From Pseudomonas sp. R5-89-07 (GTDB lineage: Bacteria > Pseudomonadota > Gammaproteobacteria > Pseudomonadales > Pseudomonadaceae): a stretch of DNA of 64,000 bases. Location of the stretch: NCBI RefSeq assembly GCF_003851685.1, contig NZ_CP027727.1, forward strand, positions 5,146,001 to 5,210,000. The letters run 5' to 3'. A model generated the notes under the pieces. The model did not search any database and was not told the origin of the DNA. It was given only the letters and a program-made list of their open reading frames with translations. Both the position numbers and the translations under genes were made by a program. Of the stretch, positions 1-64,000 are shown piece after piece (position 1 is the stretch's first letter; each line of letters opens with the position of its first letter).

Positions 1-431
<431 letters not shown>

Positions 432-717
432 GGTGAACCTAGCGTCAGTGACTGATGAATTAAGCGGACGAAGCCCGTGCCAGGCCATGCGCCGCGCGGG
501 CCGTTGACTATCATCAATGCCAGCGAGCGGAAAAAAGCCTGAATATCTGGGGCTGGAACGCCCCCGCGTAACCGGCAAAGCTACCTGAATGCGCTGGGGC
601 AGTCCAGCCAGGCAGGACTGGCACTTTGCCACAACTCAAGGCATGCTAGCCGCCCTCCGGGCGTCCGGCTTATAGTGCACGTCGCGCGCCAGTCCAGCCA
701 AACCGCAGGATCACAGC
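432..717. promoter_or_regulatory. ettA/morA divergent intergenic region
   Basis: This 286-bp gap must hold both divergent promoters. I see no gene in it. An inverted repeat CAGTCC...GGACTG (600-620) and a short GGGGC...GCCCC hairpin near 550-566 are visible, but I cannot assign a clear -35/-10 pair. Confidence 0.4.
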
Positions 718-3700
718 TTGTCCAAAGTCACGCCGCCAACGCCCTTGCGCGCCGCTCATATAGCGCCGGGCGCGCCCCTGCACGGTACCCTCAAAGGCGC
801 GTTGGCGACGCTCGTGCTGATGTTGCTCGCGTTATTGTTCTGGCAACTGCTCGACCAACTGCAGCAAAACCAGAAAAACCAGCAGCAATACACCATCGAC
901 TACAGCGCCGACCTGGCCGAGCAGATCAGCCAGAACATGGCCTTGAGCGCGCAGATCGCCTTGAATCTGCTGCCGATCGTCGAGCCGCCGCGCAACCCCG
1001 AACAACAACAGGCCCTGATCCGCTCGTTGCAGCGCTCATTACCCGAGCTGCGCAGCTTCGCCCTGCTCGCCCCCAGCGGCGCACTGATCAGTGATACCGC
1101 CAACGACAGCCAGGACAGCGCCCTGCTTGAAGAGCTGGTCAAGCGCAGCCACGCCCAAAACTATTACCTGAGCAACGACAGCGAGGGCGCCGTCATCTAC
1201 CTGTTGCTGCACCAGCCCAGCGGCGGGTCGAAAATGTACTGGGCGCTGCGCCTGGCGCCCACCTACCTGGCTAACCTGACTCGCCAGGATGCCCAGGGCC
1301 AACGCCCGATGTGGGCGATCGAGAACCGCCTGAACCAGCGCGTGGTCAGCCGTGACAACGGCATGCCGGCACCGTGGGCCAGTGCGTTGACTCCGGACGA
1401 GCTGAATAAAACCGTGCTGGTCACACCGTTGAGCAAGAGCGACTGGCAACTGCGCGGGCTGTTCGACCGCAACGCAGTACTTGAACAACTGCTGCCTGCG
1501 TTTATCGGCAAATGCCTGTTGGGCCTGGCTTTTTCGCTGGTCCCAGTGATCGTGCTGCTGAACATGCGCCGTCGCCAGCGCCAGGTGCATGAAGGCCGGC
1601 GACGCTATCAGGATATTTTCGAAGGCACCGGCGTGGCCTTGTGCGTGCTCGATCTTTCGGGGCTTAAGGCGTTCTGCGACAAGACCCAGGTGCAGAGCCC
1701 TGAACAATTGCACACCTGGCTGGGGGCCAACCCCATTGAGCGCCGTAAACTGCTTAAAGAGCTGCGCGTCACCGAGGTCAACCAGATGGCGGTGCGCCTG
1801 TTGAACGTGGGTTCCTGCGAGGAAGCCTGGGAGCGCCTGATTGACGACTCTCCACGCAATGCCACTTCTATCGGCACCCAGGTGCTGGAAGCCGTACTGA
1901 CCCGGCAAAAACAGTTGGAGTTGGAGATCCAGCTCAACGATGTGGCGGGCAATGAACAGTACCTGTGGCTCGTGATGCGCTTGCCGGAACAGCAGGATGA
2001 CGTGCGCGCGGTGATCCTCAGCATCAGCGATATCACCAGTCGCAAGCTGATCGAGCTGTCGCTGGTCGAGCGCGAGAGTTTCTGGTCGGACGTGGTGCGC
2101 ACCGTGCCCGATCACCTGTATGTGCAGGACGTGATCAGCCAGCGCATGATTTTCAGCAACCATCACCTAGGCCATACCCTCGGCTACAACAAGGCCGAAC
2201 TGCAGAAAATGGGTGAGTACTTCTGGGAAATCCTGCTGCACCCCGAAGACGCCGAGCATTACCACGACTCGCGTCAGCAGCAACGCCAGATGGGCTACGC
2301 GACCCAACTGCACTGCCAGTTGCGCTTTCGTCATCGCAATAACCAGTGGCGACGCTTCGATATCCGCGAACAGGCCCTGGCCAGGGACACGTCGACCGTG
2401 GTCACGCGGATCATCGGCGTGGCCAAGGACATCACCGACCAGATCGAGGCCAGCGAATCCCTGCGCGACAGCGAGCAGCGCTACCGCATGCTGGCTGAAA
2501 GCATCAGTGACGTGATCTGTTCCACCGACAGCCAACTGGCCCTCAACTACGTCAGCCCCTCGGTCAACGCCGTGCTGGGGTACGACGTGGACTGGGTGTT
2601 CAAGAATGGCTGGCAGTCCGTCATTGCCAACCCGCAACAGCTCACCGGTATTTATGCGCTGATGGAGCAGGTCAGCCGCGCCGTGGGCAATCCGGAAGCA
2701 TTGAACAGCCTGCGCGATGAGGTACAGACCCAACTGTTCCTGTTCGACTGCCTGCGCGCCGACGGGCGCAAGGTGCCGATCGAGCTGCGTGTGGTGCTGG
2801 TGTGGGACGAACATGGCGCGTTCGAGGGCATCCTCGGCGTGGGCCGGGATATCAGCCAGCAACGCCGTGCCGAAAAAGACCTGCGCATGGCGGCCACGGT
2901 GTTCGAGCACTCCACCTCGGCGATCCTGATCACCGACCCGGCCGGCTACATCGTGCAGGCCAACGAGGCCTTCAGCCGGGTCAGCGGTTACGCCGTGAGC
3001 GATGTACTCGACCAGCTGCCGAACATGCTCACCGTCGATGAACAGCAAGAAGCCCACCTGCGCTACGTGCTCAAGCAATTGCACCAGCACAGCACCTGGG
3101 AAGGTGAAGTGTGGCTCAAGCGCCTTAACGGCGAGCACTACCCGGCCTGGGTCGGCATCACGGCGGTGTTCGACGATGAAGGCGACCTGGCCAGCTACGT
3201 GTGTTTCTTCAGTGATATCAGCGAACGCAAGGCCAGCGAACAGCGCATCCACCGCCTGGCCTATTACGACGCCCTGACCCACCTGCCCAACCGCACCCTG
3301 TTCCAGGACCGCCTGCACACCGCGCTGCAGTCGGCCGAGCGGCAGAAGTCATGGGTGGTGCTGATGTTCCTCGACCTGGACCGCTTCAAGCCGATCAACG
3401 ACTCCCTGGGCCACGCCGCTGGCGACCGTATGCTCAAGGAAATGGCCACACGCCTGCTCGGTTGCGTGGCCGAAGACGACACCGTGGCGCGCATGGGCGG
3501 CGATGAGTTCACCTTGCTGTTGCAGCCACGCGTCAGCCGCGACATGGCGCTGAACCGTGCAATCACCGTGGCCGAGCAAATCCTGGCCAGCCTGGTGAAG
3601 CCGTTCGTGCTGGAAGGCCGCGAGTTCTTCGTCACCGCCAGCATCGGCATCGCCCTGAGCCCTCAGGACGGTAACGAACTGAGCCAACTGATGAAAAACG

Positions 3701-4569
3701 CCGACACGGCGATGTATCACGCCAAAGAGCGCGGCAAGAATAACTTCCAGTTCTACCAGGCCGATATGAACGCCAGCGCCCTGGAGCGCCTGGAGCTGGA
3801 AAGCGACCTGCGCCACGCCCTGGACCAGAACGAATTCGTGCTCTATTACCAGCCGCAGTTCAGCGGCGACGGCAAACGCCTGACCGGCGCCGAAGCCCTG
3901 CTGCGCTGGCGCCACCCGCGCCGTGGCCTGGTGCCGCCGGGGGATTTCATTCCGGTGCTGGAGGAGTTGGGGCTGGTGGTGGACGTGGGCGACTGGGTGA
4001 TCAGCGAAGCCTGTCGCCAGCTCAAGACCTGGCACCAGAACAAGGTGCGGGTGCCCAAAGTCTCGGTCAACATCTCGGCACGACAGTTCTCCGACGGGCA
4101 ACTGGGCACGCGCATCGCCACCATCCTCAAGGACACCGGCCTGCCGCCGGCGTGCCTGGAGCTGGAGCTGACCGAAAGTATCCTGATGCGTGAAGTCAAC
4201 GAGGCCTTGCAGATCCTCGCCAGCCTGAAAAACCTCGGCCTGAGCATTGCGGTCGACGATTTCGGCACCGGTTATTCGTCGCTCAATTACCTCAAGCAAT
4301 TCCCTATCGACGTATTGAAGATCGACCGCACCTTCGTCGATGGCCTGCCATCCGGCGAACAGGATGCACAGATCGCCCGCGCCATCATCGCCATGGCCCA
4401 CAGCCTGAACCTGGCGGTGATCGCCGAGGGCGTGGAAACCCACGAACAACTGGACTTCCTGCGCGAGCATGGCTGCGATGAGGTGCAGGGCTACCTGTTC
4501 GGGCGGCCGATGCCGGCGAACCGGTTCGAGGCACAGTTCAGCAATGATGCGCTGTTCATGTTTGACTGA
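718..4569 (+). CDS. morA: MorA-type membrane diguanylate cyclase/phosphodiesterase (PAS-GGDEF-EAL)
   Basis: Inner-membrane c-di-GMP turnover enzyme of 1283 aa that controls motility and biofilm in pseudomonads. Transmembrane helices lie near residues 27-47 and 262-282 and enclose a periplasmic sensor region. About four PAS domains follow, then GGDEF (intact GGDEF at 927-931) and EAL (EALLRW from residue 1059; DDFGTGYSS downstream), so both catalytic motifs look active. The inhibitory RxxD site before GGDEF reads AEDD, with its Arg lost. The start is TTG: a TAG lies in frame at 673 and no ATG or GTG comes before the first membrane helix, while AGGA sits about 10 nt upstream. Its place next to glyA matches PA4601-PA4602, which supports the name. 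Confidence 0.9.
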
Positions 4570-4584
4570 GATTTTGTGTGGGGC

Positions 4585-4671
4585 TGATGGCCTCGTCGGG
4601 GGGAGCCCCCTCCCACCTTTTGACTTGTGAATACCTTCAAATGTGGGAGGGGGCTTGCCCCCGATGAGGCC
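4585..4671. repeat. REPIN (family A), diverged left half
   Basis: Two inverted REP sequences enclose a short spacer: a left half GGGGGGAGCCCCCTCCCACC and a right half starting TGTGGGAGGGGGCTTGCC. It lies between the tandem genes morA and glyA. The left half has lost part of the usual core. Confidence 0.85.
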
Positions 4672-4798
4672 GGCACAATCACCGCCCATCCCCCAGATGA
4701 GCCCCACTTGTCCGCCACATGATGTCCTTTCATATGCCATCTAAAACCCATTGGGTTAGAATGCCCTCCTTTTCTGCCCCCGATCCTTGAGGACCGCC

Positions 4799-6052
4799 AT
4801 GTTCAGCCGTGATTTGACTATTGCCAAGTACGACGCCGATCTCTTCGCCGCCATGGAGCAAGAAGCCGTGCGCCAGGAAGAGCACATTGAGCTGATCGCT
4901 TCGGAAAACTACACCAGCCCTGCGGTGATGGAGGCTCAAGGTTCGGTTCTGACCAACAAGTACGCCGAAGGCTACCCAGGCAAGCGCTACTACGGCGGTT
5001 GCGAATACGTCGACGTGGTTGAGCAGTTGGCCATCGACCGTGCAAAAGAGCTGTTCGGCGCTGATTACGCCAACGTCCAGCCACACGCCGGTTCCCAGGC
5101 CAACAGCGCGGTGTACCTGGCCCTGCTGCAAGGCGGCGACACCATTCTGGGCATGAGCCTGGCCCACGGCGGTCACCTGACCCACGGCGCCAGCGTCTCC
5201 TCCTCCGGCAAGCTGTACAACGCCGTTCAATACGGCATCGACGCCAACGGCCTGATCGACTACGACGAAGTCGAGCGCCTGGCGGTCGAGCACAAGCCAA
5301 AAATGATCGTGGCCGGTTTCTCTGCCTACTCGCAGATCCTGGATTTCCCACGCTTCCGTGAGATCGCTGACAAGGTTGGCGCTTACCTGTTCGTCGACAT
5401 GGCTCACGTGGCCGGTCTGGTCGCGGCTGGCGTGTACCCGAACCCGGTGCCTTACGCTGACGTGGTCACCACCACCACCCACAAGACCCTGCGCGGTCCA
5501 CGTGGCGGCCTGATCCTGGCGCGTGCCAACGCCGAGATCGAGAAGAAGCTGAACTCCGCAGTATTCCCGGGCGCCCAGGGTGGCCCGCTGGAGCACGTGA
5601 TCGCTGCCAAGGCGATCTGCTTCAAGGAAGCGCTGCAGCCTGAGTTCAAGACCTACCAGCAACAAGTGGTGAAGAACGCCAAGGCCATGGCCGGTGTGTT
5701 CATCGAACGCGGTTTTGACGTGGTGTCCGGCGGGACTGAAAACCACCTGTTCCTGCTGTCGCTGATCAAGCAGGACATTTCCGGTAAAGATGCTGACGCT
5801 GCCCTGGGCAAAGCCTTCATCACCGTGAACAAGAACTCCGTGCCGAACGACCCACGTTCACCGTTCGTCACCTCCGGCCTGCGCTTCGGCACCCCGGCTG
5901 TGACCACGCGTGGCTTCAAGGAAGCAGAGTGCAAGGAACTGGCCGGCTGGATCTGCGACATCCTGGCCGACTTGAACAACGAATCCGTGATCGACGCGGT
6001 ACGTGAGAAGGTCAAGGCTATCTGCAAGAAGCTGCCGGTGTACGGCGCTTGA
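4799..6052 (+). CDS. glyA: Serine hydroxymethyltransferase
   Basis: PLP enzyme (417 aa) that interconverts serine and glycine while charging tetrahydrofolate with a one-carbon unit; cytosolic. It has the family's full length, with the PLP-lysine motif [14 protein letters not shown] near residue 229 and the YGGCEYVD substrate segment. I chose the ATG at 4799 because GAGG (4789-4792) lies at the right distance and [16 protein letters not shown] is the usual N-terminus; an in-frame TTG at 4787 lies before that ribosome site. Pseudomonads carry several glyA copies, and position next to morA fits the PA4602 copy. A strong terminator follows. Confidence 0.97.
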
Positions 6053-6066
6053 TGGCAGTTGCTTGA

Positions 6067-6101
6067 ATAAGAAGCCCGGCTCTTGAGCCGGGCTTTTTTA
6101 T
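6067..6101 (+). terminator. Rho-independent terminator of glyA
   Basis: Stem AGCCCGGCTC / GAGCCGGGCT with a very short loop, followed by a run of T, about 15 nt after the glyA stop. Confidence 0.92.
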
Positions 6102-6132
6102 GGGCACAAATTTCAAAGTGAAATGCAATCAA

Positions 6133-6220
6133 TGTGGGAGGGGGCTTGCCCCCGATAGCGGTGGGTCAGTGATAGATAAGTGCCTGGCACACTGTCATCG
6201 GGGGCAAGCCCCCTCCCACA
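6133..6220. repeat. REPIN (family A)
   Basis: Complete REPIN: TGTGGGAGGGGGCTTGCC and its inverted copy at the ends, with about 40 bp between them. It sits between the convergent genes glyA and yjiA. Confidence 0.93.
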
Positions 6221-6238
6221 TTTGGCCCGTATTTCAGG

Positions 6239-7198
6239 TCAGGCTTGGTAAAGGCGCTGGAAGCCTTCGCGGATCTTGTCTTCCGGCAAATCATCGGCAA
6301 TAAACACGATCACACTCTCGCGCACCTCGCCCTCGGCCCATTCGGTATCCCAGTCGAAACCGTAGAGTTTCAGCACGCCCTGGAACACCAGGCGCCGGTC
6401 TTCCCCCGCAATGTTCAGCACGCCTTTGTAACGCAGCAATTGCTTGCCATGGTCTTCCAGCAGCTCGTTCATGAACTCACTGAGACGGTCGATATCCAGC
6501 GGTTGGTCGGTGCGCAGCACCAGGCTGGAGATGCGGTCGATGGACGGCGCCGCGCTGACCGGGCGCAGGCTCATGCCGGCGTTGAGGTTGAAACCACGCA
6601 CGTCGAGCAGTTCGGCCAGGTCGATGGCGCCATGGTCCACCACCCGAATCGGGGCGCGGCGGTTGATGCGGGTCAGGCGTTCGCTGAGGGCGTCGAAGGT
6701 GGCGTCGTCCACCAGGTCGCGCTTGCTCACCAGCAGGCGGTCGGCAAAGCCGATCTGGGCCTGGGCGATGGTCTGGGTCAGGTGATGCTCGGCGTGAGCC
6801 GCGTCCACCAGCGTAATGATGCCGTCGAGGATGTAGCGCTCGCGCAGTTCCTCGTCGATGAAAAACGTCTGGGCCACCGGGGCGGGGTCTGCCAGGCCGG
6901 TGCATTCGATCACCAGGCGGTCGAAAGCGATCTCGCCACTGTCCAGGCGCTCGAGGAGCAGGTAGAGGGCCTTGGTCAAATCGGTGTGGATGGTGCAGCA
7001 CACGCAGCCGTTGGAGAGGGTCATGACCTGCACCGGCTCCGCGCCCAACAGCTGGGTGTCGATACCGGCGTCACTGAATTCGTTTTCGATCACGGCGATC
7101 TTCAAGCCGTGCTCGGCCTTGAGCAGATGGCGCAGCAAGGTGGTCTTGCCGGCACCGAGGAAGCCGCTGAGGACCGTTACGGGTATGGGAGATGACAA
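6239..7198 (-). CDS. yjiA: CobW/COG0523-family GTPase (YjiA-like)
   Basis: G3E-class P-loop GTPase (319 aa) of the metal-handling COG0523 family. It shows the Walker A GFLGAGKTT near residue 15, the metal-binding CxCC motif in SNGCVCCTIHTDL and the C-terminal CobW_C domain. The start is TTG at 7198, with AGGAG eight bases upstream; the longer reading frame before it runs through a REPIN and is not coding. It is the third gene of a cstA-yjiX-yjiA group, the same trio as E. coli btsT-yjiX-yjiA. The metal and the client protein are unknown. A REPIN separates it from yjiX. Confidence 0.88.
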   Translation of the reverse strand: MSSPIPVTVLSGFLGAGKTTLLRHLLKAEHGLKIAVIENEFSDAGIDTQLLGAEPVQVMTLSNGCVCCTIHTDLTKALYLLLERLDSGEIAFDRLVIECTGLADPAPVAQTFFIDEELRERYILDGIITLVDAAHAEHHLTQTIAQAQIGFADRLLVSKRDLVDDATFDALSERLTRINRRAPIRVVDHGAIDLAELLDVRGFNLNAGMSLRPVSAAPSIDRISSLVLRTDQPLDIDRLSEFMNELLEDHGKQLLRYKGVLNIAGEDRRLVFQGVLKLYGFDWDTEWAEGEVRESVIVFIADDLPEDKIREGFQRLYQA

Positions 7199-7235
7199 AA
7201 AAGTTCTCCTTATAACTGAAGAAACACAAAACAAA

Positions 7236-7323
7236 TGTGGGAGGGGGCTTGCCCCCGATAGCAGTGTGTCAGGCACTTATCTGTCACTGACACACCGCTA
7301 TCGGTAGCAAGCCCCCTCCCACA
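7236..7323. repeat. REPIN (family A) inside the cstA-yjiX-yjiA group
   Basis: Complete REPIN in the 155-bp space between yjiX and yjiA. One core has changed: TATCGGTAGC replaces TATCGGGGGC in the right half. Confidence 0.92.
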
Positions 7324-7353
7324 TGGGGATCACCGCCAGCCCGAATTAACGGG

Positions 7354-7551
7354 TCAGCAGCACTTGGGCCCACCCTTGCCGCCGTAACGGGCTTCCTGGC
7401 GTTCCCGGAAGAACGCCTTATAGTCCATCATCGGTTTGTCCGGGTGTTTGGTTTGCATATGCTCGACGTACGTGTCGTAGTCGGGCATGCCGACCATCAG
7501 GCGCGCGGCCTGACCGAGGTATTTACCGAGGCGACTGATGTCATTGAACAT
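7354..7551 (-). CDS. yjiX: YbdD/YjiX family small protein
   Basis: Cytosolic 65-aa protein of the YbdD/YjiX family (formerly DUF466), found next to CstA-type carriers. It shows the family's [14 protein letters not shown] and HPD segments and ends in KGGPKCC. GAGG lies a few bases before the ATG at 7551. It follows cstA by 15 bp and is almost surely cotranscribed with it. Its molecular role is not established; an accessory role for the carrier is the usual guess. Confidence 0.92.
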
Positions 7552-7566
7552 GCTGGCAATCCTCGC

Positions 7567-9633
7567 TTATGCGTCCGGTACAGCCTGGAACGGGGCTTCT
7601 TTATCCGTACGCTCTTTGTTGCCCCAGGCGGCAACGCCGACCTTGAGCGCATAGAACAGGATGCTGAACACCACGAACAGGAACAGCGCCGTCAGCGTTG
7701 CGTTGGTGTAGGCGTTGTAGATCACGTGCTGCATCTGGTCGATGCTCTTGGCCGGGGCCAGGATCTGGCCGTTAGCCAGGGCATCGCTGTATTTCTTGGC
7801 CAGCGACAGGAAGCCGATCGCCGGGTTGGCGTCGAACAGCTTGATAAAGCCTGCCGTGGTGGTGCAGATCAGCAGCCAGACCGCTGGCAGCATGGTCACC
7901 CAGATGTAGCGCTGGCGCTTCATTTTGATCAGCACAACCGTGGCCAGCATCAGCGCGATACCCGCCAGCATCTGGTTGGAGATGCCGAACAGCGGCCACA
8001 AGGTGTTGATGCCACCCAATGGGTCGATCACGCCCTGGTACAGCAGGTAACCCCACATTGCCACACAACCGGCGGTGGCGATCAGGTTGGCGGTCCAGGA
8101 TTCAGTGCGCTTGAGCGACGGCACGAAGGAGCCGAGCAGGTCTTGCAGCATGAAGCGACCGGCACGGGTACCGGCGTCGACTGCCGTGAGGATGAACAGC
8201 GCTTCGAACAGGATCGCAAAGTGGTACCAGAACGCCATGGTGTTTTCACCCGGCAGCACACTGTGCAGGATCTGCGCGATACCCACCGCCAGGGTCGGTG
8301 CACCGCCGGCACGCGCCAGGATGGTGGTTTCACCGATGTCATGGGCTACGGCCGACAGCGCCTCGGGGGTAATTGCAAAGCCCCAGCTGCTGACGGTCTG
8401 CGCCACGGTAACGACGTCGCTACCGACAATCGCCGCCGGGCTGTTCATGGCGAAGTACACGCCAGGCTCGATCACCGACGCGGCAACCATCGCCATGATC
8501 GCCACGAATGACTCCATCAGCATGCCGCCGTAACCGATGTAACGGGCGTGGCTTTCACTGGCCAGCAGCTTGGGCGTGGTGCCCGAGGAAATCAGCGCAT
8601 GGAAGCCGGAGACCGCGCCGCAGGCGATGGTGATGAACAGGAACGGGAACAGGCCGCCTTTCCACACCGGGCCAGTGCCGTCGATGAACTGGGTGAGCGC
8701 CGGCATTTTCAGGTCGGGCATGGTGACCAGGATGCCAATCGCCAGGGCGATGATGGTGCCGATTTTCAGGAAGGTCGACAGGTAGTCACGCGGTGCCAGG
8801 ATCAGCCACACCGGCAGTACCGCCGCCACGAAACCGTAGCCGATCAGCATCCAGGTGATCTGGATCCCGGTAAAGGTGAAGGCCTTGGCCCAGACCGGGT
8901 CAGCGGCAATCTGCCCGCCCAGCCAGATCGAACCCAGCAGCAACAGCACGCCGATGATCGAGATTTCACCGATACGCCCCGGACGGATGTAGCGCATGTA
9001 GACGCCCATGAACATCGCGATCGGGATGGTTGCCATCACCGTGAAGATGCCCCACGGGCTCTCGGCCAGGGCCTTGACCACGATCAACGCCAGCACCGCG
9101 AGGATGATGATCATGATCAGGAAGCAGCCAAACAGCGCGATGGTCCCCGGAATGCGGCCCATTTCTTCGCGGACCATGTCGCCCAGGGAACGGCCGTTAC
9201 GCCGGGTGGACAGGAACAGGATCATGAAGTCCTGCACCGCACCGGCCAACACCACGCCGGCAATCAGCCAAAGCGTGCCGGGCAGGTAGCCCATCTGCGC
9301 CGCCAACACCGGGCCGACCAACGGACCTGCGCCGGCAATTGCCGCAAAGTGGTGACCGAAAAGGATGTGTTTGTTGGTCGGCACATAGTCCAGACCGTCG
9401 TTGTTGATCACTGCGGGGGTGGCCCGCCGTGGATCCAGTTGCATCACGTTATTGGCGATGAACAGGCTGTAGTAACGGTACGCGACCAGGTAGATGGCCA
9501 CCGCAGCGACCACAATCCACAAGGCGTTGATCGCCTCGCCGCGGCGCAAGGCCACTACGCCAAGGGCGCACGCTCCTACGATTGCCAGCACCAGCCAGGG
9601 TAGATGGCGTAGCAGGCTATTATTATTTTTCAT
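7567..9633 (-). CDS. cstA: CstA-family carrier (pyruvate/peptide transporter, BtsT-like)
   Basis: Polytopic inner-membrane protein of 688 aa of the CstA/BtsT family, which takes up pyruvate or peptides when carbon is scarce. The family start (LPWLVLAIVGACALGVVALRRG), the ILFGHHFAAIAGAGPLVGP motif near residue 90 and many hydrophobic helices are present. Gene order with yjiX and yjiA favours the pyruvate-carrier branch (BtsT/CrtS), but sequence alone does not settle the substrate. A perfect 15-bp palindrome in the upstream gap is a candidate operator. Confidence 0.92.
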   Translation of the reverse strand: MKNNNSLLRHLPWLVLAIVGACALGVVALRRGEAINALWIVVAAVAIYLVAYRYYSLFIANNVMQLDPRRATPAVINNDGLDYVPTNKHILFGHHFAAIAGAGPLVGPVLAAQMGYLPGTLWLIAGVVLAGAVQDFMILFLSTRRNGRSLGDMVREEMGRIPGTIALFGCFLIMIIILAVLALIVVKALAESPWGIFTVMATIPIAMFMGVYMRYIRPGRIGEISIIGVLLLLGSIWLGGQIAADPVWAKAFTFTGIQITWMLIGYGFVAAVLPVWLILAPRDYLSTFLKIGTIIALAIGILVTMPDLKMPALTQFIDGTGPVWKGGLFPFLFITIACGAVSGFHALISSGTTPKLLASESHARYIGYGGMLMESFVAIMAMVAASVIEPGVYFAMNSPAAIVGSDVVTVAQTVSSWGFAITPEALSAVAHDIGETTILARAGGAPTLAVGIAQILHSVLPGENTMAFWYHFAILFEALFILTAVDAGTRAGRFMLQDLLGSFVPSLKRTESWTANLIATAGCVAMWGYLLYQGVIDPLGGINTLWPLFGISNQMLAGIALMLATVVLIKMKRQRYIWVTMLPAVWLLICTTTAGFIKLFDANPAIGFLSLAKKYSDALANGQILAPAKSIDQMQHVIYNAYTNATLTALFLFVVFSILFYALKVGVAAWGNKERTDKEAPFQAVPDA

Positions 9634-9688
9634 TTTTATATTCCAGCCAGGGTGGACAGAAGGACAGCCAGCCCGAGTTTAGCGCTGT

Positions 9689-9721
9689 TGGCCTTAAAGG
9701 CCACCCCCCTACGTTGGTCTA
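9689..9721. promoter_or_regulatory. Candidate operator upstream of cstA
   Basis: Perfect palindrome TGGCCTTAAAGGCCA at 9689-9703, followed by CCCCCTACGTTGGTCTA, 56-88 bp upstream of the cstA start. A site for an activator of carbon-starvation or overflow genes is plausible but not shown. Confidence 0.4.
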
Positions 9722-9807
9722 GAGCCTTGCCGGCGCAAAAAAAGCAGAAATAAATGCCGGATGATGGCTTAGGGCTACAATCGCTGTATTCCACAGAGGA
9801 TTTCGCC

Positions 9808-10176
9808 ATGACCGAGCAAGCGTCTGATCGCCGCCGTTTTCGCCGGATTGCCTTTGACGCCAAGACCGAGCTTCGGCAAAACGGACACGAATGGCCGGTG
9901 CAGTTGGTGGATTTGTCGCTCAAGGGTTTATTGGCGAAGCGGCCTGAAGACTGGAAAGGCAATAAGGCGCTGCCGTTCGACGTCGATATACGCCTGGACC
10001 CGAAGGCTCATATAAAGATGCAGGTACGCCTGACCCATGAAGAGCATGATCAGTTGGGCTTTGTGTGCCAACACATCGACCTGGAATCGATCAGCCATCT
10101 GCGACGGTTGATCGAATTGAACCTGGGCGACGAAGAGGAACTGCATCGCGAGTTAGCGGCATTGCTGGAAATCTAA
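9808..10176 (+). CDS. mapZ: PilZ-domain c-di-GMP receptor (MapZ-type)
   Basis: Small cytosolic PilZ protein (122 aa). The two c-di-GMP motifs are visible: RRRFRR near residues 8-13 and DLSLKG near residue 36. In P. aeruginosa the homologue in this position (PA4608, next to radA and cstA) binds c-di-GMP and blocks the chemotaxis methyltransferase CheR1. I chose the ATG at 9808, after GAGGA, over a longer frame because MTEQASDRRRFRR is the compact PilZ start. It sits 5 kb from morA, a likely source of its ligand. Confidence 0.92.
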   Translation: MTEQASDRRRFRRIAFDAKTELRQNGHEWPVQLVDLSLKGLLAKRPEDWKGNKALPFDVDIRLDPKAHIKMQVRLTHEEHDQLGFVCQHIDLESISHLRRLIELNLGDEEELHRELAALLEI

Positions 10177-10195
10177 CATTCAGCACAGATCAAAA

Positions 10196-10283
10196 TGTGG
10201 GAGGGGGCTTGCCCCCGATGGCAGTGTGTCAGGCACTTATAGGTCACTGATACACTGCCATCGGGGGCAAGCCCCCTCCCACA
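10196..10283. repeat. REPIN (family A)
   Basis: Complete inverted pair of TGTGGGAGGGGGCTTGCC-type REPs between the convergent genes mapZ and radA. Confidence 0.93.
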
Positions 10284-10304
10284 TTGGTTCCGCGGTGTTA
10301 GTGA

Positions 10305-11672
10305 TTATTCAAACAGCGCATCCAAGGCCTGTTCCAGGCGCGTCACGCCAATCACCTGCAACCCCGGCGGCATTTCCTTCGGCGCATTGCCCTTGGGCAC
10401 GATCGCGCGTTTGAAGCCATGCTTGGCCGCTTCCTTCAAGCGCTCCTGGCCACTGGGCACCGGGCGTACTTCGCCCGACAGCCCCACCTCGCCAAACACC
10501 AGCAGATCATGGGGCAGCGGCCGGTTGCGCAGGCTGGACATCACCGCCGCCATCAATGCCAAATCGGAGGCAGTTTCCAGCACCTTGACCCCGCCGACCA
10601 CGTTAAGGAAGACGTCCTGGTCGTGCGTCGGAATCCCGCCATGGCGATGCAATACCGCCAGCAGCATCGCCAGACGGTTCTGATCCAGACCGAGGGTGAC
10701 CCGTCGCGGGTTGGCCAGATGGCTGTCATCCACCAGCGCCTGGACTTCCACCAGCATCGGCCGGGTACCTTCCCACGTCGCCATCACCACACTACCGGGG
10801 ACTTCTTCCTGGGCGCGGGTGAGAAAAATCGCCGACGGGTTGGAGACCTCTTTGAGCCCCCGGTCAGTCATGGCAAACACACCCAACTCGTTCACCGCGC
10901 CAAAGCGGTTTTTCACCGCCCGCAGCAACCGCAGGCGGCCATCGGATTCGCCTTCGAAATACAGCACGGTGTCCACCATGTGCTCCAGCACGCGCGGCCC
11001 GGCCAGCGCGCCTTCCTTGGTCACGTGGCCCACCAGGAAGATCGCCGTACCGCTCTGCTTGGCATAGCGCACCAACAGCGCGGCACTTTCACGTACCTGG
11101 GAGACGCCGCCAGGGGCGGACTGCAGTTGCTCGGTGAAAATCGTCTGGATCGAGTCGATCACCATGACCTTCGGCTTTTCGATGCGCGCCGTGGCGATGA
11201 TGCTTTCAATGCAGGTTTCGGTCATGACCCGCAGTTGGTCCTGGGGCAAGCCCAGTCGGCGGGCGCGCATGGCCACTTGCTGCTGGGATTCTTCGCCGGT
11301 GACGTACAACGCCGGCATGCGGCTGGCGATGCTGCATAGGGTTTGCAACAGGATCGTGGATTTACCGATGCCTGGGTCGCCGCCGATCAACACGACCGAG
11401 CCGTCCACCAGGCCACCGCCCAATACCCGGTCCAACTCGCCGGAGGCCGTGGAGAAGCGCGGGATCTCTTCGACGCTGACTTCGGCCAGGGTCTTGATCT
11501 GCGCCTGTTGCCCGGTCCAGCCGGCGCGGCCGGTCGGCGCCGCAGCACCACCGCTTTCAATCATGGTTTCAGTCAGGGTGTTCCACGCACCGCACTCGCC
11601 GCACTGGCCCGCCCATTTGGGAAAGGTCGCGCCGCACTCCGTGCAGCCGTACATGCGCTTGGCCTTTGCCAT
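10305..11672 (-). CDS. radA: DNA repair protein RadA
   Basis: RecA-like ATPase with a Lon-protease-like C-terminal domain (455 aa, normal length) that helps branch migration and processing of recombination intermediates. The C4 zinc finger (CTEC...CGEC) lies at residues 10-27, Walker A GGDPGIGKST near 98, and the RadA signature KNRFG near 255. The C-terminal region resembles a Lon S16 domain. Its neighbours match P. aeruginosa PA4608-PA4609. Confidence 0.97.
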   Translation of the reverse strand: MAKAKRMYGCTECGATFPKWAGQCGECGAWNTLTETMIESGGAAAPTGRAGWTGQQAQIKTLAEVSVEEIPRFSTASGELDRVLGGGLVDGSVVLIGGDPGIGKSTILLQTLCSIASRMPALYVTGEESQQQVAMRARRLGLPQDQLRVMTETCIESIIATARIEKPKVMVIDSIQTIFTEQLQSAPGGVSQVRESAALLVRYAKQSGTAIFLVGHVTKEGALAGPRVLEHMVDTVLYFEGESDGRLRLLRAVKNRFGAVNELGVFAMTDRGLKEVSNPSAIFLTRAQEEVPGSVVMATWEGTRPMLVEVQALVDDSHLANPRRVTLGLDQNRLAMLLAVLHRHGGIPTHDQDVFLNVVGGVKVLETASDLALMAAVMSSLRNRPLPHDLLVFGEVGLSGEVRPVPSGQERLKEAAKHGFKRAIVPKGNAPKEMPPGLQVIGVTRLEQALDALFE

Positions 11673-11707
11673 TCGAGAACCTCCAACCGAAAAAACGCGA
11701 TGATAGC

Positions 11708-12256
11708 TCAGCGCGGCGCCGGGGTCCGGATTTCACCATTGGCCAAGCGTGTAGCGCTGTTACCGATGGGGTCTTCGGCGTTGAGGTCGGCGCCTTTGGC
11801 CTTGAGTTCGCCGAGCAGTTCGACGCGCTTGAACAGCCCGGCGTACATGGCGGCGGTCTGCCCCGCGCCGTTGCGCTGGTCGGGGTTACAGTCGGTGGCC
11901 AGCAGGCGCTGGGCAATTTTCAGTTCACCTTTGAAGATGGCGCCCATCAGCGCAGTGTTGCCACGTTTGTCCTGCACGCAGGCGTCGGCACCGGCGGCCA
12001 ACAGGCGCTCAACATAGGTGCTTTGGCCGTGATAGGCGGCGAGGATCAAGGCGGTGTAGCCCTTGTCGTCCTGAGTATTCAGGGCGTAGCCCGATTCAAT
12101 GAAAGTGTTGAGCATGTCGAGATCGCCACGGCGGGCGGCGTCGAAATAATAGTCCTGAAGCTGCGCCTTGAGCGCACCAGGGTCATTGGAGGGGGGTTGT
12201 TCGGCCAGCACACTAAACGAACAGCAGGCCAGCAGTGCCCATATGAACGTACGCAT
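11708..12256 (-). CDS. ankB: AnkB-like periplasmic ankyrin-repeat protein
   Basis: A 182-aa exported protein: signal peptide MRTFIWALLACCSFSVLA, then about four ankyrin repeats (for example DKGYTALILAAYHGQ and KRGNTALMGAIFKGE). In P. aeruginosa the periplasmic AnkB encoded beside katB is needed for full KatB activity and peroxide resistance, and the same order occurs here. The ATG at 12256 has AAGGA upstream and begins the signal peptide; the longer frame before it runs into a repeat. A family-B REPIN lies between it and katB. Confidence 0.88.
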   Translation of the reverse strand: MRTFIWALLACCSFSVLAEQPPSNDPGALKAQLQDYYFDAARRGDLDMLNTFIESGYALNTQDDKGYTALILAAYHGQSTYVERLLAAGADACVQDKRGNTALMGAIFKGELKIAQRLLATDCNPDQRNGAGQTAAMYAGLFKRVELLGELKAKGADLNAEDPIGNSATRLANGEIRTPAPR

Positions 12257-12283
12257 GATCAAAATCCTTGAGAAAGATCCCCT

Positions 12284-12383
12284 TGTAGGAGCGAGCTTGC
12301 TCGCGAAAAACGTCAACGATAACGCGTGCATCCTGGATAAATGCGTTGCCTTTGAGTTCTTCGCGAGCAAGCTCGCTCCTACA
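12284..12383. repeat. REPIN (family B) between katB and ankB
   Basis: Inverted pair of TGTAGGAGCGAGCTTGCTCG-type REPs spaced by about 50 bp, filling the katB-ankB intercistronic gap. Confidence 0.92.
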
Positions 12384-12394
12384 GGAGGGCGCGG

Positions 12395-13936
12395 TTAGTC
12401 GCTCAGTTTGTCAGCCAGTGCTTTCACACGTGCCAAGTCGCCCTTGGCAACCTTGGCCACGCCGGTGCCGTATTCCGGGTCTGCCTTGTAGAGGAACGAG
12501 AGGATGATGTGCTTGCTCTCATCATCGGTGGTCGCCAGCGAGCCGCCGAAGTTGTCGATCAGGTCCTGGCGCTCTTTCTTGCTGTAGGAGCGATACAAGT
12601 CACCGGCCTGCTTGAAGTTCTGCTCACGCTGGATCTTCGCCTGCTGGGTGCTGCCCGACAGCGGCGACTGGCTGTAGCGCGCAGTTTGCGGCTCTTCCCG
12701 TGGCAACAGGCGGCTTGGCTGGTAGTTCACGCCAGTGGTGGTCTTGCCGAAATTCATTGCGCCGTCCTGGTTGCCGTTATTGACGGTCACCCGTGGCGCG
12801 TTGATCGGCAGTTGCAAGGCATTGGCGCCCAGGCGGTACATTTGCGTGTCGGCGTAGGAAAACACCCGGCCTTGCAGCAGGCGGTCTTCCGACGGTTCGA
12901 TACCCGGCACCAGGTTGGCCGGGGCCATCGAGACCTGTTCGGTCTCCTGGAACACATTGGCCGGGTTGCGGTTGAGCACCATTTGCCCAACTTTGCGCTC
13001 AGGCACATTCGGCCAGATTTTAGTGGCATCCAACGGGTCGAAATCAAACGTGGCCAAGTCTTCAGGTTTTAACACTTGCACATACAAGTCCCACTTGGGG
13101 AAGTCGCCCTTGTTGATATGGGTGACCAAGTCATTGGTCATGTGGCTGTAGTCACGTCCTTGCACTTCGGTGACTTGCTTGGGATCAAGATTCTTGATGC
13201 CTTGCAGGCTCTTCCAGTGGAACTTGACGTAGTGCACTTCGCCCTTGGCGTTGATTAACTTGTAGGCATGTACGCCGTTGCCGTCCATTTCCCGATAACT
13301 GGCCGGAGTACCGGAGTCCGAATACAACTCGGTCAGTGTACGAGTGGACTCTGGAACATGGGAGAAGAAGTCGAAACGACGCGAGTCATCGTCCAGGTTA
13401 GTGCGCGGGTCCGGTTTGAACGCGTGGACCATGTCCGGGAACTTGATGGCATCGCGGATGAAGAAGGTCGGGAAGTTATTACCGACCAGGTCCCAGTTAC
13501 CCTCGGCGGTGTAGAACTTGGTGGCGAAGCCTCGTGGATCGCGCAAGGTTTCCGGCGAATGGTTACCGTGGACCACCGCCGAGAAGCGCACGAATACCGG
13601 TGTGGCTTCACCGGCTGCGAACACCTTGGCCTTGGTCAGGTCGCTGAGGTTGTCGGTCACGGTGAAGGTGCCATGGGCGCCCGTGCCGCGTGCGTGGACC
13701 ACACGCTCGGGAATGCGCTCACGGTCAAAGCGCTGCAGCTTCTGGATCAGTTGAACATCCTGCAACAGCACAGGGCCATTGGCGCCAGCGGTCTGCGAAT
13801 TCTGGTTATCCCCAACGTTGGCACCGTTATCACGGGTCAGGTTGGCGGCTTGCACGGAAAGGCTCAGCAGGCTGGCGGTCACCAACGCCAGCGCCTGGCG
13901 CGCCGACACGGGCCTGCGGTTGATTGAACTGTTCAT
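12395..13936 (-). CDS. katB: Periplasmic monofunctional catalase KatB
   Basis: Small-subunit haem catalase (513 aa) that breaks down hydrogen peroxide. A signal peptide (MNSSINRRPVSARQALALVTASLLSLSVQA) suggests export. The catalytic His lies in HARGTGAHGTF and the Asn in LVGNNFPTFFIRD, while the haem-ligand Tyr motif RVFSYADTQMYR lies near residue 350. The ATG has AGAGGAAA upstream. It is divergent from mscL. OxyR control is expected by analogy with PA4613, but I could not identify a convincing OxyR box. Confidence 0.94.
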   Translation of the reverse strand: MNSSINRRPVSARQALALVTASLLSLSVQAANLTRDNGANVGDNQNSQTAGANGPVLLQDVQLIQKLQRFDRERIPERVVHARGTGAHGTFTVTDNLSDLTKAKVFAAGEATPVFVRFSAVVHGNHSPETLRDPRGFATKFYTAEGNWDLVGNNFPTFFIRDAIKFPDMVHAFKPDPRTNLDDDSRRFDFFSHVPESTRTLTELYSDSGTPASYREMDGNGVHAYKLINAKGEVHYVKFHWKSLQGIKNLDPKQVTEVQGRDYSHMTNDLVTHINKGDFPKWDLYVQVLKPEDLATFDFDPLDATKIWPNVPERKVGQMVLNRNPANVFQETEQVSMAPANLVPGIEPSEDRLLQGRVFSYADTQMYRLGANALQLPINAPRVTVNNGNQDGAMNFGKTTTGVNYQPSRLLPREEPQTARYSQSPLSGSTQQAKIQREQNFKQAGDLYRSYSKKERQDLIDNFGGSLATTDDESKHIILSFLYKADPEYGTGVAKVAKGDLARVKALADKLSD

Positions 13937-14223
13937 CGAGGTTTCCTCTGGTTTTTTTAGTGCACATTCAGTTGTGCTTGCCAGAGGCTAGTGACCTGCG
14001 GGTCAGAAGATAAATAGAAAAACCCCACAGGGCCGATTGAGAAAAAAATATGGTAACCCGCTGAAATTCTGCGTATTTCGCGCGCGATTGGTGGCACTTT
14101 GCAAACTAATTGCGATTTAATGTGTCGATAAAAACCAACAGTGTTAACGGTTGTGTCGCGCAAGCCTGCTACGACTGACTTACACTGACCTCCACCCTTC
14201 TCATCTGTAACAAGGAATAACTT

Positions 14224-14640
14224 ATGGGCGTGATCAGTGAGTTCAAGGCCTTTGCGGTCAAAGGTAATGTGGTCGACATGGCCGTCGGTATCATCATCGG
14301 CGCCGCGTTCGGCAAAATTGTTTCCTCGTTTGTAGGGGACGTGGTGATGCCACCCATTGGCCTGTTGATCGGTGGCGTGGACTTCGGTGACCTGGCCATC
14401 ACGCTTAAAGCGGCGCAGGGCGATGTACCCGCGGTGGTGCTGGCATACGGCAAGTTCATCCAGAGCGTGATCGACTTTGTGATCGTCGCCTTCGCCATCT
14501 TCATGGGCGTGAAGGCGATCAATCGCTTGAAGCGCGAAGAGGCCGTAGCCCCGAGCTTGCCGCCGACGCCGACGAAGGAAGAGGTGCTGTTGGGCGAGAT
14601 CCGCGACCTGCTCAAGGCACAGCATGACAAACCGCTCTGA
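14224..14640 (+). CDS. mscL: Large-conductance mechanosensitive channel MscL
   Basis: Homopentameric inner-membrane channel (138 aa) that opens under membrane tension to release solutes in osmotic downshock. The start [30 protein letters not shown] carries the amphipathic N-terminal helix and first membrane helix. The second helix is near residues 77-98, and the charged C-terminal bundle ends the protein. CAAGGAA provides the ribosome site. Confidence 0.98.
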
Positions 14641-14672
14641 CCGGCGGATTAGAGGCAGCAGCGCGAAGTAAC

Positions 14673-14767
14673 CTGTGGCGAGGGAGCTTGCTCCCGCTGG
14701 ACTGCACGGCAGGCCCATTGTTTGGGGCCGCTGCGCGACCCAGCGGGAGCAAGCTCCCTCGCCACAG
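14673..14767. repeat. REPIN (family C)
   Basis: Inverted pair of CTGTGGCGAGGGAGCTTGCT-type REPs between the convergent genes mscL and fpr. This is the only member of this third sequence family in the window. Confidence 0.9.
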
Positions 14768-14808
14768 GTACGGTGTTTGCCTGGCAGGCCTTACTGCGTG
14801 AGGCTTTC

Positions 14809-15585
14809 TTACCAGTAGTTTTCCACCGCCACCTGGCCCGGGCGTCGGCTCAGGCTCAGTTGCATGTCGCGCTGCTTGAGCAACTGACGGGTGTCATCGA
14901 CCATCTGCGGGTTGCCGCATATCAGCACGCGGGAGTGTTCCGGAGTGAGCGCGACGCCGGCTGCACGCTCCAGCTCGCCGTTCTCGATCAATGCGGTGAT
15001 GCGACCGTTCAACGCCCCCGGATGCTGCTCGCGGGTCACAATAGGTATATAAGTCAGCTTGTGGGCGTATTCAGCCAGGTGTTCACGCGTGCCCAGTCCA
15101 GTGATCAGCGACTGGTACGCCAGTTCCTTGGCCTCGCGAGCGCTGTACACCAGCACGATACGCTCGAACTTCTCCCACACCTCGAAATCCTGCAGGATCG
15201 ACAGGAAAGGCGCCACGCCGGTACCGGTGCCCAACAGCCACAGGTCCCGCCCGTCCACAAAACGGTTCAGCGTCAGGAACCCGGTGGCCTGGCGCTCCAC
15301 CAGCAAGGTATCGCCTACCTTCAGGCGGCTCAGCTCACTGGTGAACTCCCCCCCCGGCACCACAATGGAAAAGAAATCGAGGTGCTCGTCAAACGGCGAC
15401 GACACGATGGAATAAGCGCGCCACACCGTACTGCCATCCGCCTTGGTGACGCCCAGGCGCACGAACTGGCCGGCGGTGAAACGAAAACCGGGATCGCGGG
15501 TGGTACGCAGGGTGAAGAGGCTGGGGGTCAGCGATTGCACGTCGAGCAAGGTCTGGCGGGTAAATTTCTCAGCACTGGCCGTCAT
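14809..15585 (-). CDS. fpr: Ferredoxin/flavodoxin-NADP+ reductase
   Basis: FAD enzyme (258 aa) that moves electrons between NADPH and ferredoxin or flavodoxin, feeding Fe-S and redox-stress functions. The FAD motif RAYSIVSSP lies near residue 51, the NADP-binding GTGTGVAPFLS near 110, and the chain ends ENYW. I chose the ATG at 15585, after a GGAG site, because MTASAEKFTRQTLLDVQSLT is the family start. Between mscL and a LuxR solo it corresponds to the FprB-type copy rather than the FinR-linked FprA, judged by position only. Confidence 0.93.
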   Translation of the reverse strand: MTASAEKFTRQTLLDVQSLTPSLFTLRTTRDPGFRFTAGQFVRLGVTKADGSTVWRAYSIVSSPFDEHLDFFSIVVPGGEFTSELSRLKVGDTLLVERQATGFLTLNRFVDGRDLWLLGTGTGVAPFLSILQDFEVWEKFERIVLVYSAREAKELAYQSLITGLGTREHLAEYAHKLTYIPIVTREQHPGALNGRITALIENGELERAAGVALTPEHSRVLICGNPQMVDDTRQLLKQRDMQLSLSRRPGQVAVENYW

Positions 15586-16013
15586 GGGGGACTCCGTTTT
15601 GCACAGGGGCTTAGTGTGGCTCAAAGCAGGCCGCGCAAACACCGCTGATTTGTACTGGCATTGCACCCAACGGCATTGATTCCGACAGGCTTGTGACAAC
15701 AGTCTGACAAGACAATAGCGCCCTTCGCCCAACTAAACGTTTTGCTATTAACGCCTTCGGAATACGCCACTAGATGAAATTGAACCTGTAAAAAGACATC
15801 ACTTTGACACCACCTACAAGCTATTGAAAAAAAAGGCCTCACTTCACTAACTCATACAAAATCGTCGCTCTTGTACACCACCGAAGTCTTACAGCACTCT
15901 AATAAACGAATTATTTTCAGACTCTCTTGCAAGACTTATCCTACAATTTGTTTTCGAGCAGCATTGGGATCAGGACGTACCCAAGTCAGATGGGAATCTA
16001 TGGAGAGTTACCG
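15586..16013. promoter_or_regulatory. AT-rich divergent region between fpr and the LuxR solo
   Basis: This 428-bp gap is visibly AT-richer than its surroundings (long A runs near 15824-15834, AT-rich 15750-15960). It contains a TACAAT -10-like hexamer at 15942-15947 about 67 bp before the regulator's ATG. I see no convincing gene. Confidence 0.45.
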
Positions 16014-16724
16014 ATGGTCAAGTGGCGCAATACTCGGCTGCCCAAGCTGGAAGGCGAAAGCGAAATCACTAGCGTGTTTGAAATGGTCGTCAATCACACC
16101 TACGAATTGGGATTCCAATATTGCTCGTTTACGATCAGTACCCAAGCGCAAAACAGCCAAACAGAGCCCATACTCCTTAGCAACTATCCCAATGAATGGA
16201 GAGACCTCTATAAGCAGGCACATTTCTTCGATATAGATCCCGTAGTATCCCAGTGTAAAAACAGTGTACTGCCCATTATCTGGGACAAAAAAACCTTTAG
16301 CAGCACCCCTCAACTGTGGGATCTAGCCCAGTCGTTTGGCGTGCACTTGGGCTGGACCCAGGCGGTCCATGATTTCCAGGGCGTATTCAGTATGCTGACC
16401 CTGGCGCGAGGCAAAGGCGAGGTCAGCCCTGAAGAGCTTTACGAAAAAGCCGGCCAGGTATTGTGGCTCTGCCATGCGATGCATGCGGTCGTTGCGAAAA
16501 AATACGCCGATGAAACCCAAGTCAGCGCGCCCAGCAAGTTGACCGCACGGGAAACGGAAGTGCTCAAGTGGTCTGCCATGGGCAAGACCGCTTCCGAAAT
16601 CGCCGCCATTCTCTGCTTGTCCGAGCGCACGGTGGGCTTTCATATCAGCAGTACCTTCAGGAAGCTGGGGGTCCACAATAAGATCCAGGCCGTGCTCAGC
16701 GCCTCCAAGGCAGGCCTGTTTTAG
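16014..16724 (+). CDS. ppoR: LuxR-family solo regulator (PpoR-like)
   Basis: Transcription factor of 236 aa with an N-terminal autoinducer-binding domain and a C-terminal LuxR helix-turn-helix (LTARETEVLKW...ERTVGFHISSTFRKLGV, residues 173-225). The acyl-homoserine-lactone pocket residues are all there with canonical spacing: W62, Y66, D75, P76 and W90. No luxI synthase is in the window, so it may respond to imported or neighbour signals. Position between fpr and rlmG matches what I recall for P. putida PpoR. GGAGAG lies 8 bases before the ATG at 16014; a longer frame from 15927 lacks such a site. Base composition is lower in GC than its neighbours. Confidence 0.85.
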   Translation: MVKWRNTRLPKLEGESEITSVFEMVVNHTYELGFQYCSFTISTQAQNSQTEPILLSNYPNEWRDLYKQAHFFDIDPVVSQCKNSVLPIIWDKKTFSSTPQLWDLAQSFGVHLGWTQAVHDFQGVFSMLTLARGKGEVSPEELYEKAGQVLWLCHAMHAVVAKKYADETQVSAPSKLTARETEVLKWSAMGKTASEIAAILCLSERTVGFHISSTFRKLGVHNKIQAVLSASKAGLF

Positions 16725-16866
16725 CCCAGGCAAGAAACATCGCATGTCATCGCGGTCAAAAAAAAGTAACATTTATGGCCAATTCTGAGTGTTGATGCTG
16801 CCCTTTCAGAGGTTGCCTCGCCGTTCACTCAGACGGTTCCGTCGATTACCCAGAGCCTCCCCCGCC

Positions 16867-17991
16867 ATGCCCCTGCTTGACAGCCCCTTCGCCCAGCTCG
16901 ATTTGATCCGCCAGCCTGAGCAACACAACGACCCGCTGCAAGCCTTCGATGCCGCCGACGAGTACCTGCTCAGCCATCTTGCCGGCCAGCAACCCAGCGC
17001 GGCAACCCGTGTGCTGGTACTCAATGACAGCTTTGGTGCCCTCGCGGCCAGCCTCGAAGGGAAGGTGCAGGTGACCTCCAGCGGGGACTCGTTCCTCGCC
17101 GCCCAGGGTCTTGAGAAAAACCTGGTGCGCAACGGCAAGGCGTTTGATGCGGTGCCGTTCGTACCCGCCAGCCAGGTGCCGGTGGGGCCTTTCGATCGGG
17201 TGCTGTTGCGAGTGCCGAAAACCCTGGCGTTGCTGGAAGAGCAGTTGATCCGCTTGCACGGGCAGTTGGCGCCGGGCGCCGAAGTGATCGCCGGCGCGAT
17301 GATCAAGCACTTGCCACGCGCCGCCGGCGAGTTGCTGGAGCGCTATATCGGGCCGATGCATGCCAGCCTCGCGGTCAAGAAGGCGCGGCTGCTGATCGCC
17401 ACCGTTACGGATCGCCCTGCGCCAGTATCGCCCTACCCTACCCGCTATACGCTGGATACGCCGGCCGTCGAATTGCTCAACCATGCCAACGTGTTCTGCC
17501 GCGAAGGCCTGGACATCGGCACGCGCGCCTTCCTGCCGCATTTGCCGAGCAACCTGGGTGGCGCCCGCGTGGCGGACCTGGGCTGCGGCAACGGCGTATT
17601 GGCGATTGCCAGCGCGCTGCAAAACCCCGACGCGCAGTACACGCTGGTGGATGAGTCGTTCATGGCGGTGCAGTCAGCCAGCGAAAACTGGCAGGCCGCT
17701 CTGGGGGACCGCGAGGTGATCGTGCGTGCCGGCGACGGCCTGGCCGGCCAGCAAGCGCAGTCGCTGGACGTGGTGCTGTGCAACCCGCCCTTCCACCAGC
17801 AGCAGGTGGTGGGCGACTTCCTCGCCTGGCGCATGTTCCAGCAGGCGCGCGAAGCGCTGGTGGTGGGCGGCGCGCTGTATATCGTCGGTAACCGCCACCT
17901 GGGTTATCACAGCAAATTGGCACGCCTGTTCCGCGGCGTCGAACAAGTGGCATCTACGCCCAAGTTCGTCATTCTCAAGGCCCGCAAATAA
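16867..17991 (+). CDS. rlmG: 23S rRNA (guanine-N2) methyltransferase RlmG
   Basis: SAM-dependent methyltransferase (374 aa) that makes m2G1835 in 23S rRNA. The C-terminal catalytic half holds the SAM motif VADLGCGNGVL near residue 238 and the N2-guanine signature CNPPF near 309. The N-terminal half is a degenerate methyltransferase fold, as in RsmC/RlmG. The ATG at 16867 (MPLLDSPFAQLDL) matches the family start; the extra 26 codons upstream are Arg-rich and look non-coding. Confidence 0.92.
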   Translation: MPLLDSPFAQLDLIRQPEQHNDPLQAFDAADEYLLSHLAGQQPSAATRVLVLNDSFGALAASLEGKVQVTSSGDSFLAAQGLEKNLVRNGKAFDAVPFVPASQVPVGPFDRVLLRVPKTLALLEEQLIRLHGQLAPGAEVIAGAMIKHLPRAAGELLERYIGPMHASLAVKKARLLIATVTDRPAPVSPYPTRYTLDTPAVELLNHANVFCREGLDIGTRAFLPHLPSNLGGARVADLGCGNGVLAIASALQNPDAQYTLVDESFMAVQSASENWQAALGDREVIVRAGDGLAGQQAQSLDVVLCNPPFHQQQVVGDFLAWRMFQQAREALVVGGALYIVGNRHLGYHSKLARLFRGVEQVASTPKFVILKARK

Positions 17992-18000
17992 AAAACCCGT

Positions 18001-18098
18001 TGTAGGAGCGAGCTTGCTCGCGAAAAACACCCAGGCAACGCGTCCATTCTGGATGAACGCGGTGCCCTGAGTTCTTCGCGAGCAAGCTCGCTCCTACA
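18001..18098. repeat. REPIN (family B)
   Basis: Inverted pair of TGTAGGAGCGAGCTTGCTCG REPs starting 9 bp after the rlmG stop, between convergent rlmG and the cio operon end. Confidence 0.92.
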
Positions 18099-18116
18099 AA
18101 AGCCCGGCTCGGGATA

Positions 18117-18284
18117 TCAATGGGTGGTCAGGCCTGCCGCATTCATGAACATGCGCATCAGGCTGGCGACGATGAACAGGGCCAGCACGCTGCCGGTCCA
18201 GATCATCGCCAACCAGCCGAGGCGCCGCCACAGTGGCTGCTTCTCGGCCTGTTCGATGTCGTGCAACGAAGGTTTGCCCGGCAT
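18117..18284 (-). CDS. DUF2474 small membrane protein, probable CIO oxidase subunit
   Basis: A 55-aa protein: MPGKPSLHDIEQAEKQPLWR, then one transmembrane helix (about residues 22-44, LGWLAMIWTGSVLALFIVAS) and a short tail ending GLTTH. It matches the DUF2474 pattern seen after cyanide-insensitive oxidase genes and probably plays the part CydX plays for cytochrome bd-I. AGGAGG sits just before the ATG, and only 12 bp separate it from cioB, so it is the third gene of the operon. Confidence 0.88.
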   Translation of the reverse strand: MPGKPSLHDIEQAEKQPLWRRLGWLAMIWTGSVLALFIVASLMRMFMNAAGLTTH

Positions 18285-18296
18285 GTTGCGACCCTC

Positions 18297-19304
18297 CTAG
18301 TGGTAACCGTCTTCATGGGTGACCTTGCCGCGGAACACGTAGTAGCTCCAGAAGGTGTAACCCAGGATTAACGGGATGATGAACAAGGTGCCCACCAGCA
18401 TGAAGCCTTGGCTTTGCGGCGGTGCGGCGGCGTCCCAGATCGAGACTGACGGAGGAATGATGTTCGGCCACAGGCTGATGCCAAGGCCGCTGTAACCCAG
18501 GAAAATCAATACCAGCGTCAGCAGGAACGGCGTGTAGTGCGCATTGCGGGCCACGGCGCGGATCAGCCCGTACATGGTCACCAGCACCAGCGCCGGCACT
18601 GGCAGGAACCAGAACAGGTTCGGCAGGGTGAACCAGCGCGAAGCGATTTCCGGGTGGGTCAGCGGTGTCCAGATACTGACGATACCGATCACGGCCAGCA
18701 CCACGAAGGCCAGCGGCCGCGCGATGTTATGCATCTGCTCCTGCAACTTGCCCTCGGTCTTCATGATCAGCCAGGTGCAGCCGAGCAAGGCATACGCCAC
18801 GATCAAGGCCACGCCGCAGAACATCGTGAACGGTGTGAGCCAGTCCAGTGAGCCTCCGGCAAACTGGCGGTTCACCACCGGAATGCCATCGATAAACGCC
18901 CCCAGCGCCACACCCTGGAAGAACGTGGCCGTCAGCGAGCCGCCGATAAACGCCTTGTCCCACAGGTGACGCTTGTGGTCCTTGGCCTTGAAGCGGAACT
19001 CGAAGGCCACGCCACGAAAGATCAGCCCGATCAACATCAGGATCAGCGGCAGGTACAACGCCGACAACACCACCGAATAGGCCAGCGGGAACGCGCCGAA
19101 CAGCCCGGCACCGCCCAATACCAGCCAGGTTTCGTTACCGTCCCACACCGGCGCCACGGTGTTCATCATCACGTCACGGTCGGTCTTGCCCTGTACGAAC
19201 GGAAACAGGATACCGATGCCCAGGTCGAAGCCGTCCATGACCACGTACATCATGATCCCGAAAATAATGATCACAGCCCAGATCAGCGGAAGATCAATGC
19301 CCAT
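18297..19304 (-). CDS. cioB: Cyanide-insensitive terminal oxidase subunit II
   Basis: Subunit II (335 aa) of the bd-type cyanide-insensitive quinol oxidase, an inner-membrane enzyme that reduces oxygen with ubiquinol. The family start MGIDLPLIWAVIIIFGIMMYVVMDGFDLGIGIL and about eight membrane helices are seen. The ATG at 19304 begins one base after the cioA stop, so translation is coupled. The longer frame upstream overlaps cioA and is not used. Confidence 0.95.
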   Translation of the reverse strand: MGIDLPLIWAVIIIFGIMMYVVMDGFDLGIGILFPFVQGKTDRDVMMNTVAPVWDGNETWLVLGGAGLFGAFPLAYSVVLSALYLPLILMLIGLIFRGVAFEFRFKAKDHKRHLWDKAFIGGSLTATFFQGVALGAFIDGIPVVNRQFAGGSLDWLTPFTMFCGVALIVAYALLGCTWLIMKTEGKLQEQMHNIARPLAFVVLAVIGIVSIWTPLTHPEIASRWFTLPNLFWFLPVPALVLVTMYGLIRAVARNAHYTPFLLTLVLIFLGYSGLGISLWPNIIPPSVSIWDAAAPPQSQGFMLVGTLFIIPLILGYTFWSYYVFRGKVTHEDGYH

Positions 19305-19305
19305 C

Positions 19306-20745
19306 TCAATTCCCCTTTTGCTGGATGTCGTCGTGCTCGTTGCCGGTGCCATCATCGGCAGCGGAGAGCGGACGGGCCGGTGTGCGTTTCTGGCCTGGAC
19401 CACCATGGGCCGGCTCAGTGGCGATGTGAATTACAGGGCCTTTGCGCACCAGACGCATCATGTAGCCAAGGCCCGCGCCGAACAGCGCGAAGTACACCAC
19501 CACGAACAGCACCAGGGTGATGGTCATCTGCGCCAGGCTATGCCCGGAGGACGCATCGGCCGTGCGCATCAGCCCGTAGACCACCCATGGCTGGCGCCCG
19601 ATTTCGGTGGTGAACCAGCCGGCGAGAATCGCGATAAGCCCTGACGGCCCCATCCAAAGCGCCAGGTACAGGAACGGCCTGGACGTGTACATCTTGTCGC
19701 CCCGGCGCAACCACAGGCTGAACAAGCCCGTGAAGATCATCAAAAAGCCCAGGCCAACCATGACCCGGAACGACCAGAACACCACGGTCGAGTTAGGTCG
19801 GTCTTCAGGCGGGAACTCCTTGAGCGCCGGCACCTGTTTGTCCAGCGAGTGGGTCAGGATCAAGCTGCCCAGATAGGGGATTTCCACCGCGTACTTGGTT
19901 TTTTCGGCTTTCATGTCCGGCCAGCCGAACAGGATCAGCGGCGTGGGCTCGTTGCCGATGTTTTCCCAGTGGCCTTCAATCGCGGCTATTTTTGCCGGTT
20001 GGTGCTTCAAGGTGTTGAGCCCGTGGAAGTCGCCGATTACCGCCTGGATAGGCGCGACGAGCAACGCCATCCACATTGCCATCGAGAGCATCTTGCGGAT
20101 CGCCGGGTTGTCCTTGCCGCGCAGCAGGTGCCAGGCCGCCGACGAGCCGACGAAGAACGCCGTGGCCACGAAGGCCGCGGTGGCCATGTGCGCCAGGCGA
20201 TAGGGGAACGATGGGTTGAAGACCACGGCGAACCAATCGGTGGGGATCACTCGGCCATCAACGATTTCAAAGCCTTGTGGCGTCTGCATCCAGCTATTGG
20301 ACGAGAGGATCCAGAAGGTCGAGATCAGCGTACCGATGGCCACCATCACAGTGGAGAAGAAGTGCAGGTTGCGCCCCACCTTGTTCCAGCCGAACAGCAT
20401 CACGCCGAGGAAACCCGCCTCCAGAAAGAACGCCGTAAGCACTTCGTACGTCAGCAGCGGCCCGGTGACGGCGCCGGCGAAATCGGAGAAACGGCTCCAG
20501 TTGGTGCCGAACTGATAGGCCATGACCAGGCCGGAGACCACGCCCATGCCGAAGTTGACGGCAAAGATCTTCGACCAGAAATGGTAGAGGTCACGGTAGG
20601 TATCGTTGCGGGTCTTGAGCCACAAGCCCTCCAGCACCGCAAGGTAACTGGCCAGGCCGATGGTGATCGCCGGGAACAGGATGTGAAACGAGATGGTGAA
20701 CGCAAATTGAATTCGGGCGAGATCTAGCGCCTCCAAACCGAACAT
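19306..20745 (-). CDS. cioA: Cyanide-insensitive terminal oxidase subunit I
   Basis: Subunit I (479 aa) carries the haems and quinol site. It begins MFGLEALDLARIQFAFTISFHILFP, with the haem-ligand His in FAFTISFH. The Q-loop region is short (near EFPPEDRPNSTVVFWSFRVMVGLGF), as expected for the CIO subgroup rather than the E. coli-type bd-I enzyme. The ATG at 20745 has AGAGGAAG upstream. An Anr/Fnr box lies about 160 bp upstream. In P. aeruginosa, Anr represses cioAB under low oxygen. Confidence 0.95.
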   Translation of the reverse strand: MFGLEALDLARIQFAFTISFHILFPAITIGLASYLAVLEGLWLKTRNDTYRDLYHFWSKIFAVNFGMGVVSGLVMAYQFGTNWSRFSDFAGAVTGPLLTYEVLTAFFLEAGFLGVMLFGWNKVGRNLHFFSTVMVAIGTLISTFWILSSNSWMQTPQGFEIVDGRVIPTDWFAVVFNPSFPYRLAHMATAAFVATAFFVGSSAAWHLLRGKDNPAIRKMLSMAMWMALLVAPIQAVIGDFHGLNTLKHQPAKIAAIEGHWENIGNEPTPLILFGWPDMKAEKTKYAVEIPYLGSLILTHSLDKQVPALKEFPPEDRPNSTVVFWSFRVMVGLGFLMIFTGLFSLWLRRGDKMYTSRPFLYLALWMGPSGLIAILAGWFTTEIGRQPWVVYGLMRTADASSGHSLAQMTITLVLFVVVYFALFGAGLGYMMRLVRKGPVIHIATEPAHGGPGQKRTPARPLSAADDGTGNEHDDIQQKGN

Positions 20746-20903
20746 AAGTCTTCCTCTGTCAGGTAATACCGGCTGCGGGCTCGGAGCCTGCACCCACTGC
20801 CCCCACGGGATATGGAGTGTGGCGAATTTCAATTCGTTTCTTTTTTCACCCGTCACGCAGGGAATCTGGCCTTTCGGCCGCCAGAACAATCCCGGTTCAG
20901 GGT

Positions 20904-20917
20904 TTGATCTGGATCAA
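20904..20917. promoter_or_regulatory. Anr/Fnr box upstream of cioAB
   Basis: TTGATCTGGATCAA is a perfect match to the Fnr/Anr consensus TTGAT-N4-ATCAA. It lies in the 319-bp gap between cioA and a divergent MFS gene, 159 bp from the cioA start and 148 bp from the MFS start. Confidence 0.85.
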
Positions 20918-21064
20918 GCATCGTTGAAAGAGTAGTCCCATTTCCGATGCCCGGTTGTGTGGTCTTTTGCCGCGTGACAGCTTGCCTCACCTCGGTTATT
21001 GCAACTCTTTGTTACAACATAATGCTAATCTCGCCGTTCCTTTCGTCCCCGACCTGTACGCCCA

Positions 21065-22315
21065 ATGCCTAGCGAACCCGCGTTGCTCTTACGTCACCAC
21101 CGCCCTTTCATCGCGTTCTGGCTGGCGCGGATCTTTACCGCCAGCGGCTTCCAGATGCTGACGGTGGCCATCGGCTGGAACCTCTACCAACTGACCGGCA
21201 ATGTGCTGGACCTGGGCCTGGTCGGCCTGGTGGAGTTCGTGCCGCGCGTGCTGTTCATGCTGCACACCGGGCATGTGGCCGATCGCTATGAGCGGCGCAA
21301 AGTCGCTGCCATCTGCCAGACCGTACAGGCGCTGATTGCCCTGTCTTTGGCCATCGGCGGCCTGACAGACAGCGTGACCCGCGAGATGATCTTCATCCTT
21401 GCCTTCCTGCTGGGCGCCGCGCGCTCATTCGAAATGCCCACCACCCAGGCCCTGTTGCCGAGCATCGTGCCCAGCGCGCTGTTTCCCCGGGCCGTGGCCT
21501 CGTCGCAATCGGCGCAGCAATTGGCGACCATCGTCGCCCCGGCCCTCGGCGGTTTGCTTTATGCATTCGGCAGCGTCTGGGTGTACGGCCCCACCGTGGC
21601 GCTGTACCTGATCGCCTGCGTGCTGACCCTGAACCTGCCTGCGCGCCAGACGCCGCTGAACAAAGGCAAGGCCACCCTCGACTCGCTGCTGGCCGGGATT
21701 CGCTTTATCCGCAGCCGACCGGACATCCTCGGCGCCATTTCCCTGGACCTGTTCGCCGTGCTGCTGGGCGGCGCCACTGCGTTACTACCGGTGTTCGCCA
21801 AGGACATCCTGTTGACCGGCGCCTGGGGCCTGGGCCTGTTGCGCTCGGCACCGGCGGTGGGGGCGCTGCTGATGTCACTGTGGCTGGCGCGCTATGCGGT
21901 GGACCGCAAAGTCGGCCGCGTGATGTTCACCGCGGTCGGTGTGTTCGGCGTGGCGACCATCGCGTTCGGGCTGTCGACGTCGTTCTGGTTCTCCCTGGCG
22001 GTGCTGGTGGTGCTGGGCGCGGCGGACATGATCAGCATGGTGATCCGCGCGTCGTTCGTGCAGCTGGAAACGCCGGATGAGATGCGCGGCCGGGTGAGTG
22101 CGGTCAACGGCTTGTTTATCGGGGCGTCCAATCAATTGGGTGAGTTCGAATCGGGGATCACCGCCCACTGGTTCGGCACCGTGCCCGCCGTGGTCATGGG
22201 CGGGATTGGTACGCTGGTGGTGACCGGGGTGTGGATCAAGCTGTTCCCGACCCTGGCCAATCGGGACCGCATGCATGTGCCGCTGGAAGAGCCCGCTTTA
22301 AAACCCACCGCATAA
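21065..22315 (+). CDS. MFS transporter (EntS/MFS_3-like)
   Basis: Inner-membrane carrier of 416 aa with about 12 helices. The motif between helices 2 and 3 reads GHVADRYERRKV, a major-facilitator motif A. Overall it resembles the EntS/MFS_3 exporter group (drug or siderophore export), with FLLGAARSFEMPTTQALLPSIV and EMRGRVSAVNGLF as typical segments. It is divergent from cioA and convergent with paoC. The substrate cannot be told from sequence. Confidence 0.85.
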   Translation: MPSEPALLLRHHRPFIAFWLARIFTASGFQMLTVAIGWNLYQLTGNVLDLGLVGLVEFVPRVLFMLHTGHVADRYERRKVAAICQTVQALIALSLAIGGLTDSVTREMIFILAFLLGAARSFEMPTTQALLPSIVPSALFPRAVASSQSAQQLATIVAPALGGLLYAFGSVWVYGPTVALYLIACVLTLNLPARQTPLNKGKATLDSLLAGIRFIRSRPDILGAISLDLFAVLLGGATALLPVFAKDILLTGAWGLGLLRSAPAVGALLMSLWLARYAVDRKVGRVMFTAVGVFGVATIAFGLSTSFWFSLAVLVVLGAADMISMVIRASFVQLETPDEMRGRVSAVNGLFIGASNQLGEFESGITAHWFGTVPAVVMGGIGTLVVTGVWIKLFPTLANRDRMHVPLEEPALKPTA

Positions 22316-22350
22316 CCTGAACTTGGCCCACATAGGTTACGCGCTGTTTT

Positions 22351-24534
22351 TTAGAGCACCTTGTCCAGGGTGATCGGAAATTCCCGCACTCGCTTGCCGG
22401 TGGCGTGATAGATGGCATTCGCCACCGCTGCCGCGACCCCGACAATGCCGATCTCGCCCACACCCTTGGACCCCAGCGCGTTGACCACTTCGTCGTGCTC
22501 TTCGACAAACACCACGTCAATCTCGCCGATATCGGCATTCACCGGGACGTGGTACTCGGCCAGGCTGTGGTTCATATAGCGGCCCAGCTGATGGTCAATC
22601 TGGGTCTCTTCGTGCAGCGCCATGCCAATGCCCCACACCACCCCGCCGAGGATCTGGCTGCGCGCCATTTTCGGGTTGACCACGCGCCCGGCTGCAATCG
22701 CGCTGACTACGCGACTGACCTTGATGGTGCCGAGGTCCTCGTCCACCCGTACTTCGACGAACACCGCCGAATGGGTGGCCGTGGCATAGCCTTCGCGTTT
22801 CTTGTCGGGTTCGCTGTCGACCTGCACTTCCAGCGCGTCTTCACCGCTGTCTTTGACCAACTGGGCCAACGACACACTCACGTCGCCGGTGTGCAACTGG
22901 CCGTCTTCGAAGCGAACGGTTTGAGCGTCCTTGAACACCGGGTACACCTGCCGAGCGGTCGCCAGCAGCTTGGCATTGAGTGCCTCGCAGGCCTGTTGCA
23001 CGGCGGTGCCGACGGATGACACGGTAAACGAGCCGCCCTGCAAAGGCGCCGTGGGTAGGGACGAATCGCCCAGCAGAAAAGTGACGTCGGCCATGGCCAC
23101 GCCACTGGCCTGAGCGGCGATCTGGGTCATCACGGTGTAAGTGCCCGTGCCGATATCGGTGGTGGCGCTGCTGACGGTAAGTTTGCCCTGTGCATCGATG
23201 CGCGCCTTGGCGCTGGCCTTCATCTGCATGGCTTCCCATACACCGCCGGCCATGCCCCAGCCGATCAACTGTCGGCCTTCGCGCATGCTGCGCGGCTCGG
23301 GGTTGCGCTGGCTCCAGCCAAAACGCTCGGCGCCTTCGCTGTAACACTCGCGCAGGGCTTTGCTCGACCAGGGTTTGTCTTCGTTCTGGTTACGCTCGGC
23401 GTAGTTGATCAGGCGCAGCTGCACCGGGTCGATGGCCAGCGCGCAGGCCAGTTCGTCCATCGCGCATTCCAGGCCGAGCACGCCCAAGGCGGCGCCGGGG
23501 GCGCGCATGTCCAGTGGGGTGTAGACGTCCAGCGGCACCAGTTTGTAGGTCAACTGCACGTTGTCGCAGTGGTAGAGCATGCCGCTCCATTCCACCACGT
23601 GTTCGCTGAAATCCTCGAAGCGTGAAGTCTGGCCAATCGCCGTGTGCCCCAGGGCCAGCAGACGCCCATTGGCGGCGGCGCCCATCTGCAAACGCTGCAA
23701 GGTGCGCGGGCGGTAGCCGAAGGTGAACATCTGTTGGCGGGTCAGGGTCACGCGCACCGAGCGTTTGAGCGCCAGCGAGGCCATCACCGCCAGCGGCAGT
23801 TGGTACTGCGGGCGCAGGCCCGAACCAAAGGCGCCACCGACGAACGCGGCGAAGACGCGAACCTGGCTTTTGTCCAGGCCAAACACTTTTTGCACATAGG
23901 CCTGGCAGTTCTGCGGGCCTTGGGTCTTGTCGTGGATATGCAGGGTGCCGTCGGGCTGGTACAGCACCGTACTGGCGTGAGGCTCCATCGGGTTGTGGTG
24001 TTCGATGGGCGTGCTGTAGTGCAGGTCGAGGCTGATGGCGGCACCGGCCCACTCGGCCTGGAAGTTGCCACGCGGCCCGGGCGGTGTCTGGGGTGAAGGG
24101 TGGGCCAGTTCCTGCTGGGTGATCAGGTCCGTTTCGAAGGCTTCGGCCGCGTATTCGATGTCGACCAGCGAGCCGGCATGCCGCGCCAATTCCAGGTTAT
24201 CGGCGAGCACCAGGGCCAGGGGCTGGCCGCTGTACAGCACGCGGTCGTTGTACAGCGGACGAAACGGCGAGCCGTCGGCGGCATCCGCATCGGCGAAGGC
24301 ATCGTCGTAGCTGGCGATTTTCGGGCGGTTGCGGTGATCGATCACCGCCACCACGCCCGGCAGCGCCAAGGCCCTGGAAGCATCGATACGGATGACCCGG
24401 CCTTTGGCGATCGTGCTCGACACTACGCTGCCATGCAGCAGGCCGTTCTCGGGAAATTCGCCGGCATAGCGCGCTTTGCCGGTGACCTTGAGCAGACCGT
24501 CGACACGGTCCAGGGGTTTGCCGATGGCGCTCAT
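22351..24534 (-). CDS. paoC: Aldehyde oxidoreductase, molybdenum-cofactor subunit (PaoC-like)
   Basis: Large subunit (727 aa) of a xanthine-oxidase-family enzyme that binds the molybdopterin cofactor and oxidises aldehydes. The N-terminal Ald_Xan_dh domain (KARYAGEFPENGLLHGSVVSS) and MoCo-binding segments such as FVGGAFGSGLRPQYQL are seen. The catalytic Glu motif GSKGVGEIGIVG lies close to the C-terminus. Its start overlaps the paoB stop (ATGA). No paoD/XdhC maturation gene is adjacent. Confidence 0.9.
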   Translation of the reverse strand: MSAIGKPLDRVDGLLKVTGKARYAGEFPENGLLHGSVVSSTIAKGRVIRIDASRALALPGVVAVIDHRNRPKIASYDDAFADADAADGSPFRPLYNDRVLYSGQPLALVLADNLELARHAGSLVDIEYAAEAFETDLITQQELAHPSPQTPPGPRGNFQAEWAGAAISLDLHYSTPIEHHNPMEPHASTVLYQPDGTLHIHDKTQGPQNCQAYVQKVFGLDKSQVRVFAAFVGGAFGSGLRPQYQLPLAVMASLALKRSVRVTLTRQQMFTFGYRPRTLQRLQMGAAANGRLLALGHTAIGQTSRFEDFSEHVVEWSGMLYHCDNVQLTYKLVPLDVYTPLDMRAPGAALGVLGLECAMDELACALAIDPVQLRLINYAERNQNEDKPWSSKALRECYSEGAERFGWSQRNPEPRSMREGRQLIGWGMAGGVWEAMQMKASAKARIDAQGKLTVSSATTDIGTGTYTVMTQIAAQASGVAMADVTFLLGDSSLPTAPLQGGSFTVSSVGTAVQQACEALNAKLLATARQVYPVFKDAQTVRFEDGQLHTGDVSVSLAQLVKDSGEDALEVQVDSEPDKKREGYATATHSAVFVEVRVDEDLGTIKVSRVVSAIAAGRVVNPKMARSQILGGVVWGIGMALHEETQIDHQLGRYMNHSLAEYHVPVNADIGEIDVVFVEEHDEVVNALGSKGVGEIGIVGVAAAVANAIYHATGKRVREFPITLDKVL

Positions 24535-25520
24535 GGCTGTTCTCCTGCGACCGCAGCGTCGCTCAGTGCACGAATAATTGCGCGGCGCGCCAGCTTGATC
24601 TTGAAACCGTTGTGTTGCAGCGGCTCGGCATCTTGCAGCAGGGCCTCGGCGGCGTTACTGAAGGTTTCCCGGCTGACGGTACGCCCTATCAGCGACGCTT
24701 CCACCGCGCGGTCGCGCCAGGGTTTGTGGGCAACGCCGCCGAGGGCCAGGCGGGCGTCGATGATCTCGTCGCCGTCCAGCTCAAGGGCAGCGGCCACCGA
24801 CACCAGCGCGAAGGCATAGGAGGCACGGTCGCGGATTTTCAGATAGTGGCTGTGGCGGGCCAGGTTATCGGCAGGCAACTCAATGGCGGTGATCAGCTCG
24901 TCGTCAGCCAATTGGTTGTCGCGTTGCGGTGCATCACCGGGCAGGCGGTGGAAGTCGGCAAACTCGATCACCCGCGCCCCGCCGCGCCCCTCGACGTGCA
25001 CCCGCGCCTCCAGCGCCGCCAGGGCCACGCACATGTCCGAGGGATGGGTAGCGACGCACTGCTCGCTGGCACCGAGGATCGCATGGATGCGGTTCAAGCC
25101 GGTGCGCGCCGGGCAGCCGCTACCGGGCTCGCGCTTGTTGCACGGCACCGTGGCGTCATAGAAGTAGTAGCAACGGGTGCGTTGCAGCAGGTTGCCGCCA
25201 GTACTGGCCATGTTGCGCAGCTGTGGCGAGGCACCGGCAAGAATGGCCTGGGACAGTAACGGGTAGCGCTGTTCGATCAGCGGGTGCCAGGCCAGGTCGG
25301 CATTGCTGACCAGCGCGCCGATGCGCAGTCCGCCCTCGGCGGTTTCTTCGATGGCATTGAGGGGCAATCCGGTGATATCGATCAGGTGTTCGGGGCGGCT
25401 GATGTTCTCTTTCATCAGGTCCAGCAGGTTGGTGCCCCCGGCAATGAAACGCGATGCCGCGCTGCTCAAATGCACGGCTTCGTGCACATCGGCCGGTTTG
25501 CTGTAATGGAAGGGGTTCAT
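24531..25520 (-). CDS. paoB: Aldehyde oxidoreductase, FAD-binding subunit (PaoB-like)
   Basis: FAD subunit of 329 aa: FAD motif FIAGGTNLLDLMK near residue 30 and SPQLRNMASTGGNLLQRTRC near 107. The extra Cys set TRCYYFYD..PCNKREPGSGCPA marks the PaoB branch that carries an additional 4Fe-4S cluster. The ATG at 25520 overlaps the end of paoA; a longer upstream frame overlaps that gene and is rejected. Confidence 0.9.
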   Translation of the reverse strand: MNPFHYSKPADVHEAVHLSSAASRFIAGGTNLLDLMKENISRPEHLIDITGLPLNAIEETAEGGLRIGALVSNADLAWHPLIEQRYPLLSQAILAGASPQLRNMASTGGNLLQRTRCYYFYDATVPCNKREPGSGCPARTGLNRIHAILGASEQCVATHPSDMCVALAALEARVHVEGRGGARVIEFADFHRLPGDAPQRDNQLADDELITAIELPADNLARHSHYLKIRDRASYAFALVSVAAALELDGDEIIDARLALGGVAHKPWRDRAVEASLIGRTVSRETFSNAAEALLQDAEPLQHNGFKIKLARRAIIRALSDAAVAGEQP

Positions 25521-26047
25521 TGCTTGCCTCCCACATTGCTGCAGGCCGGCAATGCTTCTTCGACGGCCGCGCGGATATTGTTGTAGGCACCGCAGCGGCA
25601 CAGATTGCCGCTCATCAATTCCTGGATTTGTGCGCTGTCGTGGGCGCGGCCTTCGTTGGCCAGGCCGACGGCCGAACAGATCTGGCCAGGCGTGCAGTAG
25701 CCGCACTGGAAGGCGTCGTGCTTGATAAAGGCTTGCTGCATCGGGTGCAGTTGGTCGTCGTGGGCCAGCCCTTCGATGGTGGTCAGCTCGGCGCCGTCGC
25801 ACATCACGGCCAGGGTCAGGCAGGCGTTTATGCGCTTGCCGTCACGCAACACGGTGCAGGCGCCGCATTGGCCGTGGTCGCAGCCTTTTTTGCTGCCGAC
25901 CAGGTCCAGCTGTTCACGCAACAGGTCGAGCAAGGTGGTCCAGGGCAACACACTCAATTGGCGATCCTGGCCATTGAGGGTCAAGCGTATCGGGTGGGCG
26001 ACGAACGGCTGGGCCGCCGCGCCATTGGGGGTCGCGCTCATAGACAC
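25517..26047 (-). CDS. paoA: Aldehyde oxidoreductase, 2Fe-2S subunit (PaoA-like)
   Basis: Small Fe-S subunit (176 aa). A plant-type 2Fe-2S site (GCDHGQCGACTV) lies near residue 54 and a C-terminal 2Fe-2S domain (FQCGYCTPGQI ... GNLCRCGAY) follows. E. coli PaoA begins with a twin-arginine signal peptide, but this protein starts directly with MSMSATPNGAAAQPFVAHPIRL and shows no such leader, so a cytoplasmic enzyme is likely. GAGGT precedes the ATG. It is the first gene of the paoABC operon. Confidence 0.9.
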   Translation of the reverse strand: MSMSATPNGAAAQPFVAHPIRLTLNGQDRQLSVLPWTTLLDLLREQLDLVGSKKGCDHGQCGACTVLRDGKRINACLTLAVMCDGAELTTIEGLAHDDQLHPMQQAFIKHDAFQCGYCTPGQICSAVGLANEGRAHDSAQIQELMSGNLCRCGAYNNIRAAVEEALPACSNVGGKQ

Positions 26048-26137
26048 CTCACGGGTTGGTGTACATTCGCGGCGTTCAGGAAAATCGCCGTCTCAGGGGT
26101 ACGACTTCCCGGGGTTTTGAGCGTTCAAGCCAATTGA

Positions 26138-26584
26138 TCAGCGGATATTGAGCTGGGCTTTCAAGGTGTTCTGCGGAGGATTAATCGAGGTATTGGTGAA
26201 TTCGAACCAGCCCTGGGCTTGCACGTTCAGGTCGAACACATAGATGTAGCCCATCAGCGTGCCCACGCCGTTGCAGGCCTCACTGATGTTTCCCACCTGG
26301 CACACCGCCGTGCGTTGCCCGTTCAACTCGGCGCCATTGAAACGGCCCATGGGGCTATTGCCCAGGCCGACCTCCATTACAGAGACCTTGGTAGGCCCAC
26401 GGTGCTCGCACATCTGGGTGGTCTGCACACGTTCCGGGATGGTCTCGCTGCACTTCGCCGATTCAACCTTGAACACCCGCACCTCGCTCAAGGCCGGTGC
26501 AGCCGCGCCCCACACCGGTGCCGCGCCGAGCCACAGGCTCAGACAAGGGATCAGAGCTAGACTCCACACGTTGGCTTTTTTCAT
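26138..26584 (-). CDS. Small exported protein, possibly DUF4879 (YolA-like)
   Basis: Exported 148-aa protein: a signal peptide (about residues 1-26, ending APVWGA), then a domain with four Cys that could form two disulfides. Segments such as YVFDLNVQAQGWFEFTNTSINPP and KVSVMEVGLGNSPMGRFNGAEL recall the DUF4879/YolA family, a match I make from memory only. The function is unknown. It is a single gene between the pao operon and a purine permease. Confidence 0.65.
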   Translation of the reverse strand: MKKANVWSLALIPCLSLWLGAAPVWGAAAPALSEVRVFKVESAKCSETIPERVQTTQMCEHRGPTKVSVMEVGLGNSPMGRFNGAELNGQRTAVCQVGNISEACNGVGTLMGYIYVFDLNVQAQGWFEFTNTSINPPQNTLKAQLNIR

Positions 26585-26772
26585 GCTGTCGATGACCTGC
26601 TGTTAAACGTCGGCGCAGTATGCCTCAAGGCCATGCGCCACACAGCCTCGGCTGCTGGTATGATGCGCCGCTTTTTCCGATCCTCTCTGAAACCACAAGC
26701 GCTTGGCGCAGTTTGTGCTTTGACTTAGAGGTCAACAAATCACGACGCAAGATAGCGTCACAGGGAGCCGGC

Positions 26773-28068
26773 ATGCTGGAAAAGCTGTTTCAACTCAAAG
26801 CCCACAACACCAACGTGCGCACCGAGATTCTTGCGGGTATCACGACGTTCCTGGCCATGGCCTACATCCTGTTCGTGAACCCGAGCATCCTCGGCGAAAC
26901 CGGCATGGACAAAGGCGCGGTATTTGTCGCGACCTGCCTGGCGGCGGCCATCGGTTCGACCGTGATGGGCCTGATCGCCAACTACCCGATTGCCCTGGCG
27001 CCGGGCATGGGCCTCAACGCCTTCTTCACCTACACCGTGGTCCTGCACATGGGCCACACTTGGCAGGTGGCATTGGGCGCGGTGTTCATTTCGGCGGTGT
27101 TGTTCTTCCTGCTGTCGATCTTCCGTATCCGTGAGTGGATCATCAACAGCATTCCCCTGCCCCTGCGCTCGGCGATTGCCGCCGGTATCGGCCTGTTCCT
27201 GGCGCTGATCGCCCTGCACAACGCCGGTATCGTGGTGAGCAACCCGGCCACCATGGTCGGCCTGGGTGACCTGAAACAACCGGCGCCGATCCTCGCCACC
27301 CTCGGTTTCGCGCTGATCGTGGCGCTGGAAGCCCTGGCGGTGAGAGGCGCCGTGCTGATCGGCATCCTGGCGGTCACCATCGTGTCCATCGTCATGGGCT
27401 TCACCCCGTTCGGCGGCGTGACTTCGATGCCGCCGTCCCTGGCCCCGACCTTCCTGCAACTGGACATCAAGGGCGCGCTGGACATCGGCCTGGTCAGCGT
27501 GATCTTCGCCTTCCTGTTCGTCGACCTGTTCGACAACTCCGGCACCCTGATCGGCGTGGCCAAGCGCGCCGGGCTGATGGGCAAGGATGGCCATATGCCG
27601 AAAATGGGCCGTGCGCTGATCGCCGACAGCACGGCAGCCATGGCCGGTTCCCTGCTGGGCACCTCGACCACCACCAGCTACATCGAGTCCGCAGCCGGCG
27701 TGAGCGCCGGGGGCCGTACCGGCTTGACCGCCATCGTGGTTGCGATCCTGTTCCTGCTGGCGCTGTTCTTCTCGCCCCTGGCGGCCAGCGTACCGGCCTT
27801 CGCCACCGCGCCGGCGCTGCTGTTCGTGGCCGTACTGATGACGTCGGGCCTGGCTGAAATCGACTGGGACGACATTACTGTGGCAGCGCCGGTGGTGATC
27901 ACCGCCCTGGCGATGCCCTTCACTTACTCCATCGCCAACGGCATCGCCTTCGGTTTCATCGCCTGGACCGCCATCAAGCTGCTTTCGGGCCGCTACCGTG
28001 AGCTGAACCCGGCACTGGTGATTCTGTCGATTCTGTTCGTGATCAAGCTGGGCTGGTTCAACGCATGA
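26773..28068 (+). CDS. NCS2-family purine permease (AzgA/GhxP-type)
   Basis: Proton-linked purine carrier of 431 aa with about 12-14 helices. The start [37 protein letters not shown], the motif [16 protein letters not shown] near residue 76 and the [14 protein letters not shown] segment mark the hypoxanthine/guanine/adenine branch rather than the xanthine/uracil branch. The ATG at 26773 follows GGGAG; the 51 extra upstream codons lack family features. The last four bases overlap trmA. Confidence 0.88.
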
Positions 28069-29144
28069 CTTTCGACGCCGCACGCTACACCGCTCAATTG
28101 CAAGACAAGGTCACGCGCCTGCGTGACCTGCTGGCACCCTTCGATGCGCCCGAGCCGCAGGTTTTCGACTCGCCGCTGCAGCACTTCCGCCTGCGCGCCG
28201 AGTTCCGCCTGTGGCGTGAAGGCGGGGATCGCCACTACGCGATGTTCGCTCAGGACGACAAGCGCACGCCAATCCTGATCGAAGAGTTCCCCATCGCCAG
28301 TCAGCGCATCAACCAGTTGATGCCCCAGCTCAAGGCCGCCTGGCAAGCCAGCGCAGCCCTGAGCCACAAACTGTTCCAGGTGGAGTTCCTTACCACACTG
28401 GCCGGCGATGCGATGATCACCCTGTGCTATCACCGCCCGCTGGATGAGCACTGGCACACCGCCGCCAACCAGCTGGCGACCGAGCTGAACGTGAGCATCA
28501 TCGGCCGCTCCAAGGGCAAGCGCGATGTGATCGGCCACGACTACGTGGTGGAAAAACTCGACGTGGGCGGCCGCACCTTCAGCTACCGCCAACCCGAAGG
28601 CGCCTTCACCCAGCCCAACGGCACGGTGAACCAGAAGATGCTCAACTGGGCGTACGAAGCCCTGGGCGATCGCCCGGATGATCTGCTGGAGCTGTACTGC
28701 GGCAACGGCAACTTCACCCTGCCGCTGGCAACCCGCGTGCGTAACGTGCTGGCGACCGAAATCAGCAAGACATCGGTCAATGCCGCCTTGAGCAACCTCG
28801 ATGAGAATGCCGTGGGCAACGTCACCCTGGTGCGCCTGTCTGCCGAAGAACTCACCGAGGCCCTAAATGAGGTGCGCCCGTTCCGCCGCCTGCAGGGTAT
28901 CGACCTGAAAAGCTACGAATTCGGCAGCGTATTCGTCGACCCGCCCCGCGCCGGCATGGACCCGGACACCTGCGAACTCACCCGGCGTTTCGACAACATC
29001 CTGTACATCTCCTGCAACCCGGAAACACTGGCGGCCAACATCGCGCAGCTGCATGACACGCACCGCATTACCCAGTGCGCCATGTTTGACCAGTTTCCGT
29101 GGACGCACCATATGGAATCAGGTGTATTGCTGACCCGCCGATAA
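28065..29144 (+). CDS. trmA: tRNA (uracil-54-C5)-methyltransferase TrmA
   Basis: SAM enzyme (359 aa) that makes ribothymidine at tRNA position 54. Motifs: [12 protein letters not shown] near residue 210, [10 protein letters not shown] near 291 and the catalytic Cys in [12 protein letters not shown] near 316. It overlaps the preceding permease by ATGA, so the two are translationally coupled. Confidence 0.97.
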
Positions 29145-29179
29145 AATCTGTCAGGCATCATCAGCTCCCACACTGAAAT

Positions 29180-29647
29180 TCATATATCCGTCGAGTCGCT
29201 GGGTTCCAAAACTTCCTTGCGCGGCCGGCCGCCCTTCTTGCCATTGGCCCGGGCGGCGGCCGATTTGGCGGCGCTGCGTTTGCGACCGTTTCGGGAGGCT
29301 ACCAGGCTAGTAGCGAGGTCCATCAGAGGCTGGCTTGTGGCGATAAGGCCAGTGATCGAAACGTCCAGGTCCTGGGCCTCACAGCAAAGCGCCTTGCCGC
29401 CGAAACCGACCTCCAATTGCTGGAAGTCCTGCGGGGAAAACGTTTTGAACTCCGGCAGACCGGCCACCGGCAACATGACACGGCTGCCATCGCTGAAGCC
29501 AATGGAGATGCAGTCGTCTTGATAGCGCACGTTGCTGGCGTTGGCATACAGACGCTTGAGCTTGCGCCCACGGGCGATTGCCTTGTCGACGTCGGCATCG
29601 CTCAGAGGCACGTAGGGTTTGACGTTGGCTTTTACGATTTTCTTCAT
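29180..29647 (-). CDS. DUF2442 protein with AT-hook-like tail
   Basis: A 155-aa protein. The central DUF2442 domain runs from YQDDCISIGFSDGSRVMLPV to QDFQQLEVGFGGKALCCEAQDLDVSI. The Lys/Arg/Ala-rich C-terminus ends in GKKGGRPRK, an AT-hook-like DNA-binding tail. It overlaps the upstream DUF4160 gene by ATGA. DUF4160 and DUF2442 genes often occur as pairs and have been suggested to be toxin-antitoxin-like; that role is unproven here. Confidence 0.8.
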   Translation of the reverse strand: MKKIVKANVKPYVPLSDADVDKAIARGRKLKRLYANASNVRYQDDCISIGFSDGSRVMLPVAGLPEFKTFSPQDFQQLEVGFGGKALCCEAQDLDVSITGLIATSQPLMDLATSLVASRNGRKRSAAKSAAARANGKKGGRPRKEVLEPSDSTDI

Positions 29648-30072
29648 AATTCAATCTCCACAGACCCCGGTGCCCTGACCAGGCTCAACATTGTTTTTTG
29701 CCCCACCACATCGTGCCGCGCACGTGCGATCACATAGACACCCCGCCGAATGATCAACCCCGGCAACAATTCACTGGCTTCCCAATCCCAGGAATGGTTC
29801 TCCAGGCAAACCGTTTGCAGATTTTCCCACCAGATCCTGCGTGCCCGCGCCAAGTAGTGCCGCTGCATTATTGCCTCGCGTAATTCCTCCAAGACCGCTT
29901 TGGGTGGTTGGCGGCGTTCAGGGTTTACATCCCAAAGCTCCACGTCCCCATCCAGAAAACTGAAACGAAAACGCGCATCCCATGCCCTTCCCCTGACATG
30001 CACATGAGGCGGGCAATGCTCATCCCTGAGAAATACCGAAATTACATATCCCTTGTAAGCACCTACTCTCAT
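29644..30072 (-). CDS. DUF4160 protein, partner of DUF2442
   Basis: A 142-aa protein with the DUF4160 signature at the N-terminus: ISVFLRDEHCPPHVHVRGRAWDARF. It is longer than the usual single-domain member (roughly 80-100 aa); the extra C-terminus (YVIARARHDVVGQKTMLSLV) has no domain I recognise. It is first in a two-gene operon with the DUF2442 gene. The region upstream is AT-richer than the flanks, as often seen for accessory pairs. Confidence 0.8.
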   Translation of the reverse strand: MRVGAYKGYVISVFLRDEHCPPHVHVRGRAWDARFRFSFLDGDVELWDVNPERRQPPKAVLEELREAIMQRHYLARARRIWWENLQTVCLENHSWDWEASELLPGLIIRRGVYVIARARHDVVGQKTMLSLVRAPGSVEIEL

Positions 30073-30305
30073 CGTAACCCATCCGTTAGGTTATTTTCCG
30101 CCAGGTAACAATTTTCCGTGCCACCCGACAACCAGCTTCATGTTCACGAAGCTGCTTCAAAGATTAGTAACGACGAACAACCGGGCGAACGCCGGGTTGT
30201 AACCACTCATGCCAACGGCCAGGGGTACTCAGGCTGCGCCCAAAAATCGTGTTCACACTGCAATTCGACGTAACACTTCATCAGAAGCGGCCCTGCTGAT
30301 TAACA

Positions 30306-30320
30306 GTTCGATAATCGAAC
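30306..30320. promoter_or_regulatory. PcaR-like 15-bp palindrome upstream of aroQ
   Basis: GTTCGATAATCGAAC is a perfect 7+1+7 palindrome. It differs by one base from the PcaR (IclR family) site I recall from P. putida pcaIJ, GTTCGATAATCGCAC. A near copy lies upstream of quiC. Confidence 0.7.
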
Positions 30321-30343
30321 AGGTTCAGCGACTTCATTTGACC

Positions 30344-30367
30344 AAACTAACCATTCAGTACATTTTA
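30344..30367 (+). promoter_or_regulatory. Shared 24-bp operator candidate upstream of aroQ
   Basis: AAACTAACC, five bases, GTACATTTTA. The same two blocks with the same spacing occur in the quiC promoter, in the same orientation relative to the gene. It ends 36 bp before the aroQ ATG. It is a candidate site for the TetR regulator of the cluster. Confidence 0.6.
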
Positions 30368-30403
30368 TCTTCACAACCTATAAGAACTGTGGAGATACAC
30401 CTG

Positions 30404-30850
30404 ATGCCACCCATCGTGCTGGTGCTCAACGGCCCCAATCTCAATCTGCTCGGCACCCGCGAGCCCGCCACTTATGGCCACGAAACCCTGGCCGACATCG
30501 CGGCCCTGTGTGGTCGCAGCGCGGAAAAATTCGGGCTGACCATCGAATTTCGCCAAACCAACCATGAAGGCGAGCTGCTCGACTGGATCCACGCCGCCCG
30601 CGCCCGTTGCGCCGGGATCGTGATCAACCCGGCGGCCTGGACCCACACATCGGTGGCGATACGCGATGCGCTGGTGGCCAGCGAAGTGCCGGTGATCGAA
30701 GTGCATTTATCCAACGTGCATGCCCGTGAGGCGTTTCGTCACCACTCATTTGTCTCGCCTATCGCCAAGGCGGTACTGGCCGGGTTTGGCAGCCACGGCT
30801 ACCACTTGGCCCTGGAACACTTCAGTCACACGTTGAAAGGATGCGCCTGA
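30404..30850 (+). CDS. aroQ: Type II 3-dehydroquinate dehydratase (catabolic context)
   Basis: Cytosolic dodecameric dehydratase (148 aa) that interconverts 3-dehydroquinate and 3-dehydroshikimate. The start [21 protein letters not shown] is the family signature, with the catalytic Tyr in PATYGHETL and the His in [14 protein letters not shown] lies before the ATG at 30404; a longer frame from 30209 reads through the operator region and is rejected. Coupling with a quinate/shikimate dehydrogenase (TGATG overlap) points to quinate breakdown rather than aromatic biosynthesis, as for PA0245. Confidence 0.93.
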
Positions 30851-31698
30851 TGAAACCCCGCGTTCTCGCCGGCCTGATCGGCGCCGGCATCCAGGCCTCC
30901 CGCACGCCCGCCCTGCATGAGCAGGAAGGCGACGCCCAGGGCCTGCGCTACCTGTATCGTCTGATCGACCTGGAAGCGCTGCGCCTAGACAGCCACGCCC
31001 TGCCCGATCTGCTGCGCGCCGCCGAACAGATGCACTTCACCGGTTTGAACATTACCTACCCGTGCAAGCAGGCGATCCTGCCGTTGCTGGATGAATTATC
31101 CGACGAGGCGAAAGGCATTGGCGCAGTCAATACTGTGGTGTTCAAGGACGGCAAGCGCATCGGCCATAACACCGACTGCCTGGGGTTTGCCGAAGGTTTC
31201 CGACGCAACTTGAACGATGTGCCGCGCCAGCGTGTGGTGCAGATGGGAGCCGGCGGTGCGGGCGCGGCGGTGGCGCATGCGCTGCTGGCCGAAGGTGTGG
31301 AACACTTGAGTATTTTCGACGTGGACACCCACCGCGCCCGCGAGCTTGTGGATAACCTCGCCCAGCGTTTTGGTGCTGGTCGCGCCCAGGTCGGCAGCGA
31401 CTTGGTCAACGCCATGGCTGAGACCGATGGCCTGGTCAATACCACACCGATGGGCATGGCCAAGCTGCCCGGCACACCGGTGCCTGCCGCGTTATTACAT
31501 GCAGGGCTGTGGGTGGCGGAAATCGTCTACTTCCCATTGGAAACCGAGCTGCTGCGCGACGCCCGCGCCCTGGGTTGCCGTACCTTGGATGGCGGCAATA
31601 TGGCGGTGTTTCAGGCGGTAAAGGCGTTTGAGTTGTTCAGTGGCGAGGCGGCAGATGCCGGCAGGATGTTGGCGCATTTCCAAAGTATGGAAAGCTAA
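30850..31698 (+). CDS. Quinate/shikimate dehydrogenase (AroE/YdiB family)
   Basis: NAD(P)-dependent dehydrogenase of 282 aa. The substrate-binding half shows FTGLNITYPCKQAILPLLD and IGAVNTVV; the nucleotide-binding motif is GAGGAGAAVAHALL near residue 133. The motif ends in SIFDVDTHRA, where the acidic Asp after the second strand favours NAD+ over NADP+, in line with catabolism. The start overlaps the aroQ stop by one base. The biosynthetic aroE is expected elsewhere. It corresponds to PA0244. Confidence 0.88.
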   Translation: MKPRVLAGLIGAGIQASRTPALHEQEGDAQGLRYLYRLIDLEALRLDSHALPDLLRAAEQMHFTGLNITYPCKQAILPLLDELSDEAKGIGAVNTVVFKDGKRIGHNTDCLGFAEGFRRNLNDVPRQRVVQMGAGGAGAAVAHALLAEGVEHLSIFDVDTHRARELVDNLAQRFGAGRAQVGSDLVNAMAETDGLVNTTPMGMAKLPGTPVPAALLHAGLWVAEIVYFPLETELLRDARALGCRTLDGGNMAVFQAVKAFELFSGEAADAGRMLAHFQSMES

Positions 31699-31718
31699 CT
31701 GAAAAAACACAGTTCCAA

Positions 31719-31806
31719 TGTGGGAGGGGGCTTGCCCCCGATAGCTGAGTGTCAGGCAATGCATCTGCTACTGACCCACCGCTATCGGGGGCAAGCCCCC
31801 TCCCAC
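31719..31806. repeat. REPIN (family A)
   Basis: Complete inverted pair of TGTGGGAGGGGGCTTGCC REPs between the convergent dehydrogenase and TetR genes. Confidence 0.93.
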
Positions 31807-31842
31807 AGGATTTGCATTTCTACTCTAAAAACTGTGAATTAT

Positions 31843-32508
31843 TCAGGCTTGCAGGTAACGCAGCACCGACTCGCAGATCATGTCGCGGTGCCGCTGCTTG
31901 ATCGCCTCATCCGACAGTTCGATCTGAAAAATCTCACTGAAGGTATGCCGGTTGGAGACGCGGTAAAAGCTGAACGAGTTGATCAGCAAGTGCACATCCA
32001 GCGGTTCCAACCCCTCGCGAAACAGCCCCATGTCGGCGCCTCGACGCAGGGTCTCACCGAGCCCCTCGAGAATTTTGCTGTTCATGTCCTTGATCGTGCT
32101 GGTGCGTTTGACGTACTCGGCATTGTGGATATTTTCGATGCTGACGATACGCACGAAATCCACGTTCTGGTCATGATGGTCGAAGGTGAACTCCACCAGC
32201 CGGCGGATCGCTTCGCGCGGTTCCAGGGCCGTGAGGTTCATGCGGGTTTCGGTGTTGCGAATATCGCCGTAGAGCTTCTCCAACACCTCGACGTAGAGCT
32301 GCTCCTTGCTACCGAAGTAGTAATAGATCATGCGCTTGGAGGTGTGGATGCGCTCGGCGATGGCGTCCACGCGGGCACCGGACAGGCCTTGCTGAACAAA
32401 CTCGACAATGGCTTCCTGGAGAATATTCTCGCGGGTCTTTTCCGGATTGTTCTTGCGACTCTTGCGCGGTGCGTCTGACACGGCAGAGAGATCGGGGGTC
32501 AGGGTCAT
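31843..32508 (-). CDS. TetR-family regulator of the quinate cluster
   Basis: Regulator of 221 aa. The N-terminal helix-turn-helix (residues about 30-75, AIVEFVQQGLSGARVDAIAERIHTSKRMIYYYFGSKEQLY) is followed by a ligand-binding domain with conserved HDQNVDFVRIVSIENIHNAEY. It is placed between the dehydrogenase and quiC as in PA0243. The start ATG at 32508 gives MTLTPDLSAVSD; its ribosome site is weak. I see no copy of the shared operator in front of this gene, so autoregulation is not indicated. Confidence 0.88.
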   Translation of the reverse strand: MTLTPDLSAVSDAPRKSRKNNPEKTRENILQEAIVEFVQQGLSGARVDAIAERIHTSKRMIYYYFGSKEQLYVEVLEKLYGDIRNTETRMNLTALEPREAIRRLVEFTFDHHDQNVDFVRIVSIENIHNAEYVKRTSTIKDMNSKILEGLGETLRRGADMGLFREGLEPLDVHLLINSFSFYRVSNRHTFSEIFQIELSDEAIKQRHRDMICESVLRYLQA

Positions 32509-32610
32509 GGTGCGCTCACGGCGTTTTATGCAGGCCCGATTATGGGCCGAGGCGCTGCCCGAAGGAAGCACCTGCCTGCCGTATTACCCACTCCTCGGTG
32601 GTGATTTGGA

Positions 32611-32675
32611 GACTGCCATCGGGGGCAAGCCCCCTCCCACACTTTGATTGTGTTCGCCGTTCAAATGTGGGAAGG
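32611..32675. repeat. Degenerate REPIN (family A)
   Basis: One intact REP (CATCGGGGGCAAGCCCCC, then TCCCACA) with a decayed partner (TGTGGGAAGG) 20-30 bp away, between tetR and quiC. Confidence 0.8.
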
Positions 32676-32677
32676 AC

Positions 32678-34579
32678 TTATAGACGTGCCTGGCGCACTG
32701 CGCCGCTGCGCGACTTGGCCATCGCCGCCAAACGCACTGCCACGTTGGCCGCGCCATAACCGGCATAACTGTTCTTGCGCTGGATGATTTCAAAGAAGAA
32801 TCGCCCCTCGAAGGCTTCGGTGTAGACATGAAACAGCTCACCGCCCTGGGCATCACGGTCGTACAGCACGTTGTAGTACGCCAGTTCGCTGAGGAATTCA
32901 TCGTCGAAATCAAAACGTGCGGCCAGGTCATCGTAGTAATTGAGCGGGATGTCCAACAGCGGCACGCCGGCGTCCTTGGCGCGGCGCACCTCGGCGAAAA
33001 TATCCGCGCAATCGAAGGCAATGTGGTGCACGCCCGAGCCGCGATAGCTTGAAAGCGCGTGGGAAATTGCCGTGTTGCGGTTCTCGGAAATATTCAGCGG
33101 CAGGCGGATCGAGCTGCAGCGGCTGCGCAGTGCGCGGCTTTTCACCAAACCGTAAGGGTCGGGCAGCACCACTTCGTCATCGGCTTCGAAATCCAGCAGG
33201 CTTTTGTAGAACAGCACCCAACTGTCCAGGCTGTCGGCTGGCAGGGCCATGGCCATGTGGTCGATGCGCAGCAAACCGCCGCTGGCGGCGGTCGCGGGTT
33301 GCAGGTTGAAATCGGTGTCGTAGAGCCCGCCTTCACTGGGGTCCACCAGGTAAATCAGGCTGCCATCGGGTGCACGCACTGCGGCCAACTCCAGTTCATT
33401 GGGCCCGACCAGGCCACGATAGGGCTGGCCCTTGTAGGCCACCGCCCGTTCCAGCGCCTTGGGGCTGTCCTTGACCCGCATCGCCGTGGCGCATAACGAC
33501 GGCCCATGGGCCTCGAAAAAGTTGTGGGCAAAGGAATAGGGTTCGCAATTGAGGATCAGGTTGATATCACCCTGGCGCAACAGGCTCACATTCTTGGAGC
33601 GATGCTGGCCGGCCTTGGCAAAACCCAGGCGCTCCAGCCAATGGGTCAGCTTGGCGCCGAGGCTTTCATCCACTGCGAATTCGAGGAATTCAATGCCGTC
33701 GTATTCGCTGGCCGCCGGGGTCTCGAACAGGATATCCAGGGGCGCAGCAGGTTTCTGCGCGGCCAGGCGCTGGCGGGTTTTCTCTTCCAGGTACAGCAGC
33801 GAGCGCAAACCATCGGCCGCATTGGCCCGCGTCGGCGCGGCGCGAAAGCCGTCGTTGAAAATTTCCAGGGACAAGGGCCCGGTGTAGCCACTCTTGATGA
33901 TCGGCGCGAGAAACCCCGCCAGGTCGAATTCGCCCTGGCCGGGGAAGCAGCGGAAATGCCTGCTCCACTCCAGCACGTCCATGGCCAGGATCGGCGCGTC
34001 GGCCATTTGCACAAAGAAGATCTTGTCGCCGGGGATCTCGGCAATGCCGCTCGGGTCGCCCTTGAGCGACAAGGTGTGGAAACTGTCGAGCAGCACGCCC
34101 AGGCTTGGATGATCCACCTGACGCACCAGGTTCCACACCTGCTGCCAGGTGTTCACATGCTTGCCCCAGGCCAGCGCTTCATAGCCGATTCTCAAGCCAC
34201 GGCGGCCCGCGTGTTCGGCCAGCAGGCTGAGGTCGTCCAGCAGGATGCGCTCATCCCCCACGCAATCGGCCGAGGCATTGCTGCACACCAGCACCAGGTC
34301 GGTGCCCAGCTCCTGCATCAGGTCGAACTTGCGCTCGGCGCGTTCGAGGTTGCGCGCCAGGCGATCACGGCGGCAGCCTTCAAAGTCTCGAAACGGCTGA
34401 AACAGGGTGATGGCGATGCCCAGGTCAGCGCACATCTGCCGGACTTCACGCGGGCTGCCGTCGTAATACAGCAGGTCGTTTTCAAAGATCTCAACCCCAT
34501 CAAACCCGGCGGCGGCAATGGCTTCGAGCTTTTCCGGCAGGGTGCCGCTCAACGACACGGTAGCGATGGAACGTTGCAT
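32678..34579 (-). CDS. quiC: 3-Dehydroshikimate dehydratase fused to an HPPD-like domain (QuiC)
   Basis: Two-domain enzyme of 633 aa that turns 3-dehydroshikimate into protocatechuate. Residues 1-270 form a metal-dependent TIM barrel of the sugar-isomerase type (EIFENDLLYYDG, YEALAWGKHVNTW, VLLDSFHTL, LSLEIFND). Residues about 290-610 form a 4-hydroxyphenylpyruvate-dioxygenase-like domain. The metal triad of that domain seems intact: His in LLRIDHMAMALP, His in GVHHIAFDC and Glu in RFFFEIIQRK. This is the QuiC1 layout of P. putida and PA0242. Whether the second domain has activity is unclear. It is divergent from the uptake carrier. Confidence 0.92.
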   Translation of the reverse strand: MQRSIATVSLSGTLPEKLEAIAAAGFDGVEIFENDLLYYDGSPREVRQMCADLGIAITLFQPFRDFEGCRRDRLARNLERAERKFDLMQELGTDLVLVCSNASADCVGDERILLDDLSLLAEHAGRRGLRIGYEALAWGKHVNTWQQVWNLVRQVDHPSLGVLLDSFHTLSLKGDPSGIAEIPGDKIFFVQMADAPILAMDVLEWSRHFRCFPGQGEFDLAGFLAPIIKSGYTGPLSLEIFNDGFRAAPTRANAADGLRSLLYLEEKTRQRLAAQKPAAPLDILFETPAASEYDGIEFLEFAVDESLGAKLTHWLERLGFAKAGQHRSKNVSLLRQGDINLILNCEPYSFAHNFFEAHGPSLCATAMRVKDSPKALERAVAYKGQPYRGLVGPNELELAAVRAPDGSLIYLVDPSEGGLYDTDFNLQPATAASGGLLRIDHMAMALPADSLDSWVLFYKSLLDFEADDEVVLPDPYGLVKSRALRSRCSSIRLPLNISENRNTAISHALSSYRGSGVHHIAFDCADIFAEVRRAKDAGVPLLDIPLNYYDDLAARFDFDDEFLSELAYYNVLYDRDAQGGELFHVYTEAFEGRFFFEIIQRKNSYAGYGAANVAVRLAAMAKSRSGAVRQARL

Positions 34580-34641
34580 GGGTCACTCCCGGCACTTGTT
34601 GTTTATGGCAAATTATTCGCCCCCAGCCTACACGCGGCAAT

Positions 34642-34665
34642 TAAAATGTACGAACCGGTTAGTTT
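34642..34665 (-). promoter_or_regulatory. Shared 24-bp operator candidate upstream of quiC
   Basis: On the minus strand it reads AAACTAACC, five bases, GTACATTTTA, as at aroQ. Its centre ACTAACCGGTTCGT is a near palindrome (AACCGGTT core), as expected for a TetR dimer. It lies 62 bp before the quiC ATG. Confidence 0.62.
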
Positions 34666-34668
34666 TTA

Positions 34669-34683
34669 GTGCGATTATCGAAC
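34669..34683. promoter_or_regulatory. PcaR-like palindrome in the quiC/MFS promoter
   Basis: GTGCGATTATCGAAC matches the perfect palindrome upstream of aroQ at 13 of 15 positions. It lies 3 bp from the shared 24-bp motif and between the divergent quiC and MFS genes. Confidence 0.6.
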
Positions 34684-34789
34684 ACTATGCCCCTTTGGCG
34701 AATTGACGACTTTTTAACCACTGCGCACCATCGACCTTGCACCAAGACCCAGAACACACCATAAAAATTTCAAAAACGGGTACGACCTC

Positions 34790-36124
34790 ATGCCTCTGCA
34801 AAACTCCGCCCTGGCCGCGCGCCCCGGCACCCCGCACGCCGGCATCGGCGACAAGATCCGCGGCGCCCTGGCCGTGGGTAAAACCCGCTGGGGCATGCTG
34901 GCCCTGGTGTTCTTCGCCACCACCCTCAACTACATCGACCGCGCCGCCCTGGGCGTGATGCAACCGATTCTGGCCAAGGAAATGAGCTGGACGGCGATGG
35001 ACTACGCCAACATCAACTTCTGGTTTCAGGTCGGCTACGCCATCGGCTTTGTGCTACAGGGCCGCCTGATCGACCGGGTGGGCGTCAAGCGTGTGTTTTT
35101 CTGCGCGGTGCTGCTGTGGAGCCTGGCCACCGGTGCCCACGGCCTGGCCACCTCGGCGGTCGGGTTCATGGTTTGCCGGTTTATCCTCGGGCTGACCGAA
35201 GCCGCCAACTACCCGGCCTGCGTGAAGACCACGCGACTGTGGTTCCCGGCCGGCGAGCGCGCCGTGGCAACGGGCATCTTCAACGCCGGCACCAACGTCG
35301 GCGCGATGATGACGCCTATGCTGCTGCCGCTGATCCTGCACGTGTGGGGCTGGCAGGCGGCGTTCCTGTGCATGTCCGCGCTCGGTGCTATCTGGCTGGT
35401 GTTCTGGGGTTTGAAGTACTACAACCCGGAAGACCATCCCACCGTTAAACAATCCGAATTGGACTACGTGCAACGGGAAGTCGAGCCGGAACAGCCCCGC
35501 GTGCCGTTCAGCCGCATCCTGCGCATGCGCGGCACCTGGGCCTTTGCGCTGGCCTACTCGCTGACCGCTCCGGTGTTCTGGTTCTACCTGTACTGGCTAC
35601 CGCCGTTCCTGAACCAGCAATACAACCTGGGCATCAACGTGACGCAGATGGGTATTCCGCTGATCATCATCTACCTCACCGCCGACTTCGGCAGTGTGGG
35701 GGGTGGCATTCTGTCCTCGTTCCTGATCGGGCGCGGCATGAACTCGATCAAGGCGCGGCTGCTGTCGATGCTGTTGTTCGCCTGCTGCATCGTCGGCGTG
35801 ATCATGGCGGCCGGTTCCAGTCAGTTGTGGGTCGCGGTGTTCGCCATCTCCCTGGCCATCGGCGCGCACCAGGCCTGGACCGCCAACATCTGGAGCCTGG
35901 TCATGGACTACACGCCCAAGCACATGATGAGCACGGTGTTCGGCTTCGGCGGCATGTGCGCGGCCATCGGCGGCATGTTCATGACCCAGATCGTCGGCCA
36001 CATCCTGACCGTGACCAACAACAACTACACGCTGTTGTTCACCCTGATTCCGGCGATGTATTTCATCGCGCTGGTGTGGATGTACTTCATGGCGCCACGC
36101 AAGATTCCTACGGTAGACGCGTAA
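34790..36124 (+). CDS. MFS anion:cation symporter, probable quinate/shikimate uptake
   Basis: Inner-membrane carrier of 444 aa with 12 helices, of the ACS branch. Typical segments are LNYIDRAALGVMQPILAKEM near residue 46, QGRLIDRVGVKRVF and FILGLTEAANYPACVKTTRLWFP. Quinate, shikimate or dehydroshikimate import is inferred from its divergent promoter with quiC and from PA0241 position. Its stop codon directly abuts the stop of the next, convergent gene. Confidence 0.85.
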   Translation: MPLQNSALAARPGTPHAGIGDKIRGALAVGKTRWGMLALVFFATTLNYIDRAALGVMQPILAKEMSWTAMDYANINFWFQVGYAIGFVLQGRLIDRVGVKRVFFCAVLLWSLATGAHGLATSAVGFMVCRFILGLTEAANYPACVKTTRLWFPAGERAVATGIFNAGTNVGAMMTPMLLPLILHVWGWQAAFLCMSALGAIWLVFWGLKYYNPEDHPTVKQSELDYVQREVEPEQPRVPFSRILRMRGTWAFALAYSLTAPVFWFYLYWLPPFLNQQYNLGINVTQMGIPLIIIYLTADFGSVGGGILSSFLIGRGMNSIKARLLSMLLFACCIVGVIMAAGSSQLWVAVFAISLAIGAHQAWTANIWSLVMDYTPKHMMSTVFGFGGMCAAIGGMFMTQIVGHILTVTNNNYTLLFTLIPAMYFIALVWMYFMAPRKIPTVDA

Positions 36125-37003
36125 TCAACGCCGCCGCTGCTGCCAGGCAGCGGCCAAGCCGCTCATGCAGATCACTCCGATACCGACCACCGTGGTCATG
36201 TCGGGGGTATGGCTGAACACCAGCCAACCCAACAACCCCGCAAACACGATCTGGCAATAGCCGAACGGCGCCAGCAAGGCCGGCGCCGCAAAGCGGAACG
36301 CCTGGGTGAGCATCAAGTGCGCGGTCATCCCGCAAGTGCCCAGCGCCAGCATCATCACGCCATGCCACAGGGTCGGCACCTGCCAGAAGAACGGCACCAT
36401 CGCACTCATCACCAGGGTGTTGCACAGGCCGGCGAAGAAGTTGCTGGTGGTGGGGCTGTCGTACTGGCTGAGGATGCGCGTGAGCAGTTGGTAGAAGCAG
36501 AAGAACAGCGCCGAACACAGCGGCAGCAGCACCGCTGGCGTGAACAGCTCACCGCCCGGATGGATGATGATCACCACGCCGACAAACCCGCAGATCACCG
36601 CCAGCCATTGGCCTCGTGTGACGTGCTCGCCGAGCAAGGGCACCGACAGCGCTGTCACCAGGATCGGCGCGAGGAAGTTCACCGCCGTGGCCTCCGCCAG
36701 GGGGATGTAATGCAACGCCGTGGTGAAGAACAGGCTGGTGCCCAGCAAGCACAGCGCCCGCACCACCTGCATGCCCGGCCGCTTGCTGCGCAGCACGCGC
36801 AGCCCCGATTGCGGCAGGAAGATCCCGGCCATCAGCAAGGTGTGCACCATGTACCGCGCCCACACCACCATCACGATCGGGTAGAACCCGGCCAGGTATT
36901 TGGACAACGCGTCGTGGCTGGAGAACAGGAACGTCGCCAGCACAATCAGCAGGATGCCCTTGAACGGATGGTTGACGCCGGAAAGCGGGGTACTGACAGT
37001 CAT
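36125..37003 (-). CDS. EamA/DMT-family transporter
   Basis: Ten-helix drug/metabolite-family membrane protein (292 aa) with two EamA repeats (about residues 11-140 and 150-285). The ATG at 37003 (MTVSTPLSGVNHPFKGI) has AAGAGAA upstream. The gene is convergent and contiguous with the quinate-cluster carrier but is on a separate transcript. The substrate is unknown. Confidence 0.85.
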   Translation of the reverse strand: MTVSTPLSGVNHPFKGILLIVLATFLFSSHDALSKYLAGFYPIVMVVWARYMVHTLLMAGIFLPQSGLRVLRSKRPGMQVVRALCLLGTSLFFTTALHYIPLAEATAVNFLAPILVTALSVPLLGEHVTRGQWLAVICGFVGVVIIIHPGGELFTPAVLLPLCSALFFCFYQLLTRILSQYDSPTTSNFFAGLCNTLVMSAMVPFFWQVPTLWHGVMMLALGTCGMTAHLMLTQAFRFAAPALLAPFGYCQIVFAGLLGWLVFSHTPDMTTVVGIGVICMSGLAAAWQQRRR

Positions 37004-37188
37004 TGAATTCTCTTGTGTGGCGAGCTGAACGCGGTGCACTTAACCGAAGTAATCTAGCAGCCGGGCAGGCGTCTGCCCCAAGAGCATAACCAAACACCGG
37101 GCGAACAGCGCACTAAATCCGTGGATTCGAGTCCAACCCTGCACGCGCGCCCCGGCGTTGCACACTTTTTAATCAAGGCCCTGCCGCT

Positions 37189-37602
37189 ATGAAAAAAATC
37201 CTGTTTGCCCTCTCTGCCCTTGCCCTGCTCGCGGCCTGCGATAAAACCCCAAAAGAAGCGCCCAAGCCGGCCCCCGCGTCCGTGCAGGCGACCCTGGTAC
37301 CGCAAACCCCACCCACTGATAAATGGGTCGGCAAATGGATCGGCGTCGAAGGCTTGAACCTGAGTATTGCCAAGGACGACAGTATCGGCCGCGGCCACTA
37401 CCTGCTCACCATGCAGTACGGCCTCGATGCCGACGCTTCCGGCACGTTCAAGGGCCAGGCCACCGATGACGGCATCGCCTTCACCCGCCCGGACGGCCCG
37501 CAGGTGCTGCGCGCCGGGGATGGTGCAGCCACGGGCTTGAAATGGCTGGCAGATAAAAAAGACTGCCTGATTGTTGCCGCCGGCGAAGGCTATTGCCGCT
37601 AA
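37189..37602 (+). CDS. Conserved lipoprotein
   Basis: Lipoprotein of 137 aa. The signal MKKILFALSALALLAAC has a lipobox (LAAC, Cys17), followed by a Pro/Lys-rich linker to residue 45. A small beta-rich domain (WVGKWIGVEGLNLSIAKDD...HYLLTMQYG) follows, with a Cys pair near the end that may form a disulfide. I do not know its function. It precedes ypfJ by 56 bp in the same direction. Confidence 0.85.
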   Translation: MKKILFALSALALLAACDKTPKEAPKPAPASVQATLVPQTPPTDKWVGKWIGVEGLNLSIAKDDSIGRGHYLLTMQYGLDADASGTFKGQATDDGIAFTRPDGPQVLRAGDGAATGLKWLADKKDCLIVAAGEGYCR

Positions 37603-37658
37603 TTGCGACCATACTTCACCCATATTTTTGCCGGACCGTTTATCAAGAGGAATGCCCC

Positions 37659-38546
37659 ATGCTATGGAAAAAAGGCCGACGCAGCGACAACGTGGTGGAT
37701 GCCCGCGATGACAGCGGCAGCGGTGGTGGCGGTATGCGCTTCGGCGGTGGCAAGGGCCTGAGCCTGACCGCCATTGTGCTGATCGTCGGCATCGGCTGGC
37801 TCACCGGCCAGGACCCGATGCAGATCCTCGGCCAATTGACCGGCCAGATGGAGCAGGCGCCGTCCGTCAGCCCGCAATCGCGTCAGGCGCCAGCTGCCAA
37901 CGACGAGCAGGCCGACTTCGTGCGCGCGGTGCTGGGCGATACCGAAGACACCTGGGGCCAGGTATTCCAGGAGAACGGCCTGGCCTACAAGAACCCGAAA
38001 CTGATCCTGTTCCGTGGCCGGGTGAACTCCGCCTGCGGGGGCGCCACCTCCGCCAGCGGCCCGTTCTATTGCCCGGCGGACCAGCAGGTGTACCTGGACC
38101 TGGATTTCTTCCGGGAAATGTCACAACGCTTCCAGGCCGCCGGCGATTTCGCCCAGGCGTATGTGATCGCCCACGAAGTCGGGCACCACGTACAAACCCT
38201 GCTCGGCATCTCGTCCAAGATCCAGGACGCCCGCCAGCAGGGTCGCCAGATGCAAGGCGACGGTGGCCTATTGGTGCGCCAGGAACTGCAAGCCGACTGC
38301 TTTGCCGGCGTATGGGCCAACCGCGCGCAGAAACGCCTGAACTGGCTGGAGCCCGGCGATATCGAAGAGGCGCTCAATGCCGCCAACGCCATTGGCGATG
38401 ACCGCCTGCAGCAACAGGGCCAAGGGCGCGTCGTACCGGACTCGTTTACCCACGGCACCTCGGCCCAGCGCGTACGCTGGTTCAAGGCGGGCTTCGCCCA
38501 GGGTCAGATCACCCAGTGCGATACCTTTGCAGCCAAGAGCCTCTAA
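37659..38546 (+). CDS. ypfJ: YpfJ-type neutral zinc metallopeptidase
   Basis: Putative zinc peptidase of 295 aa. A Gly-rich N-terminus is followed by one membrane helix (residues about 34-52), then the peptidase domain with HEVGHH (an HExxH zinc motif) near residue 169 and the downstream ELQADCFAGVWA segment supplying the third ligand. The ATG at 37659 follows GAGGAA. Its substrate is not known. The next gene begins directly after its stop. Confidence 0.9.
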   Translation: MLWKKGRRSDNVVDARDDSGSGGGGMRFGGGKGLSLTAIVLIVGIGWLTGQDPMQILGQLTGQMEQAPSVSPQSRQAPAANDEQADFVRAVLGDTEDTWGQVFQENGLAYKNPKLILFRGRVNSACGGATSASGPFYCPADQQVYLDLDFFREMSQRFQAAGDFAQAYVIAHEVGHHVQTLLGISSKIQDARQQGRQMQGDGGLLVRQELQADCFAGVWANRAQKRLNWLEPGDIEEALNAANAIGDDRLQQQGQGRVVPDSFTHGTSAQRVRWFKAGFAQGQITQCDTFAAKSL

Positions 38547-39521
38547 ATGAATAAACGAATGGGGTGGCTGCTCGCGTTGTTGATGTCCTGTTCAGTATTG
38601 GCGGCCGAGCACGGTGTCAAAATGGTCAGCCCCGATCGTTTTCACTTGGATGCGGGCGATCTCAGCCTGGGCTTGAGCCAGGATTGGCGCCAGCCGCTGC
38701 CAGAGGTCACCCGCGCGCTGATTATCGTGCATGGCCGCCTGCGCAACGCGCAGACTTACCTGCAAAGCGGTATCGACGCCGCCGCTCATGCCGGGGTTGG
38801 TGCTGATGTGCTGGTAATTGCACCACAGTTTCTCAACCAGTCGGATATGAAGCGTAACCATCTGGATAACCAGGTGCTGCGCTGGAAAGGCAACGACTGG
38901 ATGGCCGGCGAGCAGTCAATCGGTCCCGGCCAGGTCAGCTCCTTTGGCGCCCTCGACCAGATCATCAAACACCTGGGCAACCGCACCCTGTTCCCGGCGC
39001 TGAAAGAAATCGTAGTCGCCGGGCATTCCGGTGGCGGCCAGGTGGTGCAGCGCTTCGCGGTCACCGGCCACGCGCATCCGATGCTGCAGACCGAGGGCAT
39101 TCGCCTGCGTTATGTCGTGGCCAATCCATCGTCTTACGCCTACTTCAGCCCACAACGCCCGGTGAAGTTCGAGACGGCCGGTTGCCCTGGCTTCAACGAC
39201 TGGAAGTACGGCATGCAAGGCCTGCCGGAGTACGCCAAGGGCCAAGGCGCCGAGCAACTGGAACAGGCCTATGTGTCACGTGATGTCACTTACCTGCTGG
39301 GCCAGCAAGACACCGACCCCAACCATCCGGCGCTGGATAAAAGCTGCGAAGCCGAAACCCAGGGCGCCTACCGGCTGATCCGCGGGCACAACTATTTCGA
39401 CTACCTCAAGCAACGGCATCCGCAGTTGAGCCACAGGCTGGTGGAAGTGCCGGGGGTGGGCCATGACGGGGATAAGATGTTCACCTCGCCCGAGGGCCAG
39501 AAAGTCCTGTTCGCGCAATAG
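38547..39521 (+). CDS. Exported alpha/beta-hydrolase
   Basis: Hydrolase of 324 aa with a signal peptide (MNKRMGWLLALLMSCSVLAA). The nucleophile elbow VVAGHSGGGQ lies near residue 156, the oxyanion strand ALIIVHGRL near 58, and a catalytic-His candidate in VPGVGHDGDKMF near 308. The start codon abuts the ypfJ stop with no gap, so the two are probably coupled. The substrate is unknown. Confidence 0.88.
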   Translation: MNKRMGWLLALLMSCSVLAAEHGVKMVSPDRFHLDAGDLSLGLSQDWRQPLPEVTRALIIVHGRLRNAQTYLQSGIDAAAHAGVGADVLVIAPQFLNQSDMKRNHLDNQVLRWKGNDWMAGEQSIGPGQVSSFGALDQIIKHLGNRTLFPALKEIVVAGHSGGGQVVQRFAVTGHAHPMLQTEGIRLRYVVANPSSYAYFSPQRPVKFETAGCPGFNDWKYGMQGLPEYAKGQGAEQLEQAYVSRDVTYLLGQQDTDPNHPALDKSCEAETQGAYRLIRGHNYFDYLKQRHPQLSHRLVEVPGVGHDGDKMFTSPEGQKVLFAQ

Positions 39522-39541
39522 CTGCCGAAACCGGATAAAAA

Positions 39542-39569
39542 TGTGGGAGGGGGCTTGCCCCCTCCCACC
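39542..39569. repeat. Collapsed REP (family A), outer arms only
   Basis: TGTGGGAGGGGGCTTGCC runs straight into CCCTCCCACC to give a single hairpin with no spacer. It looks like a REPIN reduced by deletion between its two cores. It lies between convergent genes. Confidence 0.85.
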
Positions 39570-39577
39570 TTTGATCT

Positions 39578-40177
39578 CTATTGGCTGGACTGGATCATTT
39601 GGCGCAATACCGTGCAATCCTCGGCATGCCAATCCGCCAATTCCGGCCACGGGTTCTCCGGCAGGTTAACCAACACCGTCCGCGCACCGGCTGCCCGGCC
39701 GCAGTCCAGGTCGAAGCGATAATCGCCCACCATCACCATCTCGCTTGGCGCCACCTCCCAGGCCGCCGCCAGCTTCAACAGGCCACCCGGATCCGGCTTG
39801 GGCGGCGCGTCCTCACGCCCCAGCACGTCCTCGAACGCAAAACAGTCCGCCAAGCCAATCGCCTGCAGCGTGACATGCGCCAGCTCCTGCGCATTGCGCG
39901 TCAGAATCCCCAGGCGATAACCACGCCCGGCCAGCTCACGCACCAGCTCCACCGCGCCCTCGGCGGCGACCGAACCCAGGGCCAGTTCGCGCTCATGCTC
40001 CAGCAGCCAGGCATGCTTGGCCGCCGCGATGTCCGCCGGCAACCCGGCCAGGTGAGTGAGAATGTCGTCTTCTGGCGCAATCTCCAGCGCCACGCGAATG
40101 GCGGCGAAATCATGCACCGCCACCGTGAGGGTGCCGTCCATGTCGAACACCCAATGCCGGACGTCGGCCAGGCTCAT
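39578..40177 (-). CDS. HAD-family phosphatase (phosphoglycolate phosphatase-like)
   Basis: Haloacid-dehalogenase hydrolase of 199 aa. The nucleophile motif VFDMDGTL lies near residue 9, followed by motif II GILTRN, the motif III Lys in PPKPDPGGLLK, and motif IV VGDYRFDLDCG. The ATG at 40177 overlaps the tesB stop (ATGA), so it is second in that operon. The substrate is unknown. Confidence 0.9.
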   Translation of the reverse strand: MSLADVRHWVFDMDGTLTVAVHDFAAIRVALEIAPEDDILTHLAGLPADIAAAKHAWLLEHERELALGSVAAEGAVELVRELAGRGYRLGILTRNAQELAHVTLQAIGLADCFAFEDVLGREDAPPKPDPGGLLKLAAAWEVAPSEMVMVGDYRFDLDCGRAAGARTVLVNLPENPWPELADWHAEDCTVLRQMIQSSQ

Positions 40178-41043
40178 GCCCAGTCCTTGCGATGGCGAAT
40201 CAAGCCTTCCTGGGTCACCGACGCCACCAGTTGCCCGGCGCGGTTGTACACACTGCCTCGGGAGAACCCTCGGGAATTGCCGGCCCATGGGCTGTCCATG
40301 GCGTACAGCAACCAGTCGTCGGCGCGCAGGTCGGCGTGGAACCACAGCGCGTGGTCGAGGCTGGCGACCTGCATATCTTTTTGCCACACCGTCTTGCCAT
40401 GGGGCAGCAGCGAGGTGGTCAACAGGCCGAAGTCCGAGGCGTAGGCCAGCAGGTATTTATGCAACGCCGGTGTGTCGGCCAGGGCACCGTCGGCGCGAAA
40501 CCACACGTACTTGACCGGGTCGGACGGCTGCGGGTTGAACGGGTCCTTTTCGGTCACCGGGCGTACTTCGATGGGCTTGGGGCACAGCAGCTTGTCGCGC
40601 ATGTGCTCGGGGATCAGGTGCGCGCGCTGCTGAGTCAGTTCCAGCTCCGACGGCAGGTTCTCCGGGCCGACCACCACGGGCATGGTGGTCTGGTGCTCGA
40701 AGCCTTCTTCGTCGTACTGGAAGGAAGTGGTGCAGGTGAAAATCGGATGGCCCTTCTGGATCGCCGTGACGCGACGCGTGCTGAAACTGCCGCCGTCGCG
40801 CACGCGGTCCACCGAGTACACCACCGGTAATGCCGCGTCGCCCGGGCGCAGGAAATAACCGTGCAGGGAATGAACGTGGCGCGCTTCTTCGACAGTCTGG
40901 CTGGCCGCCGACAGCGACTGGCCCAGCACCTGGCCACCGAACAGTTGGCGAAAACCCAGGTCCTGGCTGCGGCCGCGAAAGAGGTTTTCCTCGATCGGCT
41001 CCAGGGTCAGCAAGTCCACCAGATCTTCCAATACTTGGCTCAT
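40174..41043 (-). CDS. tesB: Acyl-CoA thioesterase II (TesB)
   Basis: Double hot-dog thioesterase (289 aa) that hydrolyses medium- and long-chain acyl-CoA. The start LEDLVDLLTLEPIEENLFRGRSQDLGFRQLFGGQVLGQ is the family signature; the catalytic Asp lies in YASDFGLL and the Thr/Gln pair in SVTQEGLIR. AGGAG precedes the ATG at 41043. Confidence 0.95.
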   Translation of the reverse strand: MSQVLEDLVDLLTLEPIEENLFRGRSQDLGFRQLFGGQVLGQSLSAASQTVEEARHVHSLHGYFLRPGDAALPVVYSVDRVRDGGSFSTRRVTAIQKGHPIFTCTTSFQYDEEGFEHQTTMPVVVGPENLPSELELTQQRAHLIPEHMRDKLLCPKPIEVRPVTEKDPFNPQPSDPVKYVWFRADGALADTPALHKYLLAYASDFGLLTTSLLPHGKTVWQKDMQVASLDHALWFHADLRADDWLLYAMDSPWAGNSRGFSRGSVYNRAGQLVASVTQEGLIRHRKDWA

Positions 41044-41081
41044 AGAGCAACTCCTAAAATCGATAGGGCATTCCGGGCTGC

Positions 41082-41651
41082 TTATCCATGCAGCGTGTCC
41101 AACCATTGGGCGCGGGTGATGCGGTACAAAACATGCTGGCGCAGCGGGTCATCGGCTGCGACTTTGGGGTGTTCAAAATCTGCCTGCGGATCGTAATGCA
41201 TACCGATGGCCTGCATGACTTTTTGTGAAGGCAGATTGGCTTCGGTGGTGAAGGCGACGATTTCATCCAGGCTCAGGCGATCAAAACCACAGCGCAATGC
41301 GGTCCAGGCCGCCTCGCTGGCATAACCCAGGCCCCAATGCTCGCGGGCCAGGCGCCAGCCAATTTCCACCGCCGGGGTGAAGCCCGCTTCAAAACTGACG
41401 TTCTGCAGCCCGGTCAGGCCGATGAATTCGCCGGTGTCCCTGCGCTGCAAAGCCCAGAGGCCGAAACCATACTCGGCGAAATGGCCGCGAATCCGGCCAA
41501 TCAGTGCGGCGCTTTCCAGGTGGCTCAATTTAGCCGGGAAATAACGCATCACCTGTGGGTCGGCGCACATCTGCGCAAAGGCCTGCAGGTCGCTGTCACG
41601 CCATTGGCGCATGATCAGCCGTGCACTTTCCAACTCCAGTATCGGCTCCAT
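41082..41651 (-). CDS. GNAT acetyltransferase (RimJ/RimL-like)
   Basis: N-acetyltransferase of 189 aa. It starts LELESARLIMRQWRDSDLQAF and has the acetyl-CoA motif region EIGWRLAREHWGLGYASEAA, typical of the Acetyltransf_3 group. It lies upstream of tesB on the same strand with a 38-bp gap, so it may be cotranscribed. The target is unknown. Confidence 0.88.
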   Translation of the reverse strand: MEPILELESARLIMRQWRDSDLQAFAQMCADPQVMRYFPAKLSHLESAALIGRIRGHFAEYGFGLWALQRRDTGEFIGLTGLQNVSFEAGFTPAVEIGWRLAREHWGLGYASEAAWTALRCGFDRLSLDEIVAFTTEANLPSQKVMQAIGMHYDPQADFEHPKVAADDPLRQHVLYRITRAQWLDTLHG

Positions 41652-41726
41652 GGTCCCCCTCCCTTGCGATGTGCGTGAGTGTACAGCGCTGGTAAGATCC
41701 GACGCAGATTCCTGTCAGAAAATCCC

Positions 41727-42647
41727 ATGCCCTTGCCATTGATCTACCACGATGACTACAGCCCCGAGTTCCCGGCGGACCACCGATTCCCCATGGACAA
41801 GTTTCGCCTGCTGCGCGACCACCTGGTGGACAGTGGCCTGACCGAGGACCGCCACTTGCTGCGCCCGCAGTTGTGCCCGGCAGAGATTCTGGGCCTGGCC
41901 CACGAACCTGGGTATATCGAACGCTACATGAGCGGCAAGTTGTCTCGCGAAGACCAACGGCGCCTCGGCCTGCCGTGGAGCGAAGCCCTGGCGCGACGCA
42001 CCGTGCGCGCGGTGGGCGGCTCGATCCTGGCGGCGGAGCAGGCGCTGGAGCATGGCCTGGCCTGCCACCTCGCCGGTGGCACCCACCACGCCCATTACGA
42101 TTACCCGGCGGGCTTTTGCATCTTCAATGACCTGGCGGTGATCAGCCATTACCTGCTGGCCAGCGGCCGGGTCAACCGTGTGTTGATCTTCGACTGCGAC
42201 GTACACCAGGGCGACGGCACCGCGCGCATCCTGCATGACACGCCGGATGCCATCACCGTCTCGCTGCACTGCGAGAAAAACTTCCCGGCGCGCAAAGCCC
42301 AGAGCGACTGGGACATTGGGTTGCCGATGGGCATGGGCGATGCCGACTACCTCAAGGTTGTCGATGACGCGCTCAACTACCTGCTGCCGTTGTACCAGCC
42401 GGACCTGGTGCTGTACGACGCGGGTGTGGATGTACACCAGGACGACGCACTGGGCTACCTCAAGCTCACCGATGCCGGCGTCGCCGCCCGCGATGAAAGC
42501 GTGATGCGTCACTGCCTTGGCCGCGACATTCCGGTGATGGGCGTGATCGGCGGCGGCTACAGCAAGGACCGCCCTGCCCTGGCCCGCCGCCACGGCATCC
42601 TGCACCACAGCGCGCAGCGTGTGTGGACGTCATCAGGCTGTCATTGA
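41727..42647 (+). CDS. Histone-deacetylase-family amidohydrolase
   Basis: Zinc amidohydrolase of the HDAC/acetylpolyamine amidase superfamily (306 aa). The active-site segments are seen in order: GGTHHAHYDYPAGFCIFND (tandem His), FDCDVHQGDGTA (zinc Asp and His), YDAGVDVHQDDALG (second Asp) and VIGGGYSKD (Tyr). The ATG at 41727 gives MPLPLIYHDDYSPEFP. The bacterial substrate is unknown; polyamine or protein deacylation are possibilities. Confidence 0.9.
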   Translation: MPLPLIYHDDYSPEFPADHRFPMDKFRLLRDHLVDSGLTEDRHLLRPQLCPAEILGLAHEPGYIERYMSGKLSREDQRRLGLPWSEALARRTVRAVGGSILAAEQALEHGLACHLAGGTHHAHYDYPAGFCIFNDLAVISHYLLASGRVNRVLIFDCDVHQGDGTARILHDTPDAITVSLHCEKNFPARKAQSDWDIGLPMGMGDADYLKVVDDALNYLLPLYQPDLVLYDAGVDVHQDDALGYLKLTDAGVAARDESVMRHCLGRDIPVMGVIGGGYSKDRPALARRHGILHHSAQRVWTSSGCH

Positions 42648-42683
42648 AGTGTGGGCGTTACCCACAATGCCTGTGGAACCAGC

Positions 42684-43266
42684 TGTGGATAACTTGAGCG
42701 TAACGGTCTGAAAGCAGTTAGCCGTATGGCTTGCAGGAAACTGTACATTTTTTGATCAGGCAGCGCCGCCATCGTCGGGTAGAATACTCGGCCTATTCAT
42801 AGCGCCGCAGCCCTGCCCATGCCTCAGACTTCTCCTCATTGTGTCGCCATCATTGGCGGCGGCCCTGCCGGACTGATGGCCGCTGAAATCCTGAGCCAGG
42901 CGGGCGTGCGGGTGGACCTGTACGACGGCATGCCCTCAGTGGGGCGTAAATTCCTGCTGGCCGGCGTGGGCGGCATGAACATCACCCACTCCGAAGCCTA
43001 CCCGGCGTTCCTCTCGCGTTATGCCGAACGAGCACCGCACCTGGCACCGTTGCTGCGCAGCTTCGGTGCCGAGGCGTTGCGCGAGTGGATTCATGGGCTG
43101 GGCATTCAAACCTTTGTCGGCACCTCCGGGCGCGTATTTCCTACGGACATGAAAGCCGCGCCGCTGCTGCGCGCCTGGCTCAAGCGCCTGCGTGAGCAAG
43201 GTGTGGTTATCCACACCCGGCATCGTTGGGTGGGGTGGAATGCCGAAGGCGATTTACTTATCCACA
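42684..43266. other. Three perfect DnaA boxes
   Basis: TGTGGATAA at 42684-42692 (intergenic) and TTATCCACA at 43207-43215 and 43258-43266 (inside the following flavoprotein gene) are exact 9-mer DnaA boxes. The functional meaning is unknown. Confidence 0.5.
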
Positions 43267-44045
43267 GCCCGGAGGGCGAGCAAGCCGTGCACAGCGATGC
43301 GGTGCTGCTGGCCTTGGGCGGTGGCAGCTGGTCGCGCCTGGGCTCCGACGGCGCCTGGCTCAACCTGTTCGAAGGTCGCGGCCTGCCCTATGTGCGCCTG
43401 CAACCGAGCAACTGCGGTTTCGAGGTGTCGGCCTGGAGCGATTTGATGGTCAGCAAATTCGCCGGGGCTCCGTTGAAAAACGTCGCCATTGGGCTGGGGG
43501 ACGATAAGCCGCGCCTGGGCGAATGCGTGGTGACGGCTACCGGTATCGAAGGCAGCCTGATCTATGCTCTGTCGGCGCCGATTCGCGAAACGATCAACCG
43601 TGACGGCGCCGCCACCGTGCATATCGATCTACTGCCGAGCAGGCCTCTGGACAAGGTACAGGCTGCATTGGCCAAACCGCGGGGGTCGCGGTCGATGAGC
43701 AAGCATTTGCACAGTCAATTGGGCCTGGATGGGGTCAAGGCAGCGCTGTTGCGTGAGCTGGCCCCTGCTGAGCATTTCAATGACCCGGCGCAGTTGGCGG
43801 TGGATATCAAAGCGCTGCCGCTGACATTGGTCAGGACCCGGCCGCTGGATGAAGCCATCAGCACCGCCGGCGGTGTGCCGTTCGAAGCGCTGGATGAGCG
43901 GTTGATGATCAAACAGTTGCCGGGCGTGTTTTGTGCCGGGGAGATGCTCGATTGGGAGGCGCCGACCGGGGGGTATCTGCTGACGGGGTGTTTTGCCAGT
44001 GGCAGGGCGGCTGGGCTTGGGCTGTTGGAATGGCTTAACCGCTGA
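42819..44045 (+). CDS. BaiN/HI0933-like NAD(P)/FAD flavoprotein
   Basis: FAD-dependent oxidoreductase of 408 aa. A Rossmann motif VAIIGGGPAGLMAAEIL lies at the N-terminus, then VGRKFLLAGVGGMNITHSE, the family's diagnostic segment, and the C-terminal FAD motif GVFCAGEMLDWEAPTGGYLLTGCF. This resembles the TIGR03862 group of unknown function. It is convergent with rhlE across a collapsed REP. Confidence 0.87.
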   Translation: MPQTSPHCVAIIGGGPAGLMAAEILSQAGVRVDLYDGMPSVGRKFLLAGVGGMNITHSEAYPAFLSRYAERAPHLAPLLRSFGAEALREWIHGLGIQTFVGTSGRVFPTDMKAAPLLRAWLKRLREQGVVIHTRHRWVGWNAEGDLLIHSPEGEQAVHSDAVLLALGGGSWSRLGSDGAWLNLFEGRGLPYVRLQPSNCGFEVSAWSDLMVSKFAGAPLKNVAIGLGDDKPRLGECVVTATGIEGSLIYALSAPIRETINRDGAATVHIDLLPSRPLDKVQAALAKPRGSRSMSKHLHSQLGLDGVKAALLRELAPAEHFNDPAQLAVDIKALPLTLVRTRPLDEAISTAGGVPFEALDERLMIKQLPGVFCAGEMLDWEAPTGGYLLTGCFASGRAAGLGLLEWLNR

Positions 44046-44064
44046 GAGGTGGGGTGGATTCAAG

Positions 44065-44096
44065 GCCGCCATCGGGGGCAAGCCCCCGATGAGGCC
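44065..44096. repeat. Collapsed REP (family A), inner arms only
   Basis: GCCATCGGGGGCAAGC joined to CCCCGATGAGGCC, keeping the spacer-facing ends and lacking the TCCCACA ends. It is the reciprocal form of the element at 39542 and sits between convergent genes. Confidence 0.82.
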
Positions 44097-44114
44097 ATCA
44101 GCCACACCGCAAAA

Positions 44115-45449
44115 TCACTTCTTCTTACGCGGCCCGGTGTTGAAAACCGGCACCTTGCGCACTGGCTTGATCGACGGTTCCGCCGGTGCTGCATCACCGC
44201 TGTCCACCCACTTGCCCAGATTGCGCTTACCGCCTCCGCCCGACGTCTTGGGCTTCTTCGGCTTTTTCGGCTTCTTCACCACCTGCCCGCTGGCATCGGT
44301 ATCCGGCACGCGGTGTTCCGGTTCGAAGTCCGGTTCCATCTTGCGGGTGAGGGTTTGGCGGGTCAGCATTTCGATCGCCGAGAGCATGTTCACTTCATCG
44401 GCACACACCAGGGAAATCGCCTCGCCGGTGTTGCCCGCGCGGCCGGTGCGGCCGATGCGGTGGATATAGTCTTCGGCGACGATCGGCAGGTCGAAGTTGA
44501 CCACCAGCGGCAGGTCTTCGATGTCTAGGCCACGGGCAGCCACATCGGTGGCCACCAGGATCTGCACGTCGCTGGCCTTGAAGCGGTCCAGCGCACGCTG
44601 GCGTGTGGCCTGCGGTTTGTCGCCATGGATACCGTCGGCGTTGATGCCCAGCCCCTGCAACTTATCCACCAGCGCATCCACGCCGTTGCGGGTTTTGGCG
44701 AACACCAGCACCTGCTTCCAGCGACCCTTGCGCATCAGGTGCACGAACAGCTCCGCCTTGCGCTTTTTATCCACCGGCACCACCCACTGCTTCACCGTGT
44801 TGGCGGCGACGTTGCGCGGGCTGACTTCGATGCTCAGCGGGTCATTGAGCATCTGCCCGGCCAGCAGACGGATGTCGTCGGAGAAGGTGGCGGAGAACAG
44901 CAGGGTCTGGCGCTTTTTCGGCAGCATGCGATAGATGTTGGCCAGCTCTTCGGAAAAGCCCAGGTCAAGCATGCGGTCGGCTTCATCCAGCACCAGGGTT
45001 TGCAGCTGGTTGAGTTTCAGCGCGTTCTGGCGGAACAGGTCGATCAGGCGGCCGGGGGTGGCAACCAGGATGTCCACGCCCTTGCGCAGCTTCATCATCT
45101 GCGGGTTGATGCTCACGCCGCCGTACACCGCGTAAGTGGTCAGCGGCAGGTGCTGGGCGTATTCGGCGACGCTTGTGTGAACCTGCTCGGCCAGTTCACG
45201 GGTGGGGCACAGGATCAGCGCACGTGCCGAGTTGGCGGCGACTTTCGGCCCTTCCATCGTCAGCAGCTGCAGCAGTGGCAAGGCAAAGCCTGCGGTCTTG
45301 CCGGTGCCGGTCTGGGCCGCAGCCATCAGGTCACGACCGGCCAGCACCGCCGGAATGGCTTGCGCCTGCACCGGCGTCGGGGTCTGGTAGCCAAGCGTCT
45401 CAAGGGCGCGCAGCAAGGGTTCGATCAGGCCAAGGGAGGCGAAAGTCAT
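44115..45449 (-). CDS. rhlE: DEAD-box RNA helicase RhlE-type
   Basis: ATP-dependent RNA helicase of 444 aa. Q motif (FASLGL...GYQTPTPVQAQAIP), motif I AAQTGTGKT near residue 43, DEAD near 155, SAT (FSATFSD) and the motif VI HRIGRTGRAG near 335 are all present. A short basic tail with KKPKKPKKPK and a Gly run is typical of RhlE proteins, which help ribosome and RNA turnover in the cold. The short tail suggests the RhlE1 rather than RhlE2 type. Confidence 0.93.
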   Translation of the reverse strand: MTFASLGLIEPLLRALETLGYQTPTPVQAQAIPAVLAGRDLMAAAQTGTGKTAGFALPLLQLLTMEGPKVAANSARALILCPTRELAEQVHTSVAEYAQHLPLTTYAVYGGVSINPQMMKLRKGVDILVATPGRLIDLFRQNALKLNQLQTLVLDEADRMLDLGFSEELANIYRMLPKKRQTLLFSATFSDDIRLLAGQMLNDPLSIEVSPRNVAANTVKQWVVPVDKKRKAELFVHLMRKGRWKQVLVFAKTRNGVDALVDKLQGLGINADGIHGDKPQATRQRALDRFKASDVQILVATDVAARGLDIEDLPLVVNFDLPIVAEDYIHRIGRTGRAGNTGEAISLVCADEVNMLSAIEMLTRQTLTRKMEPDFEPEHRVPDTDASGQVVKKPKKPKKPKTSGGGGKRNLGKWVDSGDAAPAEPSIKPVRKVPVFNTGPRKKK

Positions 45450-45498
45450 GTGTTTACCGTAGGAAAAATTCAGCGCAAGGTCGCAATTGCGCCGCAGT

Positions 45499-46395
45499 TT
45501 ACCTTATTTCCGCCTTCGGCTTGCGCCACTGGGGCAGGCTGATCAGCAACACCGCGCTGATGATCACCAGCATCGCCAGGGCTTCCTCCAGGCCGATGGA
45601 CTCGCCGACGAACACAATCCCCAGCAACACCGCCACCGCAGGGTTCACATAGGCATAGCTGGTGGCGGCCGCCGGGCGTACATGCTTGAGCAGGTACATG
45701 TAGGCGTTGAAGGCGATGATCGAACCGAACACCGTCAAATAGGCCAGGGCCAGCCAGCCTTCCAAGGGCGGCATCGCCTGCAAGTGCTCACCCGACACGC
45801 CGCTGACGATCAACAACGCTACGCCAGCCACCAGCATTTCAGCGGCACTCGCCATCGCACCCTGGGGCAGTGGCAAGTGACGGCTCCACACCGAACCAAA
45901 CGCCCAGGACGCCGCCGCCATCAAGAGCAACACCGCACCCAGCGGGCTCGATTGCAGGGTGCTGCCCATATTGAGCATGGCGATGCCGATAATCCCCAGA
46001 ATCACCCCGGCCCATTCCAGCCGCGTATTACGGGCGCCCCAGAAAAAACCACACAGCAAGGTAAACAACGGCACGGTGGCCACGGCCAACGCGGCGACGC
46101 CGGACGATACGCCCATATGTTCCGCCACGCTGACGCCACCATTGCCCACGGTAAGCAGCAAAATACCAATCATCCCGGCAGCCTTCCATTGCGTCCACGT
46201 CGGCGCCGGCACACCACGCCACCTGAGGTAGCCGTACATCAACGCGCCTGCCGTGCAAAACCGAATCCCCGCCAGCAACAACGGCGGCCAGTACTCCACG
46301 CCGATGCGAATCACCAGGTAGGTGGAACCCCAGATCACATACAACGCAAAAAAGGCGGCGATCAAGGGTAAGGGGAAACGACGTGGGCCAGGCAT
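45499..46395 (-). CDS. yedA: EamA-family exporter YedA-like
   Basis: Ten-helix DMT carrier of 298 aa. FFALYVIWGSTYLVIRIGVE near residue 15 and GGVSVAEHMGVSSGVAALAVATVPLFTLL are characteristic of YedA-type exporters. The second EamA repeat begins near residue 150. It is tandem with rhlE, 49 bp upstream of it. The substrate is not established. Confidence 0.87.
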   Translation of the reverse strand: MPGPRRFPLPLIAAFFALYVIWGSTYLVIRIGVEYWPPLLLAGIRFCTAGALMYGYLRWRGVPAPTWTQWKAAGMIGILLLTVGNGGVSVAEHMGVSSGVAALAVATVPLFTLLCGFFWGARNTRLEWAGVILGIIGIAMLNMGSTLQSSPLGAVLLLMAAASWAFGSVWSRHLPLPQGAMASAAEMLVAGVALLIVSGVSGEHLQAMPPLEGWLALAYLTVFGSIIAFNAYMYLLKHVRPAAATSYAYVNPAVAVLLGIVFVGESIGLEEALAMLVIISAVLLISLPQWRKPKAEIR

Positions 46396-46501
46396 TGGGT
46401 GGCTCTATGGCAGGAGGGGGGAGGCTTATTCTAGAAACGAAGGTGCATAAACTTAAGTTACAAAACAGGTTTAAAACGCCAATACACTTGGTCGCTGACC
46501 T

Positions 46502-46532
46502 GATCGTTCCCACGCTGCGCGAGGGAATGATC
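46502..46532. repeat. Short GTTCCCACGC-type hairpin repeat
   Basis: Inverted repeat GATCGTTCCC...GGGAATGATC around a GC-rich core, a repeat class common in Pseudomonas intergenic DNA and distinct from the three REPIN families. Confidence 0.6.
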
Positions 46533-46595
46533 TGAAGCGGGTGGTGGACCTGGCGCTGGCGTGCACAAAGGCTCGATAGGCGACGCATAACTAAA

Positions 46596-46685
46596 TGTGG
46601 GAGGGGGCTTGCCCCCGATGGCAGTGGGTCAGCTACACATAAGCTGGCTGATCCACCGCTATCGGGGGCAAGCCCCCCTCCCACA
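46596..46685. repeat. REPIN (family A)
   Basis: Complete inverted pair of TGTGGGAGGGGGCTTGCC REPs, with one extra C in the right core, between two genes on the minus strand. Confidence 0.92.
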
Positions 46686-46721
46686 TTTGGAGCTTCAGTG
46701 TCCTTGAAACCGCGCCCAGGC

Positions 46722-47333
46722 TCAGAACCCGCGATGTTTCTTCAGGTGTTCATTGATCTTCGCCGCCGGCACTTTCTGCAAGGTGCACAGCAAATCATGT
46801 GACAGCTCACGCAGGCCATGAGTCTGGCGCAGTTCCTGGGCCAGGTGCGCGGTGAGGTTGGCGGCCATTTCCGCATCCGCCAGCGCCCGGTGGGCCTGGC
46901 CGGTGTGGGGCAGTTGGGCGTAGGCGTTGAGGGTGCCGAGCTTGTGGTTCGGCGCCGTCGGCATGAGGCGGCGGGCCAGTAGCAGCGAGCAGGCGAATTT
47001 TTGCAGGCGGGTGCGGCGGATCAAGCCCAACTCGTAGTCCCAGAACTTCTGGTCGAACGCGGCATTGTGCGCCATCAACGGCGTGGTGCCGACGAATTCA
47101 TTGACCTCATTCATCACCCGCTCGGCCGGTGGCGCGTTGCGCAGCATGGCGTTGCTGATGCCGGTGAGCTGCTCGATAAACGCCGGCACGCGTACACCGG
47201 CATTCATCAGGCTCTGGTAGCGGTCGACGATTTGCCCGCGCTCAAGGATGACCACGCCAATTTCCGTGGCCCGGCAGTAGCTGCTCGGAGTGATGCCGGT
47301 GGTTTCAAAGTCGATGACCGCTATACGTTCCAA
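46722..47333 (-). CDS. DEDDh 3'-5' exonuclease (DnaQ-like)
   Basis: Exonuclease of 203 aa with all three Exo motifs: VIDFETTGI near residue 7, LMAHNAAFDQKFWD near 90 and HRALADAEMA near 150. This is the epsilon-like RNase T/DnaQ fold, free-standing rather than the polymerase III subunit. No ATG is available; I prefer TTG at 47333 (MERIAVIDFE) because GGAG lies upstream, but TTG at 47357 is also possible and would add eight residues. It lies 42 bp downstream of the NYN gene. Confidence 0.87.
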   Translation of the reverse strand: MERIAVIDFETTGITPSSYCRATEIGVVILERGQIVDRYQSLMNAGVRVPAFIEQLTGISNAMLRNAPPAERVMNEVNEFVGTTPLMAHNAAFDQKFWDYELGLIRRTRLQKFACSLLLARRLMPTAPNHKLGTLNAYAQLPHTGQAHRALADAEMAANLTAHLAQELRQTHGLRELSHDLLCTLQKVPAAKINEHLKKHRGF

Positions 47334-47375
47334 ACCTGTTCCAACTCCGTCTAACAATGTAGTGGGCCGCCGCGC

Positions 47376-47852
47376 TTATTTGAGCAGCAACGCGCCTTCG
47401 ATCGGCACATAGCGGCTGGCAGCGCGTATCAATGAATTGGCCGTCAGCCCCGGCACGCCGTAGGCCACGGCTTGCACGCCATGCTTGTGAATGATGCGGT
47501 CGAGCAGCATGTCGAAATCGCCATCGCCGGAGGCCAGTACCACTTCGTCGACGTTAGCGGCGGCATCCATGATGTCGATGGTGATGCCCACGTCCCAGTC
47601 GCCCTTCGCCGAGCCGTCGCTGCGCTGGATGTAAGGCTTGAGCTTCACGGTAAAACCCAGGTTGCGCAGGATCTGCTGGAACTGCTGCTGCTTGCTGTCG
47701 CCACGGTCGATGGCGTAGGCGTACGCCTCCACGATCTGCCCATGAGCGCTGATATCAGCCCACAGTGCGGCGTAGTTGAAGTGGCAACCATAGGCCTGGC
47801 GAACGGTGTAATAGAGGTTTTGCACATCGGCGAACACTGCAATTTTTTTCAC
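47376..47852 (-). CDS. NYN-domain (LabA/DUF88) putative RNase
   Basis: PIN-like NYN protein of 158 aa. The acidic active-site residues stand in MKKIAVFADVQNLYY (Asp9), GDWDVGITIDIM and LASGDGDFDMLLDRI. Proteins of this type are metal-dependent ribonucleases in the cases studied. It lies upstream of the exonuclease gene on the same strand, so a joint nucleic-acid-processing role is possible but only inferred. Confidence 0.88.
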   Translation of the reverse strand: MKKIAVFADVQNLYYTVRQAYGCHFNYAALWADISAHGQIVEAYAYAIDRGDSKQQQFQQILRNLGFTVKLKPYIQRSDGSAKGDWDVGITIDIMDAAANVDEVVLASGDGDFDMLLDRIIHKHGVQAVAYGVPGLTANSLIRAASRYVPIEGALLLK

Positions 47853-47972
47853 CGCACTTCCTCAATTGACCGCCAGGCGCCAGCGCCCGGAAAGGGGGCC
47901 AGTATGCCAGCCAAGGGAAGGTTTCCGGGAAAAAATCAGACCGGAGCGCCGCAGCGCTCCGGCTGGGGTGTG

Positions 47973-48704
47973 TCAGACGAAGGAATCGTCGTCGCCAAAG
48001 GAGGAGGAATCGTCGGAATAATCGCTGTCGGCGAAGCTGTCCGCGTTGTTGCTGCCCCAGCTGTCATTGCCTGCGAACTTCTGGTCATCGTTGCCCCAGC
48101 CACCCTGGTCACCGGCGGGCGCCGGTTGTTCGATGATCTCTTCCACCACCTGCGGCTGTTGGTTGTGGTGGAACAGGTTGCTGATGCCTTCGGCGAGCAA
48201 CACACCACCGGCCACGCCGGCTGCGGTTTTCATCGCGCCCCCCAGGAACCCGCCGCCCGCAGGTACGGCGGCGGCCGTTGGTTGCGGCTGTTGATAATTC
48301 TGCTGCGGCGCGGGCTGGTTGAACGCGGGTCGCGCCGGCTCACGCCAACCGCCGCCCGAGTTGCTCGGTGCAGGCTGAGCATCACGCGAACCACCGCCAC
48401 CAAAGATGCTCGACAGAAACCCGCCACCGCTCGCCGGGGCGGCTGGCGCGGATTTGGCGCGCTCTAATTCTTCCTGCAATTGCTGGATCTGCTGCGCCTG
48501 TTGCTTGTTCTGCGCATCGAGGCTTTTGAGCGCATGTTCCTGCACCAGTAGCGACTGGGTCATGTAGTAGCCGGCGGCCGGTTGGCGAGTCATGTGTTCC
48601 TTGATCCGCGCTTCGGCCTGGGCGTCGCGGGGGGCTGAGTCCGTTTCGGCTTGCTGCAACCGTGAAAACAGTCCGTCGATCAGGGTTTGTTCTTCGCTGT
48701 TCAT
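47973..48704 (-). CDS. DUF2076 family protein
   Basis: A 243-aa protein. The helical N-terminus (residues 1-90, MNSEEQTLIDGLFSRLQQAE, then a Gln-rich coiled coil) is followed by a Pro/Gly/Gln-rich linker, a Gly/Ala segment GGGFLGGAMKTAAGVAGGVLLAEGI near residue 158, and a highly acidic Ser/Asp tail. This is the DUF2076 layout; the function is unknown. Confidence 0.87.
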   Translation of the reverse strand: MNSEEQTLIDGLFSRLQQAETDSAPRDAQAEARIKEHMTRQPAAGYYMTQSLLVQEHALKSLDAQNKQQAQQIQQLQEELERAKSAPAAPASGGGFLSSIFGGGGSRDAQPAPSNSGGGWREPARPAFNQPAPQQNYQQPQPTAAAVPAGGGFLGGAMKTAAGVAGGVLLAEGISNLFHHNQQPQVVEEIIEQPAPAGDQGGWGNDDQKFAGNDSWGSNNADSFADSDYSDDSSSFGDDDSFV

Positions 48705-48877
48705 GGCGACCTCGTTAGATTGCCGGTAAAAAAATCAGGGTCCCGCCTGGCATCAGGCAAGGTACGCGTTAGTTATGGGGCTGTTACCAATTGTTTCAAT
48801 GGTCTTTACTCAAGGTTTACGTTTGCTTGCCCACGCCAGCTATCGGTTAAAGTGTGCCCCTGCTTTTTCGGCCTGTG

Positions 48878-49546
48878 ATGACTCTGATGAATCCGTTAGA
48901 CGTGCTGCGCGACTCCTTCCGCTTTACCCAACGTAACCTGGGCGCCATCGTCCAGCTGTGCCTGCCGCTGGTGATCCTCGAAGCCCTGCTGCAACAGGTG
49001 CTCGACCACACGCTGGGCCCGGATGCCTTCAGCGGTTACAGCGTGGTGGTGGGACTGCTCGTGTACCCGTTGTACACCGGCGCGTTGATCCTGTTTCTCG
49101 ACGCGCGCACCCGTGGCGAGTCGCCACGCACCCGGGATGTGTGGGCCATGGCCCTGGCGATGTGGCCGCGCTTCGCCCTGCTGACCGCCATGAGCACGCT
49201 GCTGATTCTGCTCGGGTTGTCGCTGTATTTCCTGCCGGGCCTGTGGCTGATGGTGGTGCTGGCGTTTGCCGAGTACTTGCTGGTACTGCGCGGCATGTCG
49301 GCGCTTGAAGCGATGAAGGAAAGCCTGCGCCTGACCCGTGGGCATTTCTGGCGCATCCTGGTGTGCCTGCTGTGCGTGATGACCCCGCTGTGGCTGCTCA
49401 AGGGCGCCAGCGTGGCGGCCTATCCCGAACCCGCGCCGCTGCTGGGGCTGTTGATGGACAGCGCCCACAGTTTCCTGCAGCTGTTTACCAGTGTGGTGCT
49501 GTTCCGTTTATTCATGTTGATCGGTGGCGACGCCGACGCGCGGTGA
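48878..49546 (+). CDS. YciC-family membrane protein
   Basis: Inner-membrane protein of 222 aa with five to six hydrophobic helices. It starts MNPLDVLRDSFRFTQRNLGAIVQLCLPLVILEALL and shows SLRLTRGHFWRIL, typical of the YciC group. The start could be ATG 48878 or 48887; neither has a strong ribosome site. The function is unknown. Confidence 0.8.
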   Translation: MTLMNPLDVLRDSFRFTQRNLGAIVQLCLPLVILEALLQQVLDHTLGPDAFSGYSVVVGLLVYPLYTGALILFLDARTRGESPRTRDVWAMALAMWPRFALLTAMSTLLILLGLSLYFLPGLWLMVVLAFAEYLLVLRGMSALEAMKESLRLTRGHFWRILVCLLCVMTPLWLLKGASVAAYPEPAPLLGLLMDSAHSFLQLFTSVVLFRLFMLIGGDADAR

Positions 49547-49587
49547 TATGCTCCGTGCCCATTCTGAAACGCACATAAGCCGAGCCG

Positions 49588-50676
49588 ATGACCCGTTTAT
49601 TGCGCATCACCCTGTTGAGTCTGCTGCTGATGGCGGGCCTGCTGACGGCGCTGATCTACAGCCTGACCTGGCGCCCCGACGACAAGCAGACCCTGCCCGT
49701 CAGTTGCGTGGCGCCGCGTGCGCCGACCCTGCTGCCGGGGCAGGCGCTCAAGGTAATGACCTGGAACGTGCAATACCTGGCCGGCAAGAACTACGTGTTC
49801 TGGTACGACACCCCCGACGGCAGCGGCCCGGACGAGCGCCCCACGGTTGAAGACATGGCCTTCAGCCTCGACGAAGTGGCGCGGGTGATCCGCGACGAAC
49901 AGCCCGACATCCTGCTGTTGCAGGAAGTCGACGAAGGCGCCAAGCCCTCCCATTATCAGGATCAGCTCGCCCTGTTGCAGGAGCGCCTGGTCGACCTCTA
50001 CCCCTGCAGCACCCAGGCTTTCGACTGGAAAGCCGACTTTGTCCCCAACCTGCCTATCTTCGGCAGCGTCGGGCGCAAATTGGCGACCCTGAGCCGTTAC
50101 CAGATCGAACACGCCGAGCGCCTGCAACTGCCAACCGCAGAGGCCAACTTCATCAGCCGCCAGTTCCAGCCCAAGCCTGCGTTGTTGTTGACTTACCTGC
50201 CGCTGAGCGACGGTGGCCAACTGGCCGTGCTCAACACGCGACTGGAAGGCGGCGTGCCTGGGCGCAGTGCCGTTCAGGAGCAGGTGAAGGCCACCGTGAA
50301 GCTGCTGGATAAACTGGAAGGCCGTGGCACGCCCTGGCTGATCGGCGGGGATTTCAATTTGCTGCCGCTGGGCCAATTCCTGCGCCTGGATGCGCAAAAA
50401 CGCGGCCAATATTCGCCCGACAGTGAGCTGCATCTGTTGTGGGACAAATACCCGATGATCCCGAGCAACAGTGAATCCAGCGGGATCGACCGGGAAAAAT
50501 GGCTGACGCACTTCCCTAACGATCCAAGCCTCGAAGGGCCGGATCGTACGCTGGATTACCTGTTCTACAGCCCTAGAATCAAGCGGGTAGAGGCCAAGGT
50601 GCGGCAGCAGGACACGTTGCGCATTTCCAACCATCTGCCGGTGATCGCCCGGTTCCTGTTGCCTGCTGCGCAATAA
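49588..50676 (+). CDS. Exported endonuclease/exonuclease/phosphatase-fold protein
   Basis: EEP-fold hydrolase of 362 aa with an N-terminal membrane anchor or signal (residues 6-28). Active-site segments: VMTWNVQYL near residue 57, ILLLQEVDEG near 110, IGGDFNLLPLG near 252, LDYLFYS and the terminal SNHLPVIARF His. Its substrate could be nucleic acid, a phospholipid head group or a phosphoester. It follows the YciC-like gene by 41 bp. Confidence 0.88.
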   Translation: MTRLLRITLLSLLLMAGLLTALIYSLTWRPDDKQTLPVSCVAPRAPTLLPGQALKVMTWNVQYLAGKNYVFWYDTPDGSGPDERPTVEDMAFSLDEVARVIRDEQPDILLLQEVDEGAKPSHYQDQLALLQERLVDLYPCSTQAFDWKADFVPNLPIFGSVGRKLATLSRYQIEHAERLQLPTAEANFISRQFQPKPALLLTYLPLSDGGQLAVLNTRLEGGVPGRSAVQEQVKATVKLLDKLEGRGTPWLIGGDFNLLPLGQFLRLDAQKRGQYSPDSELHLLWDKYPMIPSNSESSGIDREKWLTHFPNDPSLEGPDRTLDYLFYSPRIKRVEAKVRQQDTLRISNHLPVIARFLLPAAQ

Positions 50677-50678
50677 AA

Positions 50679-50766
50679 TGTGGGAGGGGGCTTGCCCCCG
50701 ATGACAGTGTGTCAGTCAGTAAAGCTGTTACTGATACACCGCTATCGGGGGCAAGCCCCCTCCCAC
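50679..50766. repeat. REPIN (family A)
   Basis: Complete inverted pair starting 2 bp after the stop of the EEP gene, between it and convergent hrpB. Confidence 0.93.
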
Positions 50767-50784
50767 AGGGGATTTCCATTGTGG

Positions 50785-53292
50785 CTACTTTCGGGGTTTG
50801 ATCCTGGCCGTCGCTTCGGCCACCAGCGGGTCATCCGGCCAGTAATGCTTGGGGTAACGCCCCTTTAAATCCTTCTTCACCTCGGCATAGGTACTGCGCC
50901 AGAAATTCGCCAGATCCTGTGTGACCTGCACCGGCCGCCGCGCCGGCGACAGCAAGTGCAATTTCACCACTTGGCGCCCACCGGCAATGCGCGGCGTATC
51001 CGCCAGCCCGAACAGCTCCTGCAAGCGCACCGCGAGGATTGGCGGCTGTTCGCTGTAGTCCAGGCGCACCGACGAGCCCGATGGCACTTTCACGTGCTGC
51101 GGCGCCAGTTCTTCCAGGCGTTGGGGCAACGGCCAGGGCAGCAGGTTGTGCAGGTAGCTGGAAATGTCCAGGTTGGCGAAATGGCTCAAGCGCGTAACCT
51201 TGCCCAGATAGGGCATCAGCCAATGTTCCAGATTGGCCAGCAACGCCTTATCGCTGAGATCAGGCCATTCGCTGGTTTTGCCGGCGTCCAGCTGGCGCAG
51301 CAACATCACACGTGCTTGCCACTGGCGCAGTTCCGAGGTCCAGGGCAGCAGCTCAAGGCCTTTGCGGCGCACCAGGTTGACCAGCGCCTGGCTGCGGGCG
51401 GATTCGTCCAGGCCGGTCAGGGGCTCGCGGCTGAGCACCAGTTCGCCGACTTTGCGTTGGCGTTCGGCGCGCAACACGCCTTCGCGTTCGTCCCAGTCGA
51501 GTTGATCGACAATGCGCACTTGCTCGGCCAGCACCGTGTCGAACAGCGCCGGGTCGAAACCCGCCGCCAGGTAGATGCGCTCTTCGCGTTGGCCCTGGCG
51601 GCTGCCCAGGTCGGCGATCACCAGCCAAGGTTGTTTCATCAGGCTGTCGGCTTCGGCGAACAGCGCAGCGCGGCCGTTGGCCAGGCGATATTCGGCGCCA
51701 CCGGGACGACGCTGCTGGGCGACGCGGTCCGGGTACGCCAGCGCCAGCAAGGCGCCGAGCCAGCGCGGATGGTCGGGGTCGGCCACCGCCTGGGTTGCCT
51801 GGCCTCTTAAATAGCCGCGATATTGGCGTGCCAACTGCCTGGCCCGTTGCACGCCGCCCTGGGTTCCTCGGGCTCGTTCTTCACCGGACAACAGCGCCAG
51901 GCGGCTTTGCAAGTCGGCACCGCCGCCGCGCAGGATATCGCGCTCGCCCAACAGGGCGGCGACGTCACAGGCCGTGGCGGCCAGCCCCAGGTCTTGTCCG
52001 CGCAACAACAGATGGGCGATACGCGGGTGAGCCGGCAACTCGGCCATTTTCTGGCCATGGGCGGTGAGTTTGTCGCCATTCAAGGCGCCCAGGCGCACCA
52101 GCAAATCCTGGGCCTGGGCATAGGCGGCAGTCGGCGGCACATCCAGCCACACCAACTGGCTGGGGGCCACCCCCCAACGGGCCAACTGCAGCGCCAGGCC
52201 GGCGAGGTCGGCAGCAAGGATTTCCGCACTGCCATAGGCGGCCAAACCGTCATGCTGGTCTTCGGACCACAACCGATAACACACCCCTGGTTCCAGCCGC
52301 CCTGCCCGGCCGGCACGCTGGGTGGCGCTGGCGCGGGAGATGCGTTGAGTATCGAGGCGCGTCATGCCGCTGCCGGGGTCGAAACGCGGTACCCGCGCCA
52401 GCCCGGCGTCGATCACCACGCGCACGCCGTTGATGGTCAGGCTGGTCTCGGCGATGTTGGTAGCCAGCACCACTTTGCGCTTGCCGGCCGGTGCCGGGTC
52501 AATGGCGGCGCGTTGGGCGTTGAGGTCCAATTCGCCGTGCAGCGGGCATAGCAGCACATCCGTGCCATCCCCCAAGGCATCGGCCAGTTGCTGGTTGACC
52601 CGACGAATCTCTGCCTGCCCCGGCAAAAACACCAAGACGCTGCCGGTCTCGTCATGCAGGGCTTCGAGAATAGTCTGCACCACCCGTGGCTCGATAAATT
52701 CCCCGGCCTGATATGGCCGGCCCCAGCGCATCTGCACCGGGAACATACGCCCTTCACTGCGCAGGATCGGGGCGTCGTCCAGCAGGCCAGCCAAGCGCTC
52801 GCCTTCGAGGGTGGCAGACATCAGCAGGATTTTCAGAGGCTGATCGTTGCGAAACAGCTCGCGTCCGTTGAGGCTCAGGGCCAGCGCCAGGTCGGCGTCG
52901 AGGCTGCGCTCGTGGAATTCGTCGAAGATCAGCAAGCCCACGCCGTCCAGCGCCGGGTCGTCCTGCAGGCGACGGGTGAGGATGCCTTCGGTGACCACTT
53001 CTATGCGGGTGTTGGGGCCGACCTTGCTGTCGAGGCGGATGCGATAGCCGACCGTTTCACCGACTTTCTCACCCAACTCACTGGCCAGGCGCTCGGCAGC
53101 GGCCCGTGCAGCAAGGCGCCGGGGTTCGAGCATCAGGATGGTTTGCCCGGCGAGCCATGGCTCGTGCAACAAGGCCAGCGGCACGCGGGTGGTTTTACCG
53201 GCGCCGGGTGGCGCTTCCAGCACGGCTTCGTGGCGGATCGCCAAGGCATCACGCAGGGCGGGTAAAACATCATCAATCGGCAACGAATTCAT
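50785..53292 (-). CDS. hrpB: ATP-dependent helicase HrpB
   Basis: DEAH-family helicase of 835 aa. Walker A EAPPGAGKTTRV lies near residue 26, motif II FDEFHER near 122 (the HrpB variant of DEAH), motif III SATLEG, and motif VI QRAGRAGR near 333. The C-terminal HrpB domain includes QPPILAVRLQELFGL and ends in KGRYPKHYWPDDP. The ATG at 53292 has GGAG upstream; the longer frame is not supported. Confidence 0.95.
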   Translation of the reverse strand: MNSLPIDDVLPALRDALAIRHEAVLEAPPGAGKTTRVPLALLHEPWLAGQTILMLEPRRLAARAAAERLASELGEKVGETVGYRIRLDSKVGPNTRIEVVTEGILTRRLQDDPALDGVGLLIFDEFHERSLDADLALALSLNGRELFRNDQPLKILLMSATLEGERLAGLLDDAPILRSEGRMFPVQMRWGRPYQAGEFIEPRVVQTILEALHDETGSVLVFLPGQAEIRRVNQQLADALGDGTDVLLCPLHGELDLNAQRAAIDPAPAGKRKVVLATNIAETSLTINGVRVVIDAGLARVPRFDPGSGMTRLDTQRISRASATQRAGRAGRLEPGVCYRLWSEDQHDGLAAYGSAEILAADLAGLALQLARWGVAPSQLVWLDVPPTAAYAQAQDLLVRLGALNGDKLTAHGQKMAELPAHPRIAHLLLRGQDLGLAATACDVAALLGERDILRGGGADLQSRLALLSGEERARGTQGGVQRARQLARQYRGYLRGQATQAVADPDHPRWLGALLALAYPDRVAQQRRPGGAEYRLANGRAALFAEADSLMKQPWLVIADLGSRQGQREERIYLAAGFDPALFDTVLAEQVRIVDQLDWDEREGVLRAERQRKVGELVLSREPLTGLDESARSQALVNLVRRKGLELLPWTSELRQWQARVMLLRQLDAGKTSEWPDLSDKALLANLEHWLMPYLGKVTRLSHFANLDISSYLHNLLPWPLPQRLEELAPQHVKVPSGSSVRLDYSEQPPILAVRLQELFGLADTPRIAGGRQVVKLHLLSPARRPVQVTQDLANFWRSTYAEVKKDLKGRYPKHYWPDDPLVAEATARIKPRK

Positions 53293-53457
53293 ACTGGCTC
53301 CAAAGCAGAGCGACGAGTATAACGGCGAACTGCCGAGCGCCGGTGGTGGTCTCAGAAACGCCACCCGCTTCAATTGTGAATGCAATCAAAGGTGGGATCG
53401 GCGTCGTTCGGCAGATCTGGCTTATAGTCATCTTTAAATCGTGTTCAGGAGAGTTTT

Positions 53458-53877
53458 ATGCGTATCGCTTCCCGTGTCATTGGCGGCGTCTTGGCCGTCA
53501 CCCTGCTGAGCCAACTCACCGCCTGCGGTTCGATTTTCTACCCAGATCGCCGCGGCCAGATCGACGGCAAGATCGACCCGACGATTGCCGTGCTCGATGC
53601 GGTCGGCCTGCTGTTTTATGTGATCCCCGGCCTGATCGCGTTCGGCGTCGACTTCGCCACGGGTGCGATCTACTACGAACCGGGCAAGACCGCCCAGGTC
53701 GCGCCGGAAAAACTGCACGAGGCCATCGGCGCCGACGGCAAGGTCGACAACGCCAAGCTGCAGAGCATCATCCAGAAGGAAACCGGCCGCACCTTGCCGC
53801 TGGACGACCCACGCCTGATCCAGTTCAAGGGCAGCGTGCAGCAACTGGCGTCCCTGGGCCTGCAACCCGCCGCATAA
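53458..53877 (+). CDS. Conserved lipoprotein
   Basis: Lipoprotein of 139 aa with signal MRIASRVIGGVLAVTLLSQLTAC (lipobox LTAC, Cys23), then GSIFYPDRRGQIDGKIDPTIAVLDAVGLLFYVIPGLIAFGVDFATGAIY, containing a hydrophobic stretch. I recognise it as a widely conserved gammaproteobacterial lipoprotein without a known function. It lies 9 bp before fieF and is probably cotranscribed. Confidence 0.82.
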   Translation: MRIASRVIGGVLAVTLLSQLTACGSIFYPDRRGQIDGKIDPTIAVLDAVGLLFYVIPGLIAFGVDFATGAIYYEPGKTAQVAPEKLHEAIGADGKVDNAKLQSIIQKETGRTLPLDDPRLIQFKGSVQQLASLGLQPAA

Positions 53878-53886
53878 GGACAGCCC

Positions 53887-54780
53887 ATGACCAGCAGTCC
53901 CGAACACGCCAGGCTCCTGCGCCTGGCCACCCGCGCCTCGGTGGGCGTGGCCTGTGTGCTGATCATTACCAAGGCCATCGCCTGGTGGTTCAGTGGCTCG
54001 GTGGCCATGCTCGCCGGCTTGACCGACTCGCTGCTCGACGGCGTAACTTCGCTGCTCAACCTGCTGGCGGTGCATTACGCCCTGCGCCCCGCCGATGACG
54101 ATCACCGTTACGGTCACGGCAAGGCTGAGTCACTGTCGGGCATGGCCCAGGCGCTGTTTATCGGCGGCAGTGCAGTGTTGATTGCGTTCCAGGCGTATCA
54201 ACGTTTGCAGCACCCCGAACCCGTGGGCGCGCCCTGGCTGAGCATTGGCGTGATCGTGTTTTCACTGGCGCTGACCGTGGCGTTGCTGATGCTGCAACAT
54301 CGGGTGATCCGCGAAACCGGCTCCAACGCGGTGCGCGCCGATTCGCTGCATTACCGCTCCGACCTGATGCTCAACGGCAGCATCCTGGTGGCGCTGGTGC
54401 TCGCAGGTTTTGGCTTCCATCAGGTGGACGCTTGGTTTGGCCTGGGGATTGCCGCTTACATCCTGTGGAGCGCCATCCAGATCGCCCGGGAAAGCTTTGC
54501 CGTATTGATGGACGAAGAGTTGCCGGTGGATATCAGCCAGCACATGCTCGACCTGGCCCGTGGCGTACCGGGCGTACTGGGTGCCCATGACTTGCGCACG
54601 CGGGTGTCCGGCAACCACTGGTTCGTGCAGTTGCACCTGGAATTGCCGGGGGAGCTGACGTTGTCAGTGGCACACGGCATCAGCGACCAGGCCGCCGATG
54701 CCATTCATCAGGCCTACCCGAAGGCCGAGGTGCTGGTGCATGCCGACCCGCAGGAAGTGGTCACTGGCGCCAAGGCCTAA
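53887..54780 (+). CDS. fieF: Cation diffusion facilitator FieF
   Basis: Metal/proton antiporter of 297 aa exporting divalent cations (iron, zinc). The first metal half-site is LTDSLLDGVTSLLNL and the second ADSLHYRSDLMLNG, as in E. coli FieF, together with the signature DDDHRYGHGKAESLSGMAQ. A cytosolic C-terminal domain follows from about residue 208. Its stop overlaps the stop of the convergent DUF6515 gene. Confidence 0.93.
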   Translation: MTSSPEHARLLRLATRASVGVACVLIITKAIAWWFSGSVAMLAGLTDSLLDGVTSLLNLLAVHYALRPADDDHRYGHGKAESLSGMAQALFIGGSAVLIAFQAYQRLQHPEPVGAPWLSIGVIVFSLALTVALLMLQHRVIRETGSNAVRADSLHYRSDLMLNGSILVALVLAGFGFHQVDAWFGLGIAAYILWSAIQIARESFAVLMDEELPVDISQHMLDLARGVPGVLGAHDLRTRVSGNHWFVQLHLELPGELTLSVAHGISDQAADAIHQAYPKAEVLVHADPQEVVTGAKA

Positions 54781-55790
54781 TACTGCACCTGATAGCCGCG
54801 ACTGCTCAGGCAGTTGCCCTGGGCCTGGCGATAGGTTTGCACCACCGCCGGGTCGGGGGCGTAGGTGACCGTGCGAGGGTCGAACCCACTTTGCTGCACG
54901 GCCCAGCGATAACAGTCGTAGCCGTCCTGTTGCACCTGGGCCGGTGACTGGCCGTTGGCGGGATACGCCACCACGTCATAACCGTTGCCCTGGGGTGCAG
55001 GTTGCGGTGCTGGCACGGCCGTCGGCGGTTGCACCACTACGTACTGCGCAGTGCTGCTTTCGTAGGCGTAATAGGCACCGGCGGCGAGAAAGAACAGCGA
55101 ACTGCCCACCCACACTTCCCGTGCGTAATCCGGCAGGTATTGCACGCGGATGCCGTACGGCGGCGTCACAACCACATAGCGCGGGCCTTGCGGGCGATAC
55201 CAATAGCCGCCGGAGTAGAAGTAATCCTGGCCACGGTAGGGCACGCGGTAATTGCGGTCGGGGAAACGGTCGACGACGTAGCCTGGACGATATTGCGGGC
55301 CCGCCCCCCAACCATTGCCGTGCCCATCGGGACGACCTGGCCAGCGATGGTCGCCGGGACGACCGTTGTCGCCAGGCCGCGAACCTGGACCGCCCGCCTC
55401 CCAATGTCGGTTGTCGTCGTTACGCCGTGGGATATCGCGGTAATAGCCCTGGCGCGGCTCCTGGGTCTGGCGCACGGTATCGGGCCGCCCCTGGATCGGC
55501 AGGTTATTCGACGGCTGCGGCTGCGGTTGCGGCCGCCCCTGTTCGTTCGCCTGCGGGCGCCCTTGCCATTGGCCGCCGCCATTCTGGCCGGCGTGATCGC
55601 CATGCGGGTTCTGCGGGCGCGGCTGATTATTCTCCGCACGCCCACCGCCTTCCGGCCCCCGTTCATGCTGTCCGCCGCCCTGTGGGCGCTGCCCCTGGCC
55701 CGGTGAGTTATCGCGTTCGTCGGCTACCGCCTGGGCGCCCACGCTGACCACCAGCAAACCAACACCTGCCATACGCCAGATGCGCTTCAT
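54777..55790 (-). CDS. DUF6515-type exported protein
   Basis: A 337-aa protein. The signal peptide (MKRIWRMAGVGLLVVSVGAQAVA) is followed by a long low-complexity region to about residue 165, rich in Gln, Pro, Gly, Asn and Arg. A Tyr-rich domain then reads YRGQDYFYSGGYWYRPQGPRYVVVTPPYGIRVQYLP, with one hydrophobic segment near 220, and a short repeat-like domain GYDVVAYPANGQSPAQ...YDCYRWA ends the protein. GAGGAAA lies before the ATG at 55790. Function unknown; an envelope role is likely. Confidence 0.82.
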   Translation of the reverse strand: MKRIWRMAGVGLLVVSVGAQAVADERDNSPGQGQRPQGGGQHERGPEGGGRAENNQPRPQNPHGDHAGQNGGGQWQGRPQANEQGRPQPQPQPSNNLPIQGRPDTVRQTQEPRQGYYRDIPRRNDDNRHWEAGGPGSRPGDNGRPGDHRWPGRPDGHGNGWGAGPQYRPGYVVDRFPDRNYRVPYRGQDYFYSGGYWYRPQGPRYVVVTPPYGIRVQYLPDYAREVWVGSSLFFLAAGAYYAYESSTAQYVVVQPPTAVPAPQPAPQGNGYDVVAYPANGQSPAQVQQDGYDCYRWAVQQSGFDPRTVTYAPDPAVVQTYRQAQGNCLSSRGYQVQY

Positions 55791-55889
55791 GCTTTTCCTC
55801 ACTGCGGATTAGGGCTTGATCATGAGACTGGAAAAGCCTCGCCCGGTTCTGAGAGAGGTTATCAGTCACGAGAACTATTTTCTTGAAGG

Positions 55890-55922
55890 AAAAGAAAAGG
55901 GGTGACCCGTCGGCCACCCCTT
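55890..55922 (-). terminator. Rho-independent terminator of the candidate small RNA
   Basis: On the minus strand: AAGGGGTG stem, 10-base loop, CACCCCTT, then TTTTCTTTTCC. It lies 100 bp upstream of the DUF6515 start codon and points the same way. Confidence 0.8.
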
Positions 55923-56146
55923 GAGAATTTCGTCCTGGCTCAACGCTTTTGACGTTGGCTCACCTCACGCCGTCTTCTGGACAGTGTGCAGCCTGGAGGC
56001 CGGCTCAACCCTGCTGGGGTGGCGGCCGCAGCGGGCCTGATTGGGCCCGCTGCAGTGGACTGTTGTCCAGGCGGTGATTCTGTTGATAAAGATACCTGCC
56101 TGCACCCGACGGATGATTGCGAAGATTGCGTCAATAAACAGTGCTT
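55890..56146 (-). ncRNA. Candidate structured small RNA
   Basis: No convincing gene lies in the 416 bp between DUF6515 and the Lrp-type gene, yet the minus strand carries a possible promoter (TTGCGG at 56183-56178, 18 bp, TTAAAA at 56159-56154), a perfect 10-bp hairpin GCAGCGGGCC/GGCCCGCTGC (56053-56028), a smaller CAACG/CGTTG hairpin near 55945-55960, three TGAGCC motifs and a rho-independent terminator. The transcript would be about 255 nt. It could be a free small RNA or a leader that stops before DUF6515. Confidence 0.4.
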
Positions 56147-56206
56147 GCGCAATTTTTAACCCTTCATGGATAATTAACCGCAATAGTTACGACAAAGGCT
56201 AACCCA

Positions 56207-56686
56207 ATGAGCAAGCTTGACCGATACGACCTGAGTATTTTGGCGGAATTGCAGCGTGACGCACGGATCTCCAACCAGGAGTTGGCCGAGCGTATCGGCC
56301 TGTCGCCTTCGCCCTGCTCGCGCCGGGTCAAGCAATTGGAGGACGACGGCTACATCGCCCGTCAGGTTGCGCTGCTCGACCGCAAGATGCTGGGCCTGAG
56401 CCTGACCGCCTACGTATTGATCGGCATGGACCGGCACACCCCGGAACGTTTCGAGAATTTCGAAGCAGCCATCCGCACCCTGCCCCAGGTGCTGGAATGC
56501 AGCCTGGTGACCGGGATGGATGCCGACTATCAGTTGAAAGTGGTGGTGCCGGACATGGACCACTATCAGAAACTGCTGCTGGGCCATCTGACCCGGATTG
56601 AAGGCGTGACCAGCGTGCGTTCAAGCTTCGTACTCAACCAAGTCTTGAACAGTACCGAACTGCCCCTGACTCACCTGCGCACCTGA
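56207..56686 (+). CDS. Lrp/AsnC-family regulator
   Basis: Transcription factor of 159 aa. The N-terminal helix-turn-helix runs from KLDRYDLSILAELQRDARISNQELAERIGLSPSPCSRRVKQLEDDGYI; the C-terminal RAM (amino-acid sensing) domain spans residues 65-145. It is not the dadA-linked Lrp or BkdR by context. It is divergent from the candidate small RNA, which it might control. Its targets are unknown. Confidence 0.92.
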   Translation: MSKLDRYDLSILAELQRDARISNQELAERIGLSPSPCSRRVKQLEDDGYIARQVALLDRKMLGLSLTAYVLIGMDRHTPERFENFEAAIRTLPQVLECSLVTGMDADYQLKVVVPDMDHYQKLLLGHLTRIEGVTSVRSSFVLNQVLNSTELPLTHLRT

Positions 56687-56702
56687 GAAAATGAAATTCA
56701 AA

Positions 56703-56791
56703 TGTGGGAGGGGGCTTGCCCCCGATGGCGGTATGTCAGCCAGTACTGCACCAACTGACACTCAGCTATCGGGAGCAAGCCCCCTCCCACA
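56703..56791. repeat. REPIN (family A)
   Basis: Inverted pair between the Lrp-type gene and DUF2788; the right core is altered (GGGAGC for GGGGGC). Confidence 0.92.
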
Positions 56792-56872
56792 TTTGGATTG
56801 CACTTCGATCCAGGTCAATGTTGCGTCGGTAGCGCTGCCTTATACTGCCCGCCTGCCTTAGTAGGAAGCCCC

Positions 56873-57091
56873 ATGAACAACATCGACCCCGCCCTGTTCG
56901 AAGAATGGATGATGACCGGCCTGGTCACGATCCTGATTATCTTCATGGGTTTTATCGTCTGGGACCTGGCGAAAAAATCCAAGGCCGGGCGCTTTGGCTC
57001 GTTCATTCTGTTTTTCGTGCTGGGCCTGGGCGTGGCCGCGTTCATCATCAAGAGCGTGGTGATCGGCCTGATCGAGTCCGGCGCGTTATAA
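56873..57091 (+). CDS. DUF2788 small membrane protein
   Basis: A 72-aa protein with two transmembrane helices (about 16-36 and 47-69) joined by [12 protein letters not shown]. It matches the DUF2788 pattern, with unknown function. AGGAAG precedes the ATG at 56873. The stop codon shares a TTATAA hexamer with the stop of convergent rluE. Confidence 0.88.
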
Positions 57092-57721
57092 GCGCGCCGG
57101 TACGGCCCTCCACTGGCCCTGGTCGAGACCTTCGATAGACCAGTCACCAATGCGCACGCGCACCAGGCGCAACGTCGGCAAGCCCACGGCTGCGGTCATG
57201 CGCCGCACCTGGCGATTACGCCCTTCACGAATCACCAGCTCCAGCCAATGGGTAGGCACGCTTTTGCGAAAGCGTACGGGCGGGTTGCGCGGCCATAAAT
57301 CCGGCTCTGTCAACGGCCGGGCTTCGGCAGGCAAGGTCATGCCGTCGTTAAGCTCCACACCGTCGCGCAGGCGTTGCAGTTGCTCTTCGGTGGGCTCGCC
57401 TTCGACCTGCACCCAGTAGGTTTTCGCCAGCTTGTGCCGGGGGTCGGCAATGCGTGCCTGCAACTGGCCGTCGTTGGTCAGCAGCAACAGGCCTTCGCTG
57501 TCACGGTCCAGGCGGCCCGCCGGATAGATACCGGGGATATCGATAAAATCCTTGAGGGTCGCGCGCCCGCCTTCGTCACTGAACTGGGTCAGCACATCGA
57601 AAGGCTTGTTGAACAGGATCAGCTTGGGCTCGGCGGGCGGCGCCTTGGCGACACGACGCGGGCCTGCATGCGGGGGTTTCACGCCAGGGCGGCGCGCATC
57701 GGGACGGGTAGGACGGGACAT
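57086..57721 (-). CDS. rluE: 23S rRNA pseudouridine synthase RluE-type
   Basis: RsuA/RluE-family enzyme of 211 aa making pseudouridine in 23S rRNA (U2457 in E. coli). It begins with a basic, disordered tail, then [13 protein letters not shown], the catalytic Asp motif [20 protein letters not shown] near residue 68 and [13 protein letters not shown]. There is no S4 domain, as expected for RluE. The ATG at 57721 is preferred to TTG at 57730. Confidence 0.92.
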
Positions 57722-57793
57722 GGCGAACAAAACATCTAACGGTCAGGACCGACAATGCTAGTGGCCTGACCGCTAAATGACCATCCCCACCGC

Positions 57794-59266
57794 TTAGCGG
57801 AACGGCGGCTCGTCGAAGCTGCGCAGTTTGCGCGAGTGCAGCGCGTTGAGTTCGGTGCGCAACAGGTCGACAGCTTCGATGCCGATCTTCAAGTGCTGGC
57901 TGACCGCACGTTCATAAAACGCGTTGGCCGAACCGGGCAACTTGATCTCGCTGTGCAGCGGTTTATCCGACACACACAACAAGGTGCCGTACGGCACGCG
58001 CAAACGGTAGCCCTGGGCGGCGATGGTGCCGCTTTCCATGTCCACCGCCACGGCGCGCGACAGGTTGATCAACGGCCGTTCCTGGGCCCAGCGCAGCTCC
58101 CAGTTGCGGTCGTCGTAGGTCAGCACGGTGCCGGTGCGCAGGCGTTTTTTCAGCTCTTCGCCTTTTTCGCCGGTGACGTTCGCCGCCGCCTGCTGAAGCG
58201 CCAACTGCACCTCGGCCAGGGCCGGGATCGGGATGTTCGGCGGCACCACACGGTCCAGGATCCCATCGCGACGCATATAGGCGTGGGCCAGTACGTAGTC
58301 GCCGATGGTCTGGGATTGGCGCAGGCCGCCGCAGTGCCCGATCATCAGCCAGCAGTGCGGGCGCAGCACGGCGAGGTGGTCGGTGATGTTCTTGGCGTTG
58401 GACGGGCCCACGCCGATATTCACCAGGGTCACGCCGTGGCCGTCACTGGCCTGCAGGTGATAGGCCGGCATCTGGTAGCGGTGCCACACCACGCCTGCGG
58501 CAATCGCCGACGCTTCGCCGTGGACCATGCCCTTGTCGATTACCACGTTGCCCGGCAGCACCATGCGGATAAACCGTGGATCGCTGCGCAGTTGTTCCAG
58601 GCCATGCAGGATGAACTGGTCAACGTAGCGATGGTAGTTGGTCAGCAGAATCCACGGCTGCACGTGGCGCCAGTCGCTGCCGGTGTAATGCACCAAGCGG
58701 CGCAGGGAAAAGTCCACACGGGCCGCGTCGAACAGCGCCAGCGGCAACGGGTCGGTGTTTTCCCAGTCATACAGGCCGTCGGCGATGCCATCGGTGGCGG
58801 CGGACAAGTCGGTGCTGGGGAACACGCGGGCCAGGGTTGCGGCGGTCACGCCGGAGCCGGCCAGTTCGTCGCCCTGCTCCACCACGTACGGGTAAGGAAT
58901 GTTCTGCTGACTGACGCCCACTTCCACCGTCACGGTGAAGTCGTGCATCAGCGGCACCAGTTGCTCCAGCAGGTATTTACGGAAGGCAGCCGGATGGGTG
59001 ACGGTTACGCTGTAGGTACCCGGCAGCTGCACTTTGGCATAGGCCCGGGTGGTCTGTGGGACTTCGCCGTGGCAGTGGTAAGTCAGGCGCAGTTCCGGGT
59101 AGCGAAACAACGCGCGTTGTTCGGCGTCGGGTTCGACGCGGTCCTTGAGGTACTGCTTGAGGGCTTGATTGAGCGCGCCGGTCGCACGCTCATGCAGAGC
59201 GGCCAGCCGGTCCACGGCCTCTTCAGCGGTTTGAACGACAACAAAAGCTTCGGTCACGGTAAGCAT
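57794..59266 (-). CDS. amn: AMP nucleosidase
   Basis: Enzyme of 490 aa that splits AMP into adenine and ribose 5-phosphate, helping to set adenylate pools. The N-terminal AMN domain covers residues 1-180. The phosphorylase-like domain holds VNIGVGPSNAKNITDHLAVLRPHCWLMIGHCGGLR near 285 and the VDMESGTIAAQGYR segment near 405. Placement before the AidB-like gene and ladS matches PA3970. Confidence 0.95.
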   Translation of the reverse strand: MLTVTEAFVVVQTAEEAVDRLAALHERATGALNQALKQYLKDRVEPDAEQRALFRYPELRLTYHCHGEVPQTTRAYAKVQLPGTYSVTVTHPAAFRKYLLEQLVPLMHDFTVTVEVGVSQQNIPYPYVVEQGDELAGSGVTAATLARVFPSTDLSAATDGIADGLYDWENTDPLPLALFDAARVDFSLRRLVHYTGSDWRHVQPWILLTNYHRYVDQFILHGLEQLRSDPRFIRMVLPGNVVIDKGMVHGEASAIAAGVVWHRYQMPAYHLQASDGHGVTLVNIGVGPSNAKNITDHLAVLRPHCWLMIGHCGGLRQSQTIGDYVLAHAYMRRDGILDRVVPPNIPIPALAEVQLALQQAAANVTGEKGEELKKRLRTGTVLTYDDRNWELRWAQERPLINLSRAVAVDMESGTIAAQGYRLRVPYGTLLCVSDKPLHSEIKLPGSANAFYERAVSQHLKIGIEAVDLLRTELNALHSRKLRSFDEPPFR

Positions 59267-59347
59267 CCTGTGTTCTGGACTTGCAGGCCTTTATCTTGCC
59301 TGTATCCCTGCCTCACTGAAACATCAGAGTTGGAATGCTTTCAATAA

Positions 59348-59438
59348 TGTGGGAGGGGGCTTGCCCCCGATGCCGGTGTGTCAGCCACCAGATGTATTGG
59401 CTGACACACCGCTATCGGGGGCAAGCCCCCTCCCACAT
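59348..59438. repeat. REPIN (family A)
   Basis: Complete inverted pair between the tandem genes aidB-like and amn. Confidence 0.93.
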
Positions 59439-59448
59439 GGGTTCGTGT

Positions 59449-61095
59449 TCAGGCAGGTGTTGAGCGGGCGACAAGGGCTTGCACATCCACCCCGCGCGGC
59501 AAGGCGCCATAGACCCGCCCCGACGACTCGCCCAGGCGACTGGCAATAAACCCATCACTGACCGCTGCATTGCCCGCCTCCAGCAACAGCTTGGCCTGCA
59601 GCGCCAGGGCAATATCCTCGGTCAGCTGGCGGGCGCGGTACTGAATATCCTGAGTGTCCATGAACGCCGACTTCAACCGCTCGATGTGCCGCGCCAGTCG
59701 CTGGTCGCCCTGTCCATCGCCGAGTTCGACAAACAACGCTTCCAAAACACCTGGCTCTTTCGACAAGGCCCGCAGTACGTCCAGGCATTGCACGTTGCCG
59801 GAGCCTTCCCACGTCGAATTCACCGGCGCCTCACGGTATAGACGCGGCAGGATGCTGTCCTCCACATAACCGGCGCCGCCCATGCATTCGGCGGCTTCGT
59901 TGATCATGGCGGGCGCCCGCTTGCAGATCCAATACTTGCCCACCGCCGTCACCAGCCGGGCGAATTTGGCTTCCTGTTCATTGCCCAGGTGATCCAGCGC
60001 CCGGCCCATGCGCAGGCACAGGGCCAGGGCCGCTTCGCTTTCCAGGGCCAGGTCGGCCAGCACGTTCTGCATCAGCGGCTGCTCGCTCAGCACGCGGCCG
60101 CCCACCGAGCGATGGGCACAGTGATGGCTCGCCTGGGTCAATGCCTGGCGCATCAGCGCGCTGGAGCCGACCATGCAATCGAAGCGGGTCATGGCGACCA
60201 TCTCGATGATCGTCGGTACGCCGCGCCCCTCTTCACCGATCATCCAGGCCAGAGCGCCACGGAACTCCACTTCGCTGGAGGCGTTGGAGCAGTTGCCCAG
60301 CTTGTTCTTCAAACGCTGGATGTAGAACTCGTTGCGCGTGTCATCCGGGCGATGCCGGGGCAGCAGGAAACAGGTCAGGCCCTTGTCGGTCTGCGCCAAG
60401 GTGAGGAAGCCGTCGCACATCGGCGCCGAGCAGAACCACTTGTGCCCCACCAGTTCGTAGGCTTGCCCCGGGCCGCCCGCGCCCACCGGGTAGGCGCGGG
60501 TAGTGTTGGCGCGCACGTCGGTGCCGCCCTGCTTCTCGGTCATGGCCATGCCGATGGTGGCACCGGCCTTGTGGGCAATGCCGACGTTGCGCGGGTCGTA
60601 TTGGGTGTTGAGAATCTTCGGCAGCCAGAGGTCCGCCAGGTCCGGTTGCAACCGCAGGGCCGGGACGCAGGCGAAGGTCATGGTCAGCGGGCACCCGCTG
60701 CCGGCTTCGGCCTGGCTGTGCAGGTAGGTCATCGCGGCGCGCGCCACATGGGCGCCGGATTGCGGATGGGCCCACGGCAGCGACGGCAGGCCATGCTCGA
60801 CGGCGGTGCGCATCAGCTCGTGATAGGCGGGATGAAACTCCACCAGATCAATCCTGTGACCATAACGGTCATGGCTGTTGAACACCGGCTTGTGCTGGTT
60901 GGCCAGGAACCCGGCCTCCATCAAAGGCCCGCCGGCCAGCGCACCATAGGCATCGATACGCGACTCGGCCCAGCCGGCGCCAAAGCGACGCGCCCACTCT
61001 TGCAGGGGCAGGTCGATGCGGTACAGGTTGATACCGTCCAGGGACGGTGGCTGGTTGGTGACGTCGTGGGTTTCGGCAAACCGGTGCAGGTTCAT
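59449..61095 (-). CDS. AidB-like acyl-CoA dehydrogenase
   Basis: FAD dehydrogenase of 548 aa of the AidB branch. The N-terminal extension (THDVTNQPPSLDGINLYRIDLPLQEW) is typical of AidB and carries the THEV-like start. Further motifs are AMTEKQGGTDVRANTT near residue 188 and EAAECMGGAGYVEDSILPRLYREAPVNSTWEGSGNVQ near 400. E. coli AidB binds DNA and protects against alkylation, and its true substrate is unclear. It corresponds by position to PA3972. Confidence 0.9.
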   Translation of the reverse strand: MNLHRFAETHDVTNQPPSLDGINLYRIDLPLQEWARRFGAGWAESRIDAYGALAGGPLMEAGFLANQHKPVFNSHDRYGHRIDLVEFHPAYHELMRTAVEHGLPSLPWAHPQSGAHVARAAMTYLHSQAEAGSGCPLTMTFACVPALRLQPDLADLWLPKILNTQYDPRNVGIAHKAGATIGMAMTEKQGGTDVRANTTRAYPVGAGGPGQAYELVGHKWFCSAPMCDGFLTLAQTDKGLTCFLLPRHRPDDTRNEFYIQRLKNKLGNCSNASSEVEFRGALAWMIGEEGRGVPTIIEMVAMTRFDCMVGSSALMRQALTQASHHCAHRSVGGRVLSEQPLMQNVLADLALESEAALALCLRMGRALDHLGNEQEAKFARLVTAVGKYWICKRAPAMINEAAECMGGAGYVEDSILPRLYREAPVNSTWEGSGNVQCLDVLRALSKEPGVLEALFVELGDGQGDQRLARHIERLKSAFMDTQDIQYRARQLTEDIALALQAKLLLEAGNAAVSDGFIASRLGESSGRVYGALPRGVDVQALVARSTPA

Positions 61096-61163
61096 GACGG
61101 GCCTCCTGGAAAAAGGCCACGTGACGCCGAGGCCCTGATTTCAGTTAAGCACCGTCACAACCC

Positions 61164-63563
61164 TTAAAAAAGTGGCATACGCGCCGAATGTTCGGCGCTT
61201 TCGCCCTCAGGCGGGCACAGCACGAGACGCTCCAGCGCAGCCTGCAGGGCCTCGAAACGCACCGGCTTGGCCAAGTGTTCGCTCATGCCGATGCCATGGC
61301 AACGCTCACGGTCAGCGGTATTGAGCGCCGTGCTCAGGCCGATCACCGGTAACTCAGCGCAGCCCGGCAAGGCGCGAATCTGACAGCACAACGAGAAGCC
61401 ACCTTCGGGGACATCCAGCACCACCGCATCGAAGCTGTGATCCTGCAGGGTTGCCAATGCAGCCGGGCCACCGTCCACGGCCTTCACCCGATAACCCAGC
61501 TTGAGCAGCATGCCCCGCACCGCCAGTTGCGCCACGCTGTTGTCATCCACCAGCAGCACCGTGCATTCCTGCGGCGCTCGTTGTGCAGGCAGCCCCTGCG
61601 CGGCCGGCTTCGGTTCGGGCGGGACCGTCTTGACGTCCATTTCCAGCTGGAAGCGACTGCCCTTGCGTGGCTCTGAATGATGGGTGAGGCGCCCGCCCAC
61701 CAGCTCGATCAACTGCCTGCAAATCGCCAGGCCAATGCCCAGGCCACCGTATTCGCGGGTCATCGAGCCATCGAGCTGGAAGAAGCGCTGGTACAGCGTG
61801 GCCTCGTCCAGGAAGGCGAAGCCGATGCCGGTATCGGTCACGATAAAGCTCAGGCGCAATTCGCCATCTGGCTGGGGAACCCCTACCACGCGCAAGCGCA
61901 CGGCGCCGTGGTGGGTGAATTTGAATGCGTTGTCCAGCAAGCAATCCAGGCACTGGATCAGCTTGTCGGCGTCGCCGATCACGCGGTCCGGCACGGCATC
62001 GGCAACGTCTACGGAAAACTCCAGGCCCTTGGCCTGGGCACTGGTGGTGAACTGTTGACGCAGGCTTTCAAGCGCGCCGCGCAAGCCGAACACCTGCGGT
62101 CGGGCAGCCAGGCGGCCGGCCTGCAACTCGGTCAGGGTGAGGATGCCGTTGACCATGCGCATCATGTCCCGCGCCGAGCCTGCGGCAGTTTGCTGGTACT
62201 GCGCCAGGTCATCGTCCAGAGGCACGGTTTGCATTAGTTCAAGGGAGCCGATCACGCCGTTCATCGGCGTGCGTAATTCGTGGGTCAAGGTAGCGAGAAA
62301 TTCATCCTTGAGTCGATTGCTGCGGGCCAGTTGCTGGTTGAGCACTTCGAGCTTCTGGCTGGCGTCGAACAGGATCTGCGCCTGCTGCTCACGCATACCG
62401 TTGATACGGTCGGCCAGGGCCAGGGACAGCAGCGCGACTTCGATGGCCGAGCCGATCTGACTGGCATACATGGTGAGGAATACGTTGGGCAAATAGCCCA
62501 GCACCATCAGCGTATTGACCACCCCGCCGAGCAAGAACGCCGACCATGCGATGATGAAATAGCGCGCCATGCGCTGCCCGCAATACCAGGCCTTGATCGC
62601 CGCCACGAAGATGGTCACGGTAAACACCAGCGCCAGCGCAGTGGCCAGGCGCAGCGCCACCGCGTAGCTGGTCAACAGCGCCAGCACCATGACCAACCCG
62701 CCACAGGCCGCCAGCGCCAGCAGGATGCGGTCGAGCCAGCGGCTGTGTTGCGCGGTGTGCAGGAAGCTGCGCGCGAACAGGCTGCCGAACAAGGCCGCCG
62801 AGCCAATCAGGAACGGCACCGCCGCGTTCGCCCACCACGGGTTGTTCGGCCAGAAGTACTCCACGGCCACGCCATTGACCGACAGTTGGTACAGGCCGAA
62901 CGAGGCGATATAGAGGATGTAATAGAGGTAGCTGGTGTCGCGTACGCTCAAATAAATAAACAGGTTATAGACCAGCATGCCCAGCAACACGCCGTAGATA
63001 GCACCCAGCACATACAGGCGCAGCGGCTGTTCTTCCATATAGGCGGTGCCTGCCCAGAGGGTCAACGGCGCCTGGATCGAGCCTTGGCTCTGGAGGCGCA
63101 GGTAGACCGTCTGCTGCTGGTCGGGCACGAAGTTGAGCTTGAACAGATAGTTGCTCTGGCGCACCTCACGGCTGGAAAACGGTAACGCACTACCGGTGCG
63201 GGTTGTGAGTCGATAGTTGCCGGTGCCGTCGTTCTGGTACAGGTCCAGGCGATTGAGCGGCGGGTAAGCCAGTTCCAGAAACCAGGTACGCGGGGAGCGA
63301 GGGTCAACGGCGGTGTAATGCAGGTCGACCTTCAACCAGAACACCGAGTGCGAATAACCGGCATTGAGGGTGGGCTTGTCATGAGCCCTGAATTGGGTCG
63401 CATACGCGGGGGAAGTGACATCGGCGATGGTGAGGTTGCCGGTCGGGTCTTCGAGCACTTGCATGACTCGGCCCAGTGGCAGGCTTCGGGTACTCTGATT
63501 GAACTCGACGGCGCCGGCCAGCAGCGGCAGACCGCACAATAATAAAATCAGCAAATAGCGCAT
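61164..63563 (-). CDS. ladS: LadS hybrid sensor histidine kinase
   Basis: Membrane sensor kinase of 799 aa. The signal peptide (MRYLLILLLCGLPLLAGA) is followed by a periplasmic 7TMR-DISMED2 domain (residues about 30-170) and seven helices (180-380). A HisKA domain with His428 (LTHELRTPMNG), an ATPase domain (DNAFKF, DTGIGF, GGLGIGLAI) and a receiver with Asp717 (VVLDVPEGG) and Lys in HLAKPV follow. In P. aeruginosa LadS (PA3974, 795 aa) activates the GacS/GacA-RsmYZ pathway and favours biofilm. Neighbours aidB-like and thiD match. Confidence 0.93.
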   Translation of the reverse strand: MRYLLILLLCGLPLLAGAVEFNQSTRSLPLGRVMQVLEDPTGNLTIADVTSPAYATQFRAHDKPTLNAGYSHSVFWLKVDLHYTAVDPRSPRTWFLELAYPPLNRLDLYQNDGTGNYRLTTRTGSALPFSSREVRQSNYLFKLNFVPDQQQTVYLRLQSQGSIQAPLTLWAGTAYMEEQPLRLYVLGAIYGVLLGMLVYNLFIYLSVRDTSYLYYILYIASFGLYQLSVNGVAVEYFWPNNPWWANAAVPFLIGSAALFGSLFARSFLHTAQHSRWLDRILLALAACGGLVMVLALLTSYAVALRLATALALVFTVTIFVAAIKAWYCGQRMARYFIIAWSAFLLGGVVNTLMVLGYLPNVFLTMYASQIGSAIEVALLSLALADRINGMREQQAQILFDASQKLEVLNQQLARSNRLKDEFLATLTHELRTPMNGVIGSLELMQTVPLDDDLAQYQQTAAGSARDMMRMVNGILTLTELQAGRLAARPQVFGLRGALESLRQQFTTSAQAKGLEFSVDVADAVPDRVIGDADKLIQCLDCLLDNAFKFTHHGAVRLRVVGVPQPDGELRLSFIVTDTGIGFAFLDEATLYQRFFQLDGSMTREYGGLGIGLAICRQLIELVGGRLTHHSEPRKGSRFQLEMDVKTVPPEPKPAAQGLPAQRAPQECTVLLVDDNSVAQLAVRGMLLKLGYRVKAVDGGPAALATLQDHSFDAVVLDVPEGGFSLCCQIRALPGCAELPVIGLSTALNTADRERCHGIGMSEHLAKPVRFEALQAALERLVLCPPEGESAEHSARMPLF

Positions 63564-64000
<437 letters not shown>

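Follow-up and report, generated by a model that had tools for sequence, protein, structure and literature searches.

Small RNA P24 beside a divergent Lrp-type regulator gene in Pseudomonas sp. R5-89-07: conserved layout, predicted promoter and possible modes of action

The small RNA P24, filed in Rfam as family RF00629, is said to go back to a paper by Livny from 2006. P24 of P. aeruginosa is located in the gap between PA3964 and PA3965, and the accessible part of a study of 77 P. aeruginosa isolates gives it an increase of 3.6 log2 in the core biofilm transcriptome (PMC6954232). For the same gap, a 202-nt RNA named sRNA10 was predicted from RNA-seq of P. aeruginosa CF_PA39, and the available sections of that report describe a 2.35-fold lower level at low shear, a condition with robust biofilms (PMC4981712), which is opposite in direction to the biofilm induction of P24 (PMC6954232). 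PA3965 is listed, in the portion of the source at hand, as one of nine Lrp/AsnC regulators in P. aeruginosa, a family with binding sites that display periodicities of 7-8, 18 and 30-31 bp (PMC8707732). In addition, the excerpted text of a Cpx study places two predicted CpxR sites relative to PA3965, at -315 and -326 (PMC12802237). A literature search returned no functional study of P24 and no description of a link between Lrp and P24; P24 was not named in the Hfq and sRNA literature found, including the main text of an Hfq interactome paper, nor in the main text of sRNA reviews and of a biofilm transcriptome paper.

The window analysed here is a stretch of 64,000 nucleotides of the Pseudomonas sp. 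R5-89-07 genome (NZ_CP027727.1, positions 5,146,001 to 5,210,000), in which a gap of 416 bp separates the ATG of a DUF6515 gene (55790) from the ATG of an Lrp-type regulator gene (56207). A preliminary description, made from the letters alone, had proposed for the minus strand of this gap a structured transcript that would be either a small RNA or a regulated leader of the DUF6515 gene. The features discussed below are collected in Table 1.

Table 1. Positions of P24 and of associated features in the window
Feature	Position	Strand	Basis or remark
Predicted P24 transcript, about 195 nt	55887..56081	-	Start by conservation; 3' end is the T run of the terminator
Rfam RF00629 match	55899..56152	-	cmscan; about 70 nt at the 5' end probably promoter DNA, not RNA
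P24 intrinsic terminator	55888..55922	-	11-pair stem and T-rich tail; covariation
GGAC, 3' arm of possible pseudoknot	55932..55935	-	Co-retention with GUCC
Hairpin of the preliminary description	56028..56053	-	Perfect repeat of 10 bp; invariant alignment columns; compensatory changes in consensus helices
GUCC, 5' arm of possible pseudoknot	56057..56060	-	Co-retention with 3' GGAC
Predicted -10 element TATCTT	56089..56094	-	TAnnnT conservation in 90 loci
Box 4, GCAAT at -39	56116..56120	-	Likely regulator site, overlaps -35 region; exact in 72/90 loci
Box 3, GCAAT at -48	56125..56129	-	Exact in 75/90 loci
Box 2, ATTGC at -72	56149..56153	-	Within TTGCGCAA; exact in 73/90 loci
Box 1, ATTGC at -103	56180..56184	-	Exact in 75/90 loci
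Lrp/AsnC-family regulator gene, divergent from P24, constant neighbour	56207..56686	+	Pfam HTH_24, HTH_AsnC-type and AsnC_trans_reg above cut-offs

Identity and fold of the RNA

The covariance search with Rfam that had been recommended in the preliminary description matched the minus strand of the gap to RF00629 (Pseudomonas sRNA P24) over the full length of the model (cmscan, positions 1-255 of 255), with 254.9 bits and an E value of 1.7e-72 against a gathering score of 100. RF00629 was the sole family to reach its own cut-off within the window, two further matches seen below the cut-offs each lying far beneath their gathering scores. Its consensus structure is preserved in the window copy with few non-standard pairs in the cmscan alignment, and nothing was found that excludes membership. 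To judge from this match, the stretch is almost certainly P24, present once in the source genome; as P24 is already catalogued, the RNA itself is not new. The preliminary description had been mistaken in holding the transcript to be unlike any Pseudomonas small RNA known to it, RF00629 being absent from its list, and its reading as a small RNA is strengthened by this match, by the presence of P24 across most of the sampled family and by covariation.

The predicted transcript is strongly structured, beyond chance. Its folding energy is -98.5 kcal/mol, compared with -71.0 (sd 4.8) kcal/mol in shuffled sequences (z -5.8), and none of 200 shuffles was as stable. Covariation was assessed in an alignment of 43 predicted transcripts from relatives, the window copy among them, in which 26 of the 35 consensus pairs had both partners altered in one or more sequences. 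The covariation score amounted to 0.380, versus 0.213 for shuffled and 0.06-0.12 for slid alignments, and paired cells to 94.1%, versus 85.5% shuffled and 30-51% slid, the consensus structure having been derived from the same 43 rows and thus being favoured over the slid versions. The perfect 10-bp hairpin with a six-base loop noted at the outset is borne out (arms 56028-56037 and 56044-56053); few stretches of the RNA are as well conserved as its loop region, GCC-CAATCA-GGC, and the compensatory changes looked for in its stem were seen in the consensus helices across relatives. Similarly, the intrinsic terminator is present where it had been placed, as a minus-strand stem (55922-55897) followed by TTCTTTTCCT, and for each of the eight pairs of its main helix one or more of the 43 relatives had both bases changed, although by pattern alone such a terminator does not exceed chance (1 in 2 kb versus 1.7, sd 1.3, expected in shuffles). 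The three TGAGCC copies on the minus strand of the gap, which had also been pointed out, are present in the window and are not conserved, three copies being found in 6 of 90 homologous RNAs and none in 44.

A pseudoknot is possible as well. The GUCC and the 3' GGAC were both retained in 52 of 63 aligned relatives, neither in 8 and one only in 3; in one of those 8, CUCC is found paired to GGAG instead. The number of compensatory rows was one. The co-occurrence of GUCC was stronger with the 3' GGAC (Fisher 1e-7) than with the 5' GGAC (0.018), both values being uncorrected for kinship, and pairing with the 5' GGAC was set aside for its weaker co-occurrence. Pairing of GUCC with the 3' GGAC would cross helix 1, which makes a pseudoknot possible. 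Paired cells reached 96.6%, versus 9-64% in slid versions, in a 63-row alignment that was fitted to the model and leans towards structure. Covariation alone was higher in the slid versions (0.103 versus 0.029), and between 6 and 46 of 500 shuffles did as well on the pseudoknot measures taken alone. The candidate pseudoknot is thus suggested by paired cells and joint loss, with few changes.

Predicted promoter and the divergent Lrp-type gene

The start of P24 was placed by comparison of 90 aligned loci, consisting of the 29 closest and 61 others, 50 of the 90 being from the genus of the window. The predicted +1 is an A in 99% of these loci, located 7 nt after a conserved TAnnnT (-13 to -8) with its T, A and T conserved in 96, 94 and 94%, respectively. 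Further upstream are four ATTGC/GCAAT boxes; the full set was exact in 52 of the 90 loci, spread over 7 of the 15 genera, and at least three of them in 77 loci and 10 genera, the conservation figures of boxes and promoter being inflated by the relatedness of the genomes. Mean identity was 0.918 in the 20 box columns and 0.591 in the 82 other columns of the spacer. The near-invariant A, the TAnnnT and the boxes at fixed distances point to a likely start at 56081, which implies that the first 70 or so positions of RF00629 are probably promoter; the upstream limit of 56146-56190 given in the preliminary description is corrected accordingly to a likely start near 56081. Of the promoter that had been supposed there, a conserved -10 element stands in the 90 loci, whereas a consensus scan of both strands for sigma-70-type promoters gave no hits (0.5 expected) and did not pick TATCTT, so that the evidence for the promoter is its conservation.

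The product of the gene on the other side of the boxes has E. coli Lrp (2gqq) as its closest solved protein (E 1.7e-35), and its score of 139.9 is under the NCBI cut-off of 233 for Lrp proper. PA3965 is presumably its ortholog, given the listing of PA3965 among Lrp/AsnC regulators (PMC8707732) and synteny. When the window proteins were searched with tblastn, 46-68 bp separated the Lrp match and the 5' end of the Rfam match in 89 of the 90 aligned loci; the same distance was found in 60 of 61 oriented P24 loci from 60 genomes, the exception being the second copy in genome L145. That genome carries two P24 copies on the minus strand (3392-3584 and 10011-10203), about 6.6 kb apart; the 3' GGAC is lost in the copy beside the Lrp gene and kept in the distant one. 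Among 80 named Pseudomonas loci, selected by closeness of the Lrp protein, P24 was upstream of the Lrp gene in all 80, and the distance from the Lrp ATG to the predicted P24 start was exactly 126 bp in 76 and 169-170 bp in 4. Judged by genomic position, P24 and the divergent Lrp-type gene are linked by a near-fixed layout.

The four boxes are probably Lrp sites, and control of the P24 promoter by the neighbouring Lrp protein is rather likely from their placement. By eye, Box 1 is near the likely transcript start of the Lrp gene and Box 2 at its likely -35, which suggests self-repression of Lrp. A search of the source genome with a short double box gave 3 places, versus 2 for a reversed control pattern, and hence no regulon was obtained. 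On its far side, the Lrp gene is followed by two inverted copies of a highly abundant intergenic repeat (56704-56790), presumably REP/REPIN-like; the 16-base core of this repeat has 914 exact occurrences in the genome (443 and 471), and 20 occurrences within 2 mismatches in the window versus 0.11 expected.

Distribution of P24

From the family, 298 genomes were sampled; 253 of these gave a P24 match at E<=1e-3, 149 being over the cut-off. Re-examination of 31 genomes with weak or missing matches gave 25 matches at E<=0.1, a loose level at which 2 of 14 control genomes also matched. A transcript-only model, built from the 43 relatives and devoid of the boxes, scored the window copy at 171.5 bits and recovered, at the expected place, 17 divergent copies (L182-L198) that had not been used in its construction; the weakest of these, L198, reached 15.9 bits, chance matches elsewhere going up to 20 bits (L056). 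The Lrp gene was present in all 11 examined family genomes that were devoid of an initial match at E<=1e-3. With filters off, 4 of them yielded copies next to the Lrp gene with the transcript model (19.7-47.3 bits), and a fifth, which had already matched at E<=0.1, gave a weak match of 15.9 bits beside Lrp. No accepted P24 match beside the Lrp gene was found in the other six (L252, L253, L258, L259, L260 and L261), indicating that the regulator does not need P24. These six genomes measure 2.2-3.3 Mb and keep the Lrp ortholog, P24 being apparently lost or unrecognisable; a 14.6-bit match overlapping the Lrp start in L259 was not counted as P24.

In an order-wide search with the transcript model, 17 of 293 genomes gave a match, and 11 of these belong to the same genus or family. 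The remaining six, from other families (23.5-30 bits) were at loci with no Lrp match and were treated as chance; within the genus, L217 had a 25.7-bit match away from any Lrp match. As this search missed two family genomes that match Rfam (G015 and G031), it does not prove absence elsewhere. As far as sampled, P24 appears confined to the family. For RF00629 itself, these data suggest that the model might be shortened on its 5' side and that divergent members escape its cut-off.

Possible modes of action and comparison with known systems

Taken as a whole, the observations are best explained, with good though not full confidence, by P24 being a stand-alone sRNA that acts in trans and has its promoter under the control of the neighbouring Lrp-type protein. 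Transcription would run from near 56081 to near 55887, yielding the RNA of about 195 nt. The Lrp-type protein would bind the four boxes in the shared 126-bp region, where it would hold back its own promoter and switch that of P24. P24 would then act in trans, with base pairing as the most likely means; its conserved hairpin loop CCAAUCAG and its 5' end would make the contacts, and Hfq would be bound to the U-rich tail. For base pairing as the mode of action, we put the chances at about even. A search of 5 genomes with the perfect complement of the conserved loop revealed no shared target: the loci of 30 of the 38 matches were compared, and nothing but P24 itself recurred, besides a 19-nt match away from the motif.

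The strongest competitor to base pairing, unlikely in our view yet deserving attention, is a protein-binding or scaffold RNA that pairs with no mRNA and serves as a decoy for Hfq/Crc, RsmA or another RNA-binding protein. Such a role would suit an RNA that is heavily folded over nearly its whole length, with a possible pseudoknot and with CCCAAYCAGG occurring twice in 23 of 90 relatives. Decoys of the RsmX/Y/Z type carry many GGA motifs exposed in hairpin loops. P24 differs from these: in 72 of 90 relatives it has 2 to 4 GGA motifs, of which one lies in part within a consensus helix, and it gave no Rfam match to those families at the cut-offs.

The leader put forward as one option in the preliminary description, in which P24 and its terminator would control read-through into the gene of the exported DUF6515 protein, fares much worse and is very unlikely. 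DUF6515 is indeed downstream of P24 on the same strand in the window, and of the 29 closest loci 28 have it nearby and 1 gave no match, a count that slightly raised the odds of a leader. Among the other 61 loci, however, it was within about 0.9 kb in 16 and further away in 4, no match being found in 41; over all 90, this amounts to DUF6515 close downstream in only 44 and no match in 42, bearing in mind that tblastn at E<=1e-4 over stretches of a few kb could miss diverged copies. Downstream of P24 in 36 of those 41 loci is FieF, on the opposite strand and within 200 bp in 21. In the window, a FieF-like cation efflux gene of the CDF family (53887-54780) lies beyond DUF6515. Even in the loci with no DUF6515, conservation extends to the RNA as well as to its start and terminator. 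Of the two options raised at the outset, the small RNA therefore stands and the leader is weakly placed by synteny: with a near-constant Lrp neighbour and a variable downstream gene, P24 is tied more closely to the Lrp gene than to DUF6515.

It is highly improbable that the conservation reflects promoter DNA and operator of the Lrp gene only, with no functional RNA. As this explanation would have it, some 70 nt of RF00629 probably belong to the promoter, yet a model of the transcript that lacks the boxes finds divergent copies in place, the consensus pairs covary, and RNA from the PA3964-PA3965 gap has been reported for P. aeruginosa in the accessible parts of two studies (PMC6954232, PMC4981712). 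Least probable of all is a small protein encoded by P24, since the several short open frames in the window and the stop-closed ATG frame of 2 to 55 codons in 20 of 90 relatives are set against 43 of 90 predicted RNAs with no ATG, 70 of 90 with no stop-closed ATG frame (ATG starts only) and two open frames of the window with no Pfam match.

Returning to P24 as an sRNA acting in trans, we tentatively propose, at somewhat less than even chances, that the Pseudomonadaceae possess an ancient Lrp-sRNA module with P24 as its RNA arm, in which a pseudoknotted RNA is driven from a promoter with four fixed Lrp-type boxes. If true, one presumably amino-acid-sensing regulator gene would carry its own post-transcriptional effector. 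P24 is a widespread RNA for which no function was found in print, and the present analysis adds testable handles on its control and action, namely the linkage to the Lrp gene, the boxes, the revised start and the candidate pseudoknot.

Compared with the Rfam family, the predicted start of the window copy is situated about 70 nt inside the 5' end of the model, and divergent copies in the same genomic place score below the RF00629 cut-off. The setting may be the same as in P. aeruginosa, where P24 lies between PA3964 and PA3965 (PMC6954232) and PA3965 is of the Lrp/AsnC family (PMC8707732), both according to the portions at hand, the window copy likewise adjoining an Lrp-type gene. sRNA10 comes from the same gap, and its 202 nt are close to the predicted 195 nt and shorter than the Rfam model; this comparison is by gap and length, the accessible text marking sRNA10 as a new prediction not experimentally validated, giving neither strand nor ends and drawing no link to P24 (PMC4981712). 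As to regulation, the nearest parallel is PA2577-PA2576, for which the available part of the source describes an Lrp/AsnC gene acting on its intergenic region (PMC8707732); the same is predicted here, with Boxes 1 and 2 being 31 bp apart. The two systems differ in that the target of the former is a transporter gene, whereas the putative target in the window is an sRNA.
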